A DNA stretch of 64,000 nt, taken from contig JANYHF010000025.1 in assembly GCA_025359185.1 (NCBI GenBank), positions 124,001 through 188,000 of the forward strand. The letters run 5' to 3'. Position 1 is the stretch's first letter, and every line of letters starts with the position of its first letter. The notes below the pieces were generated by a model, which saw nothing but the letters and a program-made list of their open reading frames with translations, was not told the origin of the DNA and searched no databases. Shown piece after piece: positions 1 to 64,000 of this stretch. This stretch comes from Hyphomicrobiaceae bacterium (GTDB lineage Bacteria > Pseudomonadota > Alphaproteobacteria > Rhizobiales > Hyphomicrobiaceae). A program made the translations under genes and the position numbers.

Positions 1-1484
1 TGCGCCAGGTGCTGCAAGGTGCGGTCGCACTGTTCTTTGTCGAGCAGCACGCCGTTGCGCACCGTATGCGAGACGACCAGCCGCCGGGCGCCGGACAAAT
101 CGGCGTCGGTCACTTGCAGATCGGGATCATGCGCGCTGACGTCGTAATGGCTTGAGAGCGTGCGGCGGACACGGCGGTAGCCTTGCTCGTCGTGGATCGA
201 GCGGACCAGGGCGGCGGGCGAACCGGCGGTGTCGCTGATTTCGAACAGCCGGAAATCGCGCATCACCTTGGGGCTGAGATATTGCAGCACGAAGCTGTCG
301 TCGCGGAACTCCGCCCACGCCGTTTTTAGCGTGCCGAGCGCATCGCCGTTGCCCGCAAAATCCGGGAACCACTCGCGGTCCTCCGTGGTCGGCTCTTCGG
401 CGATACGCTTGATGTCGCGCATCATGGCGTAGCCGAGCGCATAGGGATTGAGGCCGTTGAAATGCGGCTGATCGAAGCGTGGCTGGGTGACTACGGACGA
501 ATGGCTGTGCAGGAATTCCAGCATCGAGCCTTCGGTGAGCTGGCCAAGCTCGTGCATCCGGTTGAGGATTTCGTAGTGCACGAACGTGGCGCAACCCTCA
601 TTCATCAACTTGGTCTGGCGCTGGGGGTAGAAATACTGCGCCAGCATACGGACGATGCGCAAGAGCTCGCGCTGCCAGTCAGCGAGCTTGGGGGCGTTCT
701 TTTCGAGGAAATAGAGCAGGTTTTCCTCGGGCAGGCCAAGCGCCGCGCCCTCTTGCGGCGTGCCGCCACCGCCGGTCTTCTTGGCCTCAGGCTCCGGCCC
801 CGCGCCTTTGGGTACCGTGCGCCAGAGATCGCTGAACGTCGATTCCTCATACTCACGCCGTTGCTGCAGGCGCTCGCGCTCCTGCGCCAATGAGCGTACA
901 CGCCGCTTACCAGGATGCCGGCTGATGCCTTGCTGCATCAGCGCGTGTGCCGAATCCATGACGGCTTCGACCGCTTCGAGCCCGTAATGCTCCTCGCATT
1001 CGCTGACGAACGACTTGGCGAACGACAGATAGTCGAGGATGGCGCCGGCGTCGGTCCACTGTTTGAACAGGTAGTTGTTCTTGAAGAAATGGTTGTGGCC
1101 GAAAGCGGCGTGGGCGAGCACCAGCACCTGCATGGTCATGGAGTTCTCTTCCATGATGTAGCTGATGCAAGGATCAGAATTGATGACGATCTCATAGGCC
1201 AGCGCCCGGTGACCGCGCTTGTACATCGCATCTTCACGCGCAAAATGCTTGCCGAACGACCAGTGCCGGTACATCTGCGGCATACCGATTGAGGCGTAGG
1301 CGTCCAGCATCTGCTCGGCGGTGATGACCTCGATCTGGTTGGGGTAGACGTCGAGCCCCATCTCGCCGATGGCGATCTCTTCGATGGCGGCGAAGGATTT
1401 TTTCAAGAGGTCGTAGCTCCACTCCGCGCCCTCATAGAGCGGTGCGACCTTGCCTTTGCGCTTTGCCGGTTTTGCTGTCGTCAT
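1..1484 (-). CDS. spoVR: SpoVR family protein (partial, runs off left edge)
   Basis: Frame open from ATG at 1484 (MTTAKPAKRKGKVAPLYEGAEWSYDLLKKSFAAIEEIAIGEMGLDVYPNQIEVITAEQMLDAYASIGMPQMYRHWSFGKHF...), typical SpoVR/YcgB. Not in the ORF track because it has no stop in the window. Confidence 0.93.
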   Translation of the reverse strand, partial: MTTAKPAKRKGKVAPLYEGAEWSYDLLKKSFAAIEEIAIGEMGLDVYPNQIEVITAEQMLDAYASIGMPQMYRHWSFGKHFAREDAMYKRGHRALAYEIVINSDPCISYIMEENSMTMQVLVLAHAAFGHNHFFKNNYLFKQWTDAGAILDYLSFAKSFVSECEEHYGLEAVEAVMDSAHALMQQGISRHPGKRRVRSLAQERERLQQRREYEESTFSDLWRTVPKGAGPEPEAKKTGGGGTPQEGAALGLPEENLLYFLEKNAPKLADWQRELLRIVRMLAQYFYPQRQTKLMNEGCATFVHYEILNRMHELGQLTEGSMLEFLHSHSSVVTQPRFDQPHFNGLNPYALGYAMMRDIKRIAEEPTTEDREWFPDFAGNGDALGTLKTAWAEFRDDSFVLQYLSPKVMRDFRLFEISDTAGSPAALVRSIHDEQGYRRVRRTLSSHYDVSAHDPDLQVTDADLSGARRLVVSHTVRNGVLLDKEQCDRTLQHLA

Positions 1485-1515
1485 GCCAGTGACTATCCCC
1501 GCTAGGTCAATAGAA

Positions 1516-1599
1516 GCGAATAGTGAGTAGCGAATAGCGAATAGAGCTCCAACTTCGCACGCTTTTTCCCCTATTCACTATTCGCTACTCCCTGTTCGC
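1516..1599. repeat. Inverted repeat built of 7-nt tandem units (GCGAATA/GTGARTA type), spoVR-yeaH gap
   Basis: Left arm 1516-1546 GCGAATAGTGAGTAGCGAATAGCGAATAGAG; reverse complement of right arm 1569-1599 GCGAACAGGGAGTAGCGAATAGTGAATAGGG; 27/31 identical. Confidence 0.9.
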
Positions 1600-1605
1600 T
1601 CTTTC

Positions 1606-2892
1606 TTACGCCGCCTCCGCCGATCCGGAGAACAGCTCGCGGAACACGGGATAGATGTCGCTGGGCGACGACACGCGGCGCATGGCGAAATTCTCGTTGC
1701 CATCGACCAGCTCTTCGTAGCCGGTCCAGACCAGGCTGTCGGACATGCCGCCGCGCTGGTTCTCGGGCGCGACCTCGATATAGGCGAAATACTGCGTGAG
1801 CGGAAGGATGCCCTCCTGTAGCAGAGCCATGGCCTTGTCCATATCGTCGTCGAAGTTGTGACCATCGGAGGCTTGGGCCGTATAGATGTTCCAATCGGAC
1901 ACTGGATAGCGCTCCTTGACGATTTCCAGCATCTTATCGAACGCCGTCGAAATCACCGTACCGCCGGTTTCGGTGCCGCGGAAGAAGGTTTCCTCGTCCA
2001 CTTCTGCCGCCTCTGTCGTGTGCCGCACGAACACGACGTTCACTTCGCGATAGTGCCGGGTGAGAAAGACGTGCAGCAGCATGAAGAACTGCTTGGCGAG
2101 GTCTTTTAGCTGCTCGGTCATCGAGGCCGAGACGTCCATCAGGCAGAACATGACGGCTTGCGTCGTCGGTTTGGGGACGCGGTCGAAACGGTTGTACTGC
2201 ATGTCGAGCGGGTCGATATAGGCGACGGTTTTGCGCAAACGTACGAGCCGGTCAAGACGCTGGCGCAGTTCCGCGATCTTGGCCAAATTATTCGGCGTTT
2301 TGGCCTCTTCGGCGGCCAATTCATCTTCCATGAGCTTGATCGACAGGCTGCTGGGCCGGCGCAGGGCAATGCGGCGGGCGAGGCTGTTGCGCATGGTGCG
2401 CACACGGTTGAGTTTCGACGGCGGGCCATCGGACGAATAGCCAGCCCGTACGGGCTTGGGCGACTTCATGTCCTTCAGCTTGGCCTTGATCATGTTCGGC
2501 AGCTTCAGGTCTTCGAAGAACAGATCGAGGAATTCGTCCTTGCTCAGCGAAAACACGAAGTCGTCCTCGCCCGCCCCATCCGGGCTGCCCTTGTTGCCGG
2601 AGCCGCCACCGCCGCCCTGCGGCTTGGGAATGGCGTCGCCCGCCGAATAATCATGGTTGCCCGGCAGCACGAAGTCGCGCGAGCCCGTCGATGGATTGTG
2701 CCGGAACGTCGGCTCCCTCAAGCTCTTTGCACGGATCGACACCCGCTCGCCGCCCGCCACATCCGACACCTTGCGCTTTTTGAGGGCGTCCCGCACCGCC
2801 TCGCGCACTTCGTTCTTGGCCCGTCGCAAGAAGCGTTGGCGGTTGCCAAGGCTCTTGGCCTTGGGGTTCAAGCGGCGGTCGACGATGTTCAT
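1606..2892 (-). CDS. yeaH: DUF444 / YeaH-YhbH family protein
   Basis: 428 aa ORF with VWA-like 'FCLMDVSASM' motif; sits between prkA and spoVR as in the conserved operon. Confidence 0.92.
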   Translation of the reverse strand: MNIVDRRLNPKAKSLGNRQRFLRRAKNEVREAVRDALKKRKVSDVAGGERVSIRAKSLREPTFRHNPSTGSRDFVLPGNHDYSAGDAIPKPQGGGGGSGNKGSPDGAGEDDFVFSLSKDEFLDLFFEDLKLPNMIKAKLKDMKSPKPVRAGYSSDGPPSKLNRVRTMRNSLARRIALRRPSSLSIKLMEDELAAEEAKTPNNLAKIAELRQRLDRLVRLRKTVAYIDPLDMQYNRFDRVPKPTTQAVMFCLMDVSASMTEQLKDLAKQFFMLLHVFLTRHYREVNVVFVRHTTEAAEVDEETFFRGTETGGTVISTAFDKMLEIVKERYPVSDWNIYTAQASDGHNFDDDMDKAMALLQEGILPLTQYFAYIEVAPENQRGGMSDSLVWTGYEELVDGNENFAMRRVSSPSDIYPVFRELFSGSAEAA

Positions 2893-2917
2893 TTCGTTTC
2901 GCTCAATTCATAAGGGA

Positions 2918-3002
2918 GGCAGCGGGCAGCGGGCAACAGGCAGCGGGAACAAAGAAGCGACATACCTTTCTTCCCGCTGCCTGTTGCCCGTTGCCTGCTG
3001 CC
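2918..3002. repeat. Inverted repeat built of 7-nt tandem units (GGCARCR), yeaH-prkA gap
   Basis: Left arm 2918-2949 GGCAGCGGGCAGCGGGCAACAGGCAGCGGGAA; reverse complement of right arm 2971-3002 GGCAGCAGGCAACGGGCAACAGGCAGCGGGAA; 30/32 identical. Confidence 0.93.
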
Positions 3003-3029
3003 ATTCTGGAGTTACCCGTTGCCTTTGTC

Positions 3030-4976
3030 TTAAGACGATTTTTTGACCCGCATATACCACTCGACCAGCCGCCTCACTTGCCTTGGCGTGTAGCCGCGCT
3101 CTTCCATGCGATTGACGAACTCGTCGTGCTTCTTGGCGGTGTCGCCGTCCTTCTTGGCACCGAACGAGATCACCGGCAGCAGGTCTTCGACCTGGCTGAA
3201 CATGCGGCGCTCGATGACGTCGCGGATCTTCTCATAGGACGTCCAGCTCGGATTCTTGCCGCCGTTCTTGGCGCGGGCACGCAGCGAGAACTTCACCACT
3301 TCGTAGCGGAAGTCCTTTGGATTACCGATGCCTGCAGGTTTTTCGATTTTGCTCAATTCCTGATCCAAGAGACCGCGGTTCATCAGCTGGCCGGTGTCGG
3401 GATCCTTGAAGTCGTGGTCTTCAATCCAGGCGTCGGCATAGGCCACATAGCGGTCGAACAGATTCTGGCCAAAATCGTTGTAGCTTTCGAGATAGGCCTT
3501 CTGCACCTCGTTGCCGATGAACTCAGCGTAGCGGGGCCCGAGCTCTTCCTTGATGAATTCGAGGTACTTGTCTTCCGTGTCCGCCGGATGCTGCTCGCGG
3601 CGGATCGACTGCTCCAGCACGTACATCAGGTGCACCGGATCGGCGGCAACCTCGTGTGTGTCGTAGTTGAAGGTTTCCGACAGCACCTTGTAGGCAAAGC
3701 GCGTGGACGTGCCGTCCATGCCCTCATTCATGCCGCCCGCATCGCGGTATTCAAGGATCGTTTTGGCGTGGACGTCGGTGTCCTTCAGGCTCTCGCCGTC
3801 ATAGACGCGCATCTTGGAGTACAGGCTCGAATTTTCGTGTTCCTTGAGACGAGTGAGCACGGAGAACCGGGCCAGCATTTCCAGCGTACCCGGCGCACAC
3901 GGCGCTTTGTTGACTTCGCTGGTAGCCAACAGTTTCTCGTAAATCTTCCGCTCTTCGGTGACGCGCAGGCAGTAGGGCACCTGCACCATGCAGATACGGT
4001 CGAGGAACGCCTCGTTGTTCTTGTTGGCCTTGAAGGTTGCCCATTCGCTTTCGTTGGAGTGGGCGATGATTACGCCCTGATAGGGCAGTGCGCCGACATT
4101 CTCTGTGCCAACATATGTGCCGTCCTGCGTTGCGGTGAGCAACGGATGCAGCATCTTGATCGGCGCTTTGAACATTTCGACGAATTCGAGCAAGCCTTGT
4201 GTCGTTCGGTTGAGGCCGCCCGAATAGGAGTAGGCGTCGGCATCGTTCTGGCCGTGGAATTCCAGTTTGCGGATGTCCACCTTGCCAACCAGGGACGAAA
4301 TGTCCTGGTTGTTCTCGTCGCCCGGCTCGGTCTTGGCGACGCAGATCTGGCGTAGTTTCGACGGGTACAGTTTTACCACGTTGAACTTCGAGATATCGCC
4401 ACCGAACTCGTCCAGCCGCTTGATGGCCCAGGGGCTCATGTAGCCGGTAATCTTGCGGCGCGGGATGTGATACTTTTCTTCCAGCATCTGCGCTGTGCTG
4501 TCGGGCTGGAACAGGCCGAGCGGGCTTTCGAAAATCGGGCTGATCTCGTCGCCCGCTTTCAGCACATAGACCGGGCAGGTCTCCATCAATTCCTTCAGCC
4601 GCTCAGCCAGCGAGGACTTGCCACCGCCGACCGGCCCGAGCAGATAGAGGATCTGCTTACGCTCTTCCAACCCCTGCGCCGCGTGCCGGAAATAACCGAC
4701 AATGCGCTCGATGGTTTCTTCCAGGCCGTAAAAGTCCTTGAACGCCGGATAAACCTTCAGCGTGCGGTTCATGAAGATGCGGCCGAGCCGGGCGTCGCGC
4801 GCCGAATCGATGAATTGCGGCTCGCCAATGGCCGTGATCATGCGTTCAGCCGCGCTGGCGAACAGCATTGGATCGGTCTTGCAGCCCTCAAGGAATTCCC
4901 GGAGCGAGAGCTGCGACTGCTTGTTGCGGTCGTAGCTCTTTGCATAGATATCGAAGATTTCATTTTCTGATGTCAT
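3030..4976 (-). CDS. prkA: PrkA family serine protein kinase
   Basis: Walker A 'LLGPVGGGKSSLAERLK'; PrkA-type sequence throughout. Start placed at MTSENEIFDIYAKSYDRNKQ (4976) rather than the longer ORF at 5117. Confidence 0.93.
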   Translation of the reverse strand: MTSENEIFDIYAKSYDRNKQSQLSLREFLEGCKTDPMLFASAAERMITAIGEPQFIDSARDARLGRIFMNRTLKVYPAFKDFYGLEETIERIVGYFRHAAQGLEERKQILYLLGPVGGGKSSLAERLKELMETCPVYVLKAGDEISPIFESPLGLFQPDSTAQMLEEKYHIPRRKITGYMSPWAIKRLDEFGGDISKFNVVKLYPSKLRQICVAKTEPGDENNQDISSLVGKVDIRKLEFHGQNDADAYSYSGGLNRTTQGLLEFVEMFKAPIKMLHPLLTATQDGTYVGTENVGALPYQGVIIAHSNESEWATFKANKNNEAFLDRICMVQVPYCLRVTEERKIYEKLLATSEVNKAPCAPGTLEMLARFSVLTRLKEHENSSLYSKMRVYDGESLKDTDVHAKTILEYRDAGGMNEGMDGTSTRFAYKVLSETFNYDTHEVAADPVHLMYVLEQSIRREQHPADTEDKYLEFIKEELGPRYAEFIGNEVQKAYLESYNDFGQNLFDRYVAYADAWIEDHDFKDPDTGQLMNRGLLDQELSKIEKPAGIGNPKDFRYEVVKFSLRARAKNGGKNPSWTSYEKIRDVIERRMFSQVEDLLPVISFGAKKDGDTAKKHDEFVNRMEERGYTPRQVRRLVEWYMRVKKSS

Positions 4977-5384
4977 TTCGACCTCTGCCTCGCCTGTTGT
5001 TCCCGCTTTCCGAACCCGCTCGCCAACGGCTGCGACACCGCCATAAGGTTCAGCGCGGCCAATTGCGCGCGTCAAGATCCCGGCACACCTGCCCGCAGAC
5101 CCAATCTCGTGATGCACATACTACCATTCCCGGAGCGGAAACTGACAAGAAAAATGCGTCTCCGGCCGATGCAGCGCGTGATCAACTCAACGCGACCATT
5201 GATGCCAAAAATGGTGTTTCGAAGAACGCGGAAACCAATCGGCAAAGCGAGCTCGATGGGAACGTCGCAAGGACATGGACACGGTCCCGGACAAATCAGC
5301 GCTAGCACGAATCATAGCATAGGTCGCGGGCCGCGCGGATCACGAATGTTGGTGGTGACGGCGCGGGGGCAATTCAATTCAAAC

Positions 5385-5475
5385 GTCATGGCCGGGCCTG
5401 ACCCGGCCATCCAGGGTCCAATGCACAAGCGTCGGACTTGCTGTCCTGGATGGCCGGGTCAAGCCCGGCCATGAC
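5385..5475. repeat. Dispersed palindromic repeat (paired arms)
   Basis: 5385-5415 GTCATGGCCGGGCCTGACCCGGCCATCCAGG is inverted at 5445-5475 (30/31); each arm also has internal dyad ATGGCCGGG/CCCGGCCAT. Confidence 0.9.
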
Positions 5476-5532
5476 GAAGTCGATAAGAAACGAGCGATTG
5501 AGTGGGTCGAAGAACCGTCGCCTGGTAGGCCG

Positions 5533-7650
5533 CTACGCCGCCCGAATCCAGACCCGGTTGTCGTGAAACGGCGCGCCGCCATGTGGTGCCGATTGCGCTG
5601 ATCCCGTGAGGGTGTTGATACCGGCGCCGCCAGCGAACTGGCTATTGGGGGCAACGCCTTCCACAATCACCACGCCGCGCTGCTGGCCTACGGCCGCCTT
5701 GGCCACCAGGCCGATTTCGCCGCGTGTGTTGCCGATGCGTATCGGTGCGCCGTCATTCAGTGCGAGGCACGCGAGGTCGTCGGGGTGGATGAGGGCGTGC
5801 GGCGGTCCGTGTTTAGCCCGTGACGACGGCGTTTCGTTGAACGTTGAATTGAGATAGCCGCGCGCTGGGGAGGTGGCTAGCCTGAAGGGGTGTGCGGCGT
5901 CGGTTTCCTCCGTGACCGCCCAATGATCAGGGAATGTAGGCAGTTCCGCGTAACCGCCCTTCAGGCCTTCACGCGCGGGTATGGCGGACCAATCAGCCTT
6001 GAAGCGGAACTTCTTGTTCGGCCAAGCAAAGCCGTTGAGAAAATGCGCCTCCTCATAGGGCGGCATGACATCGATCCAGTGGCGGCGCTCCAGCTCTTCG
6101 ATGCCGGGACGGCCTGAGTTGGTCAGCGTCCAGTCGATGATTTCGCGCGGGGTCATATCAAACCCCCGATGCTCCGCGCCCACGCGCTTAGCCAGCGCAC
6201 CAATCACGTCATGATTGTGCCGGCATTCGCCCGGCGGCTCCACCAGCTTGGGGCCGAGTTGGATGTGCGGGTGCCCGCCCGCCTGATAAACGTCGTCGTG
6301 TTCGAGGAACATGGTCGCGGGCAGCACGACGTCGGCCATCTGCGCGGTCGCGGTCATGAATTGCTCGTGCACGCAGGTGAACAGATCTTCGCGCGCAAAT
6401 CCCTTTCGGACCCGGTTCTGGTCGGGCGCGACTTCCATCGGATTGGTATTCTGAAACAACATCGCCTTGACCGGCGGCCCGCCCGCGAGATCATACGGGT
6501 CGCCATTGAGCGCCGCGCCGATGCGGCTCTGGTCGATGGCGCGCACGCTGAGGTCGCGAACGTCCAGCCCTTCAATCAGCGTCTTGTTCCATTTGTAGAT
6601 GCCCGACAGCGAGTGCAGCGCGCCGCCGCCCTCATGCGCCCAGGCTCCCGTCACCACCGGAATGCAGGTCACGGCGTGCATGTTGGCCGCGCCGTTGCGT
6701 GACCGGGTGAAGCCGTAGCCCAGCCGGAAGAACGTGCGTTTCGTGTTGCCGATGAGGCGCGCGAAGGCCACAATTTCGGGCACCGGCAGGCCCGTGATGG
6801 CGCTGGCCCATTCCGGCGTCCGGTTGGCCAGATGCGCCTGCAACTCTTTCGGCCGGTCGGCATATTTATTGAGATAATCCCAATCCGCCAGCCCGTCGCG
6901 GAACAGCACATGCATGATGGCGCAGGCCAACGCCCCATCGGTGCCAGGCCGGATGCAGATGGCGTGGTCGGCCTGGTCCATGGTTCCGTTCTGATATATG
7001 TCCACGGCCGCGATTTTGGCTCCGCGGTCTTTGCGAGCCCGAGAGGCGTGGGTCATCACATTGACTTGCGTGTTTACTGGGTTGGTGCCCCACAGCACGA
7101 TCAGGTCAGATTTTGCCATCTCCCGTGAATCCGGCCCCCAGAGCGCACCCGAGCCCACGATGGCGCCAGGCCAGGATGTGCCGGTGCAGATGGTGCCGTG
7201 GAAACGAGAGTACTTTTTCGCGTTGGTCAGCCGTTCGATGCCGTCGCGCATCACGAGGCCCAGGGTGCCGGCATAGTAGTAGGGCCAGACGCTGGTGGCG
7301 CCGAACTTGGCTTCGGCCGCGTTGAAGGCGTCGGCGGTGCGGTCGAGAGCTTCGTCCCAGGTGATGCGCGTAAACTGCCCGGAGCCTTTCGGCCCCGTGC
7401 GCCGCAGCGGATACATCAACCGGTCCGGATGGTGCTGCCGCTCGGCATAGCGGGCGACCTTGGCGCAGATCACGCCCGCCGTGTAGTCGTTGCCCTTGGC
7501 GCCCCGCACCCGGCCGATCCTGCGCTCGTCCAGCAGTTCCACCTCCAGCGCGCAGGCCGAAGGGCAGTCATGCGGGCAAACGCTGTGGCCGATGGGAATA
7601 CGGGCGTCCATGGGGTGCGGCTCGGATCGAGGATTGATGGTGGGGTCCAT
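5533..7650 (-). CDS. Molybdopterin-dependent oxidoreductase with N-terminal 4Fe-4S motif
   Basis: 'CPHDCPSACALEVEL...GVICAKVARY' cysteine motif plus molybdopterin oxidoreductase/dinucleotide-binding type sequence. Start at 7650 or 7611 (MDARIPIGHSVCPHDC). Confidence 0.88.
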   Translation of the reverse strand: MDPTINPRSEPHPMDARIPIGHSVCPHDCPSACALEVELLDERRIGRVRGAKGNDYTAGVICAKVARYAERQHHPDRLMYPLRRTGPKGSGQFTRITWDEALDRTADAFNAAEAKFGATSVWPYYYAGTLGLVMRDGIERLTNAKKYSRFHGTICTGTSWPGAIVGSGALWGPDSREMAKSDLIVLWGTNPVNTQVNVMTHASRARKDRGAKIAAVDIYQNGTMDQADHAICIRPGTDGALACAIMHVLFRDGLADWDYLNKYADRPKELQAHLANRTPEWASAITGLPVPEIVAFARLIGNTKRTFFRLGYGFTRSRNGAANMHAVTCIPVVTGAWAHEGGGALHSLSGIYKWNKTLIEGLDVRDLSVRAIDQSRIGAALNGDPYDLAGGPPVKAMLFQNTNPMEVAPDQNRVRKGFAREDLFTCVHEQFMTATAQMADVVLPATMFLEHDDVYQAGGHPHIQLGPKLVEPPGECRHNHDVIGALAKRVGAEHRGFDMTPREIIDWTLTNSGRPGIEELERRHWIDVMPPYEEAHFLNGFAWPNKKFRFKADWSAIPAREGLKGGYAELPTFPDHWAVTEETDAAHPFRLATSPARGYLNSTFNETPSSRAKHGPPHALIHPDDLACLALNDGAPIRIGNTRGEIGLVAKAAVGQQRGVVIVEGVAPNSQFAGGAGINTLTGSAQSAPHGGAPFHDNRVWIRAA

Positions 7651-7778
7651 AATAGCCGCTTCGCTGCGCGGGCTCCAGCCGTTTGCCAACCATCTCCCTC
7701 GATTGACTTGGCCAGTGGCCTCATGCTTGGCTAGAGATCACAAAGAACACTGCCTTTGGGGAAACGGATCAGCGCGAC

Positions 7779-8912
7779 ATGCACGGACAGGCTCCCAGCA
7801 TTGCGCCCAGGGTGGCGGCAGCGGGCGAGGCGGCGATTTCCATCGAGCGCGTCAGCAAGAGCTTTGGCGGCGGCGAGGACATCGTGCGCGCGGTCGATGA
7901 CGTGTCGCTGGCCATACGCAAGAACGAGTTCTTCACCCTGCTGGGCCCGTCGGGCTGCGGCAAGACCACGTTGCTGCGGCTGATCGCGGGTTTTGAACAT
8001 CCGACGCGCGGGCGGCTGTTGTTGGATGGCCAAGATATCTCCGCCTTGCCGCCCTTTAAGCGGCCCGTCAACACCGTGTTCCAGAACTACGCGCTGTTCC
8101 CGCATATGACGGTGGCCCAGAACATCGGATTTGGCCTGGAGATGCTCGGCAAACCGCGCGCCGAAATTTCGGCGACCGTCGACCGGATGCTGAAGCTCGT
8201 TCGCATGGAGGAGTTGAAAAACCGCCGTACCAGCCAGATCTCCGGCGGTCAGCAGCAGCGGGTGGCCCTCGCCCGGGCGCTGGCGCCTCAACCCAAGGTG
8301 CTGCTTCTGGATGAGCCGCTTTCGGCGCTGGATTTCAAACTGCGCAAGGATATGCAGATTGAGCTGAAGCGGCTCCAGCACGAAACCGGTATCACATTCG
8401 TGTTCGTCACGCACGATCAGGAAGAGGCGCTCACCATGTCTGACCGCATCGCGGTGATGAACAAGGGCAAGGTGTTGCAGATCGGCAGCCCGCGCGATAT
8501 TTATGACCGCCCCGCCGAGCGGTTCGTCGCCAACTTCATCGGCGATACCAATTTCCTCGATGCGGAGCTGGAATCGTTCGCCAGCGGTATCGGCACCGTC
8601 CGGCTGCCAAGCGGTGCCAGGATGAACGCCAGTCTGCCCGTGGATGCGGCCGTGTCCAACGGAAAGGTGAGCGTCGTTGTGCGGCCGGAACATGCGCGGC
8701 TGACACGCGATCTGGCGTCTGCCGCGCTCAAGGGCAAACTCGACACTGTCGTCTATTTCGGCACCGACACGCATTACCACCTCAAGCTCGCGTCGGGCGA
8801 ACCCTTCATGGTGCGCCAGCAGAACACACGCGACGGAGCGGCTGCCTTCGCGGCTGGCGAAGACGTTGGCATCACCCTCAGCGATAACGCCGTTCAGGTT
8901 CTGAGGGACTGA
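7779..8912 (+). CDS. potA: Polyamine-type ABC transporter ATP-binding protein
   Basis: Walker [10 protein letters not shown], signature [14 protein letters not shown], Walker B LLLDEP, TOBE-like C-terminus. Confidence 0.9.
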
Positions 8913-8913
8913 C

Positions 8914-9870
8914 ATGGCAGAGACCACATTCAGTGCCGGCCTGCTGCCCGATGATAACGCCGAACATGTTGCGCGCGCGGCGGAACAAGCCAGTGTGCGC
9001 ACGCGCTGGGCGCTGTCGCTGCCGTCGCTGCTGATCATCGGCATTTTCGGCATTGTCCCGCTGCTCGTCATTGTCGTCTATTCGTTCCTGGGTGCGGCGG
9101 CCTATGGCGGCGTCGAGTGGCGTTTCTCGACGGACGCCTATGTGGGCTTTCTGTTTCAAAAAGACATCTTTGACGACACGCTGCATTTTGCGCCCGACTA
9201 TCTGCAGATCTATCTGCGGTCGTTTTTGTTTGCGCTCGGCACCACGGCGATCTGCCTGCTGCTGGGTTTCCCAACGGCCTACTTCATGGCGACACGCCCG
9301 CCCGCGCAGCGCAATTACTGGGTGCTGCTGATCACCATTCCGTTCTGGTCGAACCTGTTGGTGCGGACACTCGCCGTCATGCTGATCATCCGCGACGAGG
9401 GGCTGCTGAACGACGGACTGATCTGGGCCGGAGCGATCCAGAAGCCAGTCATTATGCTGTATACGAATTTCTCCATCGTGCTCGGGCTGTTCTACAGCTA
9501 TCTGCCGTTCATGATCCTGCCGCTCTATGCGAGCCTGGAAAAGATGGATTTCCGGCTGGTGGAGGCCGGTTTCGATCTCTATGCGACGCGCGGAAAGGTG
9601 TTGCGGCGCATCATCATGCCGCTGGCGTTGCCGGGCATTGTCGCGGGCTGCATGTTGGTCTTCATTCCGGCACTGGGCGCTTATGTGACGCCGCTCATTC
9701 TGGGTGGCGGAACCCATCTCATGATCGGTGATCTGATCGGCCAGCAATTCGGGTCGGGCCGCAACTGGCCGTTTGGCTGTGCCCAGGCGCTGATCCTGAT
9801 GGCCTTCGTGCTGGTGACGCTGACGCTCTATGTGCGGTTGTCCGGTGGCAAGGTGCAGCAGCATGGCTGA
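8914..9870 (+). CDS. potB: ABC transporter permease (PotB/PotH-like)
   Basis: Multi-TM protein with EAA-like loop; follows the ATPase gene directly. Confidence 0.87.
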   Translation: MAETTFSAGLLPDDNAEHVARAAEQASVRTRWALSLPSLLIIGIFGIVPLLVIVVYSFLGAAAYGGVEWRFSTDAYVGFLFQKDIFDDTLHFAPDYLQIYLRSFLFALGTTAICLLLGFPTAYFMATRPPAQRNYWVLLITIPFWSNLLVRTLAVMLIIRDEGLLNDGLIWAGAIQKPVIMLYTNFSIVLGLFYSYLPFMILPLYASLEKMDFRLVEAGFDLYATRGKVLRRIIMPLALPGIVAGCMLVFIPALGAYVTPLILGGGTHLMIGDLIGQQFGSGRNWPFGCAQALILMAFVLVTLTLYVRLSGGKVQQHG

Positions 9871-10714
9871 CGCAACCACCGAGGTGCCGCTGGTGCGGAC
9901 GGGTGCTTTTGACCTGAAGTGGCAGCCCGGCTTCGGCGTGGCAACGATGGTCTGCCTTGTGCTGCTCTATGCACCCATGATTGTGTTGTTTGTGTTTTCC
10001 TTTAATGGCAGCGACTCCATCACGCGCTGGGGCGGCTTGCCAAATTGGCACTGGTATACTGAGGCGTTTGCCGATCAGGAATTCCGCAGCGCCGCCATGA
10101 ACACGATCAAGATAACCGTCGTCGCCACGATCATTTCCACATTGGTTGCCACCGCTGCTGCCATCGGCACCACCCGTGGCCGCCGGTTCGCTGGCCAAGG
10201 TGCGATTTACACGGTCGTCAACCTGCCCTTGATGGTTCCCGAAATCATCACCGCGATTGCCACGCTGTCGTTCTTTTCCTTGCTGGCGCAGTATGCGGGG
10301 ATCAATTTCGGCATCGGCAACCTGATGCTGGCCCACACCGTGTTCTGCATCCCCTTCGCCTATATGCCGATCCGGGCGCGGCTGGAGGGCATGGACGAGC
10401 GGCTCGAGCAGGCCGCGGCCGATCTCTATGCGACGCCCTGGCAGGCCTTCAAGCGCGTGACCTTGCCCTTGCTGGTCCCGGGCATCAGCGCGGGCACGGC
10501 CCTCGCCTTCATCGTCTCCTTCGACGATTTTACCATCACGCAGCTGGTCGCGGGTCCTGGCCAAACCACATTGCCGCTCTATATCTGGGCCAAAACCCGC
10601 AGGCCGCTGACGCCTGAGTTGAATGCCATGTGCACGATCCTCCTGGCGATCTCGATTCTCTTTGTGGTTGGGTCATTCCTGATCGCGAACCGCCGCCGTT
10701 CCAAAACTGAATAA
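9863..10714 (+). CDS. potC: ABC transporter permease (PotC/PotI-like)
   Basis: Multi-TM protein, 'QAAADLYATPWQAFKRVTLPLLVPGI'. Start taken at ATG 9863, overlapping the upstream gene by 8 bp. Confidence 0.87.
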   Translation: MADATTEVPLVRTGAFDLKWQPGFGVATMVCLVLLYAPMIVLFVFSFNGSDSITRWGGLPNWHWYTEAFADQEFRSAAMNTIKITVVATIISTLVATAAAIGTTRGRRFAGQGAIYTVVNLPLMVPEIITAIATLSFFSLLAQYAGINFGIGNLMLAHTVFCIPFAYMPIRARLEGMDERLEQAAADLYATPWQAFKRVTLPLLVPGISAGTALAFIVSFDDFTITQLVAGPGQTTLPLYIWAKTRRPLTPELNAMCTILLAISILFVVGSFLIANRRRSKTE

Positions 10715-10731
10715 CCAAGGGAGTACGTTGA

Positions 10732-11766
10732 ATGAAATGTCGCATGATTGGTTTCGCGGCTGCCGCCGCCGCCCTGGCCATGTCTGCCAGCCCCGCGCTG
10801 GCTGCGGGCGAACTGCACATCTACAACTGGGGCGACTACACCAACCCAAAGCTGATCGAGAAATTCTCCAAGCAGTTTGACGTCAAAGTCTCACTCGACG
10901 TTTACGATTCGAACGAGACCATGCTCGCCAAGGTGCAGGCTGGCGGCTCGGGCTACGATGTTGTCATGCCGTCCGACTACACCGTGAAGATTATGATCGA
11001 GGGCGGCCTGCTCGCCAAGACCGAGCCCAACACCATGGCCAACTTCAAGAACATGCGGCCCGAATTCGTCGGCGTCTATTGGGACGAGGGCCGTCACTAT
11101 TCCGTGCCCTGGCAGTACGGCAAGACGACGTTCGTCGTGAACACCGACAAGTACAAGGGCGACATCGACACGCTGAAAATCCTGTTCGACCCGCCAGCCG
11201 AATTGAAGGGCCGCATCAATGTGCTCGACGACTTAAACTCGCTGATCCACGCGGCCGAGCGCTATGCGGGCGTGCCGCGTTGCGGCGGTGACAAGGAAGC
11301 CCTGAAGAAGGTCAGTGATGTACTGTTGGCCGCCAAGCCCAGCTGGCGTACCTTCAGCTATGACACCATCACCAAGCTGACATCGGGCGACGTAGACGTG
11401 ACGCAAACCTGGAACGGCGCCGCCTACCGGATGCGCCAGAAGATTCCGGCCGCCAAGTTCTCCTTTCCGAAAGAGGGCATCGAGGGCTGGATGGACAACG
11501 CCTCCGTTCTCAAAGACGCCAAGAACATGGAGAACGCTAAACTGTTCCAGAACTTCATCATGGACCCCGAGAACGCCGCGTTGATCTCAGAGTTTGCTGG
11601 CTACGACAACGGCATCACCGGCTCGCTGAAATTCCTGCCCAAGGAATTTGCCGAGTCGCCCGAGTTAAACGCCCCGGCCGGTGCGCCAGTGCCCGAATTC
11701 GTGCCGCCGTGCCCGAAAGAGGTGGTCGAGATGTACAACAAGATCTGGACCAATTTGAAGAAGTAG
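10732..11766 (+). CDS. potD: Polyamine ABC transporter substrate-binding protein
   Basis: Signal peptide then 'GELHIYNWGDYTNPKLIEKFSKQFDVKVSLDVYDSNETMLAKVQAG', typical PotD/PotF; GGGAG-type RBS upstream. Confidence 0.9.
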   Translation: MKCRMIGFAAAAAALAMSASPALAAGELHIYNWGDYTNPKLIEKFSKQFDVKVSLDVYDSNETMLAKVQAGGSGYDVVMPSDYTVKIMIEGGLLAKTEPNTMANFKNMRPEFVGVYWDEGRHYSVPWQYGKTTFVVNTDKYKGDIDTLKILFDPPAELKGRINVLDDLNSLIHAAERYAGVPRCGGDKEALKKVSDVLLAAKPSWRTFSYDTITKLTSGDVDVTQTWNGAAYRMRQKIPAAKFSFPKEGIEGWMDNASVLKDAKNMENAKLFQNFIMDPENAALISEFAGYDNGITGSLKFLPKEFAESPELNAPAGAPVPEFVPPCPKEVVEMYNKIWTNLKK

Positions 11767-11919
11767 GACTGCTTGCGGTCCGGGTGGCTACGCCGCCCGG
11801 GCCTCTGCTGTTGCTGCAAGCCTTTGTTGAGCGCTCAAGGTAACGCGGCGTATTTATTTGGGTTTTCCCGGGCGGGACAGCTGTTGGCTGTGTTCAGTGC
11901 AAACCGTAAAGGTCTGAGC

Positions 11920-12519
11920 GTGACCGGTTCTCCGACGAGCCCAAAAACAGACCTCATCGAACGCGACCGCTCCTGCCTGGTTGTCATCGATGTTCAGAAA
12001 TTCTTCCTCGACAAGCTGCCGCTCGATCAACGCCAACCGCTGGTGGACCGGATCGGGTGGATCATGCGTGTTGCCACGGCGCTCGCCATTCCTATCATCG
12101 CAACCGCCGAGGATAGTGCGCATGACGGGCCGCTGGTGCCAGACCTCGCCGGCCTGCTGCCCAAGGGCCAAACGGTGTTCAACAAGATGGTCTTCGGCCT
12201 CGCCGGTCAGCCCGATATCCGGGCGACTATCGAGGGCAGCCGCTGCGACACATTCGTCCTTGTTGGCCTCGAAACCGACGTCTGTGTCGCCCACTCAGCC
12301 TTCGGGCTGCGCGACCTTGGCAACCGCACCGTCGTGATCTCCGACGCCACCGGCTCCCCGCCGCCGTATCACGAAGCCGGGCTCGCGCGACTACGCGATG
12401 CCGGCATAACCGTCACAACCGTCAAGGGCTTGTACTATGAATGGGTGCGCGACTTGGCCACTCACGCCCGTGTGAAGGCCGCCATCAACCAACCCTCGCC
12501 GTACGGGCTAACGCTTTAG
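11920..12519 (+). CDS. Isochorismatase family cysteine hydrolase
   Basis: 'DRSCLVVIDVQKFFLDKLP' and 'VLVGLETDVCVAHSAFGL' motifs. GTG start at 11920 proposed; the track ORF begins at 11773. Confidence 0.82.
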   Translation: MTGSPTSPKTDLIERDRSCLVVIDVQKFFLDKLPLDQRQPLVDRIGWIMRVATALAIPIIATAEDSAHDGPLVPDLAGLLPKGQTVFNKMVFGLAGQPDIRATIEGSRCDTFVLVGLETDVCVAHSAFGLRDLGNRTVVISDATGSPPPYHEAGLARLRDAGITVTTVKGLYYEWVRDLATHARVKAAINQPSPYGLTL

Positions 12520-12540
12520 CTCATTGATAAGAATCAACCT

Positions 12541-12573
12541 TCGTCACGGCCGGGTCAAGCGCGGCCATGACGA
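12541..12573. repeat. Single-arm copy of the 5385-5475 palindromic family
   Basis: TCGTCACGGCCGGGTCAAGCGCGGCCATGACGA, same GGCCGGGTCAAGC..GGCCATGAC core. Confidence 0.75.
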
Positions 12574-12673
12574 AAAGAAAGTAGTCCCCCCGTTCACCTT
12601 GCGGTGAGATGGACGCGGGCTGGGACTTTGGCTGCTGGGGCGAATCCGCTACAAGGCTTGGCAACCCGTCCTC

Positions 12674-14305
12674 TTGAGTCCCTCCATGCAGCCTCTCTCC
12701 CGTCCCATCTCCTCTCTGCGCCCCCACTACGACGTTGTCGTCGTCGGCTCGGGCTATGGCGGCGGGGTGACGGCGTCGCGGCTGGCGCGGGCGGGCAAGC
12801 GGGTGTGCGTGCTGGAGCGCGGCAAAGAGTATCTGCCGGGGGATTTTCCGGCGCGGCTGACCGATATGCGCGCCGAGACCATGATGTCGGGCGGCAATGG
12901 CAAGCCGGGGCTGTATGACCTCAGGGTCGGCGAGCACATGCATGTGCTGGTGGGCTGCGGGCTTGGCGGCGGATCGCTGGTGAATGCCGGCGTGGCACTG
13001 CGGCCGGATGCGCGCGTATTTGCCGATCCGGTTTGGCCGGGGGAGATTTCGTGGGGAGATGGCTCGCTGGACGAAGGTTACGCACGGGCGGCGGCATGGT
13101 TGCGTCCGGCGCGTGATCCGTTGGCGGAGCAAATGACCAAGTTCCGCGCGCTGGACCGGGCGAGCGGCGCACTGGGCACCGCGCCATCGGCCGCCGAAGT
13201 GGTGGTGAGTTTTGAAGCCACCGTCAACGCGGCGGGGATTAAACAACCGGCCTGCACGCGCTGTGGTGATTGCTGCGGCGGCTGCAATGTCGGCGCCAAG
13301 AACACGATCGCGATGACGTATTTGCCCGATGCGGATCGTCATGGAGCTGAGATATTTTCGCAAGTGCGTGTGGACTTTATCGAGCGGCAGGGCGCGGCGG
13401 GCTGGCGGATTTTCTGGCGGCCAACCGGGGACGCCAAAGCTGAACTTGCGGCGATCACGGCCGATATGGTTGTGCTCGCCGCAGGCTCCCTCGGCACCAC
13501 CGAAATCCTGCTGCGCTCGCGCGAAAGGGGCCTCCCCTTGTCGGACCGGCTCGGCCACGGTTTTTCGGCCAACGGCGATATCATCGCCTTTGGTTACAAC
13601 GCCAAGGAGCGCGTGAACGCGGTCGGCGTTGGCCATCCAGCGCGGGCGGACGTGCCGCCGGTTGGGGCTAGCGTCAGTGGGCAGATCATCGTCGATGATC
13701 CCGATGACCTGTCGCGCAGTCTGATCGTTCAGGAGGGCGTGCTGCCGTCAGCGGTCGGCCCGCTGCTGCCGGTTGTGTTCGTGCCGGGCGGCCGCATCCT
13801 CGGGGCGGCACACGCGCTGCTGAAGGGCGTGTACGACGGACCGCTCGCGCGCACGCACACGTTCTTTGTCGTCTCGCACGACGATGCCAAGGGCCGCATC
13901 GTGCTGCGCGATGGCCGCGCGGTGATCGACTGGCCCGGCGTGATGGACCAGCCCGTTTATGATCGCGTTGACAAGGCGCTGGTTGATCTGTGTAAGGTCA
14001 ATGGCGCGGCTTATGTCAAGAACCCGATGTCCGAGGGCGTGATGGGCAAGAAGCCGGCGACTGCGCATCCCTTGGGCGGGTCGGGCATGGGCAAGGACGC
14101 TGCGCGCGGCACCGTCAACCACAAGGGGCAGCCGTTCACGGGGGAAACCGCCGGCGGCGTCCATCAGGGGCTCTATGTCAGCGATGGGTCGATCATTTCA
14201 CGCTCGCTCGGATGCAATCCTCTCTTAACCATCACCGCGCTGGCCGAGAGGGCTGTGCAACTTATCGCGGATGACTATCAATTGCGCTTTCGCATCACTG
14301 GATGA
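12674..14305 (+). CDS. GMC family FAD-dependent oxidoreductase (cholesterol-oxidase-like)
   Basis: 'YDVVVVGSGYGGGVTASRLARAGKRVCVLERG' FAD motif; C-terminal 'HPLGGSGMG ... LYVSDGSIISRSLGCNPLLTITALAERAV'. Confidence 0.88.
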   Translation: MSPSMQPLSRPISSLRPHYDVVVVGSGYGGGVTASRLARAGKRVCVLERGKEYLPGDFPARLTDMRAETMMSGGNGKPGLYDLRVGEHMHVLVGCGLGGGSLVNAGVALRPDARVFADPVWPGEISWGDGSLDEGYARAAAWLRPARDPLAEQMTKFRALDRASGALGTAPSAAEVVVSFEATVNAAGIKQPACTRCGDCCGGCNVGAKNTIAMTYLPDADRHGAEIFSQVRVDFIERQGAAGWRIFWRPTGDAKAELAAITADMVVLAAGSLGTTEILLRSRERGLPLSDRLGHGFSANGDIIAFGYNAKERVNAVGVGHPARADVPPVGASVSGQIIVDDPDDLSRSLIVQEGVLPSAVGPLLPVVFVPGGRILGAAHALLKGVYDGPLARTHTFFVVSHDDAKGRIVLRDGRAVIDWPGVMDQPVYDRVDKALVDLCKVNGAAYVKNPMSEGVMGKKPATAHPLGGSGMGKDAARGTVNHKGQPFTGETAGGVHQGLYVSDGSIISRSLGCNPLLTITALAERAVQLIADDYQLRFRITG

Positions 14306-14363
14306 GCAGGAAGCAGCACTGGATCGGCGCGAACTGAGCGGAACTGAGCGGAACCAACACGCC

Positions 14364-15275
14364 ATGACAGGCCCCATTGACGAGCTGTTGACCTTGCGCG
14401 ATCTCTTGCGTTACGCCGTGTCGCGCTTCCGCGAGGCCGGCATCGCCTATGGACACGGCACCACAAACGCCCTCGACGAGGCCGCATTCCTGCTGCTGTG
14501 GGGCCTCAATCTGCCCATCGATCAGCTCGATCCGTTTGTCGACGCACGGTTGACACGGGCGGAGCGGGAGAAACTCCTTGCCCTGATTGACACTCGCATC
14601 ACCACTCGCAAACCAGCTGCCTATCTGACGGGCGAGGCGTGGATCCGTGGGCATCGTTTCGTGATTACTGAGGATGTGATCGTGCCGCGGTCCCTCATCG
14701 GCGAGCTGCTGGCGGGTGAGGGTGCCAGCGTACTGATGTCCGGCGATCCGCCCGCGCGTATCCTCGATCTGTGCACGGGCTCAGGCTGCCTCGCCATCCT
14801 GGCGGCGCTGGCTTTCCCCGAAGCGGCGGTAGACGCCGTTGAATTGTCCGCAAGCGCCTTGTTGGTGGCGCAGAAAAATGTCACTGATTATGGCCTGGAC
14901 GCGCGCATCAAACTCTTCGAAGGCGATCTATTTGCCCCGCTGAAGGGCCAGCGCTATGACCTCATCATCAGCAATCCGCCCTATGTTACCGATGCGGCTG
15001 TGGCGGCGTTTCCCCCCGAACATGCCAGCGAACCCATCATGGCGCACGCGGGCGGGCTGGATGGGTTGACCATTGTACGCCGCATCCTCGCTGAAGCTCC
15101 CACCATACTGGCACCGGACGGCCAGCTGCTCGTCGAAGTGGGCTCGGGCCAGAATGCTCTGGCAGCGGAGTATCCGCATCTGCCCTTCCTGTGGCTCGAC
15201 ACCGAAGAAAGTACGGGCGAAGTGTTCCTGTTGCCGGCCGAAGCGCTGGGGCCTCCTCGCAAGAAGCGCAAATGA
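14364..15275 (+). CDS. prmB: Protein-(glutamine-N5) methyltransferase, ribosomal protein L3-specific
   Basis: 'LDLCTGSGCLAILAA' and 'DLIISNPPYV' (NPPY) motifs. Start taken at MTGPIDELLTLRDLL. Confidence 0.88.
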   Translation: MTGPIDELLTLRDLLRYAVSRFREAGIAYGHGTTNALDEAAFLLLWGLNLPIDQLDPFVDARLTRAEREKLLALIDTRITTRKPAAYLTGEAWIRGHRFVITEDVIVPRSLIGELLAGEGASVLMSGDPPARILDLCTGSGCLAILAALAFPEAAVDAVELSASALLVAQKNVTDYGLDARIKLFEGDLFAPLKGQRYDLIISNPPYVTDAAVAAFPPEHASEPIMAHAGGLDGLTIVRRILAEAPTILAPDGQLLVEVGSGQNALAAEYPHLPFLWLDTEESTGEVFLLPAEALGPPRKKRK

Positions 15276-15279
15276 AAAT

Positions 15280-15303
15280 CGGCCGCCCATGGCGGGGCGG
15301 CCG
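15280..15303 (+). terminator. Candidate terminator/hairpin downstream of prmB
   Basis: Perfect 9-bp stem CGGCCGCCC-ATGGCG-GGGCGGCCG 5 bp after the prmB stop; no strong T-tract follows. Confidence 0.5.
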
Positions 15304-15563
15304 AGTTATTCAGTGGGAGCAGAGAGCAGGAGAGAGAAAAAGTTAACGGCGGGGCCAGTGGTTAACGTGCAGGCGAGTGGCAAACCCTCAAGTGATTTTT
15401 TAGCTTCGGTCAATTGTCTCTAATGCATTGAAGAATAACGCGAAAATATTGCCACCCCGTTTCAACGGGCGGTAAAATTCTCCACTAATTTTAGATATCG
15501 GACCCAAAATCGTTAGATTGGCGAAATTGACCCGGCGACCGTTAACCCTTGCGGCTGCAACCG

Positions 15564-17813
15564 TTAATGCAGCACCACTTGTACCCGGTCCACCTTGCCG
15601 GTGGCATCAATCACCGAGACGCGGGCAAAGCCGTGGCCTGCGGGCACAAAGCTCGCCGCGCGGCTGAACGGGTCGGACGGAACGGGGGCGTCATCGACCA
15701 TCCAGGTCAGTGGCAGCACGCCGCCCTCGGCTTTGAGGATGACAGGCCGCGCCGTGCCATCTGGCGCTTGAGCGAGGTCCAATTCGGACTTGTCCGGAGG
15801 AAAGGCGATGGCGAGTTCGGGATCGGCGAAGGGCTTGCCCTCGGTCTTGTCCTGACGGTCAGCACCGAACACTTTGAGCGGCGGCGGCAGATCAATGCCC
15901 ACTTCCGCACCCTCAGGTGCCGCAGCCAATGGTACGCGGCGGCCTGGTATGCGCGCAAAGGCATCGAACAGGATCGGCGCGGCCGTGCCGACGCCGGTGA
16001 TGCCTGGCTCCGGCACGCCATCAGGCCGGCCCACCCAGACAGCGATGGTGTATTTGCCATCGAACCCCGCAGCCCAGGCGTCGCGGAAGCCGTAGGACGT
16101 GCCCGTCTTATAGGCGATCTCGCCGCCCTTGGCATTGCGTGGCGGTGGCGTGCCGCGCAGGATGCTCTGGATGTACCAGTCGGGAACCGGGGCGAGCAGC
16201 CGGGGTGCCAGATTAAGCGTGTGCTGATCCTTGCGGTCAGCGATCTGGTGGAGGAGTGCAATGGACTGCCCGCCGCGAGCGATCCCGGCATAAAGCTGCG
16301 TAAGATCGCGCAAGGTGATGCCGACGCCGCCAAGGCCGACGGCCAGCGATGGCCCCGCGTCCAGCGGCAACTCATAGGGCACGCCGGCTTCCTTCAGCCG
16401 CGCCATCATCCGGGTTGGCCCCACGGCCGCCAGCATTTTTACGGCGGGCACGTTCAAAGATTGCCGCAGCGCATCACGCACACTGACCATACCGTGGAAC
16501 AGATCATCGAAATTCTTCGGCGCATAGCGGCCAAAGCGCGTCGGCTTGTCGTCGATCATGGTGTCGGGATGCGCGATGCCGGCCTCGAAGGCGAGGCCAT
16601 AGACCAGCGGTTTGAGCGTAGAACCGGGCGAACGGAGCGCGTTGGCCATGTCGATGGGGCCAAAGCGCTTGATGTCGAGATAGCCGGGCGAGCCGACATA
16701 GGCCAAGATTTCTCCATTGGTGTGGTCGGCTGCGACGATGGCGATGGAGAGCCTTGGGCCTAGGCTGGCAGCCGACGTGCGGGCGAGGTCTTCGAGCGCG
16801 GTTTGCAGCGGCCGGTCCAGCGTCAGCCGATGGATGAGCGTTTCGGGATTGGCGGCGACGGCCTCTTCGCTGAGATGGGGTGCAAGCTGAGGAAAAGGCT
16901 TTCGCGCCGTTGGCATGGGTTCGGCGTCCGCATGGGTTGCCTCGGCAGTATCGATCACTCCGGCCGCCAGCGAACGGGCAAGCACTCGGGAGCGGGCGAG
17001 CTTAGCGGCCTCGGGGTGCAGATCGGGCCGCCGCGCTTCGGGCGATTGCGGCAGCGCCACCAACAGTGCCGCTTCGCCCGCTGACAGCCGCATCGGCTCC
17101 TTGCCGAAATAGGCGAGCGAGGCTGCCCGCACGCCTTCCAGATTGCCTCCGAATGGCGCGAGTTTCAGATAGAGCCGCAGGATTTCCGGCTTGGTCAACC
17201 GCTGTTCTATCTGCACGGCACGGATCATCTGGCGTAACTTGCCGAGGCTGGTTCGCTCGTGCTTGCCATCAAGCAGCCGGGCCACCTGCATGGTCAGCGT
17301 AGACGCGCCCGAGCGGATGCGGCCGTAGCGTAACACGAGGCCAACGGAGCGGAAGAGCGCGAGCGGGTCAACGCCAAGATGGGTCGCAAAGCGCTTGTCC
17401 TCATAGGCAAACAGCATAGCGAGGTAACGCGGATCGACCGTGGTCTCGTCCACCGGCAGCCGCCAGCGGCCATCCTTGGTTGTGAACGGCCGCAGTAGCT
17501 TGCCGTCGCGGTCGAGGACTACGATGGAACCTTCGGTGGCCGCGGCAAGGGGCGGCGGGCCGAGTTGGTTGACAAAGAGTGCTGGCAGAACAATCAAAAA
17601 GAGGGCCAACACGAGCCCGGCGACGATCAGCTTGGATGGACGGAAAAGACTGAATGCCTGGTTGGGCTTTCCCGTTCTACCCCCATCCGGTCCTTCCCCC
17701 CTTAAGGGGGAGGGACCCCTAGAGTCATGAATTTCCGCTCCATCGGCTCCAGTGTCTCCGCCCCCTTGAGGGGGAAGGAACAAGGTGGGGGTGGGGCGGG
17801 AAAGCCTCTCCAC
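15564..17813 (-). CDS. pbpC: Penicillin-binding protein 1C
   Basis: GT51 'AMLFAYEDKRFATHLGVDPLALFRS', 'GASTLTMQVARLL', transpeptidase 'SPGSTLKPLVYG' and 'KTGTSYG'. GTG start at 17813 lies against the upstream gene; true start uncertain (repeat-derived N-terminus). Confidence 0.88.
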   Translation of the reverse strand: MERLSRPTPTLFLPPQGGGDTGADGAEIHDSRGPSPLRGEGPDGGRTGKPNQAFSLFRPSKLIVAGLVLALFLIVLPALFVNQLGPPPLAAATEGSIVVLDRDGKLLRPFTTKDGRWRLPVDETTVDPRYLAMLFAYEDKRFATHLGVDPLALFRSVGLVLRYGRIRSGASTLTMQVARLLDGKHERTSLGKLRQMIRAVQIEQRLTKPEILRLYLKLAPFGGNLEGVRAASLAYFGKEPMRLSAGEAALLVALPQSPEARRPDLHPEAAKLARSRVLARSLAAGVIDTAEATHADAEPMPTARKPFPQLAPHLSEEAVAANPETLIHRLTLDRPLQTALEDLARTSAASLGPRLSIAIVAADHTNGEILAYVGSPGYLDIKRFGPIDMANALRSPGSTLKPLVYGLAFEAGIAHPDTMIDDKPTRFGRYAPKNFDDLFHGMVSVRDALRQSLNVPAVKMLAAVGPTRMMARLKEAGVPYELPLDAGPSLAVGLGGVGITLRDLTQLYAGIARGGQSIALLHQIADRKDQHTLNLAPRLLAPVPDWYIQSILRGTPPPRNAKGGEIAYKTGTSYGFRDAWAAGFDGKYTIAVWVGRPDGVPEPGITGVGTAAPILFDAFARIPGRRVPLAAAPEGAEVGIDLPPPLKVFGADRQDKTEGKPFADPELAIAFPPDKSELDLAQAPDGTARPVILKAEGGVLPLTWMVDDAPVPSDPFSRAASFVPAGHGFARVSVIDATGKVDRVQVVLH
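17685..17800. repeat. CCCCCTT(A/G)AGGGGG-type palindromic repeat
   Basis: Two palindromes (ccccccttaaggggg near 17693-17716 and gcccccttgaggggg near 17760-17779) flanked by CCCCA/TGGGG tracts; similar units near 27735-27790, 42465-42515 and 59360-59750. Confidence 0.75.
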
Positions 17814-20800
17814 TTACTGCGCCTCAACCTTCAATTTGCCGGCGTCCGTCCGTGCAAAACGATCAGGCGCGTACATATCTTCGATGGTGGCGGCGGGCAG
17901 CAGGTAGTCGCCGGGCGTGACAGCGCGGACCACATAGGCGAGCGTGACAGAGTTGCCGGCAGGTGCGTCTTTGCTTGCAGCCAGAGCATCCTCCGTATTC
18001 GCATTGGCATCGGGATTGTCAGCACCATCACTATTGTCCGCAGACGCCGCATCAGCCGGTGCACCCGTGCTTCCCGCGTTCAAGTTCAGCGCAGCCACGA
18101 ACCGGTCATCGCGGAACTCGGTGTGTTCGGCATGGCCCAACTGCTTCAGCCAGGGCATGTTGCTGGTGCTGCTGCTCTCAACCAGACGCGGGTTTTCGAC
18201 TTCGAAACCCGCAGGCAGCCGGTCAACCACCAGCACACGGCCGGCCTTGCCGTCCGTTGGCGTCACTTTCACCAGCACCACAACACGGTCGTTCTGCTTC
18301 AGCGTGGTCAAGCCCTTCACGGCGGCGATGGGCTTGCCATCAAGCGTGAAGTAAGTGCGCTCCAGCTTGAAGCCCTTGGACGTCGCGGGTTCCGGCGTCA
18401 GCGATTCGCCCGAGACCGTGACGACGGCCTGCACATCGGTGTCGCTGCTGTTGGTGACCACGAACGGGCTCTTGGTGAGATCGTCCAACGTCAAGCCCCG
18501 CATCAGCGCGCCAGTCTGTGGTTTGCCGTTGACGTCGAGTGTCAGCGTCTTGCCTTGCTCGATCAAGCTGCGGGCGGCCAGAAGCATCCACGATTGTTCC
18601 TGTGTGGACGTATAGGTGTGCGACAGCCGCGATTTGCTCACCAGTTCGGCAAGGCGCGAGGCGGACTGCTTGCGTACGCCAGTTTCGGAAACCAGAGCCA
18701 GCGTGGCAGCGCCATCGCGCAAGCCCGAGCCGTAGTCGGCCCGCGCATCACCGTCAGCGGCGTCCTTCTCCACATCGGCAATGGCGCTATCGAAGGCTTT
18801 GCCGGCGCGTTCGGTGTCGCCATAGAGCGCGAGGGCGGCGGCGATCTGCGCCTTGGCCATCGGATTGGCGAAGCGGTCGAGACGGGTATCGGCGTAATAG
18901 CGCAAGTCGCCGATGGGCGCGCGGCCGTTGCGGGCGAGCACATAAAGGGCGTAGGCGATGGATTCGCCGCCCTTTTCGAAGTCGGAGGCGTAGCTCACCG
19001 AGTTCTGCAACTTGTCGAGGGCTTGGCTAAAGGCACGCGGCTGCACCGTAAAACCCTGTTCCTTGGCGCGACCGAGGAAGTCGGTGACATAGGCGCTTAG
19101 CCACAAATCGCCGTTGCTCGGACCCCAGAGGCCGAACGCGCCGGACGAGTCCTGCATGTCATAGAGACGGTTGATGGCCTCCTGGATGCGGGTCTTGGCT
19201 TCCGACTCGCCCGTGATGCCAGCGGCGGCGGCGACCTGGTTGAGATAGAGCAGCGGCAGTGCGCGGCTGGTCGTCTGCTCGGCACAGCCGTAGGGGTAGC
19301 GGTCAAGCGCGGCCAACAGTCCGGGCACGTCCAGACTGGCGGCCGGGCCAACGGCGAGCGTCACCTTTGAGCGCTCGGGGATCAAATCCTTCAGCACGTC
19401 AGCGGTGACGGTGATCTTGCCAGTCTTGGCAGACAGGGTCTGCACCGTCGTGCGCTTCACGTCGCCAGCAGGCGCGTGCACCTCCAGGCCGAAATTGCGG
19501 TGTACCAAGATGTTTCCGGGGCCTGTGAGTGACACGGCGTAGCTGATCTTGCCGGCTTTGGGTGAGGCGAGCGCCGCGATCTGCAACTTACGTTCGCCTG
19601 CCCCCAGGACAACATCCTGGTCGAGCGCCATGCTCTTGCTGCTGCCTTCGGTTTGCTCGACGGCGACATGATACGTGCCCGCTGCACCTTCAACATTGTG
19701 CACGTCGAACACCAGCTGGCTCTTGTCGCCAAGCGTCAGGAAACGCGGACCGGACACCAGCATGGCGACCGGATCGCGCACGATCAGTTCCTTGTCGGCA
19801 TGGCCGAGCTTGGTCTTGGTCCAGGCGACGGCCATGACGCGCAGCGCGCCATTGAAATCGGGGATGTCGAACGTGACCTCGGCTTTGCCATCCGCGCCGA
19901 CCTTGAGGATGCCGGAGAACAGAGCAACGGGCGCGACGGTGGGCAGAGCCACAGCCGTATCGAGCCCACCGCCGTCACCGCCCGAGCGGGCAAGCCCACG
20001 TTCAGCGTGCATCCCATCGATGAGCTTTCCGTACAAGTCGCGGACTTCGACACCGAGGCGGCGCTGGCCGTAGAACCAGCCTTCCGGCGATGGCGTCTTG
20101 TAGGCAGTGAGATTGAGAATGCCGACATCGACGGCGGCGAGCACGACGCGCGCTTCTTCGCCTGCGGCCAAGCCGGTCAGCGAGACGGGCACTTTCAGTT
20201 TGTCACCGGATGGTGATTTGTCCGGCAAGGTGAAACTCACGCCGAGCGTCCGGCTGGCCGAATCCACCGGCACCCAATGCACGCCGATGGAGCGCGACGG
20301 CATCCGCTTGGCGGCCTCGTCCATGGGCCGGTAGAGCATGGCCGTGATATAGGAGCCTGGAGCCATTGCGTCACTGATCGGTATCTCGACGCTGGCGCCG
20401 GTCTTGGCCACATCGACCATCTGCATAGAGACCAAACCATCGCGCAATACGGCGATGATAGCTTTGCCTTCGCCCTCGGGCGCGATGTTCAGTTTGAGCG
20501 TGTCGCCGACTTTGTAACTCGCCTTGTCGGTGCCGATTTGGAGCACTTCGGGGCTGTCGGCTTTCTCGGCGCCGTACCATCCAGCATAGAAGGTTGTGCT
20601 GCTGGCCGGGCCGCCCGCTTCGGTCGAAGCGACTTGCAGGACGTACTCGCCCCATTGCACGGGAACGCTCAGTTTTCCGGGCGTGGCGGCATCAAGGTCA
20701 ATGGTGCCGTCGAGCACCTTGCTCGTGTAAACGACGGGCTCATAGGTCCATGAGCCGTTCTTGCCGTACCACTGGTACTGCCGGTCCACTTTCTTGACTT

Positions 20801-23153
20801 GCCACGCAAGCCCCTTGACGGCGGCGGGTTTGCCGTCAATGCCGATCATGACCAGATCGAAATTGGCGACGCCGCCACGTTCGAGCACTTTGTCCGAGGC
20901 GGGCTTGATGCCGATGGAGGCCGACCCCGGCAGGATCGGCATTGTTACGGCACGTTCAATCGTGCGGCCAGACGGTTCGCGAAGGCGGAGCGCGATCTTG
21001 GCCTCAAGTAGATGAGACGTACGCGGCAGTTGCGGCAAAGCGATGGTGACATCTGCATGTCCCTTGGCATCGGTCTTGCCCAGTGTTGGCAGCGACAGGC
21101 GCACCGGATTGACCTTTTCGTCATCCATGCCGAAGCGATAGCCCTGGAAGCCCGCCAGTCCTTGCGAGGCCTGGGTCACCAGGATATCGGCCTCAATGCC
21201 GAGATTGGCAGCAGGCGGACCATAGAGGTAGTGGCCGTCGGCCTTGATGATGCCGTCCTTGCCGGGCTCGAAGGCCATGGCAACCGGCGTCAGCGTCATA
21301 TCCAGGCGTTCGGGCACATAATCTTCGACCAGGAACGAGGTCTCGCCGATGGCGTTGCCCTTCGGGTCAGCGAAGACGCGAGCCCGCCAGGTGCCGGTCA
21401 TAGCTGTCGGCGGTAGGCCGAGTGTGAAAGAGCGTCCGCCCAGGCCGTCGTCCTTCAAAATCAGGCTCTGCTGTTCGACGCCGTCGGGGCGCTCGATTTT
21501 CATCGTGAGCGGAAGGTTTTCGGTAGCGTTGGCCTTGCGGTCGCGCAGCAGGCCCGTGAGATGCACCTGCTCGCCGGGGCGGTAGACGCCGCGCTCGGCC
21601 CACAGATAGGCGTCCAAAGGTCCGGGTGCGTCGCGTCCGGCAACGCCGCGGTCGGACAAGTCAAACGCACCGCCGTTCATATCGAGGAAGGCGTAGTCGT
21701 TGTCGGCGGTCTCGGCGATCAGGATGCCTGGCGCCTGGCCGCCTTCGCCGCGCGTAAGCCCGGCATCGAAATGCACGTAGCCCTGGGCGTCAGTCTTACC
21801 TTCGCTGAGCACCTCATTGTTGCGGGCGACGAGCTTGACCTTGGTGCCCTCCTTGGGCACGGCGGTCGCCAGCGAACGCACAAAGGCGTGTACGCCGTCA
21901 TCGCCCGTGAAGGCCGCAAGTCCCATATCCGAGACGATGAACCATTGCGTCGCCCGCGCCTTATAGTCTTCGAGCTTGCTGCCATCGGCCTCGGCCGACA
22001 TGACGTAGACGCCAGGTCCGAGATTGGGGATCATCTGGCTGACCGGGAACGCCGTGCTGACTTCCTGGTTCAGCTCCTGCTTCACGGCGAGGTCGCCCTT
22101 CCAGAGCGCCGAACCGGATTTGTTTCGGATGTCGTCGAACTGGTTGCCCGACAGCTGGCTGGTGAGATCGCCCTCGATGATCGTGCGCGCCAGGTTGCGG
22201 TCACCGATCTTGAAGACCTCGATCATCACCTTGGCCGTATTGACGCTGACGACCGGAATGCCCTGCTGACCCTTGTTGGGCAGCACGTAGTTCTTGCCCG
22301 AAAATCGCGCCATCGGTGAGCGGTCACGGACATAGATGGCGAGCGTCGCGGTCTTGCCGAGGTCTTCGCCAACGGACGATGGCAGGCCCGAGCGCAGCTG
22401 CACTTCGTAGCGTTGGCCATGTGTCAGGCCATCGATGCACAGCTGATAGTCTTCCTTGCTGACAGCAGCCGGATCGGCGCCGTTGAGGGAGATGAATTTG
22501 CTGTAGTCGAGCTGGCCAAGCACCAACGGGTCGGAGAACTGGACGCACAGGCGGGGCGTCACGGCGTCGCTGTCTACAGAGTAATCGGTGATGCGGAACC
22601 CTTGCTGGCCACGCAAGGTGTCATAGGCCTCGTGTACGGATTTGTCGTCGGCGAGGGCCAAGCTGGACTTGAAGGCGCTGAGCGCCGGACGCCACAATTC
22701 GCGCCGCTTCAGCGCTTCAGCGAGTACAGCCAGCGAGTCCGCCTTCAGCATATCGGCCTGGCCGAGCTGATAGGCGGTGAAGGCCGCACCCGTCGCATAT
22801 TCGTTGAAGGAGGTCTTCTCCTGGTCGTTCACCGGGTCGCTGGCCTCTAGCGCCTTGGCAAGCGCCAGCCAGCTCTTGGCATCTTGCGGTTCGAGGGCCA
22901 GCGCGGCCCCGAGGTTCTGCACCGCCTGCCGGTTGTCGCCCGCCTTGATCGACTGTTCGGCCAGCTTGTGCCAAGCGACTGCCGTCTTGCCCGCCGGGCT
23001 CCAGATCTTCTTAAGGGAGGCCTGAAGCCGCGTCGAATCCTGTGCAACGTCAGGGTGGAAGAACGGCTTTTCCGCCGCACTCACGAGACTTGGTGGGATG
23101 GCAAGGAGGATAAGGAGGAGAGCGACGCAGAAACCGGTCAAGTGACGGATCAT
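17814..23153 (-). CDS. Bacterial alpha-2-macroglobulin family protein
   Basis: 1779 aa; signal peptide, TPR-like N-terminus, macroglobulin/bait-like region and thioester motif 'YPYGCAEQTTSRALPLLYL'; adjacent to pbpC. Confidence 0.92.
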   Translation of the reverse strand: MIRHLTGFCVALLLILLAIPPSLVSAAEKPFFHPDVAQDSTRLQASLKKIWSPAGKTAVAWHKLAEQSIKAGDNRQAVQNLGAALALEPQDAKSWLALAKALEASDPVNDQEKTSFNEYATGAAFTAYQLGQADMLKADSLAVLAEALKRRELWRPALSAFKSSLALADDKSVHEAYDTLRGQQGFRITDYSVDSDAVTPRLCVQFSDPLVLGQLDYSKFISLNGADPAAVSKEDYQLCIDGLTHGQRYEVQLRSGLPSSVGEDLGKTATLAIYVRDRSPMARFSGKNYVLPNKGQQGIPVVSVNTAKVMIEVFKIGDRNLARTIIEGDLTSQLSGNQFDDIRNKSGSALWKGDLAVKQELNQEVSTAFPVSQMIPNLGPGVYVMSAEADGSKLEDYKARATQWFIVSDMGLAAFTGDDGVHAFVRSLATAVPKEGTKVKLVARNNEVLSEGKTDAQGYVHFDAGLTRGEGGQAPGILIAETADNDYAFLDMNGGAFDLSDRGVAGRDAPGPLDAYLWAERGVYRPGEQVHLTGLLRDRKANATENLPLTMKIERPDGVEQQSLILKDDGLGGRSFTLGLPPTAMTGTWRARVFADPKGNAIGETSFLVEDYVPERLDMTLTPVAMAFEPGKDGIIKADGHYLYGPPAANLGIEADILVTQASQGLAGFQGYRFGMDDEKVNPVRLSLPTLGKTDAKGHADVTIALPQLPRTSHLLEAKIALRLREPSGRTIERAVTMPILPGSASIGIKPASDKVLERGGVANFDLVMIGIDGKPAAVKGLAWQVKKVDRQYQWYGKNGSWTYEPVVYTSKVLDGTIDLDAATPGKLSVPVQWGEYVLQVASTEAGGPASSTTFYAGWYGAEKADSPEVLQIGTDKASYKVGDTLKLNIAPEGEGKAIIAVLRDGLVSMQMVDVAKTGASVEIPISDAMAPGSYITAMLYRPMDEAAKRMPSRSIGVHWVPVDSASRTLGVSFTLPDKSPSGDKLKVPVSLTGLAAGEEARVVLAAVDVGILNLTAYKTPSPEGWFYGQRRLGVEVRDLYGKLIDGMHAERGLARSGGDGGGLDTAVALPTVAPVALFSGILKVGADGKAEVTFDIPDFNGALRVMAVAWTKTKLGHADKELIVRDPVAMLVSGPRFLTLGDKSQLVFDVHNVEGAAGTYHVAVEQTEGSSKSMALDQDVVLGAGERKLQIAALASPKAGKISYAVSLTGPGNILVHRNFGLEVHAPAGDVKRTTVQTLSAKTGKITVTADVLKDLIPERSKVTLAVGPAASLDVPGLLAALDRYPYGCAEQTTSRALPLLYLNQVAAAAGITGESEAKTRIQEAINRLYDMQDSSGAFGLWGPSNGDLWLSAYVTDFLGRAKEQGFTVQPRAFSQALDKLQNSVSYASDFEKGGESIAYALYVLARNGRAPIGDLRYYADTRLDRFANPMAKAQIAAALALYGDTERAGKAFDSAIADVEKDAADGDARADYGSGLRDGAATLALVSETGVRKQSASRLAELVSKSRLSHTYTSTQEQSWMLLAARSLIEQGKTLTLDVNGKPQTGALMRGLTLDDLTKSPFVVTNSSDTDVQAVVTVSGESLTPEPATSKGFKLERTYFTLDGKPIAAVKGLTTLKQNDRVVVLVKVTPTDGKAGRVLVVDRLPAGFEVENPRLVESSSTSNMPWLKQLGHAEHTEFRDDRFVAALNLNAGSTGAPADAASADNSDGADNPDANANTEDALAASKDAPAGNSVTLAYVVRAVTPGDYLLPAATIEDMYAPDRFARTDAGKLKVEAQ

Positions 23154-23285
23154 TGTTCCACCGTTGGTAGATGCGCTTGGCGGACCGGCGCTGAACCGAT
23201 CAGCGGCAGCACCGGCCGTCGATCATCATGAGCATTTCCCCTTGGCGAAACAATGGCAGCATTGTTTCAGAACGTGTTAACAAAC

Positions 23286-23320
23286 AATAAAAAAGACGCG
23301 GGAACCGAAGTGCCCGCGCC
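23286..23320 (-). terminator. Rho-independent terminator (minus strand)
   Basis: Minus strand reads GGCGCGGGCACTTCGGTTCCCGCGTCTTTTTTATTG: CGCGGG/CCCGCG stem followed by T6. Confidence 0.75.
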
Positions 23321-23344
23321 TTGATGTTTTCAATCCGTAGCCGT

Positions 23345-23460
23345 CGTCCCGGATGCGCTGCACCATTCTTCATGGTGCGGCGCATCCGGGATCCTCTCCG
23401 ATGTATAAGGTCCCGTGTCTGCGGCGCACCGCGAAGGAGCGCAGCGAAGCGCACGGGATG
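23345..23460. repeat. Dispersed palindromic repeat (GTCGTCCCGGATGCGCTGCA / GCGCATCCGGGAT type)
   Basis: cgtcgtcccggatgcgctgcaccattcttcatggtgcggcgcatccgggatc followed by a related arm ending cgcacgggatgacgg; related copies at ~47595-47830. Confidence 0.75.
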
Positions 23461-23469
23461 ACGGAGACA

Positions 23470-24186
23470 TTAGTGCCGGGTGCTGACGGTAGCGCCAGCG
23501 GCACCGGGCACAAGATGTCCGCCCAAAGGGTTCAGCACATCGTGTGGAACTTGGCCAACACCGGACGCCAGACGCTGCGGACGGATCACGGCCACGGTCT
23601 GACATTTGCTCCACAGCGCCGTGAAGCTCAATGAGGCCCGGTGAGCGGCGGCCGCGTTGAAGCATTCAAATGTCTCAAAGGCATCGCGGGTTTCAGGGTC
23701 GCGCCGCATACAGTCGCCGTGCCAGCTGAACGAAGTACCAAGCACCATCTGCTCATGGGCATCGACAAGGGCTGGATGCCGCGCCCAGCGGATCTCCGGG
23801 ACGCTGGTGGCGCCATTGTTCAAGAGGCCAAGCTCGATCCACTCGGTTAACAGTTCGGCGGGGTCGAGCAGGTTCAGAATCAGCTGCACCTGCACGCCAA
23901 GGGTCGAGAAATCGCGCAACGACGCAAGCATGGAGCGCGCGGCCGGGGACGCCGGTGAGCGGACCATCAGCGTAACGGTGCGCTGTGTCAAAGGTGGAGC
24001 TTCGACGGCGCTGAGGCGATCCAGGAAAAAACCGGCGAAACGGGATATGTTCTCTTGTTTCTCCTCAGGCTTCACAAATTTGGATTGCCGCGCGTTGTCA
24101 AAGAAGCTCATGTGGACTTGACCCTCTGGCCCGTTGCCACGTCCGCCGGGTACGATCGGCATCCGTCCGGGCATTGATTTCACCAT
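23470..24186 (-). CDS. Hypothetical protein, possible degenerate phospholipase-D-like fold
   Basis: 238 aa track ORF; plausible start MSFFDNARQSKFVKPEEKQENISRFAGFFLDRL. Contains 'RHPALVDAHEQMVLGTSFSWHGDCMRRDP', loosely PLD-like. Function unknown. Confidence 0.65.
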   Translation of the reverse strand: MVKSMPGRMPIVPGGRGNGPEGQVHMSFFDNARQSKFVKPEEKQENISRFAGFFLDRLSAVEAPPLTQRTVTLMVRSPASPAARSMLASLRDFSTLGVQVQLILNLLDPAELLTEWIELGLLNNGATSVPEIRWARHPALVDAHEQMVLGTSFSWHGDCMRRDPETRDAFETFECFNAAAAHRASLSFTALWSKCQTVAVIRPQRLASGVGQVPHDVLNPLGGHLVPGAAGATVSTRH

Positions 24187-24303
24187 GTGATATAACGGCC
24201 CATTGGGTTAACGAACGATTTCGGGTCGCCCAAAAAGTGGGCAAAAATGGCGCGATACGGGGCGTGAACGGGAAGAAAAATCGGCCCGGCCATTGCCCAC
24301 GGC

Positions 24304-27300
24304 TCAGGATGTGCGCTTGCGGCGGCTGCTGCCACGGCCGAATTTTGTGGCGATACGTTCAATTTCGATGTCTTCGCGGGCTCTGGCGGCGGCGTGGATA
24401 TCGACTGTGGCGTCGCCGCCCAGCGTATCCGATTGGCTATCTTGCCAATCGGGATCGATGGGCTGCCAGCCGGATTCGGCGCTATCGGCATCGCGGCTGT
24501 GAGCGATGAAGGTATCGATGTCGCTGGTTGTTGAAATCCCGGCTGGGGGCAATTGGGCTTCCGGCGCCTCGAAGGCGTCCCAGCTCTGCTGCAGTTCGGG
24601 CGCGACGGACTGCTGAGCGCCAACATGGAAGGCTTCCGGCACCATTGGCTCGATAGCATAATCGATCTGATGCACGCCGCCTGCCATCGTACTTTCGGCC
24701 GCCCAGCGGAACGCTTCGGGCAACCGCGCGGGAGCCTGCCAGGTGCGGGGGTCGCTGCTGGCGAGGGCCGCATTACCGTTACTGTAGTAGCTCTGCTGTG
24801 TAGGCTGACGGCTGGCCGTCCGTGTCGCATGGTCCGAATGCCGGTCCTGGCCGTTGTCTGACCAGGCTTTGGCGGCCGACAGGTTGGGCATCAGGATGAC
24901 GGTCGAGGCTTCGCCCGCATCGTAGGCCGACGGGCGGGGGCCAAATTCGGGATCAAGACGCGCCGTGCCCGCGACGGGCGATGCCGCGTCAAATGCGGTC
25001 TGCTGCCAGGATTGGTGCGTGGCCTGCTGGCCGGGCCGTATCATGCCGAGCACGTCGCCGCCATGGTCTGGCGCATACGGATAATGAGCATTGCCATTTG
25101 CACCTTGGCCATTGATGGCGCTGAGCGCCGCATCAAGCGACCGGGGCGACGCTGTGGTCTGCGCCGCCGTGGCCTCGGCCCGTGCCGCCAAAGCCACATG
25201 GCCAGCCTGATGCGTAGTCAAATCGCGCATGATCAACGCCAGTTCCGATACCGTCTCACGCAGCATCGCGACATCGGCGGACGGGCCCTCTTGTGGTGCG
25301 GGCGCCGTATGCTGTGGTTCGGACATGGCGTTCGCGCGCGACAAGGGCCGGCGTACGAAACTGGGTTCGACGATCATCTCGTCTTTGAGGCCCATGATCT
25401 TGTCCCAGAAGCCGGGTTTGCGCGCCGCATTGCCGTTGGCGTGCAGCTCATGCCCGCCATCGACCTTCAGCGTGCCATGATCATCGTCGCCATAGGTGCG
25501 GGAGATGTCGCGCTTGGTGCGCTCGATCTGGGCCCGCTTGGCGGTGATGCTGGCTTCAAGATCGAGCGTGTTCAACTCTGACTGGGCCGACATTTCGCGG
25601 CGGCGAAGATCGGCCTCCTGCTGCTTCGACGTGATGTTGGTCTCGATCATCAGCGTGTTGAGTTCGGCCTCCTTGCGCTTGGCCGATTTCACCGCGTCGT
25701 GCTCGATCTCCTTCAACTCAGATTCGAACACGATCTGACTGCTCTTCATCTCATTCTTTTTGATGCGGGCTTCGAGCTGCTTTTCCCGAACCGGCGTCAA
25801 CTCGTGATCGGCACCAACCACCATGTCCATGACGAAGTCCGACCACGCGCCCTTGTTGAAGCGATAAAGGCGGAAACTCTGGATGCCGGACCATTTGCTG
25901 CCGAGCTTCTTCAGCCGCGTACGCACGGCGCTGGCGGGCGGGAAGCTGGCCCGGCGGAATGGGCCGCCGCGCTCCTGGCTGGCAAAGAAATTGATGATGA
26001 ACTGGGCTTCCATCAGGTCTTCTTCCGAGAGATTACGGGCGCTGCCATCATGGTCGCCGCCCGCGCCTTCGCGCCCGGCAATCAGCGGCACGGCAACATA
26101 GTCATGGCCCATGTAATCGAAGGCGATGTGGCGCAGCGGCTCCATCTTGGCGCGGGCGTCGGGGTCATCGTGGATGGCGTAAAGGTCGTCAAGCGTGCGG
26201 TAAACCTCTCCGTCCGAAGCAGCACGGCGGCGGCGGGTACGCTCTTTCGACGACAGTGGTTTGGGGATCGACACCAGCAGCAGGCAGATATCGACAAAGA
26301 GTGCGATGGCGAGCGGAATATAATCGCGCTGGCCGAGGCCGGCTTCGGCATTGCTGACGGCTTTCACTTCGACGCCATTGGTCTGCACAGCGCGCAGTTG
26401 CTGGGTACGGATCTGGTCGGGCGTGGCGGGCAGTTTGAACTGCGCCAGACTCATCAGTGTATAGTTGAGACGGCGGAATGCTTCGATGGTGGCGTCGGCG
26501 CCTTCCACGGTCACGATTTCTGGCTTCTCCAGCAGTGGCAGCGCGTCGATAGATTTGACGGCGCTCTTCAGCGAGGCGGAGATCTGTGCATCCGGGCACG
26601 AGAAGGTCTTGCCCTGCTCGTCGGAAAATACGGTGGTATCGGCCCGCTTGGCAAAGTCGGAGCGAAGTTGCGTGAGCTGAGGATCGGAGCGGAAGGCATT
26701 GAAGCCGGCGACGGCCAGCTCCAGTTTGCGGCCAAGCGCTTTGATGAAGTCGTTGCGGGTGCCGGTCTTCAGGTCAAACGTGCTCTTGTCCTGCTTGACG
26801 ATCTTTTGCAGATCGCCGTCGAGCGCCGCGATGTCGGATTTGATGGACGCCGAACGCTGCTGCACGAACTGCGATGCGGTCGAGAAGCTGGCGGCATCGG
26901 ATTCGCGCAGACGGCGGCGCGGGCCATCGCCGGGGCGGCTGTTGGGGCAGGAGTTGCCCTTGGAGACTTCGTCGGCGGCTTTCTGCGTCGACACGACGGC
27001 AAGACCGTCGAACACCGTTTGCATCTGTGCCAGGCGCGTCTCGGCGCCATGCATCGCCGACTGCACCTGGGTGACGGCAGATTCGGCGGTGCGTGAGGCC
27101 TCCGAACGGCTTTCGAGGAACTTCCAATAGAAACCAAACGAGAAGCCGACGGAGATCAGTGTCAGGAACAAATAGCCGGCGATGTAGAGCGCGCGGACGG
27201 TGAAACCGGTGTCTTCGTTGAACAATTGATCAAGCAGCCAGACCACCATCAACATCAGCATGGCGACGGATGCGCCGATAGCGATCTTGAAAACCAGGTC

Positions 27301-27501
27301 CAAGTCGCCAAGATTGGCTTGCACGAGTTCGAGCATCCCGGAATAGGTGGAGATCCAGGAGAGGATGGCGAGACCGGCAACGAGCGCGATCTTTTTCAGA
27401 TCGTGCGTGCGCTTGTATTCCGGACGCTGGCGCAGCATTTTGGCTGTGCTGCCGCGTACGCCCGCAAAACTCGCCTCTGACTGTTGCATGGCTTTGGCCA
27501 A
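24304..27501 (-). CDS. Large membrane protein: N-terminal TM bundle, periplasmic segment, coiled coil, disordered C-terminus
   Basis: 1065 aa. TM stretches 'IALVAGLAILSWISTYSGML', 'IAIGASVAMLMLMVVWLL', 'ALYIAGYLFLTLISVGFSFGFYW', 'YIPLAIALFVDICLLLVSI', then a charged coiled coil and a low-complexity tail. Confidence 0.75.
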   Translation of the reverse strand: MAKAMQQSEASFAGVRGSTAKMLRQRPEYKRTHDLKKIALVAGLAILSWISTYSGMLELVQANLGDLDLVFKIAIGASVAMLMLMVVWLLDQLFNEDTGFTVRALYIAGYLFLTLISVGFSFGFYWKFLESRSEASRTAESAVTQVQSAMHGAETRLAQMQTVFDGLAVVSTQKAADEVSKGNSCPNSRPGDGPRRRLRESDAASFSTASQFVQQRSASIKSDIAALDGDLQKIVKQDKSTFDLKTGTRNDFIKALGRKLELAVAGFNAFRSDPQLTQLRSDFAKRADTTVFSDEQGKTFSCPDAQISASLKSAVKSIDALPLLEKPEIVTVEGADATIEAFRRLNYTLMSLAQFKLPATPDQIRTQQLRAVQTNGVEVKAVSNAEAGLGQRDYIPLAIALFVDICLLLVSIPKPLSSKERTRRRRAASDGEVYRTLDDLYAIHDDPDARAKMEPLRHIAFDYMGHDYVAVPLIAGREGAGGDHDGSARNLSEEDLMEAQFIINFFASQERGGPFRRASFPPASAVRTRLKKLGSKWSGIQSFRLYRFNKGAWSDFVMDMVVGADHELTPVREKQLEARIKKNEMKSSQIVFESELKEIEHDAVKSAKRKEAELNTLMIETNITSKQQEADLRRREMSAQSELNTLDLEASITAKRAQIERTKRDISRTYGDDDHGTLKVDGGHELHANGNAARKPGFWDKIMGLKDEMIVEPSFVRRPLSRANAMSEPQHTAPAPQEGPSADVAMLRETVSELALIMRDLTTHQAGHVALAARAEATAAQTTASPRSLDAALSAINGQGANGNAHYPYAPDHGGDVLGMIRPGQQATHQSWQQTAFDAASPVAGTARLDPEFGPRPSAYDAGEASTVILMPNLSAAKAWSDNGQDRHSDHATRTASRQPTQQSYYSNGNAALASSDPRTWQAPARLPEAFRWAAESTMAGGVHQIDYAIEPMVPEAFHVGAQQSVAPELQQSWDAFEAPEAQLPPAGISTTSDIDTFIAHSRDADSAESGWQPIDPDWQDSQSDTLGGDATVDIHAAARAREDIEIERIATKFGRGSSRRKRTS

Positions 27502-27734
27502 TGCTCCCTACACATACTGACACGGCTTACGACGCAAAAGCCTTGAGAGAGGCCCAGATGAACGCGGGCCAATGAACGCGAGGTGAATGATCAGAGATCC
27601 GTGTGCTGCCCTCTTGGGATCAAGGCATTGCCCGTTGCAGAGCCGTACCCACCCCAGTCCAGTTCTTCTCTTCGCGGTTTATTCCGGCGAATCTTGGGCT
27701 GCGCGGCGGCAACACGAAGGGGCCGGACCCGATT

Positions 27735-27790
27735 GAAGTTCCCCCACCCCACCCCAACCTTGCTCCTCCCCCTTTCAAGGGGGAGGAGAC
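27735..27790. repeat. CCCCCTT..AAGGGGG-type palindromic repeat
   Basis: cccccaccccaccccaaccttgctcctccccctttcaagggggaggag. Confidence 0.65.
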
Positions 27791-27820
27791 GCAAATACCG
27801 ATGGAAAAACGTTTTTCGGT

Positions 27821-30259
27821 TCAAGGCGTGCGCAGGGCAACCTTGCCTTTGGTGGCGGCGGGTTGCAGTTCGGCCAACGCGGCCGGGGTTTTGACCTCGC
27901 CGGAGAGGTCCTGCAGCAGCACCTCAAGCAACGGAGCCGCCAGCTGCGCGGCGTGCAATTTGTGCGCAAACGGCTTGCTCGAATCGCCGGTGCCGACGAC
28001 GACGACGTAGGAATAGGCATCGCCGTTGGCGAACTGGATGCCGCCTGCCGCCCAGGCATCCACAGTGGAATCCGGGTCGGCGTTCACCTGCGTGCCGGTT
28101 TTGCCGAAATGCAGCGTCACGTTGGGTTTGCGGCCTGCGCACCAATCACCGAGGCTGGACAAGGTGCCAACGCGGGTCTTGCCAACTGTGTTGCACAAGG
28201 GGGCGGACAACAGCGTCTTGATCAGCGGCACGCCATCGGCCTTGATCAGCTTGAACGGCACGATGTCGCTTGCCGAGGCTTCCTTCGGCGGCGTCTGGGC
28301 AGCCAGCAGCGAGCGGTCGTAGCTCTTGACCAGCGTCGGCAGCCGGACCCGTTCGTTGCCGTGGCCTGTCAGCGCACCAAGAATCACCGCCGCCATCTGC
28401 TGCACCTTCTGCGGGCTGGCGGTGACCAGGCCGCGCACAGCCGCCGTGGTGGGCGGCGTCGCATCCTCACGGCCATTAGAGCGCGGCATGTTGAGGCCGA
28501 AACCCTCGATGAGATGGCGCACAGGGTCCTGGCCAAGCTGGGCCAGCCGCCGCTCAATCGGGTTGTTCAGTGAGCAGGCGAAGGCGAATCTCGCAGGAAT
28601 GGTGCGGTTGACGGTGCCCTTGCTGCAATTGAGCGCTACCCCTGGACCAGGCCCTTCGGTATCCAGATAGGGCGATTCCGCTGTGTCTTTGCCCTGGTTG
28701 GCCAAGGCGGTGGCCGCAATCATTTTGCCAATCGATGCGATGGCGCGCACTTCGCGGGTCGAATCGTAGTGTCCGTTGGTGCGAGCGATGGGTGAACCGA
28801 AATAGGAAGCGATATCCCGCATTTCGAAATAGCGGACCAGCTCGCCGTTCTGGTTGGCGGCGGCCACGATCACGTTTGGCATGTCGACATCGCCGGCCGC
28901 CGTCAGCGCTGCCGGATCGAGCGTGTAGCCTGGATTGATCGACGGGGCGAATTTCACCTGCAACTCGCCAAGCCGGGTCTTAATGCGCTCGCGCAGGAAC
29001 ATGTTGCGGGCGATATCGAGCGTGGTCGTGACACCGCGCACATATTCGCGCCAGCCGTAGCCGTATTCGTTCTTCATCTCCTCGCGAAGGCCATAGCGGC
29101 CATCGGGGATGAGTACGTTGGCGCGCAGCACCGGGTTGGCTTGAGCCGCCTTGGCGGCCGAGGGTGCAAACTGCTCAAGCGCGCGCTGTAACTTCGGCCG
29201 CACCTGAGGGTCTGGCGGGCCGTTGGCGATCTGCGTCAGGTCAAACCAGACCTTTTTCTGCTCCGCCGCATCAGTGATCAGCTCACTGGCACATTTGCGG
29301 GCGCGCACATCCACGATGTAGCGCCAGCGGTCCAACCGCACGGCGTTCAGACGTTCGCTACCTTCCAAGAGGATAATCGGCTTGTTGACGGCCGAAGCGA
29401 GCACGAACTGCTCAGCGGTCGTGAGCTCTTTGGCCGGCTTGCCGAAGACGACGCGGCTGGTCATTTCGACGCCATGCAGGGGTGAACCGCCCGTGCGTTG
29501 AGCCAGCCAGAGGTGATTGGCTGTCCACTGCCGCAACGGATCCTTGTCGCCATGCCGGGTCAGCGCCCAGTAAATCACTGGCGCGTCCCACCACTCGCTG
29601 ACCTTGCGGCGGAGCTTCTCCATCGTGCTCTCACGCGAGTCCGGCGGCGTTTCGTAGATCACGCGAGCCAGTTGCATGGGCAGCGTCGATCCGCCAACGC
29701 CGATCCGCACACCGTGGCTCGCGACCGAACGGTAGATCGTCGAGAGCGGGATTTTCAGCACGCCGATGAGGTCGATGCCGAAGGGATTCAGCCAGGTGCC
29801 GAGATTGCGGTCCTCGTGATAGACGAGGCAGCGCCAATACTGTTCCGGCACTACCTTGACGGGGATGGATTTGTGATCGGGATTGGCGACGTATCCCGTG
29901 TCGGCGAGTTGGATCGGTTTGCCCGTGGTGTTGACGTCTTGGGCGCTGTCCAGCAACGGATCGAAGGTGCCGACAAACGCGCCTTCGCGGTCATAAATGG
30001 CGGTCGCCAGCCAGCGCTCGCTGTCGTAGCGCAGCTTTTCACCGAGCCAGACCTGGCCAGTTATGCCTCTGACAGGAGCAACGACGTAAACGAGCACAAA
30101 AGCGAAGGCGACATAGGCGAGACCACTAATGATAACGTAGCGGCTCCAGCCGAGATACGGGTTGAGCATCACCGCATCGAGCAGAAAACGGGCAGTGCGC
30201 CGGGGCAGCGCCAGCAATCCCTCAATGACGAGCGACAGATATCGCAATATGATCAACAT
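27821..30259 (-). CDS. Divergent class A penicillin-binding protein (GT51 + transpeptidase)
   Basis: 812 aa; N-terminal TM, GT51-like 'CLVYHEDRNLG' and 'GGSTLPMQLARVIYETP', SxxK-like 'SIGK', SxN 'SLN', 'KTGT' box. Confidence 0.82.
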   Translation of the reverse strand: MLIILRYLSLVIEGLLALPRRTARFLLDAVMLNPYLGWSRYVIISGLAYVAFAFVLVYVVAPVRGITGQVWLGEKLRYDSERWLATAIYDREGAFVGTFDPLLDSAQDVNTTGKPIQLADTGYVANPDHKSIPVKVVPEQYWRCLVYHEDRNLGTWLNPFGIDLIGVLKIPLSTIYRSVASHGVRIGVGGSTLPMQLARVIYETPPDSRESTMEKLRRKVSEWWDAPVIYWALTRHGDKDPLRQWTANHLWLAQRTGGSPLHGVEMTSRVVFGKPAKELTTAEQFVLASAVNKPIILLEGSERLNAVRLDRWRYIVDVRARKCASELITDAAEQKKVWFDLTQIANGPPDPQVRPKLQRALEQFAPSAAKAAQANPVLRANVLIPDGRYGLREEMKNEYGYGWREYVRGVTTTLDIARNMFLRERIKTRLGELQVKFAPSINPGYTLDPAALTAAGDVDMPNVIVAAANQNGELVRYFEMRDIASYFGSPIARTNGHYDSTREVRAIASIGKMIAATALANQGKDTAESPYLDTEGPGPGVALNCSKGTVNRTIPARFAFACSLNNPIERRLAQLGQDPVRHLIEGFGLNMPRSNGREDATPPTTAAVRGLVTASPQKVQQMAAVILGALTGHGNERVRLPTLVKSYDRSLLAAQTPPKEASASDIVPFKLIKADGVPLIKTLLSAPLCNTVGKTRVGTLSSLGDWCAGRKPNVTLHFGKTGTQVNADPDSTVDAWAAGGIQFANGDAYSYVVVVGTGDSSKPFAHKLHAAQLAAPLLEVLLQDLSGEVKTPAALAELQPAATKGKVALRTP

Positions 30260-30494
30260 AAGAGCTCACGCCATAACTGCCGGGGCGCGCCAGACGCGCC
30301 GCACGGATTGGCGTTGGCTAATGGCGCTTTGTGGCAATTTGAGAGAGACCGCTGGCGCGGGCTTATAGCGTTGCCCCACAAAGGCCGATAAGTTTCCTCA
30401 TGCATCGTGTAACACCTGCTGGGGCAGGGCGGGTATGGCGGGAAACCCGTGCCAGTTCCATGAGACCAGTAACCGTTGGGGCAGTTAAAGCGTC

Positions 30495-31613
30495 ATGGGT
30501 CAATCCATTGCAGTCATGAACACCAAGGGCGGCGTCGGCAAATCGACGGTCGTCATGGCGTTGGCCGAAACACTGTCGGCGTATCACGGCAAAAACGTGC
30601 TGGTGATCGATTCCGATTCGCAGACGTCCATGAGCAGCATGTTGATGCATATCAGCAGCTGGGAGCAGATGGAGCGCCAGAACCGGACGCTGGTCGATTA
30701 CATGTCGACCATGGTGCTGGGCAACGGCCAGGCCAGCTGGAAGGATTTTGTGGCCAGCGGCGTGTCGGACGTGGACGACGCGCGCAGTGTCTATCTGATC
30801 CCGAGCCATATGGAGTTGTCGCTGTTCGAGCGCGAGGTGTCGGCCCAGCAGCGCGAGGCGGAACTGCGCGCGGTCGTGCGCAATCTGCTCGATGAGGCGC
30901 AGCGCATGTTCGACGTGGTGCTGGTCGATTGCCCACCCGGCCTGTCGCTTTTGACGGAGTGCTGGCTGCGCGAGGTGCAGTTCGTCATTCCGCCCACAAA
31001 ACCCGACTATCTCGCCGTGCGCGGCCTCGCCATCTTGAAGAAATTTCGCGAGCAGTATGCCGCCCAGGGCTTTGCCGAGATGCTGGGAGTTTTGATCAAT
31101 CTCAAGGATGGACGCATCGCGTCCGAGGAGGATTGGCACGCCAAGCTGATGGCAGACCCGGAGAACAAGTGCTTCGAGAGCCACATTCCGCGCCGCGCCT
31201 ACATCCAGCGGGCCGCCGATTTTGACATGGGCAAGCGGACGTACATCGCCAAATATCCGGGCGATGCGGGGCAGAGCATCCGGGCAATGACGAAGGAAGT
31301 GCTGACCAGGCTGCACGAACGGGCAATGGCGATGCCGGTGGCCCCGCCGCGCCCAGCCCCGGTTGCCCGCAACGCGACGGCAACGGCGCAGCGCATGGTG
31401 CCGCCAGCGCAGCAGTCGCGGCCGGTACCGGTGATGGCAGTTGCCGAACAGGCGATGGACCCCGGTGTGGTGCCACATCTGCGCGTCGCAACGCCCGTGC
31501 GTCCGGTGGCGGCCTTCAGCCCGGCCATGAGTGCGGTGACCGCGGCGCTCGAATCGTCGGCGCGCTCGGAAGGTCCCCGGTTGGCGGTATCCGATGGCAA
31601 GCCCGCGAAGTAG
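30495..31613 (+). CDS. ParA/MinD-like ATPase
   Basis: Deviant Walker A 'NTKGGVGKSTVVMALAE' and 'DVVLVDCPPGLSLLT'; P/A-rich C-terminal tail. Confidence 0.88.
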   Translation: MGQSIAVMNTKGGVGKSTVVMALAETLSAYHGKNVLVIDSDSQTSMSSMLMHISSWEQMERQNRTLVDYMSTMVLGNGQASWKDFVASGVSDVDDARSVYLIPSHMELSLFEREVSAQQREAELRAVVRNLLDEAQRMFDVVLVDCPPGLSLLTECWLREVQFVIPPTKPDYLAVRGLAILKKFREQYAAQGFAEMLGVLINLKDGRIASEEDWHAKLMADPENKCFESHIPRRAYIQRAADFDMGKRTYIAKYPGDAGQSIRAMTKEVLTRLHERAMAMPVAPPRPAPVARNATATAQRMVPPAQQSRPVPVMAVAEQAMDPGVVPHLRVATPVRPVAAFSPAMSAVTAALESSARSEGPRLAVSDGKPAK

Positions 31614-33183
31614 CCCCCCGGTGCCCCTGAGCGGCCAGGGGGCTGAAATTGGCAACTTGTTTGTGCAAGCAGACGCGTCTTTTTCTACCTGCGATGCGGT
31701 TCCTCTGTTCGTCCTTGCCAGCGGCTCGCGGGTCTCTCGGGCAGATTTTTTGGCGCAGACCGATCAGATCGCCGGAGCGCTCGCAGATGCGGGCGTTCGG
31801 CCCGGTGACCGCGTCATGCTGCAAGCCGGCAAGTCCATCCCGGGCGTCGCCGTCTATCTCGCCACGCTGAAAATCGGCGCTGTCTTCAATCCGCTGAATA
31901 CTGCTTACACGGCACCCGAGGTTGCTTATTTTCTCGCCGACGCAGAGCCCAAGGTTGTCATCGCGCCGGCCGCCAAAATGTCAGGGCTGGCTGGTGGTGT
32001 GCGGGCGCTGCTCACGCTGGAGGCTGATGGTTCGGGCTCGCTGATCGAGGCCGCCAGGCAGGCCAAGCCGTTCGGCCCCGCCGTTCTGCGCACTGCCGAT
32101 GATCTTGCGGCGCTGGTCTACACCTCCGGCACCACGGGCCGCTCAAAGGGGGCGATGATCACGCACGGCAATCTGTTGTCGAATGCACGTACGCTGATCG
32201 ATCTGTGGGAGTTGCGGCCCGGCGAGGCGTTGATCCACGCGCTGCCAGTCTACCATGTGCACGGATTGTTTGTGGCGATGAACACCGCGTTGCTGGGTGG
32301 GCTGAAAATGCATTGGCTCGAAAAGTTTGACGTTGGGCACGTGCTCGGATTGCTCGCCCAATCGCAGGTGATGATGGGTGTGCCGACGTTCTACACGCGG
32401 CTGCTGCGTGAACGCGGGTTGGACCGGGCAGCCTGCGGTTCCATGCGCCTGTTCATCTCGGGATCAGCGCCTCTGCTCACTGAAACCCATACGCAATTCC
32501 ATGAACGCACCGGGCACCCGATTCTCGAACGCTATGGCATGACCGAGACGGGCATGATTGCGTCGAACCCGTGCCAAGGAACCCGCGTCGCAGGCAGTGT
32601 CGGTTATGGCTTGCCGGGCGTGTCGGTGCGCGTCGCCGATGATTTCGGCCGCGAGCTGCCGCGCGGGTCAACCGGCATGGTCGAGGTGCGCGGGCCGAAT
32701 GTCTTCAAGGGCTATTGGCGGATGCCTGAGAAAACCCGCGAGGAGTTCCGTGCCGACGGCTATTTCATCACTGGCGACCAGGGTGTGATGGCGGAGGATG
32801 GGCGGCTGGCACTCGTGGGCCGCGCTAAGGACCTGATCATCACGGGTGGTTTGAATGTGTATCCCATCGAAATCGAACAGGCGCTGAACGCGATTCCCGG
32901 TATCAGCGAATCAGCGGTGATCGGTGTGCCGCATCAAGATTTTGGTGAGGGCGTGGTGGCCGTTGTGACGGTTACAGACAATCAGCCAATTGATGAAACC
33001 GCCATTATTGCATCGCTGGCGGAACGTCTAGCCAAGTTCAAATGCCCCAAGCGGGTGATCGTTGTGGCAGAATTGCCGCGCAACGCCATGGGCAAGGTGA
33101 CTAAGGCTGAGCTGCGCGCAACGTACAAAGATCTATTCAATGGTGGCTACCCCGCCAACACGGAGGCCAGAATTCCCACATAG
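31594..33183 (+). CDS. matB: Malonyl-CoA synthetase-like acyl-CoA ligase
   Basis: 'LVYTSGTTGRSKGAMITHGNL', 'ERYGMTETGMIASNP', 'TGDQGVMAEDGRLALVGRAKDLIITGGLNVYP'; overall MatB-like. Confidence 0.83.
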   Translation: MASPRSSPPVPLSGQGAEIGNLFVQADASFSTCDAVPLFVLASGSRVSRADFLAQTDQIAGALADAGVRPGDRVMLQAGKSIPGVAVYLATLKIGAVFNPLNTAYTAPEVAYFLADAEPKVVIAPAAKMSGLAGGVRALLTLEADGSGSLIEAARQAKPFGPAVLRTADDLAALVYTSGTTGRSKGAMITHGNLLSNARTLIDLWELRPGEALIHALPVYHVHGLFVAMNTALLGGLKMHWLEKFDVGHVLGLLAQSQVMMGVPTFYTRLLRERGLDRAACGSMRLFISGSAPLLTETHTQFHERTGHPILERYGMTETGMIASNPCQGTRVAGSVGYGLPGVSVRVADDFGRELPRGSTGMVEVRGPNVFKGYWRMPEKTREEFRADGYFITGDQGVMAEDGRLALVGRAKDLIITGGLNVYPIEIEQALNAIPGISESAVIGVPHQDFGEGVVAVVTVTDNQPIDETAIIASLAERLAKFKCPKRVIVVAELPRNAMGKVTKAELRATYKDLFNGGYPANTEARIPT

Positions 33184-33914
33184 CCCTCAACCGCCCAGGC
33201 CGAGCGGCCGATGAACAATCCGTCGACGTTGGATTGTGCGGCGAGTTCGCGGCAGTTGCCGGGATTGACGCTGCCGCCATAGAGCACGGGCAGGGCGCGG
33301 CCGAGAGCGGCTTGCGTTTGCGCCTTGATCAGCGCGTGCTGCCGGTTGACGAAGCCGGGTTCGGCAGGCGTGCCACCCTCGCCGATGGACCAGACGGGTT
33401 CATAGGCCAAGAGGATTTCGGCATCGCGTTGCTGGGACTCAATAAGCGACAAGGCCGCCGCCACCTGCCGTGCCAGCACTTCGGCCGTTCGCCCTGCAAC
33501 GAATTCGGCCCGCGTGTCGCCGATGCACACCAGCGGCGTCAGCCCATGCCTCAGCGCCGCTCCCGTTTTCAGCGCCACAGTCTCGTCCGTCTCGCCGAAA
33601 TACGTACGCCGCTCGCTATGGCCGAGTTCAACCAATGTGGCGCCCACGTCCTTCAGCATCAGCGGCGAAATCTCTCCGGTCCACGCGCCTGCATCGGCCC
33701 AGTGCATGTTCTGCGCTCCCACACGTACGCGGGTGCCGCGCAACAGATCCGCCACATCAAAAATGGACGTGAACGGCGGAATGACGAAGGGTTGCGCACG
33801 GGTGTCGGCAATAACTGGGGACGCTGCCAGCGCCGAAGCAAAGGCCCGCGCCCCAACCCGCATCGTGTTCATCTTCCAGCTCGTACCGATCCAGAGCGTC
33901 TTTGCCAAGATCAA
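33147..33914 (-). CDS. Triosephosphate-isomerase family protein, EryH/TpiA2-like
   Basis: 'LWIGTSWKMNTMRVGARAF', 'VGAQNMHWADAGAWTGEISPLMLKD', 'ELGHSERR', 'YGGSVNPGN'. Start probably a TTG near 33908-33914. Confidence 0.87.
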   Translation of the reverse strand: MILAKTLWIGTSWKMNTMRVGARAFASALAASPVIADTRAQPFVIPPFTSIFDVADLLRGTRVRVGAQNMHWADAGAWTGEISPLMLKDVGATLVELGHSERRTYFGETDETVALKTGAALRHGLTPLVCIGDTRAEFVAGRTAEVLARQVAAALSLIESQQRDAEILLAYEPVWSIGEGGTPAEPGFVNRQHALIKAQTQAALGRALPVLYGGSVNPGNCRELAAQSNVDGLFIGRSAWAVEGYVGILASVLAG

Positions 33915-34843
33915 ATCCTCTTGCCGAGGCCAGTATCGGCGTAAGGCGCCCAATAGCGCACGGATTCGGCGATAGCCGCGACCACGCTGCGGTCGTTGGG
34001 CTCGCGCTCGCGGAAGGCGAGTTCAAGGCAGATCTCGTTGTCGTGGCCGCCGCCTGCGCGGATGGAGTCCAGCAGCTTCTCAGGTAAAATGCGGCCGTCG
34101 CGGTTGTATTGCTCCGTAAACGGCCAATGGCCGCCCTTGTTCATCGAGCTTTGCTTGATGTGAATGATCGGCGAGGCGGCCGCGAAACCTCGCGCCCAGG
34201 CATAGGGATCGACGTCGGCCGGGTTCGGCGAGGACACATCACCATGATCGATGTCCACCATCGGCTTCAGCGGAATAGGCAACTGAGCGGCGGCGATGCG
34301 GGCTTGCAATGCTTTGGTCGAAGCAATCGTGTGCCCCAGTTCACGGCCGACGGACATAGGCTCCCAGAACAGCCAAGTCAGCCCGCGCACTCTTGCGTGG
34401 CTGGCAACCTCCCGCCAGCACTCCGTGGCAGCGCTAAGGATGGCTTCGCGGCGTGCCACATCATCATAATCGGCATACGTCAAGATCGCGAATTGCGTGC
34501 CGATGGCCGGACAGCCGATGTCGGCTGCGATGTCGGCGAGACCCTTGAACCAGCTGACATGATACGCCCGAACGTCCGCATCGGGATGGCCGAAGTGATT
34601 GAGCCGGCCATAGGGCCCCGTCATCATCGATGTGATCTTGGCGCCGGTATCCGCGCACGCCTTTGCCGCTGATCTGGTCAGCCGGGCCAGCACTGGCGCG
34701 GGCCACAGCGGCGTGATGAACTCGTGCACCATCTGGATGTGGCCAAGCCCGATCTCGCCCGCGACCACCCGGATCATTTCGCCGGGCTCGGCAAATCGGT
34801 TGACGAGCGGATTGGTGTTCATCGACAGGGTAAAGCCCATCAC
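33911..34843 (-). CDS. Sugar phosphate isomerase/epimerase (xylose-isomerase-like TIM barrel), EryC-like
   Basis: 310 aa; TIM-barrel sugar isomerase pattern ('[25 protein letters not shown]...HIKQSS'); flanked by Tpi-like and RpiB genes. Confidence 0.78.
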
Positions 34844-35304
34844 TTGGCCTTGTTGTATTTGGCGTCCAGCGCATCCACTGCCGCAACGTTGCCAGCGGAC
34901 GAACCGTTGGGATCGAACTCAGACGCCAGCCACGCATCGACGATGCTCTTGGCCAGTTCGGGCCCGATGACGCGCGCACCCATGGTGATAATGTGGGCGT
35001 TGTTGCTCTTGGCGGCGCGCTCGGCCGAGTAGGTGTCGTGGGTTTGTGCGGCGCGGATGCCTGGCACCTTGTTGGCCGCCATGGCGACGCCAATGCCGGT
35101 GCCGCAGGCTAGGATACCGCGCTGGAATTTTCCGGCAGCGATTGCTGTGGCCACACGCTCTGCGGTCAAGGCGTAAAATTCCTTGCTGTTGTCCTTGCCA
35201 GGCGACAGGTCCGTCACTTCGAGGCCCGGTTTGGACGCTAGGTGCTTTGCGATCACCTCGATCAGCGGCAAACCGGCGCTGTCACCGGCGATGGCGATTT
35301 TCAT
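34840..35304 (-). CDS. rpiB: Ribose-5-phosphate isomerase B family (EryI/RpiB-like)
   Basis: '[21 protein letters not shown]', '[52 protein letters not shown]'. Confidence 0.88.
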
Positions 35305-35336
35305 TGTGTGAATTCCTTGGCGAGCCAGCCTGTAAG

Positions 35337-36011
35337 TTAATTGGCCCCGGCTGGTGGATCAACTCTGATCGACTTGTCGTAGACCATTGTCCAGACCGAG
35401 TGCACGGGCGTCGTATTTCCGGGCAGGGTAGTTTCGAAGCTCATTGGCAGGCCGCTGGCGGAATCGACATAGAGTTGCAGGCTGGCGAACGGCGCATCGG
35501 AGGACGGATCGGCGTCGCGCGACAGCTGGTAGCTGGTCATTATGCGGCCATCGTGCATGACTTGGCCGGGACAAACCGCCGTGGCGTCAGCGACGAATTC
35601 GTCGGCAAGCGCCTCCTCGCTGGCGACATAACCGTTTGCAGTGATCGCGGCCTGCGCAAAGGGCACCCAAAGGCCGCTTTCTTTGCTCCATCCCTTGTCA
35701 TCCCGCATGATCTGCTCAATATCGGGACTGGCGTCAGCACCGGTCTCGGTAAGGACCAGATGCACCCGATGCCGCGTCTCAAGCTCAAGCATCGTGGTAC
35801 TGACGGCGCCGTCACCTTTGACAACCAGCGTCTCACGCAGCGGCAGTGCCTTGAGGCGCGCCTGCAACGCGGTTCTGATTTCGCCGGCGCAATCAGCATG
35901 GACGAGCGAGGCTGACGAGTTCAAGAGAAGTAGCGCAACTAGGAGTTTTCGCAGGCGGCACCTCCTTGTCCCGTTCGTTTTTCCATGGCCATCTTGGCCT
36001 CGCTGGCGCAA
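35337..36011 (-). CDS. Hypothetical secreted protein
   Basis: Signal-peptide-like '[21 protein letters not shown]'; no family recognised. True start probably downstream of 36011. Confidence 0.6.
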
Positions 36012-36078
36012 TCAGCCGCAGCCGGGCCCGCGCCGCCAACGAGAAGACCAAGCGCCACCGCGGCCCACAACATCAGCA

Positions 36079-37209
36079 TCAGCCCGCTCCGGTCGATTTG
36101 TCCTGCAACTGCTTCTGCAGATCGAGGCACATATCGCCGCGCTCGCTGCGGGCGGTAAACCAGACATAATCGGCGGCCGGCTTGCCGCTAGGGTCACGCG
36201 GCACGGCGTCCTCAGGGTTCTCGACACCGGTTGCCACTTCGTTGAGTAGTATACTGACGACTTTCAGGCCAGACGCCCTGGTGTGCAGATAATAGGGCAC
36301 ACCACGGTCATTGCGGATGTGGCCGCCGCCCGCGATCAGGATCGCGCCGCCACCTGATTTGTCAGCAGCCTTGAGCAGATTGTCAGCTAGCACCGCATCC
36401 TTGTAGCGTTGCACGGACGTCATCTGCGCGGCATCGGTGTCGGTCAGCTGGTTGCAGTGGGCGGTCTTGATCTCGGCGGTCAGCGCGGTGTTCAGCGCCG
36501 CCGCGAACGGCACGCCGAGGCCAAGCCGCACGCGCTCGCCATAGGACAGCACACCGAGGCCGCCTTGGCTGACTTGCTGGACTTGGGTCTTGCTGGGGTC
36601 ACCGGGGTAGACGGTGAAGTTGGCCCCGAGGGCTGCTTCGGCGATCGGGCGGTAGAGGCTCCAGGCGGGCCAGCCGCTCGAGTCCCAGCCGAGTGTGGTG
36701 GCCATGCCGTCGGCGCTGGCGCCGCTGGCGATCTGATAGCTCGCCAGCGCATCGGCCTTGTCGGACGGGATCATTTCCATCACCACGGCCGGATGCTTAC
36801 CTTTGCGGGCCAACTCACGGATCAGCCAGGCCTGCAACTTGTGATGATCGGGGTTGTCGTGAGTCTCGCCGATGAGAACCATGTCGGCATCGGCGGCGGC
36901 GCGCACGACTTCGGTCGGCAGCACGCCTTCCTGGCGGTCGGTGGACCAGATGCGGCCAACCAGCGGATGCTCCCGGCCGAGCCGTGCCACCCAGTTCTGC
37001 AAGGGCGCCAGGGCCCCGGTGATGATGGTGCCGGGCTTCACCAGGGGGCCGGCATCGCCCGTGGTGCCCGACGGCGCAATCGGCAGCCGGAACTGCGGCA
37101 GCGCGTCGGGTGGCAGCTGCGTCTGCGCAAACTGGAACGAGTTGACCAGGCCAAGGAAAAGCGCGGTGAGGACGATCGCCACCACGTTGGTTATACTGTC
37201 GTCAATCAT
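36079..37209 (-). CDS. ChaN family (haem-binding-uptake-like) protein
   Basis: 'ADMVLIGETHDNPDHHKLQAWLIRELARKGKHPAVVMEMI' is characteristic. Start at MIDDSITNVVAIVL (37209). Confidence 0.83.
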   Translation of the reverse strand: MIDDSITNVVAIVLTALFLGLVNSFQFAQTQLPPDALPQFRLPIAPSGTTGDAGPLVKPGTIITGALAPLQNWVARLGREHPLVGRIWSTDRQEGVLPTEVVRAAADADMVLIGETHDNPDHHKLQAWLIRELARKGKHPAVVMEMIPSDKADALASYQIASGASADGMATTLGWDSSGWPAWSLYRPIAEAALGANFTVYPGDPSKTQVQQVSQGGLGVLSYGERVRLGLGVPFAAALNTALTAEIKTAHCNQLTDTDAAQMTSVQRYKDAVLADNLLKAADKSGGGAILIAGGGHIRNDRGVPYYLHTRASGLKVVSILLNEVATGVENPEDAVPRDPSGKPAADYVWFTARSERGDMCLDLQKQLQDKSTGAG

Positions 37210-37246
37210 GGCAGGGTACTCCTTGAACGCGATACTTAGGTGGGTT

Positions 37247-38467
37247 CTACGCGGCGTCGCGTTCGGCCAAGGCGATTTGGCCGCGCGCGGCCCGCATATG
37301 ATTCGTGAAACGGCGGAACAGGTGGTGGCTGTCTTCGGGGCCGGGCGAGGCCTCGGGATGGTACTGCACTGAGAATACCGGGCGGCCCGTGAGCCGTAGC
37401 CCGCAATTGGAACCATCGAACAGCGAGACGTGGGTTTCCTCGACGCCCTTGGGGAGTGAGACGCGCTCGACCGCAAAGCCATGGTTCATCGACGTGATCT
37501 CGACCTTGGACGTGGTGTGATCTTTGACGGGATGATTGGCACCATGATGGCCGAGCTTCATCTTCATGGTTTTGCCCCCGAGCGCGATGCCGAGCATCTG
37601 ATGGCCGAGGCAAATACCGAACACCGGCAGCCCACTGTCAATCAGCTTGCGGATGACGGGCACGGCGTAGACGCCGGTCGCGGCCGGATCGCCGGGACCG
37701 TTGGAGAGGAACACGCCATCAGGCTTGCGGGCGAGGATATCGGCGGCGCTGGCAAAGGCGGGCACCACAGTTACCTTGCAGCCGGCGCTGGCGAGGCAGC
37801 GCAGGATGTTGCTTTTGATGCCGTAGTCGATGGCGACAACGTGAAACTCGGGAGCCGTCTGGCGGCCGAAACCCGTGTTCCAGCTCCAGCGCGTCTCGTC
37901 CCAGGTATAGCTCTGTCCACAGGTCACGTCCTTGGCAAGGTCGAGGCCGGCAAGCCCAGACCAGCCTGCGGCTTGCGCCTTCAGTTTGGGCAGATCAAAA
38001 CTGCCGGCAGGATCGTGCGCGATGACTGCGTTGGGCATCCCTTTGTCACGGATGAGCGCTGCGAGCGCGCGCGTGTCGATGTTCGCGAGCCCGATGATGC
38101 CGCGTTGCGCCAGCCAGGCGCTGAAGGTTGCCGATGAACGGTAGTTCGAAGGATCGGTCACGGCAGCGCGCAACACGCAGCCGCGCACACCCGAGGCCTG
38201 CGCCGGGTTGGACGTCTCGCTGTCCTCCACGTTCGTTCCCACATTGCCGATATGGGGGAATGTGAAGGTGATGATCTGGCCAGCGTAAGAGGGGTCCGTG
38301 AGGATTTCCTGATAGCCCGTCATCGCCGTATTGAAGCACACTTCGGCCACCACTGAGCCCGTTGCGCCAAGCCCCGCACCCTCAATCACCGTGCCATCGG
38401 CAAGCACCAGCACGGCAGTTGCGCTGGGCTCGGCCCAGGCGCCAGCCTTTCTCTTTGGTGTCGTCAT
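37247..38467 (-). CDS. carA: Carbamoyl-phosphate synthase small subunit
   Basis: 'VFGICLGHQMLGIALGGKTMKMKLGHHGANHPV' glutamine amidotransferase motif; full-length CarA. Confidence 0.95.
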   Translation of the reverse strand: MTTPKRKAGAWAEPSATAVLVLADGTVIEGAGLGATGSVVAEVCFNTAMTGYQEILTDPSYAGQIITFTFPHIGNVGTNVEDSETSNPAQASGVRGCVLRAAVTDPSNYRSSATFSAWLAQRGIIGLANIDTRALAALIRDKGMPNAVIAHDPAGSFDLPKLKAQAAGWSGLAGLDLAKDVTCGQSYTWDETRWSWNTGFGRQTAPEFHVVAIDYGIKSNILRCLASAGCKVTVVPAFASAADILARKPDGVFLSNGPGDPAATGVYAVPVIRKLIDSGLPVFGICLGHQMLGIALGGKTMKMKLGHHGANHPVKDHTTSKVEITSMNHGFAVERVSLPKGVEETHVSLFDGSNCGLRLTGRPVFSVQYHPEASPGPEDSHHLFRRFTNHMRAARGQIALAERDAA

Positions 38468-38653
38468 CGGCCAAGCCTCCGTCCTGACGCTGAGGGGACG
38501 CTGCCCGAGGCCACCGTTGCCGGGCGACCCGAACCCATCATGCCCCTGGCTGTCGAGCCAGCACCCATCAAATAAGTTAATGTTAGCGGGACGTTAGGCG
38601 GCAAAGGCCAGCCGGTCAACCGCCAGGAAAAGGAAGGCGCCAGAAACAAAATT

Positions 38654-38677
38654 GGCGCTGCGGGGTTCCACAGCGCC
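38654..38677 (-). terminator. Terminator-like hairpin downstream of the DUF465 gene
   Basis: Minus strand GGCGCTG-TGGAACCCCG-CAGCGCC followed by AATTTTGTTT. Confidence 0.6.
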
Positions 38678-38709
38678 ATGCACCTGGATGGGAAGCTAAC
38701 GGGCTCCCG

Positions 38710-38889
38710 TCAATGCCTGGTCCGTCGCGATTCGAGTTTCGTCATCTGATCCTTTAATTGCAATTTCCGGCGTTTCAATTCGGCAATTTTGAGATCACTG
38801 CTGCCAGGCCGGTCAATTTCGTCCTGGATCATCCGCTCAAGGGCCTGATGTTTGGCCGAGAGCTCCTCAATTTGAGCAGGCTGCGCCAT
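38710..38889 (-). CDS. DUF465 / YdcH family small protein
   Basis: MAQPAQIEELSAKHQALERMIQDEIDRPGSSDLKIAELKRRKLQLKDQMTKLESRRTRH. Confidence 0.82.
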   Translation of the reverse strand: MAQPAQIEELSAKHQALERMIQDEIDRPGSSDLKIAELKRRKLQLKDQMTKLESRRTRH

Positions 38890-39075
38890 TCTGTCCTCCG
38901 GTTGAAAAAGGGACAACAGTCGAAGTATGACAAAAAAATCAAACTGAGTCCATGGCGTGATAGTCAATTCACAGGCATTGCACGACTGTTTTGGCATAAA
39001 ATGCGTGACTGCCGAAACTTGAAGCTGGGGCGCATGTCAGCCTAAGTGGCGCGCAGAAACCAAGTTGGGAACCGT

Positions 39076-39873
39076 ATGATGGCAGGAACTCTCGCAGGCA
39101 AAGTCGCGCTGGTGACGGGCGCAGCACAGGGCATCGGGCTTGCGATCGTCAAGCGTTACGCTGCCGATGGTGCCGCTGTCATACTGGCGGACCGCAACGA
39201 AGCGGCCGGGACCGGGCAGGCCGAAGCCTTGCGCAAGACGGGCGCAGATGCGCGATTTGTGCACTGCGATGTGGCTGAGCCGGGCGAAATCGCGAACCTG
39301 ATGGCGGCCTCGCTCAAGGCGCACGGCCGTGTGGATGTGCTGGTCAATAACGCCGCCATCATTGATACGGCAGGCTTTCTCGATCTTGACCTGGAGACGT
39401 TTGATCGCGTGCTGGCCATCAACCTGCGCTCCTACTTTGTGCTTGGCCAGGCCGTCGCACGCCAGATGGTTGCGCAGATAACTGGCGGCTCTGCGCCCGG
39501 TGCCATCATCAATATGAGTTCGGTGAATGATCATTTCGCGCTGCCCGACCATGTGGCCTACACGGTGGCCAAGGGCGGCGTGCGCCAGCTCACCCGAGCC
39601 ATGGCGGTGGCGCTGGCACCACAGGGTATCCGCGTCAACGCTATCGGGCCAGGCACCATTGTGACGCCGCTGATTGCCAATGTGGTTACGGACGACGCTG
39701 TGCGTCGCCGCATCTTGTCGCGCACGCCGCTGGGCCGGTTCGGTGGGCCGGAGGAGGTCGCCTCAATTGCCAGCTTCCTGGCAGGCCCCGACTCCAGCTA
39801 TGTTACTGGCGAGACCATCTATTGCGACGGCGGGCGTATCCCCCTCAACTACACCGTTCCGGTCGCCGATTGA
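39076..39873 (+). CDS. SDR family oxidoreductase
   Basis: 'ALVTGAAQGIGLAIVKRY', 'VNNAA', 'YTVAKGG'; start ATG at 39076. Confidence 0.87.
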   Translation: MMAGTLAGKVALVTGAAQGIGLAIVKRYAADGAAVILADRNEAAGTGQAEALRKTGADARFVHCDVAEPGEIANLMAASLKAHGRVDVLVNNAAIIDTAGFLDLDLETFDRVLAINLRSYFVLGQAVARQMVAQITGGSAPGAIINMSSVNDHFALPDHVAYTVAKGGVRQLTRAMAVALAPQGIRVNAIGPGTIVTPLIANVVTDDAVRRRILSRTPLGRFGGPEEVASIASFLAGPDSSYVTGETIYCDGGRIPLNYTVPVAD

Positions 39874-39911
39874 GCGCGGCAATCGGACTGCAAGCAAACT
39901 TTTCCTAAGTC

Positions 39912-39930
39912 ATTGGCCAAGGCGGCCAAT
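39912..39930 (+). terminator. Candidate hairpin downstream of the SDR gene
   Basis: ATTGGCC-AAGGC-GGCCAAT. Confidence 0.4.
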
Positions 39931-39979
39931 CAGGTTATGTTAAAACCACAATCAGGTAAGTGGCCAGGGAGAACGGGAC

Positions 39980-40471
39980 ATGCGGACGGCGGCGGCGGCT
40001 GGTAGGGGCCGGGGCGTGGGTTTGGCGATTTTAGCGGCAGGGATGCTAGTGTTGGCTCCGGCCATGGCGGCGGATAGTTCATTTGGCGGACTTTCAGGGT
40101 CCTGGGGCGGCAGCGGCATCATAAAATATACCGATGGCAGCAGCGAGAAGATGCGTTGCAATGCGCGCTATACCGGCGCGTCGGCGGAATTGTCGATGTC
40201 CATCAACTGCTCCAACAGCGCCCGCAACATCAATGTCAGCGGCCGGCTGCATAGCTCGGGCAACCGTGTGAGCGGCGACTGGAGCGAGTCCAATCTGGGC
40301 CTCTCTGGCAGCGCGTCGGGCAAAGCTGTGCCGGGCCGCCTGTCGTTGGGCCTTGGCGGTAGTGTCGCTGGGTCGTTGTCGGTGTCGTTTTCGGGATCGC
40401 AGCAGAGCGTCTCGATCACGGTGCAGGGTGGTGCGTTGCAGAGCGTCAACATGAACCTCGCCAAACGCTGA
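39980..40471 (+). CDS. Secreted Ser/Gly-rich hypothetical protein
   Basis: Signal peptide 'LAILAAGMLVLAPAMAA'; Ser/Gly-rich beta-like body with a Cys pair. Confidence 0.7.
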   Translation: MRTAAAAGRGRGVGLAILAAGMLVLAPAMAADSSFGGLSGSWGGSGIIKYTDGSSEKMRCNARYTGASAELSMSINCSNSARNINVSGRLHSSGNRVSGDWSESNLGLSGSASGKAVPGRLSLGLGGSVAGSLSVSFSGSQQSVSITVQGGALQSVNMNLAKR

Positions 40472-40502
40472 TCTCTTTGACGAAACCCCTCGGAGACGCG
40501 AC

Positions 40503-41642
40503 TTGAACGGCGCGCCCAAGCTCGCCCGGGTGGAGGCCGGCGGCCGGATGCGGCTGGCGGCCACCGGGGCCTGGACGGGCGCGTTCAACCGGGAGATAGA
40601 GCAACTGCTGGCCGGACCACTGGCGAGTACGCTGGCGGGCTCGGGCGCAACGGTGATCGATGCGTCTGGGATTGCCGCGCTCGATACATTCGGGGCCTGG
40701 CGGCTTGAGCGGCTGGTGCGTCAGCAGGCGCGAAGCGGGGCCAATCTTGCCGTGGAAGGACTGCCGCAGCGCTTTGCCGCCTTGGCAGCGAACATCGCAC
40801 TGACCAACCAGACCTCTGCGCCACCACCGCCGCGCGCGCCAGGACTGCTCTGCGCCATTTCTGATGTTGGCCAAGCGGTTGCGGGCATCGGCAGCGATTT
40901 CGTCAGTTTCACCAACATGCTCGGCGCGATTGGCGCGGCTGCGGGCCGGATGCTGCTGCAGCCCAGCAAATTCCGGCTGACCTCAGCGGTGCACCAGCTC
41001 GACCGGGTGGGCCTGCAAGCTGTCCCGATCATCCTGCTCATTACGCTGCTCATTGGTGGCATCATTGCCCAGCAGGGTTTTTTCCATTTCCGGCGTTTCG
41101 GCGCGGAACTCTACGCCGTCGATATGACCGGCATCCTCGTGCTGCGTGAGATCGGGGTGCTGATCGTCGCCATCATGGTCGCGGGGCGCTCAGGCAGTTC
41201 GTACACGGCTGAGCTTGGTTCGATGAAAATGCGCGAGGAGATCGATGCGCTCTCGACCATGGGGTTCGATCCGGTCGAAGTGCTGATTCTGCCGCGCATT
41301 GTGGCATTGGTGCTGGCGCTGCCGATCCTGGCCTTTCTCGGCGCTATGGCGGCCCTCGTTGGCGGCGGGCTGATGGCTTCGGCCTATGGCGGCATGAGTC
41401 CGGCGGCGTTCATTGTGCGATTGCGGGAAGCGATTTCGCTGACCCATTTTGAGGTCGGCATGATCAAGGCGCCATTCATGGCACTGGCTATCGGCGTGGT
41501 GGCGGCGATGGAAGGCCTGAAGGTCGGTGGCAGCGCCGAATCGCTCGGCCTGCGCACGACGGCGTCGGTGGTAAAATCAATTTTCCTGGTCATCGTGCTC
41601 GATGGCCTGTTCGCCATCTTCTTTGCCTCGATCGGGATGTGA
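40503..41642 (+). CDS. mlaE: MlaE-family ABC transporter permease with N-terminal STAS-like domain
   Basis: MlaE core 'ELGSMKMREEIDALSTMGFDPVEVLILPRI'; STAS-like N-terminus. Start codon uncertain (TTG 40503 or later). Confidence 0.87.
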   Translation: MNGAPKLARVEAGGRMRLAATGAWTGAFNREIEQLLAGPLASTLAGSGATVIDASGIAALDTFGAWRLERLVRQQARSGANLAVEGLPQRFAALAANIALTNQTSAPPPPRAPGLLCAISDVGQAVAGIGSDFVSFTNMLGAIGAAAGRMLLQPSKFRLTSAVHQLDRVGLQAVPIILLITLLIGGIIAQQGFFHFRRFGAELYAVDMTGILVLREIGVLIVAIMVAGRSGSSYTAELGSMKMREEIDALSTMGFDPVEVLILPRIVALVLALPILAFLGAMAALVGGGLMASAYGGMSPAAFIVRLREAISLTHFEVGMIKAPFMALAIGVVAAMEGLKVGGSAESLGLRTTASVVKSIFLVIVLDGLFAIFFASIGM

Positions 41643-41646
41643 GGCC

Positions 41647-42390
41647 ATGACAGCGCCCGTCATCAGCGTCAGGGAGTTGCGGGTCGGCTTCGGCGCGGCC
41701 GATGTGCTGCGCGGGCTGACGCTGGATGTGCTCGGCGGCGAGATTCTGGGTGTCGTGGGTGGGTCGGGCGCGGGCAAATCGGTGCTGTTGCGCGCCATCA
41801 TCGGGCTGGTGCCTCTGCGGGCAGGCACTATCGAGGTATTGGGGACGAAAATGTCCAGCGCCACCGATGCCCAAAAGCGCGCAATCGAGCGGCGCTGGGG
41901 CGTGCTGTTCCAGCAAGGTGCGCTGTTTTCGTCGCTGACGGCACTGCAGAACGTGCAGTTTCCCATGCGCGAGTACATGCAACTGTCTGAGCGGATGCTG
42001 GGCGAGATGGCGGTCGCCAAGCTGGAGATGGTGGGGCTGCACGCGGACGACGGCCGCAAGTTGCCGTCCGAACTGTCGGGTGGCATGACCAAGCGCGTGG
42101 CGTTGGCCCGGGCACTGGCGCTCGATCCCGATATCGTGTTTCTCGACGAGCCGACCTCGGGTCTGGATCCGATTTCAGCGAGCGGGTTCGATCAACTCAT
42201 CCGCACCCTGCAACAGACGCTCGGGCTGACCGTCTTCATGGTCACCCATGATCAGGATAGTCTCTCCACGGTGTGTGACCGGATCGCCGCGCTGGCTGGT
42301 GGGCAAGTGGTGGCGCTGGGGACACTGGAAGCGATGCAGGCGAGCCGCCATCCGTGGGTTGAGGCGTATTTCAAGGGGCGGCGGCGTTGA
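41647..42390 (+). CDS. mlaF: MlaF-family ABC transporter ATP-binding protein
   Basis: 'GGSGAGKSVLLRAIIGL', '[33 protein letters not shown]'. Confidence 0.9.
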   Translation: MTAPVISVRELRVGFGAADVLRGLTLDVLGGEILGVVGGSGAGKSVLLRAIIGLVPLRAGTIEVLGTKMSSATDAQKRAIERRWGVLFQQGALFSSLTALQNVQFPMREYMQLSERMLGEMAVAKLEMVGLHADDGRKLPSELSGGMTKRVALARALALDPDIVFLDEPTSGLDPISASGFDQLIRTLQQTLGLTVFMVTHDQDSLSTVCDRIAALAGGQVVALGTLEAMQASRHPWVEAYFKGRRR

Positions 42391-42464
42391 GCGGTTTGTG
42401 GATCACGTTGCGTAAGAAGCAGCAGAATTCTGGGTGAGGCCTTCCGGTCCCACCACCATCCTGT

Positions 42465-42515
42465 CCCAGCGTCCTCTCCCCATTGTGGGGGGAGAGACAG
42501 AGTGGGGGTGGGAAC
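42465..42515. repeat. CCTCTCCCCATTGTGGGGGGAG-type palindromic repeat
   Basis: ccagcgtcctctccccattgtggggggagagacagagtgggggtggga, between mlaF and mlaD. Confidence 0.6.
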
Positions 42516-42539
42516 GCCATCGGCTTTGCGAGGACGATC

Positions 42540-43721
42540 ATGGAAATTCGCGCGCGCTATCTGACGATCGGCCTGTTCACTCTGGGTGTGATCGCGGCCG
42601 GGTTCATGTTCGTCTACTGGCTCTACAACTCGGGCGGGCTCGGCGCGCGCGACAGGTACAGCGTGCAATACAAGGGCTCGGTGGCGGGGCTGTTTGTGGG
42701 CTCGCCTGTCACCTTCAACGGCTTGCGCGTTGGTGAGGTCTCCACGTTGCGCATCTCGCCGGTGGACCCCAGCCAAATGGATGTGGTCTTGAGCGTCGAG
42801 GCGGGCACCCCCGTGCGCAGTGACACCAAGGCCGGGATGGAGTTCCAAGGCCTCACGGGGGCCGCAGCCGTTGCCTTGACGGGAGGCAGCCCCGGCGCCG
42901 CGCCCGCGCCAGCCAACCGGCCCGGCGATCTACCGATGCTGATGGCCGACGCCAATGCCTCGCAATCGATGACGCAATCGGCCCGCACGGTGATGCAGAG
43001 ACTCGACACGGTGCTGACAGACAATGCTGAGCCGCTGAAGGCGACTATTGGCAATCTCAACACCTTCACTGGCGCGCTCGCCCGCAACTCCGACCGGGTG
43101 GACGGCATCATCAGCGGTATCGAGCGGATGACGGGCGCCACGGCCAAGAAGACGGCGGCGCTGGTTGTCGATCTCACCCCGCCTCAGAAATTCAGTCGCG
43201 CCGCAGCGCTTCCCAAGGTGCAGATTGCTTTGCCGGAGCCAACCGCCATTGGCACCCTCGACACCGAAAAGCTCGTCCTCGACCCCACAGCGGAGGCCGA
43301 TACGCCTGTAGGTGCGCAATGGGCTGATGCGCTACCCAAACTGCTGCAAGCCCGCTTTGTACAGAGTTTTGAAAACGCAGGGTTGGTCGGCTCAGTCATC
43401 CGTGGCGGCGATGCGGCGGCGTCTGACTATCAGCTGCAAACCGATGTCCATGCCTTCCGGGTGACGGGTGCCGTGCCCGCGCTCAGCGCCGAGTTTGAAC
43501 TCGCCGTCAAAGTCTTGAACGCCAAGGGCCGCATTGTCGCTGGGCGGGTGATCAAGAAGAGTGCGCCGATCTCAGCCAGCGATCCGAAAGCGGCTGCTGC
43601 TGGTCTCGACGAGGTGTTCGGCAAGGCCGCGGAAGAGCTGGTGCTGTGGACAGCCGAAACGGTCGCTGCCCTGCCGCCGCCAAAAGCCGATGACGGCGCG
43701 CCGATGCCGTTGCCGCAATAG
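42540..43721 (+). CDS. mlaD: MlaD/MCE-domain protein fused to a PqiC-like ABC auxiliary domain
   Basis: N-terminus MEIRARYLTIGLFTLGVIAAGFMFVYWLYNSGGL...YKGSVAGLFVGSPVTFNGLRVGEV (MCE); C-terminus 'VGAQWADALPKLLQARFVQSFENAG...AFRVTGAVPALSAEFELAVKVLNAKGRIVAG' resembles PqiC/YmbA. Confidence 0.8.
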   Translation: MEIRARYLTIGLFTLGVIAAGFMFVYWLYNSGGLGARDRYSVQYKGSVAGLFVGSPVTFNGLRVGEVSTLRISPVDPSQMDVVLSVEAGTPVRSDTKAGMEFQGLTGAAAVALTGGSPGAAPAPANRPGDLPMLMADANASQSMTQSARTVMQRLDTVLTDNAEPLKATIGNLNTFTGALARNSDRVDGIISGIERMTGATAKKTAALVVDLTPPQKFSRAAALPKVQIALPEPTAIGTLDTEKLVLDPTAEADTPVGAQWADALPKLLQARFVQSFENAGLVGSVIRGGDAAASDYQLQTDVHAFRVTGAVPALSAEFELAVKVLNAKGRIVAGRVIKKSAPISASDPKAAAAGLDEVFGKAAEELVLWTAETVAALPPPKADDGAPMPLPQ

Positions 43722-43814
43722 AACTAGGTTTTGGCGCGGTAAGGTTGGGCAGCGTCACGGCCTGGGTGCTATGGGGTGACATCGTGTCACTGCCAACCGA
43801 CGAGCGTCGCGCCC

Positions 43815-45398
43815 ATGCCGGCCACCAAACGCCCCAACATCCTTTTGCTGATGCTCGATCAGCTCGCGCCGCATTCGATGGCTGATTATGGGCACAAGCT
43901 GGTGCAGACGCCGCATATCTCAGCGCTGGCCGATGGCGGAACGGTGTTCGACAACTTCTATTGTAACTCCGCCCTGTGCGGTCCCTCGCGCGTCTCGTTC
44001 ATGACCGGGCAAGCCAACCACAAGCTCGGCGCCTACGACAACGCCGCCGAGTTCAAGGCCTCCATCCCGACCTTCGCCCACTACTTGCGGCGCGCCGGCT
44101 ACCGGACCTGCCTCGCGGGTAAAATGCATTTCGTCGGCCCCGACCAGCTGCACGGTTTTGAGGAGCGCGTGACAACGGACATGTATCCCGGCGATTTCGG
44201 ATGGACGCCAACATGGGAGGACCCGTCCAAGGTCCATTGGTGGTTCCACAATATGCTTTCCGTCACCGAGGCCGGTCCCTACGAGCGCACGCTGGAGATC
44301 GACTACGACGAAGAGGTGGCGCAGCGCGCCGCCCGCTGGCTCTGGGACGCCGGGCGCGGCACCGACGACCGGCCCTTCATGATGTGCGTTTCTCTTATGC
44401 ACCCGCACGACCCCTATATGGCGCCCAAGCATCTGTGGGATCGCTACAAGGATGCCGATATCGATATGCCCGTGGTGCCAAACATACCGGTTGAAAAGCG
44501 CGATCCGTTCGGTGCGCGCATGTGGGCGATGTACGACCGTGACGAGTATGAAGTGACGGCGGATCATGTCCGCACGGCGCGGCACGGTTATTATTCGATG
44601 ATCACATATGCCGACGAACTGATCGGCCAGGTGATGGCGCCTCTGAAAAAGCAGGGCCTCGCCGACAACACCATCGTCATCGTTTGCGCCGATCACGGGG
44701 ACATGCTCGGCGAGCGCGGGTTGTGGTTCAAAATGGTGTTCAACGAGCGTTCCGTCCGTGTGCCGCTGATCGTGAAACTGCCGGGCGAAAGCAAATCGCG
44801 GCGCGTGGCGCAGAATGCGTCGCTGATCGACATTCTGCCGACGCTGTTAGATATGGCCACCGATGGCAAACCGCCGGAGCTGGCCGCGCCTATCGAAGGC
44901 GCTAGCCTGATGCCTTTGATACGCGGCGAGGGAGCCAAGGGTTGGACGGACACGGTCTATGGCGAGTATCTCGCCGAGGGCACCACCGAGCCCGTGTTCA
45001 TGATCAAGCGCGGATTGCTGAAGCTGATCGTGGCTAAGGCCGATCCGGTGCAGCTCTATGACACGGCCGACGATCCCAACGAACTCACGAACCTTACCGC
45101 CGATCCGGCCCATGCCAAAGCGCTCGCGGCCATGACTGCCGAAGCTGCCAAACGCTGGGACAGCGACGCCATCCGCGCCGATGTGGTCGCCTCGCAGAAG
45201 GCACGCATCCTGGTACAGGACGCCCTCGTCACCGGCCGCATCGCGCCCTGGGACTGGGAGCCGCGCACCGACGCAGCCAAAGTCTACAACCGCAACTACG
45301 GCGGCGAACTCTACGATACCGACCGCCGCGCCCGCGTGCCGCAACGCCCTGAACCCGCCAAACGCACGCGCCGCAACTGGAACCGGGATGTGAAATGA
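43815..45398 (+). CDS. betC: Sulfatase, choline-sulfatase-like
   Basis: 'RPNILLLMLDQLAP', formylglycine-type motif 'CGPSR', 'DHGDMLGERGLWFKM'. Start ATG 43815. Confidence 0.85.
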   Translation: MPATKRPNILLLMLDQLAPHSMADYGHKLVQTPHISALADGGTVFDNFYCNSALCGPSRVSFMTGQANHKLGAYDNAAEFKASIPTFAHYLRRAGYRTCLAGKMHFVGPDQLHGFEERVTTDMYPGDFGWTPTWEDPSKVHWWFHNMLSVTEAGPYERTLEIDYDEEVAQRAARWLWDAGRGTDDRPFMMCVSLMHPHDPYMAPKHLWDRYKDADIDMPVVPNIPVEKRDPFGARMWAMYDRDEYEVTADHVRTARHGYYSMITYADELIGQVMAPLKKQGLADNTIVIVCADHGDMLGERGLWFKMVFNERSVRVPLIVKLPGESKSRRVAQNASLIDILPTLLDMATDGKPPELAAPIEGASLMPLIRGEGAKGWTDTVYGEYLAEGTTEPVFMIKRGLLKLIVAKADPVQLYDTADDPNELTNLTADPAHAKALAAMTAEAAKRWDSDAIRADVVASQKARILVQDALVTGRIAPWDWEPRTDAAKVYNRNYGGELYDTDRRARVPQRPEPAKRTRRNWNRDVK

Positions 45399-45892
45399 CC
45401 AGTGCGATCGTCATGCGTGACTATGCGCCAACGGATGAAGCTGCGCTGATCGGTCTTGTCCAGGACCTGCAGCGCTTCGAGGGGCCATTCTTTGACCGGC
45501 TGGTTCCTGCGGCCGAAATCGGGCCTTGGTATATCGAGCGCCTGCTGGCCGGTTGCGCCAATAACAAAGGCTTTATCCGTTTGGCAACCCGCGACGGAAC
45601 GGTCGTGGGTTATGCAACCATTCTGACCGTTGCAGCCATGGATGTTGCTGACGACCCCGGCGTTGTCCCCTTCAGCTACGCCTATATCGGCGAATTGTGC
45701 GTTGCGCCTGGGCAACGCGGCGGCGGCATCGGCCAGTTACTGATCGCCGATTGTGAGGCCCTGGCACGGCGCGCGGGGGCAAAATGGCTCCGCATCAGTT
45801 CTTTGTCGGGCAATCAACGCGCCTGCCGGATTTACCAAGCCGCCGGTTTTGCCGAACTCCGGGTGATTTTTGAGAAGGCGCTGGAGTCGTAG
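45395..45892 (+). CDS. GNAT family N-acetyltransferase
   Basis: 'YAYIGELCVAPGQRGGGIGQLLIADCEALAR'. Confidence 0.87.
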   Translation: MTSAIVMRDYAPTDEAALIGLVQDLQRFEGPFFDRLVPAAEIGPWYIERLLAGCANNKGFIRLATRDGTVVGYATILTVAAMDVADDPGVVPFSYAYIGELCVAPGQRGGGIGQLLIADCEALARRAGAKWLRISSLSGNQRACRIYQAAGFAELRVIFEKALES

Positions 45893-46025
45893 GCACATCC
45901 CAGCCGTGAGCTGTTGCCGTTCCGCCATGGCCCGGTCGCTCATTTGCTGATTTCTCAGCCCGTGATGGACGTGGGCCGGTCGCCTGACCTATCATCAGCG
46001 CAGGGAACAGGGTTGCGACACGCGC

Positions 46026-47558
46026 ATGGAGACAGACCTCAAAGCGGCGGAGCTGGCGGAGATCGAGCGGCAGCTTGACGGGCTGTGCGAGCGGCTCGAA
46101 GCGCGGCTGCGCGGGCACGAGGCCTACCGGGCGCTGGGCCAGCTCACAGCGCGCGAGGCACAAGGGCGGCCGATCGAAGCCATGGCGACGGGCGAACTGC
46201 GGGCGCATCTGGAGCGCGAGCTCAACGCCGATCCATTCTTCCGGCTACTGACCAAGCTCAGGGATGCGCAGTTCGCTTTGAAGCCACAAGTGAGCGCCCC
46301 TATGGCCGTGCCAGAACCGGCCAAAGCGGCTGCGCCTGCGGTCCCGGCGGTGGAGGTGACCGCACCAAAACTCAATGGAGCAGAGGCTAGTGCCGTCGTA
46401 GTCGAACCTGAGGGCCTCGCCGCCAAGCCTGCGCAACCGGCGCTCGCGTCCCAAGGCTCGACCTGGGACGCGGGCAATTTACAGGCGGCGGCTTTGGCGG
46501 CTGTGGCCTCGGCTTTTGGCACCACCGCCAAGACCCCATCGCCTGATGTACCCGCAAAGCCCGCCGACCCAGTGCCGCTGCCTGCCGTGGACCCAGGCCC
46601 CGCGACGGAAGCCCGGGCGAGGTCTGCTGAGCGCATCTGGCTTCCGCTTGCAGCCCCCCGGTCTGTGCTGTTTGGCCAGACGGCTGCGCCCGAGCATCCG
46701 CCGGTTGAGGCCAGCAAAACAGCCGCTGCGCCTCCCGTTGCCGAGCCGGTGGCGGCTAACATCGAGCCAGTTGCCATTGTGGTGGATGACACGCGCACGC
46801 GACAGCCGCGTATTGGCCTCGGCGATACAACTGCCGAATCCACCGTGCTTGCGACCCTGGCCAAGTTGCGCAGTCCCGCTGCCGTCCCAACGCCCGCCGT
46901 TGTGCCGGACCTGCCGCTCGCTCCGTTGGCCATCGAGGCCGGCCGGCGACTGGACCCGCACGCTGGCCCAAGGACGCCGCGCCTGTCGATGGAAGGCACG
47001 ATGGCCAATGTCGCGGCTGCGGTGGCAGCGACCGTGGCGGCGGCTGAGCGGATTTCGGGGCCGCAATCGACTTGGACGGCCCGGCCCGCAGTTGTGACCT
47101 TGCCGCCGCCGGGTTCGCCTGCAGCGCGGATTTCAATCCCAGATCGCCCGGCCGAAAGTGTGGTTCCGGCCACGCACATAGTCCGTGCCCCTGCCAGTGG
47201 CACCCTGTTCCGCGACCGCTCCAGGGAAGCCCCGGCGCCGCCGGTGTCCGACGAGGGGATGGAAATCCGCTTCGTTTCGCGGCCCGCCAGCCCCATGCTC
47301 GACGCCGTGCCTCGCCAAGTGCCCAAGCCGCTGGCAGATGTGCCGATGCCATCAGCCATCCCCTCGCGCAATGGCTCGTTAGCACAGGGCGGCCCCCTGC
47401 CTCCCGACTGGGAGGAAGCAAGCGTCGAAATCCGTCGCGCGCACGAAGTCTTGGCTGCGGCCACGCCCAACGGCGACCCCGCCCCCGTTGCCGAGCGCGC
47501 CTCCGCCGTGCTCAGCCGCTTCGTCAAAGTCCTGAAGCGCGACCGGCCAATGTCCTGA
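46026..47558 (+). CDS. Ala/Pro-rich hypothetical protein
   Basis: 510 aa with ordered N-terminal ~90 aa then low-complexity A/P/V; competing 467-aa antisense ORF lowers certainty. Confidence 0.6.
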   Translation: METDLKAAELAEIERQLDGLCERLEARLRGHEAYRALGQLTAREAQGRPIEAMATGELRAHLERELNADPFFRLLTKLRDAQFALKPQVSAPMAVPEPAKAAAPAVPAVEVTAPKLNGAEASAVVVEPEGLAAKPAQPALASQGSTWDAGNLQAAALAAVASAFGTTAKTPSPDVPAKPADPVPLPAVDPGPATEARARSAERIWLPLAAPRSVLFGQTAAPEHPPVEASKTAAAPPVAEPVAANIEPVAIVVDDTRTRQPRIGLGDTTAESTVLATLAKLRSPAAVPTPAVVPDLPLAPLAIEAGRRLDPHAGPRTPRLSMEGTMANVAAAVAATVAAAERISGPQSTWTARPAVVTLPPPGSPAARISIPDRPAESVVPATHIVRAPASGTLFRDRSREAPAPPVSDEGMEIRFVSRPASPMLDAVPRQVPKPLADVPMPSAIPSRNGSLAQGGPLPPDWEEASVEIRRAHEVLAAATPNGDPAPVAERASAVLSRFVKVLKRDRPMS

Positions 47559-47594
47559 CGGTTTAGAGGGCGACCCTACGGTTGACCTTGCGAA

Positions 47595-47830
47595 CACGTC
47601 ATCCCGTGCGCGGCGGACACGGGACCATGCGCATTGGACTGGTGCCGGAGCCACAAGTGATACCGGCGATCAAAAATAAGAACTCGTCATCCCGAGCGCG
47701 GTGAAGCGATTCTTCTTCGGTGCACCGCAGACGCGGGATCTTGTCATTCGAACAGGGGCTAGAGCCGCAAACAAGATCCCGGAACCGCGCTGCACCAAAA
47801 GAATGCTGCAGCGCATCCGGGACGACGGTT
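47595..47830. repeat. Cluster of dispersed palindromic repeat arms
   Basis: Arms such as cgtcatcccgtgcgcggcggacacggga, cgtcatcccgagcgcggtgaagcg...acgcgggatcttgtcatt and agatcccggaaccgcgctgcacc...gcagcgcatccgggacgacgg. Confidence 0.75.
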
Positions 47831-47855
47831 CTTGGGTCATACACCAGTTTCGCCT

Positions 47856-48737
47856 TCAAGCCAGTTTCGCCTTCAGGAATGTCACCGTGCGCGACCACGC
47901 GAGTTCGGCGGCCGTTTTGTCGTAGCGGGCGGCGTTGGTGTCGTTGTTGAAGGCGTGCTGCACGCCCTCGTAGATGAACAACTGGTAGTCGGTCTTGGCC
48001 GCTTTCAGCGCCGCTTCGTAGGCCGGAATGCCCGCGCCGATACGCTCGTCCTTGCCCGCATAGTGCAGCATCAGCGCGGCTTTGATCTTGGGCACATCGG
48101 CCGTGTCGGGTTGCGGTCCGTAATAGGCAACGGCGGCGCCGAGTTCAGCAGCGCGCACGGCCAACTGATTGGTCATGCCGCCGCCCCAGCAAAAGCCGAT
48201 GGCGCCGATCTTGCCATTCGAGTCTGCCCTGGCCCTGACGGGCGCGATGAGATCGGAGAGTGTGTCGGCGGCCTTGGCGGGATCAAGTTTGCCGATCAGA
48301 TCGCGGGCTTTGTCCTCGTCAGCCGGCGTACCGCCGGTGGTGCTGAGCAGATCGGGTGCAATGGCGTTGAAACCTTCGAGCGCAATCCGACGCGCAATAT
48401 CCTTGATATGGGCATTCAGCCCCCGGTTTTCGTGAATAACGATGACGGACGGACGCTTCGCGGTTGCCTTCGGGCTGGCGATGTAAACGTTGGTCTTGCC
48501 GTCCGGCCCCGGATAGAACGCGGTACTGATCGCCAGCCGCCCATCGTCCTCGGCGATCAGTCCGGCGACTGCGTAATTGTTCTGCAACGCCGCCAGCATC
48601 ACCGTCGCGGCGGTGGCGCCGCCCGCCAGCTTGGCCAGCCGATCCAGAAAGGCGCGCCGGCCGATGACGCCATGGGTGAAGCTGTCATAGAGATTGATGA
48701 TATCCTGGCTGATCGGCATCGGACGCGCTCCCGTCAT
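47856..48737 (-). CDS. Dienelactone hydrolase family protein
   Basis: 'PSVIVIHENRGLNAHIKDIARRIALEGFNAIAPDLL', 'IGFCWGGGMTNQLA'. Confidence 0.9.
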   Translation of the reverse strand: MTGARPMPISQDIINLYDSFTHGVIGRRAFLDRLAKLAGGATAATVMLAALQNNYAVAGLIAEDDGRLAISTAFYPGPDGKTNVYIASPKATAKRPSVIVIHENRGLNAHIKDIARRIALEGFNAIAPDLLSTTGGTPADEDKARDLIGKLDPAKAADTLSDLIAPVRARADSNGKIGAIGFCWGGGMTNQLAVRAAELGAAVAYYGPQPDTADVPKIKAALMLHYAGKDERIGAGIPAYEAALKAAKTDYQLFIYEGVQHAFNNDTNAARYDKTAAELAWSRTVTFLKAKLA

Positions 48738-48835
48738 GGACCTTGGACGATGACCATGTTAGGCGACGAACCTGTCGGCAATGCGAAACAGCATCACGTT
48801 CGCGTGACAGGTATCGCGATTTCAAGGAACTGGAC

Positions 48836-49660
48836 ATGACGCAACGCTCCGTACTCATCACCGGATGCTCGTCGGGCATCGGGCTGGCGTCGGCCATGGC
48901 CACGAAGGCACGCGGCTGGCGGGTGTTTGCGACGGCGCGCAAGCCCGTGGATCTCGCACGGCTGACGGCGCTGGGCCTGGAAGCGCTGCCGCTGGAGTTG
49001 CGCGATCCCGCATCGGTCGATGCCTGCGCCCGCACGGCACTGGAGCGGACCGGCGGCAAACTGACGGCCGTGTTCAACAATGCGGCTCACGGACAGCCGG
49101 GCGCCGTCGAGGATCTCTCCGTCGAGCTGCTGCGCGATCAGTTCGAGGTCAATCTGTTTTCCTGGCACGCGCTGACCCGGCCCATCATCGCCGCCATGCG
49201 CAACACCGGCAGCGGACGGATCGTCAACTGCTCGTCCGTGCTCGGCCTGATCTCGCCGCCCTATCGCGGCGCCTACAACGCCTCGAAATTCGCGCTCGAA
49301 GCCTTGACTGAGGCCATGCGCCACGAACTGGCCGGGACCGGCATCCATGTCAGCCTGATCGAACCGGGGCCGATCGCGACGAACTTCGTAGACACCGCGT
49401 TGGCGCTGTTCCGCAAGAACATCGCTCTTGAAACGTCTGCACACCGTGAGACCTACCAGTTCCGGATTGCCGCAATGGCGGTAGGCGGCTCGCAGACATT
49501 CAAACTGCCGCCCGAAGCCGTCGCCGCCAAACTGCTGCACGCGCTCGAAAGTCCGCGCCCCAAAGTCCGCTACTACGTGACGATCCCGACCTATCTCGCT
49601 GTCGCAAGCAACCGGTTGCTGCCACAGTTTCTCAGGGACCAGTTTGTGCGCGGGGCGTGA
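48836..49660 (+). CDS. SDR family oxidoreductase
   Basis: 'MTQRSVLITGCSSGIGLASAMATKARGWRVFATARK', 'YNASKFALEALTEAMRHEL'. Confidence 0.88.
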   Translation: MTQRSVLITGCSSGIGLASAMATKARGWRVFATARKPVDLARLTALGLEALPLELRDPASVDACARTALERTGGKLTAVFNNAAHGQPGAVEDLSVELLRDQFEVNLFSWHALTRPIIAAMRNTGSGRIVNCSSVLGLISPPYRGAYNASKFALEALTEAMRHELAGTGIHVSLIEPGPIATNFVDTALALFRKNIALETSAHRETYQFRIAAMAVGGSQTFKLPPEAVAAKLLHALESPRPKVRYYVTIPTYLAVASNRLLPQFLRDQFVRGA

Positions 49661-49728
49661 TCCGCCGGGGGTAGCCCCGCTGCCATGATGAACTTGGAGC
49701 CGTGGGGCTACACCGTTGAATTGGACCC

Positions 49729-50448
49729 CTATGGATCCATCTTGAAGATGAAGCGGGCCTTGCCGACAAACATGTCAGCGGAGATCCCCGTATCAGTCTC
49801 ACCCACGGGTGCACCCGGTGCCAACGTTGTTGGTGCCAGCAGGTCGGCGGCGCCCAACTTCACCCAGTCGTATTCGGAGCCAAAAATGACATTGGGATAG
49901 AGCGCGTATTCAAAGCCGCCGCCCACGATCACGCCGTTGCCCCTGGCCTTGAATTCCGAGACCTGCGCTTGTGAGACGGTCACAATATTGGTCTGGTCGA
50001 TGTCGGCCGTGGCAAAGCCGGCCTTGCCGAAGATCATCCAGTTGTCATGAACGTAACCGAGCCGGGCGGTGAACGCCCACAGTTCCCGCACCGCCGTTTC
50101 GCGGGTACGGGCCGGTGCCGTGGGCGATTCTTCCTTGGCATCAATGCGGACAGTGTCGGTGAACGATACGTCCAGGCCGCCGACAACATTGCCCCATTGC
50201 CGCTGCACCCCGCCTTCGAGGCCTAAAGCGCCGCCCGAACTTGATTGATGCATGGCGTCGATGCCCGTCGAATCCGTATGGGTGAAGCTAACCCCAGACA
50301 CCGTGGTGCCGACATCGACGCCAAGATAGAAGCCCGACCAGCGGGCCCCGCTATCGACATCATCATCGGCCCGCGCGGCGGGAACGGCGCAGATGCCAGT
50401 GCTGGCGGTTACTGCCAGAGCCAAGGCTAGGTTCAATCGCCAATTCAT
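49729..50448 (-). CDS. Outer membrane beta-barrel protein
   Basis: Signal peptide; 'GFYLGVDVGTTVSG', 'GGFEYALYPNVIFGSEYDWVKLG', C-terminal 'ARFIFKMDP'. Confidence 0.85.
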   Translation of the reverse strand: MNWRLNLALALAVTASTGICAVPAARADDDVDSGARWSGFYLGVDVGTTVSGVSFTHTDSTGIDAMHQSSSGGALGLEGGVQRQWGNVVGGLDVSFTDTVRIDAKEESPTAPARTRETAVRELWAFTARLGYVHDNWMIFGKAGFATADIDQTNIVTVSQAQVSEFKARGNGVIVGGGFEYALYPNVIFGSEYDWVKLGAADLLAPTTLAPGAPVGETDTGISADMFVGKARFIFKMDP

Positions 50449-50739
50449 AGGGTACGTCTCCTCGTTGCCTGACGAACACCACGCAACGAACCAAGACGAA
50501 CCGCGCCATCAACCGAGACGTTAAACGGCTCTCAGTGAGAATCACGGATTGTTAAGTATGATGCACGCGCGCCATGTTCAATCAACGGCACGCATTGCCT
50601 GCAGACGGAAACCGTGCGTGGTTTCCGCCATTCGTAGCGCAAATGTCACAGGGGGCCTGCGACCCTGTTACCAAGTGTCTGTGGTGCGTTGCGCGGCGTT
50701 CCCTTACCCGTGGCCCCATTGGAGTGCTAAACAAGCGAC

Positions 50740-50931
50740 ATGGATACCTTTTTCACATATCTCACCCCCCTGGCTGTCGGCGCCGTCGCTGTCGTGCTCG
50801 GCCTCGGGCTGTGGAACATGCTGCGCGGCGGCAATCCAGGCACCAGCCAGAAACTCATGCGCTGGCGCGTAGGGCTGCAATTTGCCGCCATTGTCATCAT
50901 TATGACCGCGATCTATTTCACGCGGCATTGA
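50740..50931 (+). CDS. Small twin-TM protein (HIG1-like)
   Basis: MDTFFTYLTPLAVGAVAVVLGLGLWNMLRGGNPGTSQKLMRWRVGLQFAAIVIIMTAIYFTRH. Confidence 0.82.
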   Translation: MDTFFTYLTPLAVGAVAVVLGLGLWNMLRGGNPGTSQKLMRWRVGLQFAAIVIIMTAIYFTRH

Positions 50932-50967
50932 GGTGCCGGCTTCCTGCGGGACTGAAGGAAAATTGCC

Positions 50968-51903
50968 ATGCCCACTCTGGGGTCAGTCAAGTCGCTCGAC
51001 CGTGTCAGTCACAAGCGCGCCGATGCCGATTGGCTGGCGGCGCAGGCGGCCTCGGATGCGAGCCGCACGCTGCTGCTGGTGGATCTGAAGCCGGCCATCG
51101 TTTCGAACGCCGAACAGACCCAAGCGCAGCTGCGCTGGTTGCCGCACGCAAAGATTGCCGCCCTTGGCCTTGCCGACTGGCCGCGCCATTTTATGGGGCT
51201 CGACCCGGCACAAGTGCCGCATTTTGCCATTGCGATAACCGAGCATCGCGCCATCGCGACACCCGGCGGCCCGTTTTCCGTCCGCCCCTACGTCGATTTG
51301 CGCACGCTAGCCGTGCAAGGCCAGCTGACACCCGAGGAGCTGTCCATCGCTGGCGCCGCCCGCGCGCTCACTGAATGGCACAGCAATTGCCGATGCTGTG
51401 GCCATTGCGGTTCGGCGACCGACACCAAGGACGGCGGCTGGCGGCGCAAGTGCTTTGCCTGCGGCAAGGAATTCTTCCCTCGCACAGACCCCGTCGTCAT
51501 CATGCTGGTCACCCACGGCGATCGTTGCCTGATCAGCCACGAGCCCCGCTTCAAGGACATCCAGTTGCGCATGTTCTCGACGCTGGCGGGGTTCCTTGAG
51601 CCCGGCGAGGACATCGAACATGCTGTGCGCCGCGAGGTGATGGAGGAAGTCGGCCTGGATATCGGTGAGGTGCGCTATCAGGAGAGCCAGCCCTGGCCGT
51701 TCCCCCATTCGCTGATGCTCGGCTGCCGCGCCGAAGCCAAGACGATGGATCTAAAGCTCGATCCCGCCGAGATCGAAGAAGCCCGCTGGGTCGACCGCGC
51801 CGAACTCGCCATCATACTCGAAGGGCGGCATCCGGAGCACCTGACCCTGCCGGGGAAACACGCGATCGCGTACAAGCTGCTGCGGGCGTTTTTGGAGGGG
51901 TAG
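50968..51903 (+). CDS. nudC: NAD(+)/NADH pyrophosphatase
   Basis: Zn ribbon 'CRCCGHCGSATDTKDGGWRRKCFACGKEFFPRTDPVVIMLV' and Nudix box 'GFLEPGEDIEHAVRREVMEEVGLDI'. Confidence 0.92.
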   Translation: MPTLGSVKSLDRVSHKRADADWLAAQAASDASRTLLLVDLKPAIVSNAEQTQAQLRWLPHAKIAALGLADWPRHFMGLDPAQVPHFAIAITEHRAIATPGGPFSVRPYVDLRTLAVQGQLTPEELSIAGAARALTEWHSNCRCCGHCGSATDTKDGGWRRKCFACGKEFFPRTDPVVIMLVTHGDRCLISHEPRFKDIQLRMFSTLAGFLEPGEDIEHAVRREVMEEVGLDIGEVRYQESQPWPFPHSLMLGCRAEAKTMDLKLDPAEIEEARWVDRAELAIILEGRHPEHLTLPGKHAIAYKLLRAFLEG

Positions 51904-51937
51904 GGTGCAATAGGCATCCTATTGCCCGTATTGCACC
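51904..51937. terminator. Overlapping hairpins between convergent nudC and GNAT genes
   Basis: Outer stem GGTGCAATA (51904-51912)/TATTGCACC (51929-51937); inner stem CAATAGG (51908-51914)/CCTATTG (51918-51924) shares the 5' arm. Confidence 0.5.
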
Positions 51938-51957
51938 TGCTACCACAGTTCACGTTC

Positions 51958-52410
51958 TCATTTGAGCTTTATCCGATACCGGACGTGATCGTCTGCCAGC
52001 ACAAAGCGGTCATAGAGAGTTCGCGCGACCGCGTTGCTTTCGGCTGTGTGCCACTCCAGGCGTGACCAGCCGCGCTCGCGACCCATATCGGCCAAGTCTT
52101 GAATCAACGCGCGACCCACGCCGTTGCCGCGCGCAGATGGATCGACATACAGATCTTCGAGGTAGCATGAGTTCGACGCCGTCCAAGTTCCTTCATGCTC
52201 GCGCGAAAGGGCAAAACCGATCATGACTCCGTCGCTGACCGCAGCCCGGCCGAATACAGCCGACGACGGATCAAGCAGCTTCGCCCAGGTTGCGTCGGTG
52301 ATCGCGCTGGACAATGTCGTGCGGTAGAAAATGAGATAGTCAGCCCAAAGGTGCCGCCAGACCGGCTCGTCGGTGGCGGCGATGTCGCGGATGGTTAGGG
52401 GGTGGGTCAT
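51958..52410 (-). CDS. GNAT family N-acetyltransferase
   Basis: 'CYLEDLYVDPSARGNGVGRALIQDLADMGRERGWSRLEWHT'. Confidence 0.88.
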   Translation of the reverse strand: MTHPLTIRDIAATDEPVWRHLWADYLIFYRTTLSSAITDATWAKLLDPSSAVFGRAAVSDGVMIGFALSREHEGTWTASNSCYLEDLYVDPSARGNGVGRALIQDLADMGRERGWSRLEWHTAESNAVARTLYDRFVLADDHVRYRIKLK

Positions 52411-52460
52411 CGGGGGGACTTTGTCGAGAAGGGTAAGGCGGCAGGAAAAGTCCGATAACT

Positions 52461-52835
52461 CTACAACAACTGCAAGAACTCGGCGGCGGTCAAACCAGCT
52501 TGTTCGATGATGTTCAACAGGAGCCCGCGTGGAATGTCCTAGCCTTTGTGAACCGGCACGGTGGTCGCCCGGCGAGGATCATTCGGGTCGCTCATCACAG
52601 GGTGGCTGCCTCGAACTCGCGAAATGACCAGACCAGCGCGTTCGAGCACTCGCAGGATGGCCCGCAGGGTTCCTTCGGGCAGATCTCCTGGGTGATTTGG
52701 GATTGTTGTAAATCGTCCCGTGGCCGGACAACACCAGATTTCATGCGACCCCGCTGCCTGGCGATGGAGCACGAATCCGAATCGCCTGAGTTTCCCAATG
52801 ACGTCGCGGTACCTGAACCCGCTCAGACGGCCCAT
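52461..52835 (-). pseudogene. hicA: hicA-like toxin: fusion of two HicA halves with an internal amber codon
   Basis: ORF 52539-52835 ends ...TTVPVHKG*; in-frame continuation beyond TAG (52539-52541) reads DIPRGLLLNIIEQAGLTAAEFLQLL*, the normal C-terminal part of a HicA. Confidence 0.78.
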
Positions 52836-53047
52836 CAGGCGCCTAAGATGAGCGGATAGTCGAACACGTCTTGCGCCGGCGCGAGGGCCGGATTCCCCGC
52901 AACATTTCCCTGCGCCTCCAACAATTTCCGCGCCACATCGCGGGCGATCTCGATGGTCTCTGCTATCGTCCTGCCCTGGGCGAGCAGCCCCGGCAGATAA
53001 ACGCCTTCAGGCAGCTTTTCGATGTGAAGCTTTGCGATCCGTTCCAT
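52835..53047 (-). CDS. hicB: HicB-like antitoxin
   Basis: MERIAKLHIEKLPEGVYLPGLLAQGRTIAETIEIARDVARKLLEAQ...; TGA overlaps the hicA ATG (TGATG). Confidence 0.75.
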   Translation of the reverse strand: MERIAKLHIEKLPEGVYLPGLLAQGRTIAETIEIARDVARKLLEAQGNVAGNPALAPAQDVFDYPLILGA

Positions 53048-53053
53048 GGCCCC

Positions 53054-54904
53054 TCAATTCTCATCCATCTTCAGCGCCGCGATAAACGCCTCTTGCGGAA
53101 TCTCCACCTTGCCGAACTGGCGCAGCTTCTTCTTGCCCGCTTTCTGCTTGTCCAGCAGTTTTCGTTTACGCGAAACATCGCCGCCATAGCACTTGGCCAG
53201 CACGTCTTTCCTCAGTGCACGGATTGTCTCGCGGGCGATCACCTTGGCGCCCAGCGCCGCCTGGATCGGAATGACGAACAGATGCGGCGGGATCAGCTCT
53301 TTGAGCTTCTCGCACATGCCACGGCCGCGTTGTTCGGCGCGGGCGCGATGGACGATCATCGACAAAGCATCGACCGGCTCGGAGTTTACCAGGATCGACA
53401 TCTTGACGAGGTCGCCCTCTTCGTAGCCGGACACGGAGTAATCGAACGAGGCGTAACCGCGCGAGACGCTCTTCAAGCGGTCGTAGAAATCGAACACGAC
53501 TTCGTTCAGCGGCAGCGAATAGATCAGCATGGCGCGCTGGCCGACATAGGTGAGTTCGATCTGGCGGCCACGGCGGTCCTGGCAGAGTTTCAGCACTGAG
53601 CCGAGATATTCGTCGGGAACCAGGATCGTCGCCTTGATCCACGGCTCCTCGATCCGCTCGATCTGGCCCGCGTCCGGCATGTCGGCGGGGTTGTGCATCT
53701 CCATCATCGTGCCGTTGGTCCGGTAGACGTGGTAGATGACCGACGGCGCAGTGGTGATCAGGTCGAGATTGAATTCGCGGCTGAGGCGCTCGGTGATGAT
53801 CTCCAAGTGCAGCAGCCCGAGGAAGCCGCAGCGATAACCAAAGCCCAGCGCGGCCGAGGTTTCCATTTCGTAGGAGAAGCTGGCGTCGTTCAGGCGCAGT
53901 TTGCCGACGGCCTCGCGCAAGCTCTCGAAATCCGCAGCATCGACCGGGAACAGGCCACAGAATACGACAGGTTGAGCCGGTTTAAAGCCGGGCAGCGCTT
54001 TGGGCGTCGGCTTGGCCGCATCCGTCACCGTATCGCCGATGCGCGTGTCGGCAACTTCCTTGATCTGCGCGGTAAAGAACCCGACTTCGCCCGGCCCGAG
54101 CTGGCTCAGCATCTCCTGCTTGGGCCGAAAAATGCCGACGCGCTCGACCTGCTGCACGGCGCCCGACGACATCAGTTTGATCTTCTGGCCCTTTTTCAAG
54201 AACCCATCGACTACGCGGACGAGAACGATCACGCCCAGATAGGCGTCGTACCAGCTGTCGATCAGCAGCGCCTTCAGCGTGCCGTTGATGTCGCCCTTGG
54301 GCGGCGGCAGGCGAGTAACGATGGCTTCGAGCACGAGATCGATGCCGATGCCGGTCTTTGCGGAAATCGGCACGGCCTGGGACGCATCAAGGCCGATCAC
54401 GTCCTCGATCTGCTGCTTTATCCGGTCAGGTTCCGCCGCAGGCAGATCGATCTTGTTGAGGATCGGCACGATCTCGTGCTTGTTGTCGAGCGCCTGATAG
54501 ACGTTGGCCAAGGTCTGGGCTTCGACACCTTGCGAAGCGTCCACAACGAGCAATGACCCCTCGCAGGCGGCCAGCGACCGGGACACTTCATAGGCGAAAT
54601 CGACGTGGCCGGGCGTGTCCATCAGGTTGAGCTGGTACATTAGCCCGTCATGCGCCTTGTAGTCGAGGCGCACGGTCTGGGCCTTGATGGTGATGCCGCG
54701 CTCGCGCTCGATGTCCATGCTATCGAGCATCTGCTCCTTCATATCACGCAAAGCGACAGCGCCGCAGGTCTGGATCAGCCGATCCGCGAGGGTGCTCTTG
54801 CCGTGGTCAATGTGGGCAATAATGGAAAAGTTGCGGATACGCGATAGCGGCATCATCGCGTCGCCCGCGCTGGCGGCCGGTTTTTGTGCAGAGGTGTCGG
54901 TCAT
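53054..54904 (-). CDS. lepA: Elongation factor 4
   Basis: '[23 protein letters not shown]' and full-length LepA sequence. Confidence 0.97.
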
Positions 54905-55131
54905 GAGTTTGGTGTGCCGCAGGGGGCGGCGGGCGTCAAGGAGGGCGTGGCGCCTTGCTTAGTAGGTTGGGTCAAGCCTTCGCGCGAACCGACATCTCGG
55001 CCACATACGGTTTTGCAAAGGTATTGGGTCGCGCGAAGAGCGCATCGCCAATGGGGAGATTCAGCATGGTGCCCAGCACTTCGTGCCGGGCGGCCGTCTC
55101 CCGGAGCGGGTGTCGCCTGGCACAAGTATTA

Positions 55132-55206
55132 TGGTGCTGCCGATAGGAATTGAACCTACGACCCCACCCTTACCAAGGGTGTGCTCTACCCCTGAGCTAC
55201 GGCAGC
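55132..55206 (-). tRNA. tRNA-Thr (anticodon GGT)
   Basis: Minus strand GCTGCCGTAGCTCAGGGGTAGAGCACACCCTTGGTAAGGGTGGGGTCGTAGGTTCAATTCCTATCGGCAGCACCA; cloverleaf, loop TTGGTAA, encoded CCA. Confidence 0.95.
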
Positions 55207-55314
55207 TTGAGGCAATACAGTGGTGCCACAAGGCGAGGCAAGCCGCAAGCGCGAGTTAAGGTTGCCTGTCCCAGCTGCATCGATCTATGATTTCTTGAGC
55301 AGCGAGGTCTGGCA

Positions 55315-55692
55315 ATGGCGCAAACAGCACACCACGGCATTCGTTTCGGGCGGATGGCTGCGATGATCCCCGAACGGGACATCGACAAGGCGCGCGCGTT
55401 CTATACTGGCGTTCTCGGTTTTACGTCCACCTTCGAGAACGGCACTCCCGTGGGCTTCGTGATTTTGGAGCGTAACTCTGCGGAACTACACCTCACACTT
55501 CAACCGGACTACCCGGCTGCTCCCTTCAATGTCGCGCATCTGATGGTCGATAATGTGAACGGTCTCCACGCCATCTGTCTTGGCCATGGCCTCAAGATCG
55601 TGAAGGACCTCCGCGACCAGGACTATGGCCTGCGCGCCTTTGTGTTCGAGGACCCTGACGGCAACAGGATCGACGTCGGGCAGCCAATCTGA
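55315..55692 (+). CDS. VOC/glyoxalase family protein
   Basis: 'MIPERDIDKARAFYTGVLGFTSTFENGTPVGFVILE...VFEDPDGNRIDVGQPI'. Confidence 0.88.
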   Translation: MAQTAHHGIRFGRMAAMIPERDIDKARAFYTGVLGFTSTFENGTPVGFVILERNSAELHLTLQPDYPAAPFNVAHLMVDNVNGLHAICLGHGLKIVKDLRDQDYGLRAFVFEDPDGNRIDVGQPI

Positions 55693-55698
55693 GACTGA

Positions 55699-55875
55699 AT
55701 GGCTATGCCCAAAAATCCTACCGCCATTCGCATCGAAGCTGACCGACGGGCGCGGGCCGCCGCCGCCTTGCGCGCCAACCTCTCGCGCCGCAAGGACCAG
55801 CAGCGTCAACAAAGTGTTGACGAGCCCGCCCCGGCTGGCCCGCTTCCTGCAAAACCAGGTGTTACGAACGGTTGA
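55699..55875 (+). CDS. Small conserved-looking hypothetical protein upstream of murA
   Basis: Below the track cutoff: MAMPKNPTAIRIEADRRARAAAALRANLSRRKDQQRQQSVDEPAPAGPLPAKPGVTNG*. 'LRANLSRRKDQQR' resembles small Rhizobiales proteins near murA (from memory). Confidence 0.65.
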   Translation: MAMPKNPTAIRIEADRRARAAAALRANLSRRKDQQRQQSVDEPAPAGPLPAKPGVTNG

Positions 55876-56009
55876 TGCCGGCCTTGCTCGCGCCAAGACC
55901 TGCCGTTAAGACTTCGCGCCACGTTGCGCTAGGCTCGGCTTCAGCCGCATTGTGCCGTCATGATTCTCCGCCGCCTCACGAGCGGTGAACGCTCCAGGGG
56001 ACACTTCAA

Positions 56010-57299
56010 ATGGATCGCATTCGCATCACGGGTGGGCACAAGCTCGAAGGCATCATCCCGATTTCGGGCGCCAAGAATGCCGCGCTGCCGTTGATGATCG
56101 CCTCCATCCTCACGCCAGAGACGCTCACCCTCAAGAATGTGCCGAACTTGGCCGACGTCAACATGCTGGCGCGGATCTTGCGCAACCACGGCGTTGATCT
56201 CACGATCGAGGGCAAACGGGCGGGCGGCAAAGGGCATCTGGGCGAGACGTTCCATCTCACCGCGCGCGAAATCGTCGATACCACGGCGCCCTATGAACTT
56301 GTCTCGCGGATGCGGGCCAGCTTCTGGGTTTTGGGGCCGCTGGTCGCCCGTTGCCGCCAGGCGCGCGTCTCCATGCCGGGCGGTTGCGCCATCGGCACGC
56401 GGCCGGTGGATTTGCATTTGCAGGGACTGAAACAACTAGGCGCCGAGATCGATATCGATGGCGGCTATGTGGTGGCCAAGGCGCCAAAAGGCCTCAAGGG
56501 CGCGCGGATCATTTTCCCCAAGGTGTCGGTGGGCGCCACGCACCAGATCCTGATGGCGGCGGTGCTGGCCAAGGGCGAAACCGTGATCGAGAACGCCGCC
56601 CGCGAGCCCGAAATCGCCGATGTGGCCCGCTGTCTGGTGGCGATGGGTGCCAAGATCGAGGGCGTTGGTACGTCGACGCTGCGCATCCAGGGCGTTGACC
56701 GCCTCGAAGGTGCGCGCCACGCTGTACTGCCGGACCGCATCGAGACCGGCACCTTCGCCATGGCAGTGGCGGCGGCAGGCGGCAACGTCATGCTGCAAGG
56801 CGCGCAGATCGAAGACCTGGAATCGGCGATGAACGTGCTGGCCGATTGCGGGGCCACCGTGAAGCCGACGCCCGATGGCATCCAAATCACGCGCAACGGC
56901 AACGGCATCGGCCCTGTCAGCGTCGAGACACAACCGTTCCCCGGCTTCCCCACCGATTTGCAGGCGCAACTCATGGCGCTGATGACCCGCGCCGATGGCA
57001 CCAGCACCATCCGCGAGACGATTTTCGAGAACCGCTTCATGCATGTGCAGGAACTCGTGCGGCTCGGCGCCGACATTCACATGCAGGGCGATATCGCCAC
57101 CGTGCGCGGCGTCAAACGGCTTACCGGCGCGCCGGTCATGGCGACCGATCTGCGCGCGTCGGTGTCCCTGGTCATCGGCGGGCTGATGGCCGAGGGCGAG
57201 ACCATGATCAACCGCGTCTACCATCTAGACCGGGGTTTTGAGCGGCTGGAAGAAAAGCTCAGCCGCTGTGGCGCACAGATCGAACGCATCACGGGATAG
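56010..57299 (+). CDS. murA: UDP-N-acetylglucosamine 1-carboxyvinyltransferase
   Basis: '[34 protein letters not shown]' and full-length MurA. Confidence 0.97.
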
Positions 57300-57370
57300 C
57301 GCGCCCGCCTGCCCCAATTCGGCCAATTGTACGTGGCACCCCTTAGTTAGTGTTGGCGGGGAGATAAGTC

Positions 57371-59296
57371 ATGGTCGGTTGGCTGGGCAAGGTGTGCGGA
57401 CCGCTTCGTCTCCATTGGCTGGCTGCGGCCGTCTGCATGCTGCTTGCCGTGGAACCGTCCGCCCACGCGCAATCTTCGGCTCAACTCGACACTGCCGCCG
57501 CAAAATTTGAGACACTCGCCAAGGCCGGCAAAACCGATGCCGCCATCGCGCTTGGCAACCGGCTGGTGCGCGCGGCCCGCAAAGCGCTGCCCAGAACCGA
57601 CCCGAGGCTGGGCGTTTATATCAGCGAACTTGCCCAGCTCTACAGCGATCGCGGACGTCTCGAGGCGGCGGCTAAGCTGGCGCTGGAGGCCCTGCTGCTG
57701 CCCGTGGCCGACAACAACTCACCGGGGCCTGACCTGAAAGCGCTGTCGGATATTCTGGCAAAAGCCAAAAAGCTCGATGCCGCCGAGGCCGCCATCGTGC
57801 GCGCGCTGGCGCTGGCCGAGGATGGTGACGGCCCAGGCAGCGTGCAGGCTCGCGCCCTGCAAACCCGCCTCGCCGAAATCTACGAACGTCAGGGCCGCAC
57901 GGCCGAGGCCGCGAACTTGCGGCAGCGCGTGGCGTCCCTACCGGATGACCTGGGGAGGCCCGCCGGCCAGACATTTGATTTACCCACTGCTGTGCCGCAG
58001 GACAAACGAAGTGCGCAAGAAGAAGGTGCTGGCGGCGGCGCATCCAGCGCCGATCAGCAGCAGCCTATGGCAGCGCCACCGCCTCCAGCCGTTTCAGAGC
58101 CGCAGCCAGGCGCAGCCGCTCCCTCGACCGAAGCCGCCCCGCCGCCAGAGGTGGTCGAAAAGGCGCCGCCCGCCAAGACGACGTTGGCCAAGCCGAAAAT
58201 GGGTGCACGCCGCAAACCGGCCGCCGCCACCCGGGCAGAGCCGAACTTTGCCAACATCGATCAGGCCGACTATAGCGTCGTCAACGTGTTCTACGGCACC
58301 AACCGGCAGCCAGGCCCCGGCTCCGCCCGCGTCTCCTTCACGAGTGGCGACGCCAACAAACTCACGCTCGGCATGGCCCGGGTTACGGTGCCTGCGTCGC
58401 ATCAGGTGCCGCAGGTCGAGCGGCCCTGGGCGCTGCGGGTGCCTGGCACCGAGATTGAGATCACTTTCGAAACCCAGGACCCCAAGAAGCATTTCACCAT
58501 CGCTTCGATCGAGGCCTTGCCACAGGATCAGTTCCTGGCCAAGGCGCGCGACCAGCTGGCGCAATCAAAAACCTTCAAAGGCCAGGCTTTTGTTTTTGTC
58601 CACGGCTTCTACAATACGTTCGATGATGCGCTCTACCGCACCGCGCAAATCGCCTATGACATGCAGTTCGACGGCGCTACCTTCATGTACAGCTGGCCGT
58701 CGGCGGGCACGCTGGACGCCTACCGTTCAGACCTGCCGCGCGCCAAGGCTGCGGGGCGGCATTTGCGCGCATTTCTCGATCTCGTAGCGCACAAAACCGG
58801 CGCAACCCGCATTTCGGTGATCGCCCACAGCATGGGCAACCGGCCGCTAATGGAAGCCTTAGACGAAACCGTCGCCTTCGACCGGCCGTCACCCGATACC
58901 GCTATCGACGAAGTGGTGCTGGCCGCGCCCGATGTCGGCCGGGAGGAGTTTTCCACGATGATCGGCCATATGCAGAATGTTCGCGGTGGCATTACTCTTT
59001 ATGCGGCGTCGAACGATCTGGCGCTGGCCGCCTCGCAAACCTTCAATCACGAACCGCGCGCCGGCGACACGCGCTATGGCGGCCCGCTGCTGCTGCCCCA
59101 CATGGACACCATCGACGCGACCCTCACCAGCCTGCAACTGTTCCGCCTCAACCACTATTACGTCGCCGAATCCTCATCGATCCTGTGCGATCTCGAACAT
59201 ATCCTGCGCAACGGCGAGCGCCCGCCCGACAAGCGCTCGAAGATGTTCATGAGCGTCAAGGATACGCAGGGCACGTATTATGCGTACAGGCCGTAA
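57371..59296 (+). CDS. Alpha/beta hydrolase (DUF900-like) with N-terminal TPR-like region
   Basis: Signal-like N-terminus, repeat helices, then 'VNVFYGTNRQPG', 'VFVHGFYNTFDDALYRTAQIAYDMQFDGATFMYSWPSAG', 'VIAHSMGNRPLMEAL'. Confidence 0.87.
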   Translation: MVGWLGKVCGPLRLHWLAAAVCMLLAVEPSAHAQSSAQLDTAAAKFETLAKAGKTDAAIALGNRLVRAARKALPRTDPRLGVYISELAQLYSDRGRLEAAAKLALEALLLPVADNNSPGPDLKALSDILAKAKKLDAAEAAIVRALALAEDGDGPGSVQARALQTRLAEIYERQGRTAEAANLRQRVASLPDDLGRPAGQTFDLPTAVPQDKRSAQEEGAGGGASSADQQQPMAAPPPPAVSEPQPGAAAPSTEAAPPPEVVEKAPPAKTTLAKPKMGARRKPAAATRAEPNFANIDQADYSVVNVFYGTNRQPGPGSARVSFTSGDANKLTLGMARVTVPASHQVPQVERPWALRVPGTEIEITFETQDPKKHFTIASIEALPQDQFLAKARDQLAQSKTFKGQAFVFVHGFYNTFDDALYRTAQIAYDMQFDGATFMYSWPSAGTLDAYRSDLPRAKAAGRHLRAFLDLVAHKTGATRISVIAHSMGNRPLMEALDETVAFDRPSPDTAIDEVVLAAPDVGREEFSTMIGHMQNVRGGITLYAASNDLALAASQTFNHEPRAGDTRYGGPLLLPHMDTIDATLTSLQLFRLNHYYVAESSSILCDLEHILRNGERPPDKRSKMFMSVKDTQGTYYAYRP

Positions 59297-59339
59297 ATAG
59301 GTCAGTGCGTCATCCTAGGGTATTTCCGGTTCAGGTTGA

Positions 59340-59760
59340 AGCAGGCGCCCGCTGTTGAACTGCTTTCCCACCCCACCCACATCCCAGCCTTCGCAGGGCT
59401 ACGGCTTGGCAGGCTGTCCTACCTCCTCAAGGGGGAAGGAACGCAATTCACGAAAAAACGCATTGCCATGGATACTTGCGTCTCCTCCCCCTTGAGGGGC
59501 TACCGGATTCACACATCTCGAAAACATATCGCAACATCAGTGGTTTATCGGGTGGGGCGTCCACCTCTTCCTTGTGGGGAGGTCGGAGCCGAAGGCTCCG
59601 GGTGCGGGTAGGAGCTTGGAGAAATAGGACGTATATTTTTCTTCGGTAAAGGCGTGCGTTCTATTGAAAAATCAACACCTTGGCCGACCCCCACCCGTCG
59701 CTTGGCTCCGGCCTCCCCACAAGGGGGAGGCGGGAGCACGCGGCTCCGGCAATGCATGAC
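59340..59760. repeat. Cluster of CCTCCCC-(T/A)-GGGGGAGG-type palindromic repeats
   Basis: Units near 59360-59500, 59550-59612 and inverted near 59683-59750 (cacccgtcgcttggctccggcctccccacaagggggagg vs cctcttccttgtggggaggtcggagccgaaggctccgggtgcggg). Confidence 0.7.
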
Positions 59761-60143
59761 TTTGCAGTCCAGTGCAACGCTGTAGACCTGAGTGAATGCC
59801 GAAGCCCTCGACCAGGGGAGGAACAAGGCGGGGGCGGGCGATCTCACCATGAACGGCGCTTCGATTCCGTCTGAACCAGAAAAGCTCTAGATGCGCTTCA
59901 GCTTCCTACATGGGTGAAGTGCGGAGCCGCGATCTTGTACGTGGTTCAAGCACCTGTCCGAGCCAGAAGATCCCGCGTCAGCGGTGAATCGATGAAGGAT
60001 CGCTGCACCGCATTCGGGCTGACAGGTTAGCAATTCTGATCGACAAATCTGCACGGGTCAAACCGTGAGCACACGGCCCAGCAAGGCAGTGTTGTGCACC
60101 GGGTATGCGTGTTCCGTGCTTTGCCCCTCTGCCAAACTCCTCC

Positions 60144-61130
60144 CTACACCCCCTCAAACAGCGCCGTGGACAGATATCGTTCGGCAAAACTGCACGCGAT
60201 CGTCAGGATACGTTTGCCTTCCATCCCTGGCCGCTTGGCGACTTCCAGCGCCGCCGCAACGTTCGCGCCCGTGGAAATCCCGCCTGGAATACCATCCAGC
60301 TTCGCCAGCAGCCGTGAGGTCGCAAACGCCGTGTCGTTGTCCATCTTGATGATTTCGTCGACCAGCTTCATGTCCATGACCGGGGGAATGAACCCGGCGC
60401 CGATGCCTTGGATTTTGTGCGGGCCGGGCACGCCACCGGACATGACGGGACTGTTGGTTGGCTCGACGGCGATCACCTTCAAGTGCGGCAAGCGTGGCTT
60501 CAGCGTGCGGCCAACGCCGGTAATCGAGCCGCCGGTGCCGACGGCCGAAATGAACACGTCGAGCTGGCCGCCGGTATCACTCCAGATTTCTTCCGCCGTC
60601 GTCCGTTCGTGCACTTCAGGATTGGCCGGGTTGCTGAACTGGCCGGGGATGATGGACTTGGGCGTTGCCGCCAGAAGTTCGTCAGCGCGGGCGATGGCGC
60701 CCTTCATGCCTTTTTCGGCAGGCGTCAGCACCAGTTCGGCGCCGAGGAAGGCCAGCAGTTTGCGCCTTTCGATCGACATGCTTTCGGGCATCGTCAGTAT
60801 AAGTCTGTAGCCGCGCGCGGCGGCAACGAAGGCGAGCGCAATTCCGGTGTTGCCCGACGTGGGTTCGATCAGGACACTGCCGGGACCGATCTTGCCGGCC
60901 GCTTCGAGGGAATCGATGAGCGACACGCCGATGCGGTCCTTGACCGAGGCGAGCGGGTTGAAGAATTCCAGCTTGAGCAGTATTTCGGCCTTGGCGCCGG
61001 CCTCCTTGGCGATACGGTTGAGGCGCACCACGGGGGTGTTGCCGATGGTCTCGGTGATGTCGTTGAACACCCGGTCGTGACCCCACTTGTGGGTGCCCTC
61101 AAGCGTCTTGATGTGGATGGACTCGTTCAT
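60144..61130 (-). CDS. cysK: Cysteine synthase A
   Basis: 'ETIGNTPVVRLNRIAKEAGAKAEILLKLEFFNPLASVKDRIGVSLI', 'EPTSGNTGIALA'. Confidence 0.94.
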   Translation of the reverse strand: MNESIHIKTLEGTHKWGHDRVFNDITETIGNTPVVRLNRIAKEAGAKAEILLKLEFFNPLASVKDRIGVSLIDSLEAAGKIGPGSVLIEPTSGNTGIALAFVAAARGYRLILTMPESMSIERRKLLAFLGAELVLTPAEKGMKGAIARADELLAATPKSIIPGQFSNPANPEVHERTTAEEIWSDTGGQLDVFISAVGTGGSITGVGRTLKPRLPHLKVIAVEPTNSPVMSGGVPGPHKIQGIGAGFIPPVMDMKLVDEIIKMDNDTAFATSRLLAKLDGIPGGISTGANVAAALEVAKRPGMEGKRILTIACSFAERYLSTALFEGV

Positions 61131-61201
61131 GATGAACTCCGGGTTTTGGGGGGAGGAAGGCCTGCACTCATCTTGGCGTATTGGCGCTGTGGACGCTAGG
61201 T

Positions 61202-61270
61202 GCGGGAACCATCACTGTTTGAGCGGGAATCGCCGCGAACCATACCTAAATGAGCGGGAATGAGCGGGAA
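61202..61270. promoter_or_regulatory. Phased direct repeats GCGGGAA upstream of cysK
   Basis: GCGGGAA at 61202, 61223, 61254, 61264 (three extended to TGAGCGGGAA); spacings 21, 31, 10 bp. Confidence 0.5.
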
Positions 61271-61325
61271 TGAACACGTTCGTGCACTGAATTATACCTC
61301 TGCAAGCGGGCACCCACGCTCCAGA

Positions 61326-61967
61326 TTAACCCTTTCGCGAGCGTTTGCCCGTCGAACCAAATCCCCCCGCGCCTCGCTTGGTTTCGACAAGCATTGCCTT
61401 CTCTATGTATATCGCCGGCACGACGATGGCGAACACCAGCTGGGCAATCCGGTCGCCGCGCGCGATGGTAAACGGCTCCGTGCCGTGGTTAATCAGCAGC
61501 ACACCGATCTCGCCGCGATAGTCGGAATCGATGGTGCCAGGCGCGTTAAGCACGGTCACACCATGCTTAAGGGCGAGCCCGGAGCGGGGCCGGACCTGAC
61601 CTTCGCAGCCCAGCGGAATTTGCATGACGATGCCGGTAGGTACCAGCGCGCGTGCGCCTGGCGCAAGGGTTAGGGGGCTCTCTTCGGGCACAGCCGCGGT
61701 CAAGTCTACGCCTGAGGCGCCGTCCGTCTGATAGGCCGGCAATGGCAGACTTTCACCATGCGGCAGGCGCTTGATGGTCACTTCGAGCGGTTCGTCCTGC
61801 GGGCCATCGAAATCATCCAACTCGTCGAATTCGTCAATGCCCACAAGCTCCGCTAGATCAGCCATTTTGGCCATGATGTCGGCCAACTGGCGCGGGTCCG
61901 ATGGCAATCCATGACGGCCGATGGGGGATTTGGGAGCCGGAGGTCCGGCTTTTTTGCTCTTGATCAT
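61326..61967 (-). CDS. dut: dUTP diphosphatase with ~60-aa N-terminal extension
   Basis: '[30 protein letters not shown]', '[35 protein letters not shown]', '[10 protein letters not shown]'. Confidence 0.92.
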
Positions 61968-61970
61968 GGT

Positions 61971-63182
61971 CTACGTTCTCCTCTTTGATAGGTGCAGGGC
62001 CGCCTTGGCGATCAGCCGTTCGGCGACCGCGACTTTGCTCAGTTTCGGCCAGCTCTCGACGCCTTCCGCCGTCACGACGTGAACGGTGTTTTCGGTGCCG
62101 CCCATCACACCGCCTGCAGCCGAGACATCATTGGCGACGATCCAGTCGCAGCCCTTGCTGGAAAGCTTGGCTTTGGCATTGGCGAGCACGGCCTGGGTCT
62201 CAGCGGCAAAGGCGATGACGAGGCGAGGGCGGGTGGGGCCAGGGGCGGCGAGGGCGCGCAAAATGTCTGGATTTTCAATGAGATCAAGTTTTGGCACGGG
62301 TGCGCCTTTGGCCTTCTTGATTTTTTCGTTTGGCGTATCGGCACTGCGCCAATCGGCGACGGCGGCCGCGAAAATTGCGACGTCGGCAGGGAGCGCTGCG
62401 GTGGCCGAAGCCAGCATCTCGCGGGCGGTTTCAACATGGAAAACGGTGACGCCGTTGGGATCGGGGAGGGAGACCGGACCCGAGATCAGCGTGACCGCCG
62501 CGCCCGCCCGCGCCGCCGCTTCGGCGATGGCGTGGCCCTGCTTGCCCGAGGAACGATTGGCGATGTAGCGCACCGGGTCTATGGGTTCGTGCGTCGGGCC
62601 GGACGTAACGAGCACCCGCAGACCTGTCAGCGGCCCCGGCTGGCCAAGCAGCGTCTCGATTTTTGTCAGGATTTGCGCTGGCTCAGCCATGCGTCCGACG
62701 CCTGTCTCTCCGCTTTCCGCCATCTCGCCATGCGTTGGAGGAATGATGTGAATGCCGTCAGCCACCAACTGCATCGCGTTGCGCTGCGTCGCTTTATGGG
62801 CCCACATGCGCGGATTCATGGCCGGGGCCAGCAGCACGGGTTTATCGGTCGCCAGCAAAACGGCGGTCGCAAGGTCATCCGCGTGCCCGCCCGCCATTTT
62901 CGCCATCAGATCGGCCGTTGCGGGTGCGACCACGATCAGATCGGCCTCGCGCGATAGCCGGATATGCCCGATTTCGTGCGTCCCATCGAGCGCCCAAAGG
63001 TTGGTAAACACCTGAGTGCCACTGATCGCGCCAACGCTGAGCGGCGTTACAAACTGCTGCGCCCCAGACGTCATCACTACACGGATTGTATGCCCACGTT
63101 CTCGCAGCCGCCGGATCAGCTCAAGGCATTTATAGGCGGCAATTCCGCCTCCGATGATGAGAAGTATGCGATGTGATGGCAA
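61971..63182 (-). CDS. coaBC: Bifunctional phosphopantothenoylcysteine decarboxylase/synthase
   Basis: 'RILLIIGGGIAAYKCLELIRRL', 'PAMNPRMW', 'VLVTSGPTHEPIDPVRYIANRSSGKQGHAIAEAA'. Confidence 0.95.
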   Translation of the reverse strand: MPSHRILLIIGGGIAAYKCLELIRRLRERGHTIRVVMTSGAQQFVTPLSVGAISGTQVFTNLWALDGTHEIGHIRLSREADLIVVAPATADLMAKMAGGHADDLATAVLLATDKPVLLAPAMNPRMWAHKATQRNAMQLVADGIHIIPPTHGEMAESGETGVGRMAEPAQILTKIETLLGQPGPLTGLRVLVTSGPTHEPIDPVRYIANRSSGKQGHAIAEAAARAGAAVTLISGPVSLPDPNGVTVFHVETAREMLASATAALPADVAIFAAAVADWRSADTPNEKIKKAKGAPVPKLDLIENPDILRALAAPGPTRPRLVIAFAAETQAVLANAKAKLSSKGCDWIVANDVSAAGGVMGGTENTVHVVTAEGVESWPKLSKVAVAERLIAKAALHLSKRRT

Positions 63183-63269
63183 GGGGTTGCCTCAAGCTCA
63201 AGCAAGTTCTAGGCGTTAAACTATCACAAGCGACGGCAGCTGGGGAGCACGCCATCCACCATGGTTTTC

Positions 63270-64000
63270 TCACGGCTCCAATCTGTCGCGCGCCGCCGGT
63301 GATCCCGCTTTATCCTCAACCACCCGGCTCTGCCCAATGGGCCCCTCATCCGGCGCCTCGCTGGACCAACTCAGATGCCGATAGTCGAAGCCCGCCTCCA
63401 CGGTCGGCTTGATAATTTTGAAATAGGGCGAGAGATCGAAATCGCGCGGCGCAAACAGGCTGTGGTGCCGGATATGCAACACTTCCCAGCGCGCATAAGT
63501 GCTGACGCCGCGCCGCTTGATATCCATCCGCTCGACCCGCGGAAGGATAGGAAATCGAACATTTTCAAAGGCTTGCGCAATCATTGTGGAGCAGATCGCG
63601 CGCGTCGGTTCGCCCGATCCGAGCGCCAGCATCCGCCGCCTCCAGCGCACCGGCACAGGTGGGTTGGGCAAGAGGTAGCGGGCAAGGTCAATCAGGTTGC
63701 GAAGATCGTAGTTGTAGCCGAGGCGGGAAATGGCAAAGTCGATCACCTTGCGCTGATCACCTTCAGTCAGCCCCACTGGCCGGCAGATCCGAGTGTTGTA
63801 GCTGCGGTATTTGGAGACCGGCACGGCATGGACGCCGACGCCGAGATTGGCCTCGATTAAGGTGCGCGGCTCCGAACCATCCGGCGGCGCGCCAAGTGCA
63901 TCACCAACACAAAGCGCCGCGTGCGACCAGGTCGATTGCGTCAGATACTTAATGGCGTTCGAGATCTGCTGATTGCCCTCAATCAGAAGGATGTCGCCCG
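63270..64000 (-). CDS. YiiX/NlpC-P60-like permuted hydrolase (partial, runs off right edge)
   Basis: Frame open to the window edge; upstream of the track start it reads GDILLIEGNQQISNAIKYLTQSTWSHAALCVGDALGAPPDGSEPRTLIEANLGVGVHAVPVSKYRSYNTRICRP. Confidence 0.72.
   Translation of the reverse strand, partial: GDILLIEGNQQISNAIKYLTQSTWSHAALCVGDALGAPPDGSEPRTLIEANLGVGVHAVPVSKYRSYNTRICRPVGLTEGDQRKVIDFAISRLGYNYDLRNLIDLARYLLPNPPVPVRWRRRMLALGSGEPTRAICSTMIAQAFENVRFPILPRVERMDIKRRGVSTYARWEVLHIRHHSLFAPRDFDLSPYFKIIKPTVEAGFDYRHLSWSSEAPDEGPIGQSRVVEDKAGSPAARDRLEP

Follow-up and report, generated by a model that had tools for sequence, protein, structure and literature searches.

That heptamers are over-represented in bacterial genomes has long been known, to our knowledge with neither a cause nor a function given. 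The closest known case to the structures considered here is the GGGAATC repeat of Xanthomonas campestris and axonopodis, which forms 70-75 convergent inverted pairs of arrays per genome, near stop codons (Rehm et al., 2015, PMC4692102). In the Nostoc tRNA-Leu(UAA) group I intron, according to the account of Costa et al. (2002) given in PMC3488679, degenerate heptanucleotide repeats pair into a hairpin in the P6b stem. In Geobacter metallireducens, tandem heptamers occur in sets of 4-5 dispersed over the genome, and one class of them is displayed as paired sites (PMC2700814).

The window, that is, the whole stretch of 64,000 nt analyzed here from a Hyphomicrobiaceae bacterium, contains a long hairpin of tandem heptamers between prkA and yeaH, and further hairpins of the same build occur elsewhere in the genome. 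Like the Xanthomonas arrays, they consist of tandem 7-nt units that are paired convergently, with the G-rich arm first on each strand (22 of 22 sites). In Xanthomonas, however, one G4-capable unit was studied per genome and many arrays are unpaired, whereas here many units coexist and nearly all arrays are paired. The unit at this locus is GGCARCR, unlike the G4-capable GGGNATC of Xanthomonas, and the G4 motif is absent here and at 20 of 22 sites in all. Moreover, related genera have different units in the corresponding gap. REP/BIME elements of enterobacteria and other proteobacteria are similar in being short palindromes just past stop codons inside operons, and they are able to protect the upstream mRNA; here, in contrast, a RAYT transposase was not found, the arms are tandem heptamers, and the sequence is not fixed. 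The Nostoc P6b stem also has degenerate heptamers in both arms, but it is a single intron locus, in contrast to dispersed intercistronic sites. The Geobacter elements differ in having a fixed consensus per class and are proposed regulator binding sites (PMC2700814). A literature search for heptamer hairpins in alphaproteobacteria, with subscription journals outside its coverage, found no description. The sequence-only reading of this DNA, which knew of no described hairpin of this type, was only partly right, since heptamer arrays in inverted pairs have been reported in Xanthomonas (PMC4692102).

Heptamer hairpins in the prkA-yeaH-spoVR operon

The flanking genes are identified as those for PrkA, DUF444/YeaH, and SpoVR. 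The operon lies on the minus strand, and the prkA-yeaH gap is 137 nt long. In the order of transcription, the features are:

3030-4976, minus strand: prkA (PrkA serine protein kinase), the upstream gene
3012-3024, minus strand: degenerate units outside the hairpin, GGCAACG GGTAAC, located after the prkA stop and ahead of the right arm
2966-3002, minus strand: right arm of the prkA-yeaH hairpin, reading GGCAGCA GGCAACG GGCAACA GGCAGCG GGAAGAAAG on the minus strand
2955-2965: loop of the prkA-yeaH hairpin, 11 nt, AAGCGACATAC
2918-2954, plus strand: left arm of the prkA-yeaH hairpin, GGCAGCG GGCAGCG GGCAACA GGCAGCG GGAACAAAG
1606-2892, minus strand: yeaH (DUF444), the gene between the two hairpins
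1571-1600, minus strand: right arm of the second hairpin, reading AGCGAAC AGGGAGT AGCGAAT AGTGAAT AG on the minus strand
1515-1544, plus strand: left arm of the second hairpin, AGCGAAT AGTGAGT AGCGAAT AGCGAAT AG, in the yeaH-spoVR gap
3-1484, minus strand: spoVR, the downstream gene, with the start as called in the analysis

The prkA-yeaH hairpin is real, and its heptamers are both tandem and inverted. The 32-nt arms originally read as identical at 30 of 32 positions are contained in arms of 37 nt (2918-2954 and 2966-3002) that are complementary at 34 of 37. TRF independently reports the tandem structure, with period 7 at 2918-2947 and period 14 at 2973-3002, and the further unit seen outside the hairpin (about 3013-3022) is confirmed, on the minus strand (GGCAACGGGTAAC). 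The left arm is purine-rich on the plus strand; its complement is the 3' arm in the operon mRNA, and the right arm corresponds to the 5' arm. The suggestion that the mismatches at 2924 and 2929 become G-U pairs applies only to RNA of the plus strand, the antisense of the operon; in the operon mRNA both are A.C mismatches; a third arm mismatch is at 2950. The operon-strand RNA folds with -75.0 kcal/mol versus -44.6 +/- 3.85 in dinucleotide shuffles (z = -7.9), and none of 200 shuffles folds as well. The Rfam search yielded nothing above the gathering score, only sub-threshold, microRNA-like matches; such models respond to any long hairpin. A search of the plasmid collection gave no match.

The second hairpin (1515-1600), built of the unit AGCGART, lies 5 nt past the yeaH stop codon and also has an RNA z of -7.9. 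Thus, yeaH is bracketed by heptamer hairpins of different unit. A separate imperfect palindrome of about 94 nt lies upstream of prkA at 5384-5477; it matches unrelated hairpin models below threshold and looks like a conventional dispersed palindrome.

Inverted heptamer arrays across the genome

Searches by pattern and, starting from the hairpin, by BLAST found many GGCARCR arrays in the genome, the majority having an inverted partner. A census that left the unit free covered 1.17 of 4.04 Mb, partly contigs picked for carrying a match (the genome is 97% complete), and counted tandem arrays with periods of 4-12 whose inverted partner lies no more than 130 nt away. The census contains 32 inverted period-7 arms at 22 sites, versus one arm in a third-order Markov control; four of the sites are in the unbiased part (464 kb, window included). 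The safe number is 21 loci, because the contig ends C23 and C97 look like halves of one locus. Period-7 arrays without an inverted partner are at the chance level (28 versus 30 in the control), and thus the excess heptamer arrays are essentially all inverted. The other periods give 0-6 inverted-array arms, mostly codon-like, so that the large excess is seen at period 7 only. The genome search for GGCARCR arrays proposed in the sequence-only reading found both the inverted arrangement and the location in operon gaps, and the outcome that would have spoken against it, plain tandem copies lacking inverted partners, did not emerge in the 1.17 Mb.

The units found in this genome include GGCARCR, AGCGART, TCGGGAC, TAGGGAY, GGCGAAT/GGGAGTG, TGAGTCG, and GGCTTTA. 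Each arm consists of about 3-5 degenerate heptamers, and the arrays are convergent. The two arms match by unit, but not detectably by the order of unit variants: the register test, which looked for hairpin-templated copying from arm to arm, was not significant, at low power. The purine-rich arm is 5' in 22 of 22 sites, versus 24 of 67 other hairpins in the sequence covered. A further dispersed family of hairpins, CCCTGTCCCTCTCCCC, has the opposite polarity, with a C-rich 5' arm (L122 17594-17687 and L117 11973-12072).

Co-directional gaps hold 15 of the 18 intergenic sites, a mild enrichment that alone is not significant, since about 66% of gaps of 60-250 nt are co-directional; a few copies lie between convergent or divergent genes or in coding sequence. 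Within co-directional gaps, 14 of 15 sites are closer to the stop codon (median 6 nt) than to the next start (median 28 nt; P = 0.001). The host operons are central ones, with several gene names taken as recognized by eye from translations. Both gaps are occupied in prkA-yeaH-spoVR, in rpsK-rpoA-rplQ, and in DUF2849-sulfite/nitrite reductase-DUF934; the nuo operon also carries more than one copy (nuoC-D and nuoH-I gaps), and further hosts are pntAA-AB, MarR-fabI, and lysC-ptsP.

In the gene for NrdJ, the B12-dependent ribonucleotide reductase, a hairpin (L152 6755-6823, contig C43 of the host genome G000) coincides with an in-frame insertion of 21 residues that is absent from 11 relatives. Thus, at least some copies arrived through insertion of new DNA, and palindromic elements inserted in Rickettsia genes are comparable. 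In one element on C43, the two arms carry different unit variants. A long graded array on contig C114 of the same genome (L202, about 10079-10184), passing from GGCAACA through GGAAGCA to GGAAGAA, is a snapshot of unit turnover. The window hairpin and the C23/C97 locus share the inner sequence GGGAAnAAAG..CTTTCTTCCCG.

The same gaps in related genomes

Hyphomicrobiaceae genomes were searched for yeaH, and their prkA-yeaH gaps were compared. Genera differ in the length of this gap, which is 22-34 nt in some and 75-160 nt in others. The hairpin is not essential, because some relatives have the short gap without it. Among gaps of 75-160 nt, inverted period-7 arrays occur in 6 of 20, versus 2 of 75 control gaps (Fisher 9e-4), and a fold z below -2 in 16 of 20, versus 9 of 75 (Fisher 1e-8); the controls are co-directional Hyphomicrobiaceae gaps of equal length from a different mix of genomes, and the relatives are not independent. 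Each of the six gaps has its own unit: GTGAACG (also written GGTGAAC), TAGGGAG, TAGCGAG, GGTGACA, GTGAGTG, and GGCRGTA. In the genus g13, each of the four members has its own repeat hairpin in this gap, though only a weak one in L095. Inverted arrays of octamers (CGTGAGAT, GTGAGTGG) replace heptamers in two further prkA-yeaH gaps of the 75-160 nt set (L101 and L171) and at L142 6476-6545 (genome G006).

A similar situation is observed for the rpoA-rplQ gap, where 15 of 21 relatives have z below -2 and 3 of 21 have heptamer arrays; the rpsK-rpoA gap is structured in 6 of 20, much less often. Taken together, the prkA-yeaH and rpoA-rplQ comparisons indicate that a stem-loop is kept or regained at these places and its sequence is not. 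The rpoA-rplQ gap (L225-L254) contains a second element, GAGGTGAGGCC..AGAACCTCCCCG, ahead of rplQ; it is conserved in most family members and is probably an rplQ leader hairpin. At the level of the order, inverted copies of the GCGARTA version occur in 5 of 298 genomes; no genome has the reversed control pattern.

Function and origin of the hairpins

The suggestion of an intra-operon element holds as far as a structural element is meant, given the positions of the 22 sites and the excess of structure and heptamers in the gap of relatives; its attenuator part is not supported. The very stable stem-loop in the prkA-yeaH gap would agree with an intrinsic terminator or attenuator, but this is an improbable explanation: a U-run after the stem is absent on both strands, the terminator scan has no match at 2918-3002, and the stem is far longer than in typical terminators. 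The explanation we favor, at about even chances, is a REP-like intercistronic stem-loop that is made of a dispersed, fast-changing heptamer repeat and blocks mRNA decay or separates neighboring genes. The prkA-yeaH hairpin is one copy of a dispersed class of short elements, in which two convergent heptamer arrays make up a long stem-loop, and the copies lie mainly in co-directional gaps, a few nucleotides past the upstream stop codon. By analogy with E. coli REP/BIME and puf, the stem-loop in a polycistronic mRNA would block 3'-5' exonucleases after downstream cleavage; this could stabilize the prkA segment and uncouple the dosage of prkA, yeaH, and spoVR. Protective hairpins inside operons have precedent in the puf intercistronic hairpin (PMC5927463), and REP elements are cited likewise (PMC5082802). 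Because the stem sequence would be irrelevant to such a function, the heptamer unit would be free to drift and to re-amplify by slippage within each arm, and the match of arms by unit, with no detectable match in variant order, fits separate slippage per arm. An intercistronic stem-loop acting in the transcript is suggested by the post-stop position, by the occurrence in operons of some length, and by a stem that is retained although its sequence is not.

A serious rival, to which we give a distinctly smaller though substantial probability, is a neutral or selfish dispersed repeat, mobile or locally amplifying, that has no host function and survives past stop codons because insertions are tolerated there. 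It would account for the in-frame insertion in NrdJ, for the inner sequence common to the window copy and the C23/C97 locus, and for the copies in convergent and divergent gaps. It also agrees with the lack of an RNA-strand asymmetry: arm mismatches read in the mRNA sense comprise 18 G.U and 16 A.C, and the folding energy is no better in sense than in antisense (9 of 15, P = 0.33), so that there is no direct sign of selection on the RNA stem, which counts against the favored explanation. However, the genome, at 97% completeness, encodes no IS200/IS605-type Y1 (RAYT) transposase (PF01797, no matches), no common ends or target duplications were seen, and the units differ within the genome. Reverse transcriptases are found, and nothing ties them to the heptamer repeats. 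Furthermore, tolerance alone does not predict hairpins in the prkA-yeaH gaps of relatives far above the control gaps. A less conventional origin, which we consider unlikely, is a dedicated process of fixed 7-nt step, by a telomerase-like or slippage-prone polymerase, in which a break or nick has both of its 3' ends extended by G-rich heptamers, the unit being reset at each event; the result would be convergent arrays. If true, it would explain why period and polarity are constant and the unit is freely chosen, why the arms match by unit and not detectably by order, and why the arms of the C43 element differ in their unit variants. Least probable of all is a quadruplex element, in which the arrays would form a G4 through their G-rich strand, a fold that has been proposed for the heptamers of Xanthomonas and Nostoc. 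The purine- or G-rich 5' arm at all 22 sites and the geometry shared with the GGGAATC repeats are in its favor, but a canonical G3+ motif occurs at 2 of 22 sites only and not at the prkA-yeaH hairpin, and units such as AGCGART and GGCTTTA contain no G-tract.

In summary, four features are new here: (i) many units per genome, (ii) near-obligate inversion, (iii) a site that is kept while the unit changes, and (iv) G4 motifs in a small minority of sites. Period, inversion, and arm polarity are constant and the unit is free; an operon gap keeps its hairpin across genera with a new unit. What is kept (a post-stop stem-loop with a 7-nt step) is thus separated from what is not (the sequence and its G-tracts), which weakens the quadruplex account. 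The prkA-yeaH-spoVR, rpsK-rpoA-rplQ, and nuo operons are the ones in which a role in mRNA stability and the mechanism of amplification can be tested.
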